Notes under the pieces: model-generated
Database searches by the model: none
Told to the model about the DNA's origin: nothing
The model's input: the letters and a program-made list of their open reading frames with translations, nothing else
Position numbers and translations under genes: made by a program
Source of the DNA: a virus
IMG/VR virus record: IMGVR_UViG_3300000148_000008
Coordinates: 1 to 25,310 of that record
Strand: one strand, 5' to 3'
DNA length: 25,310 nucleotides
In this document: in pieces, positions 1-25,310 of the stretch
How positions within the stretch are numbered: the stretch's first letter is position 1
How the letters are laid out: each line of letters starts with the position of its first letter

Positions 1-32
1 CAGAATTTAGAATCAAATGGCCAAGGGGAGAA

Positions 33-257
33 ATGGGATCTCCACCTGCTGATTCCGAACAGTATATGCTTATTGAACATATGTCCGGACAAATGGATAA
101 AATTACCATTCGTTTAGAAAAAATGATGAACAACGGAGTAAACATCATAAGATTACAAGAAGATGTTAAGGCCATGAGAGATGATATTGAGAAGTTGAAA
201 GACAGTAATCGTAGTATAATTTATGAAAATGGTAACACTCATAAAAAAAAGGAATAA
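33..257 (+). CDS. Small charged coiled-coil protein, start uncertain
   Basis: I do not recognise this protein. From the ATG at 33 it has 74 residues. The central part (about residues 20-60) is a charged heptad-like helix (IRLEKMM, LQEDVKAMRDDIEKLKD) that suggests a coiled coil. There is no signal peptide or membrane segment. A Shine-Dalgarno-like AAGGGGAG lies just upstream of the ATG. However, the reading frame stays open to the left edge of the window (codons from base 3), so this may instead be the C-terminal end of a longer protein. It ends 1 base before the next start, so the two are probably co-transcribed. Confidence 0.55.
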   Translation: MGSPPADSEQYMLIEHMSGQMDKITIRLEKMMNNGVNIIRLQEDVKAMRDDIEKLKDSNRSIIYENGNTHKKKE

Positions 258-258
258 A

Positions 259-585
259 ATGAAGAAAATAATAACAACACTTTTTATATTATTGTTTGTG
301 AATATTGCTATTGCTTTAGAATACAAGCCGGGTAAGGCGCATCCAAATAAAGAGGGCGTTGTTGGTCTATTGTTAATACTAAACGGTACAATAATTGAAC
401 ACGTTTTTAAACCAAACATATCAACTTGTCTTAAATCTAAAAGAGTAGCACAAAGACAAATGGATTCAAATGGTAAAAGCGAGAGAGTACAATTTGCTTG
501 TAAGATATTAGTAGCAGATTTAGAAGAAGATTCACAGACAAAATATGGATTAAGAATAACTAAAATAATATCAGGAGGAAACTAA
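259..585 (+). CDS. Small secreted protein, first of a tandem paralogous pair
   Basis: The 108-residue product starts MKKIITTLFILLFVNIAIA, a clear Sec signal peptide (basic start, hydrophobic core, likely cut near residue 19), so it should act in the periplasm or beyond. I chose the ATG at 259 because AAAAAAGGA sits just upstream and the signal peptide begins there; an in-frame ATG at 223 would add 12 residues overlapping the previous gene. The mature part has two cysteines in a motif (CLKSKRVAQ, then FAC about 25 residues later) shared with the next gene. The family is not recognised. The gene is coupled by a TAATG overlap to the paralogue downstream. Confidence 0.7.
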   Translation: MKKIITTLFILLFVNIAIALEYKPGKAHPNKEGVVGLLLILNGTIIEHVFKPNISTCLKSKRVAQRQMDSNGKSERVQFACKILVADLEEDSQTKYGLRITKIISGGN

Positions 586-1013
586 TGAACAAGTTAGAAA
601 AGTATATAATTATATGTATGTTTTTTACCATACTTTTTGTAGGTTTAAACGTAAAAGCAGAAACACAAGAAGCACTAGATGTTGCTGAGAAGAAAGGCCT
701 TATAGATTTAACTCCATCTGAACCAGAAATAGGCATTGTATTTGCAGTTTGTATATTTGAAAATGAAGATGGTACAAGGAAATTAGTAGATCATAGAGAA
801 GCTATTAATATGAGTCACTGCTTGAAAGAGAAAAGAAAAGCGGAAAAGAAATATAAACAAATGAAGATAGACGGACTAACCGTTGGTTCATTTATATTTG
901 CTTGTGATAAAGTAAAAGCAGAGATAGAGGTATTAGAGAATGGTGATTGGCGTATTGTAAAGATATTAGATAAATATCACGAAGCATATAAAAAGAAGAA
1001 GATTTACGAGTAA
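585..1013 (+). CDS. Small secreted protein, second of a tandem paralogous pair
   Basis: The product has 142 residues with a signal peptide over about residues 1-25 (hydrophobic run YIIICMFFTILFVGLNVKA). Its mature part repeats the pattern of the gene before it: a CLKEKRKAEKK motif, then a conserved F-AC motif about 25-30 residues later, then an A-E-E strand-rich end. This indicates duplication followed by divergence. The two cysteines could form a disulfide in the periplasm. The start overlaps the previous stop as TAATG, with AGGAGGA upstream. Function is unknown; the position beside virion-type genes suggests a late envelope role, which is inference only. Confidence 0.7.
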   Translation: MNKLEKYIIICMFFTILFVGLNVKAETQEALDVAEKKGLIDLTPSEPEIGIVFAVCIFENEDGTRKLVDHREAINMSHCLKEKRKAEKKYKQMKIDGLTVGSFIFACDKVKAEIEVLENGDWRIVKILDKYHEAYKKKKIYE

Positions 1014-1016
1014 TAT

Positions 1017-3407
1017 ATGAAATTTAAAGATTACGTATTAGAAAGTATTATCGATATACCAAGACTTACTTATGCACCTGGTGTATTTGATAATGCTAAT
1101 ACGTCTAATCCAAAAATTAAAGCTAGTGTTAAGAAATTAATTAACAATCAGATTAAAGAATTTGAACAAGACTATCCTATATTGAAAATATCTTTAATTG
1201 GTTCTATTCTAACAAAGAGATATAGAAATGACGCAGACTTGGACATCAATGTATTGTTTGATGTACCAAAAGAAAAACAAGAAGATGAAAGAGTAGCACT
1301 TTCACAAAAGTATTTGTCTTCTAAAAATCCCGACAATATTCAAGGTAAAGAAATTCCAGGAACTAAACACCCTATTAATTTTTACTTTATTACAGATCAG
1401 GAAACATATGACGATCAAAATAAAAAAGCTGATGCTGTGTTTGATATAGAAAAAGATAAGTTTGTTAAACGACCAGATGATTTTGTTTTTAATACAGACT
1501 TATATGTAAAAGAGTTTGGAAGAAAAGTACAAGAATTAGACGTAGTTAAAGGTGAACTAAAAAGAGATATAATTGACTATGATGAATTAAAAGAATTACA
1601 ACCAAATGATGTTTTAGATTTACAAGATAAACTAAACGATAAGATAGAAGAAATAGAAGATAACCTTAACGACATTATTAAGATTGGTGATACTGTTGAC
1701 GCTGAAAGAAGATCAGCATTTGATAGTGATATGTCACCAGATGAGATTAGAAAGTATGGTATCAAAAATAAATTACCTAAAAATGTTATCTATAAGATGT
1801 TAGAAAAATATCACTATCTAAAATTTTATAAGAAATGTAAACAAATTTTAGATGATGGTAAAGTAACAGACGCTGAAATAGATAGTTTAAAAACTGAATC
1901 AATTGCTAGTGCTTGGAATACTCTTATTAGAAAAACAATTAAAGCTCCAAGAATGAGAGCAGGTATTAACTTATATTTAAAATATATCAGACAAGGTATG
2001 AAAGACGCTAAAAACAAAGCGGCTCAACATGCTGGTATAGATTATAATGAATTTAGTCTAGCAGTTAAAGACGTAGGATTACCAGAGGACTATGTAACAG
2101 AAGTCAGATCAGGTAAATTAACTCCAAATAGATCAGGTAAAACAATGGCGTTCACATTTGGTCGTTTTAATCCACCAACAATTGGACACGAAAAGTTAAT
2201 CAAAAAGGTTGCTAGTCAATCAGCAAATGATTACAGAATATTTTTAAGCAGATCACAAGATAGTAAAAAGAATCCTTTAGATCCAAATACTAAATTGAGA
2301 TTTATGAAAGATATATTTAAACAATATAGTAACAAGATAGAATTAAATTCTACCAACATGGTTTTAGATTTAGCAACTATGATCTATAAAAAAGATTATG
2401 AAAATATTATCATGGTAGTTGGTAGTGATAGAGTAAATGAATTTTCAACGATACTTAAAAAGTATAATGGTACCAAAAGCAGACATGGTTATTATTTTTT
2501 TGGTGATATAAACGTAGTATCAGCTGGCGAAAGAGATCCTGACGCTGAAGGAGCAATGGGTATGTCAGCAAGTAAAATGAGAAAAGCTGCAGCAGCTGGA
2601 GATTTTAAATTATTTAAAAAAGGATTGCCACCAACATATAGAAGTATACCTAATATTGAAAGATTGATGAAGTCAGTTAGACACGGTATGAACTTGGCTC
2701 TGGAATCAAGAGGACCTGTAGCAAGTATGGCAGAATTTGAACAACAACAAATTAGAGATTTATATGTTAGAGAAGTAATCTTTAACATAGGAGATAAAGT
2801 AAATTACACAAAAGAAGATTTACAAGGAATAGTAAAAAGAAGAGGAACAAATTATATTGTTTTAGAAGACAATAGTAATAGTTTACATAAGGCTTGGATA
2901 TGGGATTGTATTCCAATATCATCTGACAAAGAAGCCGCTGTAAGAGAATACAATTTAGATGTAGATTACGGGTTTAAAGCTGTATCTAGTATCGAAGAAG
3001 TAACAATTAAAGTGACACCTACACAGGATAAAGTCATAAGTAAAAAGACTAAACGATTTAGCGAATTTAAGAAAGATTTAAATATGAATAAAGATAAAAA
3101 AGAATCTTATGAAATTGGACACGATTATGCCAAACATACGATCTCATTAACTCCAGGGCAAGATGGATACGATCCAAACTACAAAGGTGGCGAATATGTC
3201 CCTAGTAAACCTGAAGATAACAAGAAACAAGTAGTTACAAGACCTATGACGACTGATATAGGTAAAAAAGATATTGAAAAATGGGCAATGTCGGATGCTA
3301 CAATTGATAAATATAGAGATAGATATAGAGAAGAATGGCGTTCTAAACTAGACGAAGTAGTAACTAGAATGTTATCAAAATTAGAGATAAACAAGGTAGA
3401 TATTTAA
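1017..3407 (+). CDS. Double nucleotidyltransferase: pol-beta-like plus NMNAT-like cytidylyltransferase, possible head-internal protein
   Basis: This 796-residue protein carries two catalytic-looking domains. Residues about 55-180 contain a polymerase-beta-type nucleotidyltransferase signature: G62-S63 followed by acidic residues D74 and D76 in NDADLDINVLFD. Residues about 377-530 form a cytidylyltransferase/NMNAT-like Rossmann domain: GRFNPPTIGH (T388, G390, H391 as the T/HxGH motif) and a C-terminal SASKMR (residues 517-522) matching the ISTxxR-type motif. Residues about 585-640 look like a small SH3/KOW-like fold, and the C-terminus is a charged helix. The family suggests nucleotidyl or adenylyl transfer, possibly in NAD metabolism, but the substrate is not shown. 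The N-terminus MKFKDYVLES resembles the T4 capsid-targeting sequence. It is coupled by TAATG to the next gene. Confidence 0.75.
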   Translation: MKFKDYVLESIIDIPRLTYAPGVFDNANTSNPKIKASVKKLINNQIKEFEQDYPILKISLIGSILTKRYRNDADLDINVLFDVPKEKQEDERVALSQKYLSSKNPDNIQGKEIPGTKHPINFYFITDQETYDDQNKKADAVFDIEKDKFVKRPDDFVFNTDLYVKEFGRKVQELDVVKGELKRDIIDYDELKELQPNDVLDLQDKLNDKIEEIEDNLNDIIKIGDTVDAERRSAFDSDMSPDEIRKYGIKNKLPKNVIYKMLEKYHYLKFYKKCKQILDDGKVTDAEIDSLKTESIASAWNTLIRKTIKAPRMRAGINLYLKYIRQGMKDAKNKAAQHAGIDYNEFSLAVKDVGLPEDYVTEVRSGKLTPNRSGKTMAFTFGRFNPPTIGHEKLIKKVASQSANDYRIFLSRSQDSKKNPLDPNTKLRFMKDIFKQYSNKIELNSTNMVLDLATMIYKKDYENIIMVVGSDRVNEFSTILKKYNGTKSRHGYYFFGDINVVSAGERDPDAEGAMGMSASKMRKAAAAGDFKLFKKGLPPTYRSIPNIERLMKSVRHGMNLALESRGPVASMAEFEQQQIRDLYVREVIFNIGDKVNYTKEDLQGIVKRRGTNYIVLEDNSNSLHKAWIWDCIPISSDKEAAVREYNLDVDYGFKAVSSIEEVTIKVTPTQDKVISKKTKRFSEFKKDLNMNKDKKESYEIGHDYAKHTISLTPGQDGYDPNYKGGEYVPSKPEDNKKQVVTRPMTTDIGKKDIEKWAMSDATIDKYRDRYREEWRSKLDEVVTRMLSKLEINKVDI

Positions 3408-3715
3408 TGAGTAAAACACTAAAAGAATTTAGAACACAGTTACATGAAGCAACAGCTTCAAAAACTAATTTACAATACATTAGAGCTAAAACTGCTAAAA
3501 ACGATCATTTTGAAACTAGAAGATATATCGCTGCTGAAATTTTAAGAGATAAAAAATTAGCAGATACTTACTCGGCATTAGAAGTAGTACATGACAACTA
3601 TGCTTCTGTCGTGGGTAATGACGCTATTGCATTAAGACAAAAACTTGAAAGAGAGTTACAAAAACAATTAAAACAAAAAATTTCCAATTGGGACGAAGTA
3701 TGGAGTGACCTATAA
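3407..3715 (+). CDS. Small helical protein with capsid-targeting-like N-terminus
   Basis: The 102-residue helical, charged protein is not recognised. It begins MSKTLKEFRTQLHEA, which resembles the T4 internal-protein targeting sequence, including an L-x-E-A junction of the sort T4 prohead protease gp21 cuts (LHE/A). The rest is basic and helical (for example RQKLERELQKQLKQK). It overlaps its neighbours on both sides as TAATG, so it is translated together with the nucleotidyltransferase before it and the long K/E-rich protein after it. A head-internal role is inference from the N-terminus only. Confidence 0.65.
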   Translation: MSKTLKEFRTQLHEATASKTNLQYIRAKTAKNDHFETRRYIAAEILRDKKLADTYSALEVVHDNYASVVGNDAIALRQKLERELQKQLKQKISNWDEVWSDL

Positions 3716-5379
3716 TGAGTAGATATAGAAAAACAATGAATGAGGCTTTAAATGAAGTCAATAATAGACATAATATAGAAGAAAATATTTCTGTTAAAAA
3801 ATATAAAAATGCTGTAACTCCAGACAAAGATGGATTACAAATTTCAAAAAGTGGTGGTATGTCAGGTTCAATTTTTATTAAAAACAAAAAAGAATTAAAA
3901 GACTTATTAGATAAACTTAATAAAAACTCATCTAATTTAAAAGAAGAAATTGTTTTACAAGAAGTTGATTTAAAAGAATTTGAAGAAGTTGAGTTAAATG
4001 AATTTACTGTAGATCAAATTAGTAAGTTAGCAAAATCGTATGCTGATCTTGCTGGTAAAACAATGTCAATGGCCAATGTAAATAAATTAAGAAAAATATT
4101 CGATAAAATACCTGACAGTTCTTTAAATGATTTAAGAAAGAAAAAAATACCTTTTATATCAGGTCTTGCGTTATCACGTATGATACAAAAGAAGATGCCA
4201 GTTACTGAAGATATGTCCCAAGGATTTGTTGTAAAATTTACATCTAAAAAAGATGGTAAAATTGGTTCGGCTTGGTATAAAGATGAAAAAGATGCGAAAG
4301 AGTTTTTATCAAAATTAAAATCAGACGGCGGTAATGGTGTTATATCTAAAAATGATGGAAAGTATTTTGATGAAACTACAGACGAAGTAATGATAGGTGA
4401 AAATAATACTCAGAAGTACACGTGGAAAGATATTAATATTGCGCTTACAAACTCTGGTATGAGCCCACAACAAATTTTAAAAGTTATCTCGGCACTCAAA
4501 GGTAAACATATTAAAGAAGAAACACTTGTAGAATTTACCGATAAACAAATCACAATGGCAAAAGGTATTGCTTTTGATAAGAGATATAAAGGTGGTAACA
4601 TGACTAAAGCAACTGAGATGATTAATAAGATTGCTAAAGGATTAGCAGACAACCCTGAAGTTGCAAATGCGTTACGACAAGCAAATGAAGAAGTGGAAGT
4701 TGAAGAAGGTAAAATGTCGGATATTCACAATATGATGAAAGATGGTAAGTCAGCAACAGAAATAGCAAAAGCATTAAAACTTAATCCTAAAACTCTTAAA
4801 GATATTTTAGGCGAAGTACAAGAAGCAAATGATGTTCCAGCGACTGATAAAAAAGAACCTACTGAAGAAGGTGAATCTGTAGAAAAACAATTGATGGCTG
4901 CTTTAGCTCAAGTAGCATTATTAAAACAAAAATTAGAAAATGAAAAGAACAAAGCAGTTAAACCAAAACCAAATCCAATAACTGGAGAAGTTCCATTAAC
5001 TGTTGGTATTGCTCACGCAGAGTTTAAAAAAGAAAAAGAAAAAGAAGTTAAAGAAACTTACATTGTAAAATATGTAGACCCTTTAAACAAAAAGAATTTA
5101 CGTATGAAACACCCTAATGAAAAAGACGCACAAGATATGAAGGATAGATTGAAAAAAAGTGGTGTTAAAGAGATTGAAATAGTAAAAGAAGCTATGAGTG
5201 ATAAAGAAAACAGAGTACAAAGAGCAAAAGATATGATTAAGTATTATGATGCTCAAAAGAAAGCCGCTCTGAAAGGTAAGAATAAAGATTTAGCAAAAAA
5301 GATGTTAAAAAATGAAATGACTGGTGCAGCTAACTTGGTAGATAAAATACTATCGAAAAAATTAAAAGGAGAGAAGTAA
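3715..5379 (+). CDS. Long K/E-rich protein with internal repeats, possible virion-internal or scaffold-like protein
   Basis: The 554 residues are extremely rich in Lys, Glu and Asp, with no signal peptide or membrane segment. Two internal repeat families are visible. One has LNEFTVDQI (about residue 94) and LVEFTDKQI (about 271), each followed by a short helical, A/K-rich stretch. The other has VVKF...KDAKEFLSKLK (about 172-203) and IVKY...KDAQDMKDRLKKSG (about 450-483). Residues about 338-366 look like a helix-turn-helix (DGKSATEIAKALKLNPKTL). Many L/V-x-E sites occur, the kind T4-type prohead proteases cut. Homologous-looking proteins occur in marine T4-likes, but I cannot name a function. 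It is coupled by TAATG on both sides. Confidence 0.65.
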   Translation: MSRYRKTMNEALNEVNNRHNIEENISVKKYKNAVTPDKDGLQISKSGGMSGSIFIKNKKELKDLLDKLNKNSSNLKEEIVLQEVDLKEFEEVELNEFTVDQISKLAKSYADLAGKTMSMANVNKLRKIFDKIPDSSLNDLRKKKIPFISGLALSRMIQKKMPVTEDMSQGFVVKFTSKKDGKIGSAWYKDEKDAKEFLSKLKSDGGNGVISKNDGKYFDETTDEVMIGENNTQKYTWKDINIALTNSGMSPQQILKVISALKGKHIKEETLVEFTDKQITMAKGIAFDKRYKGGNMTKATEMINKIAKGLADNPEVANALRQANEEVEVEEGKMSDIHNMMKDGKSATEIAKALKLNPKTLKDILGEVQEANDVPATDKKEPTEEGESVEKQLMAALAQVALLKQKLENEKNKAVKPKPNPITGEVPLTVGIAHAEFKKEKEKEVKETYIVKYVDPLNKKNLRMKHPNEKDAQDMKDRLKKSGVKEIEIVKEAMSDKENRVQRAKDMIKYYDAQKKAALKGKNKDLAKKMLKNEMTGAANLVDKILSKKLKGEK

Positions 5380-5942
5380 TGAATTATTTAAAACACAAAC
5401 CAGGTAGTATTGAAGAAATATCAGCAAAAATGTCAAATTATGCTACTGAATCAGAATATAAAAAAGTATTCAAAAAAGAATTAGAAAAGTCGGGTAAAGG
5501 AATTGGTGCTATGACACCTGCTGAAAAAAAGAATTTCTTTAATGACATAGACAGCAAGTACACAGCAAAAAATGAAGAAGATGCTTACGAGAATGATAGA
5601 TATATTATCAAAAATGGTAAAGCAACTTTAGACAATTCAAATACACCTGATAAAAAAAATCATGTATATGCTGATGGTCATAAAGACGCTGAAAAGAAAG
5701 CAAAAGAAAAAGGCATTAAAGAAGAAGCAGTTAAACAAGAATCTATGTTAGATGCTGTTAAATCTGTATGGCAAATGGCTGCTGAAGAAGAAGAAAAAAA
5801 AGGTACAGCTGAAGGCGAACCTGAATTTAAAAATCCTAAAAACATTAAAGGTTCAAAAAATAATACATTCAAGGGAAAAGCTGACACAGGTACAAAGAAA
5901 ACACAAGTGCAACTAGAACCAGAAGTCGATTACAAAAATTAA
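5379..5942 (+). CDS. Acidic/basic low-complexity protein sharing a domain with the upstream K/E-rich protein
   Basis: The 187-residue hydrophilic protein has no membrane segment. Residues about 75-118 (YIIKNGKAT...GHKDAEKKAKEKGIKE) match the style of the repeat in the preceding gene (VKY...KDAQDMKDRLKKSG), so the two seem to share a small K-rich domain. A short amphipathic stretch, SMLDAVKSVWQMAAEEEE, lies near residue 125 and the C-terminus is disordered and lysine-rich. It starts in a TAATG overlap with GGAGAG upstream. Function is unknown; a virion-internal or assembly role is plausible from the context. Confidence 0.6.
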   Translation: MNYLKHKPGSIEEISAKMSNYATESEYKKVFKKELEKSGKGIGAMTPAEKKNFFNDIDSKYTAKNEEDAYENDRYIIKNGKATLDNSNTPDKKNHVYADGHKDAEKKAKEKGIKEEAVKQESMLDAVKSVWQMAAEEEEKKGTAEGEPEFKNPKNIKGSKNNTFKGKADTGTKKTQVQLEPEVDYKN

Positions 5943-5960
5943 TCTAAAAATCTTCACATT

Positions 5961-6455
5961 ATGAAAAATCTACCAAGAATATATTGTGATATGGATGGTG
6001 TACTTTGTGACTTTACAACACAAGTAGAGAAAGCCGCTGGAACGTCTAAAGCTAAATGGATGGCTAAAGGTGGAAGCGAAAAATGGCTTAAAGTATTAGA
6101 ATATCCTAAGTTTTGGGAAAATATGCCTTGGATATCACAAGGTAAAGTCATGTGGAACTTCATCAGTAAGTATAAACCACACATACTATCAGCATATTTA
6201 GAAAAGACATTTGATCCTAATTGTATACCAGGTAAGTCTGCTTGGTGTAGAAAGAATTTAGGGTTATCTGGAGGTAGAGTTAATCTAGTAAGAAGATCAG
6301 ATAAAAAAAATTATGCTAAAGTAGGGGGTCAACCTGCGATACTAATAGACGATTACGATAAAAACACATCACAATTTACACAAAAAGGCGGTATAGGGAT
6401 TACATTTAAATCTGCTAGTCAAGTCATCGCTGAGTTAAAAAAACTGGGCTTCTAA
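5961..6455 (+). CDS. HAD-superfamily phosphatase, 5'(3')-deoxyribonucleotidase-like
   Basis: This 164-residue protein shows the HAD catalytic motif I near its start: YCDMDGVLCDF, with nucleophile D10 and acid/base D12. Candidate motif II is ILSAY (S77), a lysine of motif III lies within about 115-120 (DKKNYAK), and motif IV acidic residues are D130-D131 in ILIDDYDKN. Such proteins often dephosphorylate deoxyribonucleoside monophosphates, and short HADs of this kind are common in marine T4-like phages. The exact substrate is inferred. There is no strong Shine-Dalgarno before the ATG at 5961, but the next ATG lies inside motif I, so this start is needed. It is the last gene before a T4-type late promoter. 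Confidence 0.75.
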   Translation: MKNLPRIYCDMDGVLCDFTTQVEKAAGTSKAKWMAKGGSEKWLKVLEYPKFWENMPWISQGKVMWNFISKYKPHILSAYLEKTFDPNCIPGKSAWCRKNLGLSGGRVNLVRRSDKKNYAKVGGQPAILIDDYDKNTSQFTQKGGIGITFKSASQVIAELKKLGF

Positions 6456-6465
6456 TATCTATTCT

Positions 6466-6473
6466 TATAAATA
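6466..6473 (+). promoter_or_regulatory. T4-type late promoter (TATAAATA)
   Basis: An exact match to the T4 late promoter -10 element TATAAATA stands in the 68-base gap before the structural gene at 6524. The predicted start of transcription, about 6 bases downstream, would give a leader of about 45 bases containing AAGGAG. This implies gp55/gp33-like late transcription factors elsewhere in the genome. Confidence 0.75.
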
Positions 6474-6523
6474 TTAGGGTTATATAACAAAAACAAATTA
6501 AACGTTTAAATTAAGGAGATTTT

Positions 6524-7096
6524 ATGAGTTTATGGGGAAATGACATTAAACCTAAAAATCTAACTACTGCAGAAGCCAAAGAAGTTTTTGCGACACCACA
6601 AGGGTGGGTTAGAGAAGCAGGTTCAATACTTTCTGGTAATGGCAATACGAGTGCTGATCCAGAAGTATTAGTAGCAATCGGAGGATTGAACGTGAATATG
6701 GGTACGGCAAATATTACAGAAATTGAATGGATTACTACAACAGCAGATGTATCAGCAGGATACCTTATGTCTGTTAGAGTAAGATTTAATGAAGCAGTAG
6801 ATATTACTAGTACACCGTATGTTGCGGTACAAAATAATAACGCAGGTTCTGGTTCAGGACGTGGACCTTACAACTTGCAATACGCAAGTGGTACAGGAAC
6901 AAATGAAATTGTATTTACTTCAACAATAGCTGCAGCTTCAGCAGCAACAGCCGCAGATGATGTACTTAGCATTGGCGCTAACGCAATGAATCTTGACGGT
7001 GGTACAGTTAAAGATGCAGGTACAACAACAGCATCAGCTATTACTAATGCAGTAGGCATTGGTACAGCGGCTGGTACAGTTACAGTAGTAGCATAA
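6524..7096 (+). CDS. Virion structural protein, Ig-like/decoration-type
   Basis: The 190-residue protein begins MSLWGNDIKPKNLT and continues with a VFATPQGWVRE motif, an opening I associate with abundant structural proteins of marine T4-like phages. Residues about 70-135 read like a beta-sandwich (VRVRFNEAVDITSTPYVAV, then GTNEIVF), similar to Big/SwmB-type domains. The C-terminal third is rich in Ala, Thr and Gly. It has its own late promoter (6466), AAGGAG before the ATG, and is followed directly by a strong hairpin at 7107, so it looks like a highly expressed single-gene late unit. Head decoration or another surface virion role is likely but unproven. Confidence 0.7.
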   Translation: MSLWGNDIKPKNLTTAEAKEVFATPQGWVREAGSILSGNGNTSADPEVLVAIGGLNVNMGTANITEIEWITTTADVSAGYLMSVRVRFNEAVDITSTPYVAVQNNNAGSGSGRGPYNLQYASGTGTNEIVFTSTIAAASAATAADDVLSIGANAMNLDGGTVKDAGTTTASAITNAVGIGTAAGTVTVVA

Positions 7097-7106
7097 TAAC
7101 AAAATC

Positions 7107-7135
7107 ATATAAGGGCGCTCAAAGTGCCCTTATAT
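7107..7135 (+). terminator. Strong hairpin, likely terminator after the structural gene
   Basis: ATATAAGGGC pairs perfectly with GCCCTTATAT, and the inner GC/GT pairs extend the stem to 12 base pairs around the loop TCAAA. It begins 11 bases after the stop codon. The bases following it are A/T alternating rather than a pure T run, so it may be a partial terminator or an mRNA-stabilising 3' end. Confidence 0.7.
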
Positions 7136-7141
7136 ATACTA

Positions 7142-7149
7142 TATGAATA
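7142..7149 (+). promoter_or_regulatory. Possible late promoter (TATGAATA)
   Basis: TATGAATA differs by one base from the T4 late consensus TATAAATA and lies right after the hairpin and 60 bases before the next structural gene at 7209. The position is what one expects of a separate late unit; the mismatch lowers confidence. Confidence 0.4.
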
Positions 7150-7155
7150 AATTGA

Positions 7156-7191
7156 TCTAGGAATTACCTAGAGTAGCATTCCCGAAAAGGG
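7156..7191 (+). other. Two small stem-loops in the 5' leader of the gene at 7209
   Basis: TCTAGG/CCTAGA forms a 6-bp stem with loop AATTA (7156-7172). A weaker CCC/GGG stem with loop GAAAA follows (7181-7191). Both lie between the possible promoter and the Shine-Dalgarno AGGAGA. They could protect the mRNA or tune translation, as leader hairpins do in some T4 late genes. The second stem is only 3 bp and may be chance. Confidence 0.35.
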
Positions 7192-7208
7192 TTAACAGGA
7201 GAAAAGAA

Positions 7209-7670
7209 ATGGCAGATAAGAAAATAACAGCGTTGTCGGATATAGGTAACGCCCTTGCAAGTGCAGACTTGTTTCACGTGGTTGATGATCCAGCAGGAAC
7301 ACCAATCAATAAAAAAATAACAGCAGAAGATGTATTTAATAATGTACCCTCATGGTTAGGTTTAAAACAAGCTTCTCAAACAATCACAGCAGATGGTACA
7401 GCAACTACAGCAGTTGATATACTATCAGCAATAACAGAAATCAATGCAACTTCAGCAACACACGCTTGTGCTATAGCTGATGGAGCAGATGGTCAAGTAA
7501 AGACAATTATCAATACTTCAACATCTGGAACTTATGCAGTAACTATCACTCCAGCAAATTTAAGAGGTTATACAACAATAACATTAAATGCGCCAGGTGA
7601 AACTGTGACTTTATTATTTAAAAATTCAAACTGGAATGTTATCGCCAATCAAGGCGCTGTTGTTGCATAA
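7209..7670 (+). CDS. Virion structural protein, tail-fibre-like
   Basis: The 153-residue protein begins MADKKITALSDIGNALASAD and goes on to PAGTPINKKITAEDV, an opening typical of tail fibre and other virion surface proteins in many phages. The remainder is strand-rich (VKTIINTSTSGTYAVTI, TTITLNAPGETVTLLF) and ends in a short fibre-like tail. AGGAGA stands 6 bases before the ATG. The specific location in the virion is not shown by the sequence. It is followed after 20 bases by a small coiled-coil gene with its own GGAG site. Confidence 0.65.
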   Translation: MADKKITALSDIGNALASADLFHVVDDPAGTPINKKITAEDVFNNVPSWLGLKQASQTITADGTATTAVDILSAITEINATSATHACAIADGADGQVKTIINTSTSGTYAVTITPANLRGYTTITLNAPGETVTLLFKNSNWNVIANQGAVVA

Positions 7671-7690
7671 TATATAATAGGAGTATATAA

Positions 7691-7930
7691 ATGAGTATTG
7701 ATACAAATACATTAGTAACTGAAGGAGAAACATTAAAAAAAGATTTTGATTCTCTATCACAAAAGATTGCGAAAGTTGAAAAAGATTTAGGTACAATGAA
7801 AAGCAATTTGAATGCTGTTTTTGGAGCTATTCAATTAACAGATAAATTAATCGCAGATTCAACTAAATCTGATCCCGTACCAGATGAAGTAACGGCAACA
7901 GAAGTAGAAGATGTACAAAACCCGAGTTAA
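7691..7930 (+). CDS. Small coiled-coil protein
   Basis: The 79-residue acidic protein is not recognised. Residues about 8-60 form a helical heptad pattern (LKKDFDSLSQKIAKVEKDLGTMK), and the C-terminus is an acidic, disordered tail. ATAGGAG lies upstream of the ATG. It stands 2 bases ahead of a short gene with a capsid-targeting-like start. It could be a small virion or chaperone-like oligomerisation protein, but the sequence does not show which. Confidence 0.6.
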   Translation: MSIDTNTLVTEGETLKKDFDSLSQKIAKVEKDLGTMKSNLNAVFGAIQLTDKLIADSTKSDPVPDEVTATEVEDVQNPS

Positions 7931-7932
7931 AA

Positions 7933-8070
7933 ATGAAAACATTTAAAACTTATACGAAAGAACAAGATATAAAAGATTTTGAAGAAGATGTATTAGGTAA
8001 AGACACATCATCTGATAAAACTGTATCTAAAGAAGAAGAAACAAAAGAGGAAACAAATGAAAACGTTTAA
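7933..8070 (+). CDS. Short acidic protein with capsid-targeting-like N-terminus
   Basis: This 45-residue ORF begins MKTFKTYTKEQD and ends in a run of acidic/lysine residues (KEEETKEETNENV). The opening is nearly the same as that of the next gene (MKTFKQHIKEY), suggesting a recent duplication of the start of that gene or a shared targeting signal. It starts 2 bases after the previous stop and overlaps the next gene by 14 bases. The next gene's Shine-Dalgarno (AGAGGAAAC) lies inside it. A truncated or minor internal protein is possible. Confidence 0.55.
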   Translation: MKTFKTYTKEQDIKDFEEDVLGKDTSSDKTVSKEEETKEETNENV

Positions 8071-8500
8071 ACAACACATAAAAGAATACACAGGGTATAC
8101 TGGTGATGCACAAGGAGTTGGTACACAAGTACAAAACTCTATTGAAGATGGTTCAATAGGTGCTCATAACATACATGATCCTGCAGTATTGGAAAGAGTA
8201 AATGCTTTCGTTAGCTCAATTGGCGCTAGAGAATTTTTAAATCCTCAACAGGCAATAGACGAGTTAAGAGAAAAGTTACAAAGAATCGGGTTAACCGTAT
8301 CTCCTTGTAACCTACAAGGTGAAAGCGGAAAAATAACAACTGAAGTGAAACAATTTGGTGGGAGATTTGGTAAAGACACTGATGGTTCTGATATAAATGA
8401 TGATGGAGTATCTCATAAAAAAGAAGGTGGAATAAAGATGGAAGTATCTTATGAAGCTTTAAAAAATGGAACATCAAAGGTCTACGCTAAATTAGTGTAG
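8057..8500 (+). CDS. Conserved virion-associated-type protein with capsid-targeting-like start
   Basis: The 147-residue protein begins MKTFKQHIKEY, like the T4 capsid-targeting sequence. Its middle (GAHNIHDPAVLERVNAFV, then LNPQQAIDELREKLQRIGL) reads like a conserved small protein I associate with marine T4-like phages. The C-terminal half is strand-rich and polar (KMEVSYEALKNGTSKVYAKL). There is no signal peptide. It overlaps the short acidic gene before it by 14 bases. A head or neck location is inference. Confidence 0.65.
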   Translation: MKTFKQHIKEYTGYTGDAQGVGTQVQNSIEDGSIGAHNIHDPAVLERVNAFVSSIGAREFLNPQQAIDELREKLQRIGLTVSPCNLQGESGKITTEVKQFGGRFGKDTDGSDINDDGVSHKKEGGIKMEVSYEALKNGTSKVYAKLV

Positions 8501-8503
8501 TTC

Positions 8504-8866
8504 ATGTTTAAAGAGATAACAAAAGATAACTGGTTACTTTTTGCTCAACATAATTACGATAATCCGACATTATCTAAAGAGCAAGAATTTTATGAGGATC
8601 TTAAAAGATTTAAATATCTTAAAAGACTTTTTCGTAAATATCAGATAACTGGTAATATAAAAGTACGATTGGCAGTCAATCATATTATTGTATTACAAAA
8701 TATTTTTGGCGTGGAAGCTGCTTGTACTCTACTATTACATAAAGTAGATAAGATATATTGGTCTCCACTAAAAACAATATTAGTTTATCTTGGTTATCTA
8801 TATCCACATGAACTTAATGATATTGAGTTGGATATGAAAATAAAGAAACTTTTAGAGGAAGTATAA
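8504..8866 (+). CDS. Conserved myovirus protein of unknown function
   Basis: This 120-residue basic, helical protein has the pattern DNPTLSKEQEFYEDLKRFKYLKRL, then VRLAVNHIIVLQNIFGVEA, then LKTILVYLGYLYP. I associate it with a small family conserved across marine T4-likes (possibly the one catalogued as DUF7207; the identifier is from memory). It is cytoplasmic or virion-bound, with no signal peptide. There is no clear Shine-Dalgarno, so it is probably translated by coupling with the gene 3 bases upstream. It overlaps the next gene as TAATG. The two are usually neighbours in this family, which suggests a joint role. Confidence 0.65.
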   Translation: MFKEITKDNWLLFAQHNYDNPTLSKEQEFYEDLKRFKYLKRLFRKYQITGNIKVRLAVNHIIVLQNIFGVEAACTLLLHKVDKIYWSPLKTILVYLGYLYPHELNDIELDMKIKKLLEEV

Positions 8867-9345
8867 TGGCGAATAGAGTTGTTGATTTAGTTATAACTTA
8901 TAGAGTTATCAAATTACTTACCACTCCTTTTGAAAAACAAGAGGCGTTTAAGTATGGTATAATTGATAAAGATGGAACAGTTTTGAAGAAGTATAGAACT
9001 TTAAAATCAACAAAAGAAAAAAAATCATACACTATTCTTCATAGATTTGTTTTTAATTTAAAACGAATACTTAAAAAAGTAGGAATGGGTGGAAGACTTG
9101 GCTCATTTGCTATTGCTCTAGCACTTTTATTAAGAGAAAATACTGAGTATAAAGAATACAAAACTTTACTAGAAAGTGCTGTTGTTACATACTTAAAAGA
9201 AACTAATCAATATAATACTTTACTTAATGAACAAGGTGATGTAGTATCTATTGATGAAGAACCAATAATGACCTGTTTTGGAATTGATATATATGAAAGA
9301 GAAGGTCAAATAATATCGGAGGACGAATATGCCAAAAAATTATAA
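8866..9345 (+). CDS. Conserved myovirus protein of unknown function, paired with the gene before it
   Basis: The 159-residue protein has the pattern ITYRVIKLLTTPFEKQEAFKYGIIDKDG and YTILHRFVFNLKRILKKVG, which I associate with a small marine T4-like family located among structural genes. An amphipathic or weakly hydrophobic stretch lies near residues 75-88 (SFAIALALLL). I cannot assign a function. It starts in a TAATG overlap with GAGGAAG upstream and ends overlapping the next start by 17 bases. Virion or assembly use is likely given its position. Confidence 0.6.
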   Translation: MANRVVDLVITYRVIKLLTTPFEKQEAFKYGIIDKDGTVLKKYRTLKSTKEKKSYTILHRFVFNLKRILKKVGMGGRLGSFAIALALLLRENTEYKEYKTLLESAVVTYLKETNQYNTLLNEQGDVVSIDEEPIMTCFGIDIYEREGQIISEDEYAKKL

Positions 9346-9679
9346 AGACATGATAGACGAGCTTATCAATAAAATGGGCGAAGATGCTCCAGCTAATTCA
9401 GCTGGTGGTGGAGGCGTAGCTGGTATTGGAGTAGGGCCAGATGGTGAGCCAGGGGTTAATAAAAAAGATAAAAAAGATCCTTTGTTGTTTGGGAAGTATA
9501 AAACTTTTAAAAAAAAATTAAAAGAAAATTCTGATAATAATAATATAATGTTAACACAAATATTAGATACTATTGATAAAGTTGAAGTAAAAATAGATAA
9601 TAAAAATGGTATCAAAACGGAAATTGTTGTTGAAGAAGAAAAACAATACAAATCGTTTAAGGAGAAATATAATGCCTAA
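9329..9679 (+). CDS. Small Gly-rich, then K-rich protein of unknown function
   Basis: The 116-residue protein begins MPKNYKDMIDELINKMGED, then has a Gly-rich linker (GGGGVAGIGVGPDGEPG, residues about 27-43), then a K/E-rich helical half ending in a coil. The opening is similar in style to the capsid-targeting-like starts nearby. GGAGGA lies 6 bases before the ATG. It overlaps the previous gene by 17 bases and the next by 8, so the three are a tightly coupled set. Not recognised further; a small virion protein is plausible. Confidence 0.55.
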   Translation: MPKNYKDMIDELINKMGEDAPANSAGGGGVAGIGVGPDGEPGVNKKDKKDPLLFGKYKTFKKKLKENSDNNNIMLTQILDTIDKVEVKIDNKNGIKTEIVVEEEKQYKSFKEKYNA

Positions 9680-9962
9680 ATCATTTAAAGAATATATAGG
9701 TGTAAGTGGAGCAAGAGTAGGTGGCATAAATAATGTACATCCTATTGCTGATTTAGGAGATACTCCACCAAAAGGTAGAAGTAGTAAAGGTATAGGATTA
9801 AATGCGAGTACGAGTGCAAACTTTAACTCTGCAGAACCAACAACTTTAAAACCAATGGTAACAGGATCTAAAAAGATTCAAGTAGTAAGTAAAGACGAAA
9901 AAAAGAAACTTAAAGAAACACCATTATACAAATATATGGTAAAAAGAGGATTAATAAAATGA
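9672..9962 (+). CDS. Small basic protein with capsid-targeting-like start
   Basis: The 96-residue protein starts MPKSFKEYIGVSGARVGG. I chose the ATG at 9672 because AAGGAG lies 7 bases upstream; an earlier in-frame ATG at 9606 would add 22 low-quality, K-rich residues inside the previous gene. The middle is Gly/Ser/Pro-rich and probably disordered, and the end is basic. The stop overlaps the start of the holin-like gene as ATGA, indicating coupled translation. Function is unknown. Confidence 0.55.
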   Translation: MPKSFKEYIGVSGARVGGINNVHPIADLGDTPPKGRSSKGIGLNASTSANFNSAEPTTLKPMVTGSKKIQVVSKDEKKKLKETPLYKYMVKRGLIK

Positions 9963-10339
9963 TTTGGTTTAGTGCAATTAAGCTAGCGATAAACGCTGGA
10001 ACACATATTTACAAAAAGAAACAGGAAACTAAAATGTTAATGGCTGATGGCGCAGCAAGACACGCTCAAAAAATGGCTAGTGGTGAGATAGAATATTCTG
10101 GTAAACTATTAGAAGCTAGACAATCAGACTGGAAGGACGAATTTATTTTGATAATCCTTTCCATGCCTTTAGTATTATTAGGTTGGGCAGTTTTTAGTGA
10201 TGATCCAACAGCAATGGTTAGAATGAAGCTTTTCTTTGAATACTTTTCACAATTACCTTTTTGGTATCAAACAATTTTTGTTGGTGTAATTGCAAGTGTT
10301 TATGGTTTAAAAGCAACAGATTTAATTAAAAGAAAATAA
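9959..10339 (+). CDS. Holin-like membrane protein (three-TM holin type)
   Basis: The 126-residue protein has an N-terminal hydrophobic/amphipathic segment (residues 2-14), a basic loop, then the hydrophobic segments EFILIILSMPLVLLGWAVF (about 60-79) and YQTIFVGVIASVYGL (about 99-115). The WKDEF...FWYQTIF pattern is that of the three-TM holin family best known from gene-transfer agents and phages. Such proteins form lesions in the inner membrane at lysis. No endolysin gene is visible next to it. It is followed by three tiny membrane-protein ORFs, which could be lysis accessories. Confidence 0.65.
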   Translation: MIWFSAIKLAINAGTHIYKKKQETKMLMADGAARHAQKMASGEIEYSGKLLEARQSDWKDEFILIILSMPLVLLGWAVFSDDPTAMVRMKLFFEYFSQLPFWYQTIFVGVIASVYGLKATDLIKRK

Positions 10340-10357
10340 CAAAAAAAAGGAAAAACT

Positions 10358-10468
10358 ATGAAAAACTTAAAAAAAATAGTAAAAGACCAAGCAGTACATT
10401 TGTGGGCAGAACATAAAGTATTTACAATTACTGTAGGTATCTTATTAGTGATTGCAATAATTATATAA
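10358..10468 (+). CDS. Tiny single-TM protein (36 aa)
   Basis: MKNLKKIVKDQAVHLWAEHK leads into VFTITVGILLVIAIII, one membrane segment at the extreme C-terminus. The Shine-Dalgarno AAAAGGA is 7 bases upstream of the ATG. It lies 18 bases after the holin-like gene. It may be a small lysis regulator or an anchor peptide. Confidence 0.5.
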   Translation: MKNLKKIVKDQAVHLWAEHKVFTITVGILLVIAIII

Positions 10469-10476
10469 AGATTAAT

Positions 10477-10650
10477 ATGGATTTAGATTTTGCAGGACAA
10501 TTGATGAAAATGTGGCCTATCTTTATAGGGTTTATAACACTAGTAATAGTTCTTGCTAAAATGCATGCTACTATACAAGTGTTAGAAGAAAAAGTAAAGG
10601 TAGCTTTTCAATTGATAAACAAGTTAACAGATTATAATTATCGTAAATAG
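10477..10650 (+). CDS. Small TM plus coiled-coil protein (57 aa)
   Basis: The N-terminal part holds a membrane segment (MWPIFIGFITLVIVLAKM, about residues 12-29) followed by a short helical domain (VLEEKVKVAFQLINKL). The shape, one TM then a helix, resembles inner-membrane spanins (Rz-like), but it is much shorter than the family, so I do not call it a spanin. It starts 8 bases after the previous stop without a clear Shine-Dalgarno. Confidence 0.5.
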   Translation: MDLDFAGQLMKMWPIFIGFITLVIVLAKMHATIQVLEEKVKVAFQLINKLTDYNYRK

Positions 10651-10653
10651 TCA

Positions 10654-10737
10654 ATGGATTACTCAACAATCAATCTTTGGTTAGTTGTAGGGTTATGTAT
10701 AGTTTTTTGTTGGAATCTCTATAACTTTAAACCATAA
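10654..10737 (+). CDS. Tiny membrane protein (27 aa)
   Basis: MDYSTINLWLVVGLCIVFCW plus seven more residues form a single hydrophobic helix with two cysteines. It begins 3 bases after the previous stop. Its small size gives limited support, but it sits in a row of three small membrane ORFs directly after the holin-like gene and ends 5 bases before a late promoter. Confidence 0.4.
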   Translation: MDYSTINLWLVVGLCIVFCWNLYNFKP

Positions 10738-10742
10738 AACCG

Positions 10743-10750
10743 TATAAATA
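10743..10750 (+). promoter_or_regulatory. T4-type late promoter (TATAAATA) ahead of the curli-like cassette
   Basis: An exact TATAAATA match lies 15 bases before the CsgF start. The predicted transcript start near 10756 gives a leader of about 10 bases containing the end of AAAGGA. It therefore makes the secretion cassette a late-expressed unit, and the same leader style (TTAAAGGA-TAACTATGAA) recurs before the adenylate cyclase at 15509. Confidence 0.75.
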
Positions 10751-10765
10751 GTTAAAGGACTAACT

Positions 10766-11221
10766 ATGAAAAAATTACTAATAATACTATTATTTACAGC
10801 TTATACACAGGTAACTGCGTCAGAAATGACATTTAAATTTGGGTCACCATCATTTTCAGGTAATGGTAAGTCATCACACTACCTAACAATTGAAAATATT
10901 GAGAAGACTCGTAAAGACGCTATCAAAGCACAAGCAAAAGCAGACGCTGATAAATTAATATCAGACGCAAAGAACACACCTATTGCTAAATTCAAAGCAA
11001 ATATAGAGTCCAGATTTTATACTGCTCTTGCAAAACAAATTACAGACAATGTATTTGGTACAGATGGTCTTCAACAAGACTCAGGTTCATTTACAAATCC
11101 AGTTGGCGGCGAAACAGTTGCTTGGACAACTCCTTCAGGTACAGGTAATGTAGTAGTTACAGTTACAGAAGCAGACGGAACAACAACTGTATTTACAATG
11201 CCTAAAGAGGACAATAGTTAA
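10766..11221 (+). CDS. csgF: CsgF-like curli assembly factor
   Basis: The 151-residue protein carries a signal peptide (about residues 1-18) and then SEMTFKFGSPSFSGNG, the mature N-terminus that in CsgF inserts into and narrows the CsgG pore (E. coli GTMTFQFRNPNFGGN). Downstream, FKANIESRFYTALAKQI aligns with FTQAIQSQILGGLLSNI, and the C-terminus has VTVTEADGTTTVFTMP, like the family's final strands. It should be exported to the periplasm or outer face of the outer membrane and link CsgG to nucleation. It precedes CsgG with a TAATG overlap, and a late promoter lies 15 bases upstream. Residues about 45-75 hold a K/A-rich helical insert. The identification is strong from motif and neighbour. 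Confidence 0.85.
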   Translation: MKKLLIILLFTAYTQVTASEMTFKFGSPSFSGNGKSSHYLTIENIEKTRKDAIKAQAKADADKLISDAKNTPIAKFKANIESRFYTALAKQITDNVFGTDGLQQDSGSFTNPVGGETVAWTTPSGTGNVVVTVTEADGTTTVFTMPKEDNS

Positions 11222-12294
11222 TGTTTAGATATATAGGAATATTCCTACTATCTTTAATGTTAGTAGGTTGTGCTGGGAAAGCAAAGTTTGATGTAAGAAC
11301 ACAACAAGTTGCTTATAAAGAATTATCTACAATCAAAAGTCCAGACGGAGAACCAATTATAATTGCTGTCTATGACTTTTTAGATATGACTGGTCAAAAG
11401 AAACCAGGTGGAACTTATGCTTCAATGAGTACGGCAGTTACACAAGGGTCGTATCAGTTATTAATTAAAGCACTTGCAGACGCAGGTGATGGTAAATGGT
11501 TTAGAGTTGTAGAGAGATCAAGTTTACCAAGTTTATTACAAGAACGAAAACTAATTAGGTCTACAAGACAACAAGTAGATGGTGAAAAGGCAGAGTCTTT
11601 ACCACCACTATTATTTGCTGGTGCATACATCACAGGTGGTGTTGTAGGTTATGATAGTGATATTACTTCAGGTGGTCTTGGTGCTAGAGTTTTAGGTATA
11701 CAAGCAAACAAATCATTTAGAAAAGACATAGTAACTATCATATTAAGATTAGTTAATGTACAAACTGGTGAAGTAGTTATCTCAACTACAATAGAAAAGA
11801 CTATTATTTCTACATCAACAGGTTCAGATGTATTCAAATATTTTGATATGGATACAATGTTAGTAGAGATAGAAGCTGGTTATGCAAAAAACGAACCAGT
11901 TACATTTGCATTAAGAAAAGCAATTGAAAAAGGTGTAGTAGAAGTTATTGAACAAGGTGTAAAAAAAGAACTATGGGAGTTTAAAAAAATAGAAGAAGTT
12001 AAAGTTCCTGAGATAAAAGATTACATTGATGATGGTACAAATGATGTAGAAACTATTGAAGTTGAAACTACTAATAGACATAGTGATATTGTATTTACAG
12101 ATGATGGTGTTGATATGGGCGAAGATAAGGTAGAGAAAACTTACGAAACTTACCTTGAAGAAAAGAAATTAAAGAAAGAATTAGAAGCTGAAACCACAGA
12201 AAAAGAGTGGGAAGAAGTAGATAAACAAACGGAGGAGAATGCTGATGAAACAGATAATGATAGCGATAGTGATTCTTCTAGCGTGGACAAGTAA
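11221..12294 (+). CDS. csgG: CsgG-like outer-membrane curli secretion pore with acidic C-terminal tail
   Basis: This 357-residue lipoprotein has a signal peptide with lipobox LVGC (Cys17). CsgG motifs are clear: AVYDFLDMTGQKKPGG, STAV-QG, WFRVVERSSLPSLLQERKLI, LFAGAYITGGVVGYDS, SGGLGARVLGI, LRLVNVQTGEV and NEPVTFALRKAIEKGV. It should form the nonameric beta-barrel pore that exports curli subunits. The loop that forms the constriction (E. coli YPASNF with Y51, N55, F56) reads GGTYASM here, so the tyrosine, asparagine and phenylalanine are not conserved. Residues about 255-357 are an extra acidic tail absent from E. coli CsgG, ending in a DNDSDSDSSS stretch. Its end overlaps the next gene. The gene belongs to the csgF-csgG-curlin operon. 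Confidence 0.88.
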   Translation: MFRYIGIFLLSLMLVGCAGKAKFDVRTQQVAYKELSTIKSPDGEPIIIAVYDFLDMTGQKKPGGTYASMSTAVTQGSYQLLIKALADAGDGKWFRVVERSSLPSLLQERKLIRSTRQQVDGEKAESLPPLLFAGAYITGGVVGYDSDITSGGLGARVLGIQANKSFRKDIVTIILRLVNVQTGEVVISTTIEKTIISTSTGSDVFKYFDMDTMLVEIEAGYAKNEPVTFALRKAIEKGVVEVIEQGVKKELWEFKKIEEVKVPEIKDYIDDGTNDVETIEVETTNRHSDIVFTDDGVDMGEDKVEKTYETYLEEKKLKKELEAETTEKEWEEVDKQTEENADETDNDSDSDSSSVDK

Positions 12295-13339
12295 AATTTA
12301 CGCTGGTAATTCCGTTTGGGTTAAACAACAAAACCAAGACAGCGATGGTTCTATCTTTATAAAACAAGATGGTAATAATAATAAGGTTGGTGTTAGTACA
12401 TCACAACCTTTCATAATAGACGGAAATAATGTAACAGTTATTATCAAACAAATTGGTAATTATAATGTAACAGATAGTAACAGTCATTTGTCATTTAAAG
12501 GCGAAGATATGACATTGAAAGTGGATATTACTGGTGATACTAATAGTTTTTTGTCAGACATAGATGACGCAGACGCTACAGGACATTATTATGATCTTAA
12601 AGTTGTAGGAAATCAAAATATACTTGACTTTGACGCTTGGGCAGCTGATGATGTATCAAAAACTAATATAGATTTAGATATTGTTGGTGACTCAAATACT
12701 TTTTGGGTAAGAAGTAGAGGTGATGGTCACTTCTTATATGTTCTTATTTCAGGTGACTCAAATAATGTACAGTTTTATAGTCCTGAATCTTCAGCAGGTT
12801 TTAATACCAATTCAAACATAGCAATTGGTCCACAAGTTGAGAGTCACGGACAGTTTGCAGACACTTCAGGTAGCGAGGGTGCAACGCTGGATTTATATAT
12901 GGTAGGTAATTCAAATGAATTAGCAACTTCATCATACGGAACAGGTAACTATCAAGTACACGACATTATAGGTTCATCAAACATTTTAGGTTTACACCCT
13001 AGCCACGAAAATGATAGTACGGATCCATATGGTTCCGCATTGATTATTTCAGGCAACAATAACTATTTAAAAACAGTTGTCAATGGAAATGATAATGAAT
13101 TAAGACTACACCAATCAGGTGGCAGAAACACAGCAAGAATTTATATCTATACATCTAATTCTGATATTAATATGGCACAAACAGGTGGTGCAAATACAGC
13201 AGACATTAATGTATCAGGCGATAGTATTTACGATTACACTTTAAACTTCACACAAAATGGTTCTGATACTTGTAATTATTCTTACAATAGAAACAATCAA
13301 ACAGCAGATGTTACCGCTACTGTGGCAAACGGATGCTAA
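12245..13339 (+). CDS. Curlin-like repeat protein, candidate amyloid/fibre subunit
   Basis: The product has 364 residues from ATG 12245 (spaced 9 bases from GGAGG; ATG 12239 is also possible) and starts with a signal peptide, MKQIMIAIVILLAWTSKIYA. About a dozen GxxN turns recur (GNNN, GNYN, GDTN, GNQN, GDSN twice, GNSN, GSSN, GNNN, GNDN, GGRN, GGAN), with IKQ and QSGG/QTGG elements that match the curlin Q-x-G-x-x-N signature. The spacing is irregular and larger than in CsgA, which has five repeats of about 22 residues, so this is a divergent curlin-type beta-solenoid. Two C-terminal cysteines could cap it. Its first 50 bases lie in the acidic tail of csgG, in another frame. It is the probable substrate of CsgG. 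Confidence 0.7.
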   Translation: MKQIMIAIVILLAWTSKIYAGNSVWVKQQNQDSDGSIFIKQDGNNNKVGVSTSQPFIIDGNNVTVIIKQIGNYNVTDSNSHLSFKGEDMTLKVDITGDTNSFLSDIDDADATGHYYDLKVVGNQNILDFDAWAADDVSKTNIDLDIVGDSNTFWVRSRGDGHFLYVLISGDSNNVQFYSPESSAGFNTNSNIAIGPQVESHGQFADTSGSEGATLDLYMVGNSNELATSSYGTGNYQVHDIIGSSNILGLHPSHENDSTDPYGSALIISGNNNYLKTVVNGNDNELRLHQSGGRNTARIYIYTSNSDINMAQTGGANTADINVSGDSIYDYTLNFTQNGSDTCNYSYNRNNQTADVTATVANGC

Positions 13340-15490
13340 ATGTTCAAACTTAAATTTTTCATAACACTTATAGTGCTATTGTGTACTACTGCCTTTGCTC
13401 AGATAACTGGTCCTAAAGTTGGAGAAGTTATAGGTCAAATGGGTACGACTTGGAATGAAAGAGAGGGTAAAACTCAAAACACTTCAACAGGTTATGAGTT
13501 ACAGATGAAAGACTTTCTTCAAACAGGTGAAGATGGTGGTATGATATTAAACTATGCTGATGGCACTAAATTTACAATGGGTCCGAATACAGAATTAACT
13601 ATTGATGAATTTGCTTTTGATACTTCAGTTATACCGATAGAATTAGCAATGAATGTATCTGTTAATGTTGGTACATTTACATATGAATCAGGAAAAGTAT
13701 CTACTTTAGGTGGCGAAGTTAATATAAGTGCTGGTAATGCTGTAATCACAGTACAAGGTACAGCCTTCTCTGGAAGAGTTGATACTTCAGGTCACGCAAC
13801 GATTACTTTACTACCAGATAGTCAAGGTAATGTAGGACAAGTTACTGTATCCAATGACGCAGGCTCTCAAACAATTACAAACGCATTTAGTTCCGTAACT
13901 GTTTTCGGTAATGATTTAGCACCAACACCTCCTAGAATAGAAATAGACAAAAGGAAAATTATTCAGTTAGATAGTTTTGAAGAAGAAATAAGAGATGAAA
14001 CTGAAAGAGGTTTTGGTGATGTAGATACTAAATCTAGTAATGCACAAAATAGTGAAGACGCAATTTTTAATGAAGAATCAAATATAGTTGAAGATAGTAA
14101 TACTATTATTCAAACTGATATGTCAATAAGTGAATCAGATTCAATGATTGAACTAGAATCCAAAGAAGAAAAAGCCTTAGACGCAGCTGGAACTGCTGCT
14201 GAAGCTGAAATAGATACATCTTACTATGATGATTATGAAGATGATTTAAAAGATTGGGGTTACATAGATGAAGACAATCAGATTTCAGTATGGGATGCCG
14301 ATGGTGAAAGTAAAATGGATTGGGATGACGCTAAGAAAATGTATGCAGAAATGGATCAAGCATACTTTGACGCCATAGGTTGTGAGTCAGGCTGTAATTA
14401 CGATACAATTGATTGGGATTCTATTGATTGGGATAATGTAGATTGGGATGCTTATGATGAGGCATATAACGATACACTAGAAAAATATGGTTTAACTTCT
14501 TACAATTCAACAGTTGAAGAAGTTGATGTTGTTGAAGACACAAAAGACGAAACATCAGCAGGTATAGATGGATATGATTGGGAAGATTTTATGTTAGATG
14601 ATAATTATTATTCTAACGCAGAATATAAATCAAAAGGTGGTCCTCCAACATTAACAGTACAAAACTATTGTGAGTATAATGGTTACGAAGATTACTGGTG
14701 CAACCAAGAGTATGTTGACTATCTAAATGACTGGTACAAAAATGACTGGTATTTAAAAGTAACTGCTACAAGTTGGGATACAAAATCTAAAGATATATTT
14801 GGTAAACTATTTGGTTGGTGTGGAAATTGGCCAGATTATAAGATGTGTGAAAATCAACCTAAACCTTGGAAGATGAAAGACTTGAAAGACAAGTACATAA
14901 CTAATTGGGATTACAACGATTACAATACTTACTATGACGCTGCTTATGACTGGTGGTACACAGGTTACGATTACAATAATGAAACAGATGAAACCAATTG
15001 GGAAGATGAGTATGCTTACGAAGATAATTACGATATAGACGCAGAATTAGAAATACTATTAGCAAGTTATGACAAAGATCAATGTATGAAATACGGATAC
15101 TATTGGAATGTTGCTGGTCAATCTTGTGGAACTGAATGGGTTGATAACGAGGGTAATGAAACAAAAGTAACTGCTAGTGGTGAAATATTAAACTATACAA
15201 CAGGTGATGTAACTCAAACATTAACATCAACATCTGGAGTTACAGGTGCTTCATCTTCAGCAACATCAACAGGTAGAGTATCAACATTGAATAATAACTC
15301 TGACGCTACAGCAAGTGCTGCTGACGGATTTACTACTCTTAATAGATATAACGATAATCATAGAGCATATATTATAACTGATACTAGCGAAGAAGCAGAC
15401 ATACAAATAATACAAGATTCTGAGGCACAACATTTAGATGTAGGTACTAGTGCTGCTCAATCCAATATCACTATAATACAAACGAACTAA
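13340..15490 (+). CDS. Secreted FecR-domain protein with D/W/Y-rich region and curlin-like C-terminus
   Basis: The 716-residue protein starts with a signal peptide (residues about 1-20, cut near AFA). Residues about 60-180 are a FecR-type domain: ILNYADGTKFTMGPNTEL, VNVGTFTYESGKVSTLGG and ITVQGTAFSGRVD. A long linker follows, then a very unusual stretch rich in Asp, Trp and Tyr (about residues 285-580) with an IDWDS-type pentapeptide repeat. The last 30 residues contain IQIIQ and ITIIQ spaced 22 residues apart, the length of a curlin repeat, which suggests a nucleator-like tail. In other bacteria, FecR proteins are often neighbours of CHASE2 cyclases, as here. It has no transmembrane anchor besides the signal peptide. 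Confidence 0.75.
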   Translation: MFKLKFFITLIVLLCTTAFAQITGPKVGEVIGQMGTTWNEREGKTQNTSTGYELQMKDFLQTGEDGGMILNYADGTKFTMGPNTELTIDEFAFDTSVIPIELAMNVSVNVGTFTYESGKVSTLGGEVNISAGNAVITVQGTAFSGRVDTSGHATITLLPDSQGNVGQVTVSNDAGSQTITNAFSSVTVFGNDLAPTPPRIEIDKRKIIQLDSFEEEIRDETERGFGDVDTKSSNAQNSEDAIFNEESNIVEDSNTIIQTDMSISESDSMIELESKEEKALDAAGTAAEAEIDTSYYDDYEDDLKDWGYIDEDNQISVWDADGESKMDWDDAKKMYAEMDQAYFDAIGCESGCNYDTIDWDSIDWDNVDWDAYDEAYNDTLEKYGLTSYNSTVEEVDVVEDTKDETSAGIDGYDWEDFMLDDNYYSNAEYKSKGGPPTLTVQNYCEYNGYEDYWCNQEYVDYLNDWYKNDWYLKVTATSWDTKSKDIFGKLFGWCGNWPDYKMCENQPKPWKMKDLKDKYITNWDYNDYNTYYDAAYDWWYTGYDYNNETDETNWEDEYAYEDNYDIDAELEILLASYDKDQCMKYGYYWNVAGQSCGTEWVDNEGNETKVTASGEILNYTTGDVTQTLTSTSGVTGASSSATSTGRVSTLNNNSDATASAADGFTTLNRYNDNHRAYIITDTSEEADIQIIQDSEAQHLDVGTSAAQSNITIIQTN
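14408..14452 (+). repeat. Three tandem 15-bp repeats encoding I/V-D-W-D-x
   Basis: Three in-frame 15-base units (consensus ATTGATTGGGATNNN) encode IDWDS, IDWDN and VDWDA inside the FecR-domain gene, residues 357-371. They mark the start of its D/W/Y-rich region. Replication slippage can change the copy number of such units. Confidence 0.75.
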
Positions 15491-15493
15491 ATA
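15486..15493 (+). promoter_or_regulatory. Degenerate late-promoter-like site before the cyclase
   Basis: ACTAAATA differs in two positions from TATAAATA. It is followed by CTTAAAGGAATAACTATGAA, nearly identical to the sequence following the exact late promoter at 10743 (GTTAAAGGACTAACTATGAA). The shared leader is striking, but the promoter match itself is weak and overlaps the preceding stop codon. Confidence 0.3.
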
Positions 15494-15508
15494 CTTAAAG
15501 GAATAACT

Positions 15509-17125
15509 ATGAACAAATTTACTACCACTTGGGCTGTGGTTATGAGTGTTGTTATATTATTAGGATTGAAAATATTTAATCCGGCACCTTTACAGACCCT
15601 TGAATTAAAAACATTTGATTTCTACCAGAAATTTGGTATCAATTACGAATCTAAAAGCCTAATATTACTAGACATATCAGATAAGGCTTTGAAAAAAGAA
15701 GGTCAATGGCCGTGGAAAAGAGATAAACTAGGTCGTACTATCATCAACGCATATAAGAACGGTGCTGCTGTAGTCTTTCTGAATGTAGTATTTGTTCATA
15801 AAGATAGACTTGGTGGTGATGATATGTTTTTGAAGATGATTGATAAGTACCCTATCATATTAACTGAAACAAGTCAAGCAAAAAATTTAATCAGTATAAA
15901 ACAAAAAGCATTAGCAGTAGGTGACGTAGAAGTACCTATTGATGTTGACGGTACAATACGAAAATTACCACTTGACAATTCTGTTCCAAGTGTTATAATG
16001 AAGGTCATAAAGTTTCCTATACCAAATCAACATGATATATGGATTGATTTTAGACACAATATAACTAGAATAGATTACGTAGATAAAGATTGGTCAGCTA
16101 TGAAAGGTAAGATAGTTCTTATTGGTACAACTTTTCAAGGTTCTACTTTTGTTCTCACACCAGATGGTCTAAAGAATACACACGAGATAATGGCATTGTC
16201 AACAGAAACTTTACTATCAGGTAAGTTTATAACTAGACCAGATTGGATTATATACGTAGAGTTTGCTGTGATGATTATAGGAATGGGCCTATTCATATTA
16301 TTGATACCTAGACTTGGTATAGTAATGTCACTTGTGCCATTTATACTATACAACATATTAATCATATTGTCAAGTTTTTATTTATTTAAGTCATATTTGT
16401 ACTTGACAAATTGGTTATATCCTGTTATAATGGGCTGTATAATATTCTCACATTTAATATACAATAATTTTATTAGAGAGAATAGATTAAAATTACAAAT
16501 TAAAAAACAATTTGAACATTATCTTTCGCCAGATATGGTCAAGAAATTACAAGATAATCCTAGTCTATTAAAACTAGGTGGCGAAACAAGAGAGTTAACT
16601 TTTCTATTCTGTGACATAAGAGGGTTTACTACTATATCAGAAAAATATCAAAAGAAACCACAGGAATTAACAAAACTTATCAATGCATTTCTAACACCAA
16701 TGACTAATATTATTCTAAAGTCAGGTGGGACAATTGATAAATATATGGGAGATTGTATCATGGCGTTTTGGAACGCACCACTTGACTGTCCTAATCATCA
16801 GCATAAAGCAATTATAGCTGCTAAGATTATGAGAGAAACTATGCGAAAATTGAACTTAGGTTTTAAAATAGGCATTGGTATTAATAGTGGTAAAGCAGTT
16901 GTGGGTAACATGGGAAGCAATCAAAGATTTGATTATTCAGTACTAGGTGACGCAGTTAACTTAGCGAGTAGATTAGAGGGACAAAGTAAAGAATTTAACA
17001 CAACAATTGTAGTAGGTGAAGACACATACAAAGAGGCAAAAGAGTTACATAAAAGAATGTACAAATTAGGTAGGGTAACTGTCAAGGGTAAATCTAATAA
17101 AGTTAAAATATATTCAATAAAATGA
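15509..17125 (+). CDS. CHASE2-domain class III adenylate cyclase
   Basis: The 538-residue inner-membrane protein would make cAMP from ATP. Layout: TM1 (about 8-22), a periplasmic CHASE2 sensor (about 25-240), three TM segments (about 246-320), a short HAMP-less linker, then the cyclase catalytic domain (about 345-538). Catalytic residues are intact: metal-binding D369 (FLFCDIRGFT) and D415 (KYMGDCIMAFW), substrate lysine K411, and transition-state N484 and R488 (NLASRLEG). The adenine-contact position is S477 (DYSVLGD) in place of the canonical Asp, as in class IIIb cyclases, which usually carry Thr/Ser. It follows the FecR gene after 18 bases, with AAAGGAATAACT upstream. The ATGA end is coupled to the next ORF. 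The trigger ligand is unknown. Confidence 0.85.
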   Translation: MNKFTTTWAVVMSVVILLGLKIFNPAPLQTLELKTFDFYQKFGINYESKSLILLDISDKALKKEGQWPWKRDKLGRTIINAYKNGAAVVFLNVVFVHKDRLGGDDMFLKMIDKYPIILTETSQAKNLISIKQKALAVGDVEVPIDVDGTIRKLPLDNSVPSVIMKVIKFPIPNQHDIWIDFRHNITRIDYVDKDWSAMKGKIVLIGTTFQGSTFVLTPDGLKNTHEIMALSTETLLSGKFITRPDWIIYVEFAVMIIGMGLFILLIPRLGIVMSLVPFILYNILIILSSFYLFKSYLYLTNWLYPVIMGCIIFSHLIYNNFIRENRLKLQIKKQFEHYLSPDMVKKLQDNPSLLKLGGETRELTFLFCDIRGFTTISEKYQKKPQELTKLINAFLTPMTNIILKSGGTIDKYMGDCIMAFWNAPLDCPNHQHKAIIAAKIMRETMRKLNLGFKIGIGINSGKAVVGNMGSNQRFDYSVLGDAVNLASRLEGQSKEFNTTIVVGEDTYKEAKELHKRMYKLGRVTVKGKSNKVKIYSIK

Positions 17126-17334
17126 TAAAAGATTTTTTAAAAGAAACACAAAAAGAACAAAAAGAACTAGATGAATGTAGAAAAGAAGCATTTAGACAAA
17201 GAGATGAAAGAAAAAAAACTGAATCAGAAAGAATGCAAGAGGAGTTGGAACCAATAGGTATACTCAAACGTGGCAGGACTTCCTGGGCGATGGACGTCAA
17301 TTTCCGATTTCCAAGAGGAGATTGGAAGCAGTAG
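17122..17334 (+). CDS. Small charged coiled-coil protein
   Basis: The 70-residue protein is not recognised. Residues about 1-45 are a K/E/R-rich helix (KETQKEQKELDECRKEAF) and the last 25 residues are compact and aromatic (GRTSWAMDVNFRFPRGDW). It overlaps the end of the cyclase gene by 4 bases (ATGA), which indicates coupled translation, so it could be a cytoplasmic partner of the cyclase. That role is inference from position alone. Confidence 0.55.
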   Translation: MIKDFLKETQKEQKELDECRKEAFRQRDERKKTESERMQEELEPIGILKRGRTSWAMDVNFRFPRGDWKQ

Positions 17335-17348
17335 GATAATAGACGAAT

Positions 17349-17537
17349 ATGTTAAAAGACAGACGAATAGACCCAGAGATAGACGAAGGAACACAAAAGT
17401 TCTTTAATAAACTCATATTGATTTTAATAGTTCTTAATGTACTCATAGGTGTTCCAACAATATATGATATATATTTTTATGAACATACACCAAAGGTATA
17501 TAGAGATACATCAACAATACAAACAAACGAGATATAA
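17349..17537 (+). CDS. Small single-TM protein
   Basis: The 62-residue protein has a short charged N-terminus and one transmembrane segment at about residues 22-44 (LILILIVLNVLIGVPTI), with a polar C-terminal tail. Not recognised. It lies 14 bases after the coiled-coil gene; AATAGACGAAT upstream offers no strong Shine-Dalgarno. The late promoter for the next gene lies across its stop codon. Confidence 0.5.
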   Translation: MLKDRRIDPEIDEGTQKFFNKLILILIVLNVLIGVPTIYDIYFYEHTPKVYRDTSTIQTNEI

Positions 17538-17540
17538 ATA
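17533..17540 (+). promoter_or_regulatory. T4-type late promoter (TATAAATA)
   Basis: An exact TATAAATA spans the stop codon of the gene before it. The predicted transcript start near 17546 leaves only about 5 bases before the ATG at 17551, so a transcript from it would be almost leaderless. Confidence 0.6.
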
Positions 17541-17550
17541 ATAGAAAGTT

Positions 17551-17919
17551 ATGAGAACACTAATTAGAACAATATTTGGACTTGTTATCATATTATATAA
17601 TACTGTCACATATGCTGGACCCGAAGGTTTACAAAACTATCCTTGGACACTACAACATGCACCCATATGGTGTGGTCCTTTAGATATAGTTAATCAAGCA
17701 TTAGAAAAAGAAGGTTATGAAGAGATAGAAATAGCAGTTGGTAGAACAGCAGCATTACCAACAGGCGATATTGTTTACGCTGTAATAACTTATATATCAA
17801 AAGACACCGAAGGACACATTATAAGAACAATGGAAACACCTGAACAACAAGAGAAGTGTATATTGAATGTGTTATTTGATTATACTGTTGTTGAATCAAA
17901 ACCAAAACCATCAAATTAA
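17551..17919 (+). CDS. Small secreted protein with two cysteines
   Basis: The 122-residue protein begins MRTLIRTIFGLVIILYNTVT, a signal peptide cut near YAG, and should be periplasmic or secreted. The mature part has two cysteines (APIWCGPLDI and EKCILNV) that could form a disulfide, and ends in a polar tail. Family is not recognised. It has its own late promoter at 17533 and only a weak GAAAG site upstream. As in the genes at 259 and 585, a late, exported small protein is implied, but the sequences are not obviously similar to it. Confidence 0.6.
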   Translation: MRTLIRTIFGLVIILYNTVTYAGPEGLQNYPWTLQHAPIWCGPLDIVNQALEKEGYEEIEIAVGRTAALPTGDIVYAVITYISKDTEGHIIRTMETPEQQEKCILNVLFDYTVVESKPKPSN

Positions 17920-17920
17920 T

Positions 17921-18346
17921 ATGAGCGATAATACAGAAATAAAAATAGATATAGAATCTTTAAAGAAAGATGTAGAAAATGTTAATAATATTCAAGGCCG
18001 TTTAGATACGGCTATTGATAAATTAACAGATGTTTCCACATCTATAAAATCTATGCTGGCTGTACACGAGGAAAAAATTGAAAGAAGCGAAAAGATAGAT
18101 GAAGTTATTTTTGAAAAACTAAAAGATAGAGCAGAGGCTTTAACTGACGTTTATAGAGAATTAAAGAAAGATATTGAGATGACTGAAAAAAGATTATTAA
18201 TCGAAGTCAAGTCATTAAAGAACGATATAAACGCTAGAGTGGGCGTGTTAGAGAGATATAAATGGATTATATTAGGTGGGTCTATTGTAATTGGGTTTAT
18301 ATTGTCTAAAAATTTTGCTACTATTATAAGAATGTTGTCAAATTAG
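17921..18346 (+). CDS. Tail-anchored coiled-coil membrane protein
   Basis: The 141-residue protein begins MSDNTEIKIDIESLKKDVEN; I chose this start because the earlier in-frame ATG at 17867 adds 18 unlikely residues inside the previous gene. Residues about 10-110 form heptad-rich helices (LDTAIDKLTDVSTSIKSML, then VYRELKKDIEMTEKRLLIEV), and residues about 113-128 are one hydrophobic anchor (WIILGGSIVIGFIL). Its style resembles small conserved proteins of marine T4-likes. It starts 1 base after the previous stop without a Shine-Dalgarno, so coupling is likely. It is the last gene before the early promoter. Confidence 0.6.
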   Translation: MSDNTEIKIDIESLKKDVENVNNIQGRLDTAIDKLTDVSTSIKSMLAVHEEKIERSEKIDEVIFEKLKDRAEALTDVYRELKKDIEMTEKRLLIEVKSLKNDINARVGVLERYKWIILGGSIVIGFILSKNFATIIRMLSN

Positions 18347-18348
18347 AC

Positions 18349-18377
18349 TTGACTTTTGGACTAATATATAGTATATT
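18349..18377 (+). promoter_or_regulatory. Early sigma70-like promoter of the replication block
   Basis: TTGACT (18349-18354) and TATATT (18372-18377) are separated by 17 bases, close to the host sigma70 ideal. A CAAATTAGAC block just upstream recurs at 23620 before a second promoter of the same family. The predicted start near 18384 gives a leader of about 6 bases for the primase. Confidence 0.75.
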
Positions 18378-18389
18378 AGTAATTGTATT

Positions 18390-19391
18390 ATGTCCAGTTA
18401 TATTGATCTTAAATTTATTAGTAATCTAAAATCGAGGTTAAGTCATTTTAGACAAAAGAATGACTACTTGTTTAATTTTAGATGCCCTCATTGTGGAGAC
18501 TCAAAAAAGTCGAAACTAAAAACTAGAGCATATCTATATAGAGTTAAAAATGATATGTTCTTTAAATGTCATAACTGTGGCGAAGGTCAAAACTTAGCAA
18601 ACTTTATTAAGTTTTTAGATCCAAAATTATATTCTAAATATCTATTAGAAAGATATAAGAAATCGGCTCCAGCGACACCGATGCCGAAGTTTGATTTTAC
18701 ACCTGTGAAGTTTAAAGATCAAACAATACTTGACGACTTGAAAAGTATTAGTCAATTAGATGATAAACACCCAGCAAAACAATATGTTCTCAATAGAAAA
18801 ATACCTGTTGAGTTTTTTAAGAAACTATATTTTTGTGATAAGTTTGGTCAATTAGTTAATCAGGTAAAACCTAATACCTATAAATCAACTAAAGACCATC
18901 CAAGATTAATTATACCTTTTTATGATACGGCCGGAAAGGCTTTTGCTTTTCAAGGTCGAGCCTTTGGAAAAGAACAACCAAAATACTTAACGGTAAAATT
19001 AGATGAAGATAAGCAAAAAATTTATGGTTTGGAAAGAGTTAACTTTCAACGACAGGTTTATATCGTTGAAGGTCCGATTGATAGTTTATTTATTGATAAT
19101 TGTTTGGCAGCTGGTGGTGCAGATTTAATATTAAAAAACAAAATACCAAACGAACAAATCACATACATATATGATAACGAACCAAGGAACAAAGAGATTA
19201 TAAAAAGAATGTATGATGTTATTGAAAAAGATTACAACTTGGTCGTGTGGCCTAGTGATCTGCGACACAAAGACATCAATGATATGATATTAGCAGGGTT
19301 GACAAAACTCCAAATTAGTGATATTATAAGTACCAATACATATTCAAAACTATCCGCACTAACTAAATTAAACGACTACAAAAAAATATAG
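18390..19391 (+). CDS. 61: DNA primase, T4 gp61-like
   Basis: The 333-residue protein has an N-terminal zinc-binding domain with C32, C35 (RCPHC) and C60, C63 (KCHNC), followed by the primase core, and a TOPRIM domain with VEGPIDSLF (about residue 225) and IYDNEP. It makes RNA primers for lagging-strand synthesis and works with the gp41-type replicative helicase, which lies outside the window. Length matches the T4 gp61 family (about 340). There is no Shine-Dalgarno before the ATG; the promoter at 18349 gives a near-leaderless transcript. It leads the early segment and is followed closely by ribonucleotide reductase. Confidence 0.85.
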   Translation: MSSYIDLKFISNLKSRLSHFRQKNDYLFNFRCPHCGDSKKSKLKTRAYLYRVKNDMFFKCHNCGEGQNLANFIKFLDPKLYSKYLLERYKKSAPATPMPKFDFTPVKFKDQTILDDLKSISQLDDKHPAKQYVLNRKIPVEFFKKLYFCDKFGQLVNQVKPNTYKSTKDHPRLIIPFYDTAGKAFAFQGRAFGKEQPKYLTVKLDEDKQKIYGLERVNFQRQVYIVEGPIDSLFIDNCLAAGGADLILKNKIPNEQITYIYDNEPRNKEIIKRMYDVIEKDYNLVVWPSDLRHKDINDMILAGLTKLQISDIISTNTYSKLSALTKLNDYKKI

Positions 19392-19398
19392 GAGATCA

Positions 19399-21708
19399 AT
19401 GACTGACGCAAAGATTTATGTTATCAAACGAGGTGAACGAGGCAAAGAGTCATTAAATATTGAAAAAATCCATGAGATGATGGAGTATGCAGTCGAAGGT
19501 ATAACAGGTGTATCATCATCACAAGTTGAGATGAAAAGTGGACTACAATTTTTCGATGGAATTAATACAGACGACATACAACAAATTCTAGTAAAGTCAG
19601 CAGCAGATTTAATTTCTTTAGAAACTCCTAACTATCAATACGTTGCGGCAAGATTACTTCTATACAGTTTAAGAAAACAAGTTATAGGAAGATTGTGGGA
19701 CCACCCACACATTTATGACCATGCTAAGGCAGCTGTTAATAAAAAACTTTATGATCCTGATTTACTAGTGAGATATCAAAAGAAAGATTTTGATAGAATG
19801 GAAAATTGGGTTAACCACGAAAGAGATTATACTTTCACTTACGCTGGGTTAAGACAAGTAATTGACAAATATTTAGTACAAGATAGAGCAACTGGTCAGG
19901 TATTCGAAACACCACAGTTTATGTATATGATGATTGCTGCATCTATCTTTATGAACTATCCAAAAGAACATAGAATGACTTATGTTAAAAAATATTATGA
20001 CGCAATTTCACAATTTAAAATTAATATTCCAACGCCTGTTATGGCAGGTGTACGTACTCCTCTCAAACAGTATGCAAGTTGTGTGTTGGTTGATATTGAT
20101 GATACTTTACCTAGTATTTTTACTGGTGATATGGCTATTGGACGTTATGTTGCACAAAGGGCTGGTATTGGTATTAACGCTGGTAGAATACGAGGCATCA
20201 ATGCGAGGATACGAGGAGGTGAAGTACAACACACCGGAGTTATTCCTTTCCTTAAAAAATTTGAGGCAACAGTTAAGTGCTGCACTCAAAACGGAGTACG
20301 AGGAGGTTCGGCAACAGTCCACTTCCCAATTTGGCACCAAGAGATAGAAGACATCATTGTACTTAAAAATAATAAAGGTTCAGAAGACAATAGAGTTAGA
20401 AAATTAGATTATTCAATTCAAATATCAAAACTATTTTATGAAAGATTTATACAAGAAGGTGAAATAACTTTATTCTCACCCCATGAAGTACCTGAACTCT
20501 ATGAAGCTTGGGGATCACCTGAGTTTGATGATCTATACATAAAGGCAGAAAGAAAAACATCTATTAAGAAAAAGAAAATATCTGCACAAGGCTTATTTTT
20601 TGACATTTTAAAAGAAAGAGCTGAAACAGGTAGAATTTATATTATGAATATAGATCATTGTAACACTCACTCATCATTTAAAGATAGAATTTATATGTCA
20701 AATCTATGCCAAGAGATTACTCTACCAACAGATCCTTTACAACATATAGATGGTAAGGGTGAAATTGCTCTTTGTATTTTATCAGCAATCAATGTGGGTA
20801 TTATAAATGAAAAAGAAGAATTAGAAGAATTGTGCGAGTTAACTGTTAGAGGATTAGATGAAATAATAGATCATCAACGGTATCCAGTACATGCAGCTGA
20901 AATATCTACAAAAGCAAGAAGAAGTTTAGGTATAGGTTATATCGGACTTGCTCACTATCTTGCTAAAAAAGGTTACTCATACGAACAAAAGATGGGTTGG
21001 AAAGAAGTAGATAAACTAACAGAAGCATTTCAATATTATCTATTAAAAGCTAGTAACACACTTGCTAAAGAAAAAGGTAAATGTGAATACTTCCATAGAA
21101 CAAAATATTCAGATGGTATCTTACCAATAGACACTTACAAAAAAGAGGTAGACGAGGTTGTAACCAGAAATCTAACTTATGATTGGGAGAGTTTAAGGAA
21201 AGACATTAAAGAGCACGGACTCAGACATAGTACACTCTCTGCTCAAATGCCATCTGAATCCTCTAGTGTGGTTTCAAATGCTACTAACGGTATTGAACCA
21301 CCTAGAGATTATTTAAGTATAAAAAAATCTAAAAAAGGTCCATTAAAACAAGTTGTACCAGAATATAAGAAGTTAAAAGAAGATTATACATTAATGTGGG
21401 ATATGAAATCAAATGAAGGTTATATTAATGTAGTAGCAATAATGCAGAAGTATTTTGACCAAGCGATAAGTGGTAACTGGTCATACAATCCAGAACACTT
21501 TGAAGATAACCAAGTACCAATATCTCAAATGGCACAAGACCTACTAACCACGTATAGATTGGGTTGGAAAACTTCTTATTATCAAAATACATATGACGCT
21601 AAAAAAGATATTGACGAACCTGCACACCCAATAGGATTTGTAGATAACGTACCTGAAGATAAATCCAAAGATGCAGAGGGCGCCGATTGTGACGCCTGTG
21701 CAATTTAA
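19399..21708 (+). CDS. nrdA: Ribonucleotide reductase class Ia large subunit
   Basis: The 769-residue protein reduces ribonucleoside diphosphates to deoxy forms. The N-terminal ATP-cone (about 1-90) is present. C228 (ASCVLVD) and C459 (IALCILSA) are the active-site redox pair, N435, C437 and E439 (SNLCQEI) the radical-site residues, and the tyrosine pair for radical transfer lies near the C-terminus (TSYYQNT). The end, DCDACAI, provides the thiols that are re-reduced by thioredoxin or glutaredoxin. No intein is visible and length matches the family. AGGAGATCA precedes the ATG by a good spacing. It works with NrdB directly downstream. Confidence 0.95.
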   Translation: MTDAKIYVIKRGERGKESLNIEKIHEMMEYAVEGITGVSSSQVEMKSGLQFFDGINTDDIQQILVKSAADLISLETPNYQYVAARLLLYSLRKQVIGRLWDHPHIYDHAKAAVNKKLYDPDLLVRYQKKDFDRMENWVNHERDYTFTYAGLRQVIDKYLVQDRATGQVFETPQFMYMMIAASIFMNYPKEHRMTYVKKYYDAISQFKINIPTPVMAGVRTPLKQYASCVLVDIDDTLPSIFTGDMAIGRYVAQRAGIGINAGRIRGINARIRGGEVQHTGVIPFLKKFEATVKCCTQNGVRGGSATVHFPIWHQEIEDIIVLKNNKGSEDNRVRKLDYSIQISKLFYERFIQEGEITLFSPHEVPELYEAWGSPEFDDLYIKAERKTSIKKKKISAQGLFFDILKERAETGRIYIMNIDHCNTHSSFKDRIYMSNLCQEITLPTDPLQHIDGKGEIALCILSAINVGIINEKEELEELCELTVRGLDEIIDHQRYPVHAAEISTKARRSLGIGYIGLAHYLAKKGYSYEQKMGWKEVDKLTEAFQYYLLKASNTLAKEKGKCEYFHRTKYSDGILPIDTYKKEVDEVVTRNLTYDWESLRKDIKEHGLRHSTLSAQMPSESSSVVSNATNGIEPPRDYLSIKKSKKGPLKQVVPEYKKLKEDYTLMWDMKSNEGYINVVAIMQKYFDQAISGNWSYNPEHFEDNQVPISQMAQDLLTTYRLGWKTSYYQNTYDAKKDIDEPAHPIGFVDNVPEDKSKDAEGADCDACAI

Positions 21709-21729
21709 TAGAGTAATAAATAGAATAAA

Positions 21730-22833
21730 ATGGCAAGAACAGTTTTTAATAAATCTAAAGACGTAAACTTTTTAAAGAATCCTATGTTCTTTGGAGAAGA
21801 CTTAGGATTACAAAGATATGATAGTATGAAATATCCTATCTTTGATAAGTTAACTCAACAGCAACTAGGTTATTTTTGGAGACCAGAAGAAGTTTCTTTA
21901 CAAAAAGATAGAAACGACTACCAAGAATTAACTAAACAACAAAAGAGTATATTTACATCAAATCTAAAATATCAAACTATGTTAGATAGCGTACAAGGTC
22001 GTGGCCCATGTCTAGCATTCTTACCATTTGTATCATTACCTGAACTAGAAGGTTGTATTGTAACATGGGATTTTATGGAAACAATTCACAGTAGAAGTTA
22101 TACATACATTATTAAGAATTTATATTCAAATCCATCAGATGTTTTTGATACAGTTCTACAAGACGAGAAAATCGAAAAGAGAGCTAATTCAGTTACAAAA
22201 GCTTATGATGAGTTAATTGAAATTGGTTATAAGTATCATATAGACAAAACAAAGGTTGATGAGTATGAACTAAAGAAAAAATTATGGAAAGCTTTAATTA
22301 CTGTTAATGTATTAGAAGGATTGAGATTTTATGTATCATTTGCATGTTCGTTTGCGTTTGGTGAACTAAAACTATTAGAGGGTTCAGCAAAGATTATATC
22401 CTTTATCGCTAGAGATGAAAGTCAACACTTGGCTATATCTCAAAAAATAATAAACAACTATAAAGACGTTGAAAAAGATAAAGTAATGGATAGAGTAATT
22501 AAAGACACAGAAAAAGAAGTGTATACCATATATGATGACGCTGTACAAGAAGAAAAACGATGGGCAACTTATCTATTCTCTCAAGGATCAATGATTGGAT
22601 TGTCAGAAAAACTATTACATCAATTTGTAGAATACATGGCGAATAGAAGAATGAGAGCAATTGGATTAACTCCAACATACAATCAAAAAACAAATCCACT
22701 ACCTTGGGTTGACCATTGGTTAAATAGTAGATCATCACAAAATGCCCCACAAGAAACAGAAATTGAAAGTTATGTTATTGGTGGAATTAAACAAGACGTT
22801 ACAAAAGATCAATTTAAAAAGTTCAAATTATAA
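21730..22833 (+). CDS. nrdB: Ribonucleotide reductase class Ia small subunit
   Basis: The 367-residue protein holds the diiron-tyrosyl cofactor that supplies the radical to NrdA. Iron ligands D86 (MLDSVQGR), E117 and H120 (METIH), E196 (LEGLRFY), E230 and H233 (RDESQH) are present, and the radical tyrosine is Y124 (SRSYTYII). All sites match E. coli NrdB D84, E115, H118, E204, E238, H241 and Y122. The C-terminus (KFKL) is the NrdA-docking end, although different in sequence from E. coli. It is 21 bases after nrdA and overlaps the zinc-ribbon gene as TAATG. No obvious Shine-Dalgarno lies before the ATG. Confidence 0.95.
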   Translation: MARTVFNKSKDVNFLKNPMFFGEDLGLQRYDSMKYPIFDKLTQQQLGYFWRPEEVSLQKDRNDYQELTKQQKSIFTSNLKYQTMLDSVQGRGPCLAFLPFVSLPELEGCIVTWDFMETIHSRSYTYIIKNLYSNPSDVFDTVLQDEKIEKRANSVTKAYDELIEIGYKYHIDKTKVDEYELKKKLWKALITVNVLEGLRFYVSFACSFAFGELKLLEGSAKIISFIARDESQHLAISQKIINNYKDVEKDKVMDRVIKDTEKEVYTIYDDAVQEEKRWATYLFSQGSMIGLSEKLLHQFVEYMANRRMRAIGLTPTYNQKTNPLPWVDHWLNSRSSQNAPQETEIESYVIGGIKQDVTKDQFKKFKL

Positions 22834-23003
22834 TGGAAAAAGTACCAAAACTTTGCACTAACTGCACTACTAACTATACTATAATCTGGGATAAAGAGGA
22901 ACAAGACCTTGAACCTTTAACTTGTCCATTTTGTGGATATGAAGTAGAGGAGGATTCTGATATTGACATACCTGAAGAAGCCGAAGACGATAGTTGGAAT
23001 TGA
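22833..23003 (+). CDS. Small zinc-ribbon protein
   Basis: The 56-residue protein has two CxxC knuckles (CTNC at residues 8-11, CPFC at 31-34) followed by a strongly acidic C-terminal tail (EEDSDIDIPEEAEDDS). The first half folds as a zinc ribbon; the target is unknown. It starts in a TAATG overlap with nrdB and overlaps the next gene by 41 bases in a different frame. Small zinc ribbons next to nrdB occur in marine T4-likes, which supports it as real despite its size. Confidence 0.65.
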   Translation: MEKVPKLCTNCTTNYTIIWDKEEQDLEPLTCPFCGYEVEEDSDIDIPEEAEDDSWN

Positions 23004-23538
23004 TTATAGTTTAAATAGTCCAGCTATTTGTATAACAGATAGTAGTTTTGAATTTGAAAAATGTAGTTTTCATTTCTTAACACGTAAGAAGAAACATATT
23101 TGTAACTTTGGTAATAACATATTTGGTTATGAGCATTTAGAATATAATACACCCATAGAGAGATTTTCTCAAATTTCAGATTGGGTCTTTTCAATAATCA
23201 ATAAAGTTAGTAATCCAAAAGTTTTTATAGAAGGATACTCGTTTGGTTCTAAAGGTCAAGCAGTATTTCAAATTGCCGAGAATTGTGGTATCTTAAAATA
23301 TAGACTACAATTAGCAGAGATTGAATATAATACTGTTGTACCTAGTGTTGTTAAGAAGTTTGCGACAAGTAAAGGTAATGCTGACAAACAACTTATGTAT
23401 GATAGTTTCAAAGAATACACAAAAGTTGACTTGATGAAAAAGTTTGATATGGAGAAGTTAAACAATCCGGTAACAGATATCGTAGATAGTTACTATATTG
23501 CTAAAGTTGGTTATGAAAATAGTATTAATAACATCTAA
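22963..23538 (+). CDS. RuvC-like Holliday-junction resolvase/RNase H-fold nuclease
   Basis: From a TTG start at 22963 this is 191 residues. TIVGIDYSLNSPAICI near the start gives a RuvC motif (Asp in GIDYS), VFIEGYSFGSKG has the second acidic residue (E), and NPVTDIVDSYYIA ends with the third acidic pair (D, D). It likely cleaves branched DNA during recombination or packaging, in place of T4 endonuclease VII. The TTG start is supported by AGAGGAGG placed 9 bases upstream; there is no in-frame ATG near. Its start lies inside the zinc-ribbon gene. It ends before a hairpin and a promoter, so it is the last gene of this early block. Confidence 0.75.
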   Translation: MTYLKKPKTIVGIDYSLNSPAICITDSSFEFEKCSFHFLTRKKKHICNFGNNIFGYEHLEYNTPIERFSQISDWVFSIINKVSNPKVFIEGYSFGSKGQAVFQIAENCGILKYRLQLAEIEYNTVVPSVVKKFATSKGNADKQLMYDSFKEYTKVDLMKKFDMEKLNNPVTDIVDSYYIAKVGYENSINNI

Positions 23539-23555
23539 ATAACTCCGAAGAATCA

Positions 23556-23577
23556 ATAGAACTAAAGTTTGTTCTAT
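23556..23577 (+). terminator. Possible weak terminator hairpin
   Basis: ATAGAAC pairs with GTTCTAT (7 bp) around an 8-base loop, 18 bases after the RuvC-like gene; T-rich sequence (CTTTGTTCTTTCT) follows. It lies between two transcription units, the right place for a terminator, but the AT-rich stem is weak. Confidence 0.35.
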
Positions 23578-23630
23578 CTTTGTTCTTTCTAATCATCAAA
23601 AAACCTAGTAAAATAAGGGCAAATTAGACC

Positions 23631-23661
23631 TTGACTTTATGCTATATCCTGATATTATAAT
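23631..23661 (+). promoter_or_regulatory. Second early promoter of the same family
   Basis: TTGACT (23631-23636) is preceded by CAAATTAGACC, matching the block before the primase promoter. A -10 can be read as TATTAT (23653-23658, spacing 16) or TATAAT (23656-23661, spacing 19). It would drive the run of small genes from 23744 on. Confidence 0.65.
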
Positions 23662-23666
23662 AGTAT

Positions 23667-23756
23667 ATGACAACAAAAAATACTATGAAAAACGAAGAAC
23701 AAAATTTGAATTATAATAACACTAACAAAAAGGATAATACACTATGTCAAAAGTAA
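23667..23756 (+). CDS. Possible 29-aa leader peptide from a near-leaderless start
   Basis: ATG at 23667 begins about where the promoter at 23631 would start transcription, and the frame runs 29 residues to a stop inside the next gene (it overlaps that gene by 13 bases). The peptide is Asn/Lys-rich and unremarkable. The placement mirrors the near-leaderless primase start at 18390. It may be translated to couple into the next gene, or be chance. Confidence 0.25.
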   Translation: MTTKNTMKNEEQNLNYNNTNKKDNTLCQK

Positions 23757-23935
23757 AACAATATATAGAAACATCAGTAGAGAACGCTGTTGATAAGATC
23801 GTTTTCAAAATGAAAGACGGTCAGATTGATCTAACAACTGCTGTCGCAGAAGTTAAGAAACTTGATAACCTAGAAATGGTAGGTATCACAGAAGACAATG
23901 TTGAAGAAGTATTACTTACAGAAAGTAAATCGTAA
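23744..23935 (+). CDS. Small early protein of unknown function
   Basis: The 63-residue acidic helical protein is not recognised (MSKVKQYIETSVENAVDKIV, later TAVAEVKKLDNLEMV). It has no signal peptide or membrane segment. AAGGATA stands 9 bases upstream of the ATG. It is the first clear gene after the early promoter at 23631 and is coupled by TAATG to the next gene, so it is likely expressed early in infection. Confidence 0.6.
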   Translation: MSKVKQYIETSVENAVDKIVFKMKDGQIDLTTAVAEVKKLDNLEMVGITEDNVEEVLLTESKS

Positions 23936-24216
23936 TGAGTATTGAAAACAAGATTGACGCATTTAAAAAAATGATTGATGGTCCTTACCACTTTGGTAAA
24001 TTTGATAAAGACATACTTACTTTATCTTTTCAAGGTATCGAAGATAGTCAAATCATCAAAAAACTAAAAATTAAATCTTCATATTTTAAACAAAGAAGAA
24101 AAACACTATTTAATAGATTTAAGAATGAATATTTAGAAAATGAAAAACAAAAAGAAATCAGAGAAATGAATAGTCTAGTTTGGGGAAAAGCAATATATGA
24201 TGGGAGAGTAAAATAA
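23935..24216 (+). CDS. Small helix-turn-helix-like early protein
   Basis: The 93-residue basic protein contains FQGIEDSQIIKKLKIKSS then KQRRKTLFNRF (about residues 32-62), which reads like a helix-turn-helix with a following basic recognition helix, of the kind in LuxR/sigma-region-4 type domains. No other domain is visible. It starts in a TAATG overlap and ends in another. A DNA-binding regulatory role in early infection is plausible but inferred. Confidence 0.55.
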   Translation: MSIENKIDAFKKMIDGPYHFGKFDKDILTLSFQGIEDSQIIKKLKIKSSYFKQRRKTLFNRFKNEYLENEKQKEIREMNSLVWGKAIYDGRVK

Positions 24217-24632
24217 TGAGTAAAACTTTTAACGTTTGTTATTTAAGAGAATATAGAGACCCTGAGAACGAGGCTGAAACATTTAATCTATACGAAACTA
24301 TATACAGAAATGTACCTATGAAGTATCTTAATAAATTTTCTAATAAAGATTTAAAAATGAAGATGTTAAAACATTGCGATTGGAACTATAAAGAGACTGC
24401 AAAGAATTTTGAAAATGTAACTAATATTGATATAGTTATGGAAAAAGAATATTACACTTCATTTGCAGATGTGTATGGTGATGTAATGAGTAAAGATGAG
24501 TATAAGACACAAAAATTACATATGTGGCACGACTATGGTCAGCAGTATGATAGATCAAGTTTAAGAAAAGACTTTAATTCTAAATTAACAAAGAGTAAAG
24601 TTTACTCTTATAACGGAAAGAAATGTCACTAA
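24216..24632 (+). CDS. Early protein of unknown function
   Basis: The 138-residue protein is not recognised. It opens MSKTFNVCYLREYRDPENEA, is polar with many aromatic residues (NLYETIYRNVPMKYLNKF, MWHDYGQQYDR), and has no signal peptide or membrane segment. It starts in a TAATG overlap and is coupled to the small membrane-protein gene after it. Nothing in it identifies a function; early timing follows from its position in the run after the promoter at 23631. Confidence 0.55.
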   Translation: MSKTFNVCYLREYRDPENEAETFNLYETIYRNVPMKYLNKFSNKDLKMKMLKHCDWNYKETAKNFENVTNIDIVMEKEYYTSFADVYGDVMSKDEYKTQKLHMWHDYGQQYDRSSLRKDFNSKLTKSKVYSYNGKKCH

Positions 24633-24817
24633 TGGATTTAGAACACGGACTTTTGCTAGGATTTATAGGTTGTACGGTAACAATAGTAGGTTTTACTATT
24701 GCTTATATGATTGCAATGTATAACCATAAAAAACAAAATAAAAAAGAAGAAACTAACCCTTTAAAAGATTATTTAAAAAGTATGCAAGTAGGTTGGAAAG
24801 GTGATGATTGCGAATGA
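24632..24817 (+). CDS. Small single-TM early protein
   Basis: From ATG 24632 (61 residues) the protein reads MDLEHGLLLGFIGCTVTIVG and has one transmembrane segment (residues about 7-28) followed by a K-rich cytoplasmic tail. I prefer 24632, a TAATG overlap with the previous stop; ATG 24623 would add three residues. Small TM-plus-basic-tail proteins are common in the early region of T4-likes. It overlaps the next gene by 4 bases (ATGA). Confidence 0.55.
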   Translation: MDLEHGLLLGFIGCTVTIVGFTIAYMIAMYNHKKQNKKEETNPLKDYLKSMQVGWKGDDCE

Positions 24818-25119
24818 AGTATAACGAAGAAAAAATTATAAAAGAAATAGGCGATTATATTCAATCAACTTATGGTCAACATTATAGTACAACCGAAGAC
24901 GGTTTTCAAGTACAAGATATGTTAAGACAATTAAATATTGATAAAGATTTCTGCCAAGCAAATGCAATTAAATATTTGTGCAGATATGGTAAGAAAGATG
25001 GTAAGAATAGAAAAGATTTATTAAAAGCTGTTCATTATGTAATTTTATTAATGAGTAGTGAAGATAAAGCAGCAAAAGAAAAAGAACTAATAGAAATTGA
25101 GGAAAGAAATGGATTCTAA
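24814..25119 (+). CDS. DUF3310-family protein
   Basis: The 101-residue protein contains DFCQANAIKYLCRYGKKDG followed by NRKDLLKAVHYVILL, the core of the DUF3310 family (found in many phages and linked to nucleotide-kinase-like proteins). The exact activity is not known. I start at ATG 24814, which overlaps the previous stop (ATGA); a TTG at 24808 would add two residues. The protein lies in the early run and probably contributes to nucleotide or DNA metabolism, as an inference. Confidence 0.75.
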   Translation: MKYNEEKIIKEIGDYIQSTYGQHYSTTEDGFQVQDMLRQLNIDKDFCQANAIKYLCRYGKKDGKNRKDLLKAVHYVILLMSSEDKAAKEKELIEIEERNGF

Positions 25120-25288
25120 ATTGAACAATAAAGTAGATATACTTAAATATGGCGATCTGGATTTACCGGTAACTGATTGTAAAGTTTGTTTTACCAATAA
25201 ATTTGGAAAAAAATATAATGTTGAATTAACACGTTTAATCCAAGTATTTAATAATAACATATGGGAGAATAGTAAAAGTGTCAAATAA
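25109..25288 (+). CDS. Small early protein of unknown function
   Basis: The 59-residue protein begins MDSKLNNKVDILKYGDLDLP and has two cysteines at about residues 24 and 27 (TDCKVCF), a CxxC-like pair that could bind a metal or form a redox site. I start at ATG 25109 because GAGGAAAGAA precedes it; a TTG at 25097 would add four residues. It overlaps the DUF3310 gene by 11 bases. Function is unknown. Confidence 0.5.
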   Translation: MDSKLNNKVDILKYGDLDLPVTDCKVCFTNKFGKKYNVELTRLIQVFNNNIWENSKSVK

Positions 25289-25310
25289 AGATAATAACAA
25301 ATTACAAGAA
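25278..25310 (+). CDS. Start of a further gene, cut by the window edge
   Basis: A GTG at 25278 overlaps the end of the previous gene and opens the frame MSNKDNNKLQE to the last base of the window. GGGAGA about 11 bases upstream could serve as a Shine-Dalgarno. Only 11 codons are visible, so the product cannot be identified. Confidence 0.4.
   Translation, partial: MSNKDNNKLQE

Follow-up and report, generated by a model that had tools for sequence, protein, structure and literature searches.

Curli genes in pelagimyophages were reported by Zaragoza-Solas et al. 2020 (PMC7029224), and Wittmers et al. 2022 described a cyclase and a FecR protein of alphaproteobacterial origin as parts of the module, drew on the analogy with gammaproteobacteria to suggest that curli are regulated, and reported transfer of the module between phage families (PMC9599517). 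A role in lysis has been proposed for CsgGF by the authors of phage Melnitz (PMC9004378). In phage HTVC008M the gene is annotated as adenylate/guanylyl cyclase and its product, CHASE2 together with a class III cyclase, is encoded beside FecR, curlin, CsgG and CsgF, as in the locus studied here.

CHASE2 proteins with envelope partners have also been described in bacteria. In S. meliloti the CHASE2 cyclases CyaD1, CyaD2 and CyaK sense a plant protein via the outer-membrane barrel NsrA, upon which cAMP rises (PMC13001267), and their input depends on a cell-envelope protein, a feature that the phage enzyme would share; unlike the phage locus, this system has a CRP-type receptor, Clr, in the host and no curli. 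In Campylobacterota most CHASE2 cyclases are encoded in a cluster with a phosphodiesterase, a TPR protein and an outer-membrane protein of FecR type (PMC9239204), and the grouping with a FecR envelope protein is again like the phage locus while the cellular setting, the lack of curli and the phosphodiesterase are not. In Burkholderia a FecR/LysM protein adjoins a CHASE2 histidine kinase (PMC5192318).

The window, by which we mean the whole stretch of DNA analysed, is a 25.3-kb virus record of IMG/VR whose primase shares 69.5% identity with its counterpart in Pelagibacter phage Mosig and 48% with the one in HTVC008M, in line with the phage origin given in an earlier note on this DNA. Its source is probably a T4-like phage, marine and probably infecting SAR11 bacteria, the exact host being one that we infer. 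Elsewhere in the window, at 1017-3407, a protein of 796 aa with a central cytidylyltransferase-like domain (aa 374-631, 48% to Melnitz) is encoded, for which no full-length match was found among the phage records of the collection. The cyclase gene closes a tightly spaced block with the order CsgF-CsgG-curlin-FecR-cyclase, in which the following features were identified:

10766-11221, + strand: CsgF, curli chaperone/anchor (Pfam CsgF, E 9e-12)
11221-12294, + strand: CsgG, curli outer-membrane pore with an acidic C-terminal extension (Pfam CsgG, E 4e-50)
12239-13339, + strand: curlin-repeat fibre protein, CsgA/B-like, 366 aa (Pfam Curlin_rpt, E 7e-8)
13340-15490, + strand: FecR-domain protein, 716 aa, predicted to be secreted, N-terminal FecR-like fold (Pfam FecR, E 7e-4, below cut-off; homology; fold)
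15308-15487, + strand: C-terminal beta strands of FecR ending ...NITIIQTN, putative curlin-like strand (strand pattern, conservation, AlphaFold2 strands)
15509-17125, + strand: CHASE2 - 3 TM - class III (IIIb-type) nucleotide cyclase, 538 aa (Pfam, residues, conservation, AlphaFold2, structure matches)
15557-16294, + strand: CHASE2 sensor domain, residues 17-262 (Pfam PF05226, E 2e-27; AlphaFold2 secondary structure)
16589-17119, + strand: cyclase catalytic domain, residues 361-537 (PF00211, Guanylate_cyc, E 1.5e-20; conservation; structure match to CyaB/CyaC)

With CsgF, CsgG, curlin, FecR and cyclase adjacent, FecR being recognised by homology and fold, the block has the make-up of a pelagiphage T8SS (curli) module. 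When compared with HTVC008M the cyclase is only ~32% identical and ~70 residues shorter, there is a single curlin gene, and FecR has 716 aa instead of ~370 aa; unlike the podovirus version of the module, no recognised histidine kinase gene lies in front. The window enzyme is a divergent instance of the published pelagiphage cyclase, and what is added here to the published work is the FecR tail, a second module of type I secretion and the missing receptor. The earlier note had regarded phage genes for making cAMP as rare, a view that does not hold, with at least 600 matching stretches in viral contigs, the published gene of the pelagiphage curli module (PMC9599517) and the annotation in HTVC008M.

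The cyclase ORF starts with ATG directly downstream of an AGGA-type ribosome-binding site, and the matches to CHASE2 and Guanylate_cyc both exceed the curated cut-offs of Pfam. The AlphaFold2 model (pLDDT 89.3) consists of a membrane-length helix (aa 7-23), CHASE2, three long helices (aa 245-268, 271-296 and 303-335), the last of which extends into the linker, and the catalytic domain. Pfam and AlphaFold2 together give the layout TM - CHASE2 - 3 TM - output domain of CHASE2 sensor cyclases, and the flanking helices place CHASE2, by prediction, in the periplasm. This agrees with the earlier note, which had put CHASE2 outside the membrane and had located the ORF exactly as a class III, IIIb-type cyclase, a reading borne out by domains and fold. 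Within the gene two perfect TTGACA-TATAAT promoter-like sites with a TG extension were seen (15972-15999 and 16403-16431, + strand); a promoter and terminator scan of the window gave site counts close to those of shuffled sequences, and a search with Rfam found no RNA elements in the window.

Both the Guanylate_cyc domain and the fold assign the protein to the class III cyclases. The model superimposes at 1.6 A on CyaB of P. aeruginosa (Z 25.2) and on CyaC of Spirulina (Z 25.1), and the likeness to these class IIIb catalytic domains (Z 25) includes the Lys + Thr/Ser base contacts, while their sensor domains are different ones. Residues D369, K411, D415, S477, N484 and R488 were all found where the earlier note had numbered them, the metal-binding Asp pair and the transition-state Asn and Arg being D369, D415, N484 and R488, and they are practically invariant in a set of 83 viral sequences (the window, 80 IMG/VR loci, HTVC008M and Melnitz). 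D369, K411, D415 and R488 are retained in 83/83 and N484 in 82/83; at position 477 there is S in 71 sequences, T in 11 and D in one. K411 and S477 make up the Lys + Thr/Ser pair for adenine contact, found as Lys + Ser/Thr in 82 of the 83; in a phmmer alignment S477 is aligned with the Thr of CyaB and of OaPAC, which together with the CyaB/CyaC fold upholds the class IIIb base contact that the earlier note had read at this residue. The guanylyl cyclase Cya2 is also among the top structural matches (Z 24.5), as would fit an enzyme that mainly makes cGMP or another product, but in the same alignment its base-contact positions are Glu/Gly against Lys/Ser in the window protein, and with the pair kept in nearly all homologues we hold such an activity to be very unlikely.

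The sole exception among the 83 is the cyclase of Melnitz (L083:8998-11049), with the equivalents of N484S and S477D; judged from these substitutions its activity is probably altered or reduced, and at least one curli-carrying phage may do without the same activity. Among close pairs dN/dS was 0.09-0.17 for the whole gene and, for the nearest relatives, 0.05-0.09 for the catalytic domain. According to sequence and structure prediction, the catalytic domain is intact, with adenylate-type base contacts, and under strong purifying selection. Within the close clade the mean identity to the window is higher in CHASE2 (78%) than in the catalytic domain (69%). Two loci (L020:8998-10653 and L021:8894-10549) encode a window-type CHASE2 fused to an HTVC008M-like catalytic domain, and synonymous divergence is unequal between the two halves of the cyclase; both point to recombination between the sensor half and the catalytic half.

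When analysing the surroundings of the related genes, the order in curli-type loci was found to be CsgF-CsgG-curlin-FecR-(curlin)-cyclase, and of the related loci of curli type 37 extend 4 kb or more upstream, all of them with CsgG, curlin and FecR and 36 also with CsgF. In nine relatives (L010, L012-L015, L017, L019, L022 and L023) the observed curli genes are on the opposite strand and oriented divergently to the cyclase, yet adjoin it all the same, and the linkage is therefore not explained by co-transcription alone.

In a further group of loci (L040, L046, L064 and relatives) the cyclase has no curli genes next to it. The order in L040 runs from a FecR-cadherin protein (1299 aa) through an OEP outer-membrane channel, the membrane domain of a type I permease (250 aa only, with no ATPase domain found) and HlyD to the cyclase, and in L046 the protein at the place equivalent to FecR-cadherin carries RTX repeats. 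The loci with this type I module are:

L040:1519-10932, L046:1-6515, L171, L191, L199, L206, L210 and L226

All of the 49 viral loci with at least 4 kb upstream, a count that includes a few duplicated contigs (e.g. L040/L165 and L028/L235), carry either curli (38) or the type I module (11); that every such viral homologue adjoins a surface-polymer module is a new observation, and a search of one open literature collection found no published description of the type I version. In L189 one cyclase has type I genes upstream and CsgF/CsgG and FecR downstream, and L225, cut off on its upstream side, has CsgF/CsgG and FecR next to a cyclase that falls in the type I clade. The tree sets the viral cyclases apart from the bacterial ones sampled, which are the best tblastn hits only (SH-aLRT 100), and 16 type I-module sequences form a single clade (SH-aLRT 100); L064, drawn among the curli-type rows, has an HlyD gene and is unplaced at the base of the tree. 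The cyclase could be a passenger of the curli module that works as in its alphaproteobacterial donor and is kept because the block moves whole, as the operon-like spacing and the published transfer of the module between phage families (PMC9599517) would allow. We regard this as quite unlikely, given a dN/dS of ~0.1, the invariant catalytic residues, the occurrence of the same cyclase family with an unrelated secretion system and the adjacency that persists despite inversion of the curli block.

A signal of the Pycsar kind, or another one against phages or superinfection, was also considered. The PycC models of PADLOC do match the catalytic domain (best E 4e-26), which is expected of any class III cyclase, but a cyclic-nucleotide-sensing effector next to it was not found: FecR and curlin gave no defence match in PADLOC, the two ORFs downstream of the cyclase hold no effector recognised by Pfam, and the window has no cNMP_binding domain. 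As the base contacts fit adenylate cyclases, and a CHASE2 sensor with a fibre module is not part of Pycsar, this is in our judgement the least probable of the readings considered and most unlikely to be true.

To characterise the FecR protein its fold and C-terminus were analysed. Its identification rests on fold and on homology to FecR of HTVC008M and Melnitz, the Pfam match (E 7e-4) falling short of the cut-off. In the AlphaFold2 model, whose middle has low confidence, the N-terminal part resembles the PupR cell-surface signalling domain (E 4.5e-5) and to a lesser degree the cell-surface anchoring domain 5ix9 (E 0.0055), and NCBIfam gave a weak match to a LapA-type retention module (E 0.009). 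The C-terminus of the phage FecR proteins is a short strand of the form [VILFMT]x[VIL]xQx0-3-COOH, e.g. ITIIQTN. This pattern was spotted before it was counted, in FecR sequences that are mutually related, and occurs in 52 of 53 FecR proteins of phage curli modules (33/34 once near-identical tails were removed), in 6/967 other viral ORFs (0.6%), in none of 32 bacterial FecR partners and in 15/2407 bacterial ORFs. The same ending is found in about half of the phage curlin proteins (39/74). Mean column identity in the FecR alignment is 31%, with I712 and Q714 nearly invariant. A Pfam curlin repeat in the tail was rejected, the C-terminal piece being unmatched even at E 1; the tail is called curlin-like from its strand pattern, its conservation and the AlphaFold2 strands. 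The strict pairing of the cyclase with a fibre-tailed FecR is an addition of the present analysis.

Among the 80 nearest bacterial loci a FecR gene is located within 9 kb of the CHASE2 cyclase in 32, often directly adjoining it, and no csg genes were found near any of the 80 by tblastn. The bacterial FecR domains are carried by TPR proteins ending ...RF with an outer-membrane-barrel-like end (Sinorhizobium L145, where the FecR-TPR gene adjoins the relative of the cyclase, and Microvirga L147) or by cadherin/RTX surface proteins (L086 and L126). The published precedents and the phage data speak for FecR as the partner of CHASE2, with the part fused to FecR setting what is read, but fall short of proof.

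Taken together, we consider it somewhat more probable than the opposite, as judged from sequences and models, that the gene product is an adenylate cyclase, active and membrane-bound, which serves as sensor of the phage curli module. The conserved residues of catalysis, a dN/dS of ~0.1, the CyaB/CyaC fold and the unbroken association with FecR and a surface polymer all speak for it. FecR would be the periplasmic partner that docks on CHASE2, its curlin-type tail would connect it with the fibre under assembly or with the CsgG/CsgF exit site, and a change in fibre assembly or in the outer envelope would alter the FecR-CHASE2 contact and so switch the dimeric cyclase. The suggestion of the earlier note that the protein reads the state of the curli layer has thus gained the link to curli and is the best-supported mechanism, while the docking of FecR on CHASE2, like the entry of the tail into the fibre, is a step that we infer.

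Class III cyclases usually feed CRP-family regulators, and cAMP could accordingly act through a CRP-type regulator of the host as a switch for host or curli genes, in the manner of E. coli, which was the rewiring foreseen in the earlier note and has a parallel in Wittmers et al.; in the bacterial relative L126 (genome G001) the cyclase is indeed flanked on both sides by cNMP-binding genes. The host side was analysed in a sample of 60 SAR11-family genomes, many of which may be incomplete, anchored by two members matching four SAR11 16S probes, by which we take the family to be identified. The cNMP_binding domain (PF00027) was found in two of the 60 genomes and was absent from the other 58 and from all of 13 phage records. 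A canonical cAMP-CRP pathway was accordingly not recovered in phage or host, and because of these counts a CRP-mediated effect is unlikely in SAR11 and is disfavoured relative to the sensing of a surface polymer. Since no CRP-type receptor was found in the phages tested or in nearly all of the SAR11-family genomes, the cAMP output probably passes via an unrecognised receptor.

No class I cyclase was found in the 60 genomes, and a class III cyclase only in two (L247 and L248), the same two that have CsgG. In each the cyclase and CsgG are located on one contig ~3-4 kb apart, and the cyclase of L248 by eye closely resembles that of phage L078; a host-encoded cyclase was rejected for both, as they are most likely phage contigs. 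Sequence searches hence gave no clear cyclase of the host's own among the 60 genomes. L248 lies in a 0.9-Mb SAR11-family genome (G441, contig C11), a possible host link for curli phages.

More tentatively, and on balance doubtfully, marine phages may share a conserved surface-polymer checkpoint in which a FecR adaptor with an exchangeable end, a curlin strand or an RTX adhesin, reports the assembly of a phage-made layer to a CHASE2 adenylate cyclase, and which in a host without a cAMP system of its own would imply that phage or cell has a cAMP receptor of a new kind. In abundance the SAR11 hosts rank with the foremost cells on Earth, and their curli phages appear to bring a surface fibre and a second-messenger sensor to hosts that have neither. 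The missing cAMP receptor offers a definite target for searches. A link between sensor and fibre through the FecR tail, if it exists, would account for the constant company of cyclase, FecR and polymer genes, and it would turn the function of phage curli into a defined question, whether a block of fibre assembly changes cAMP.
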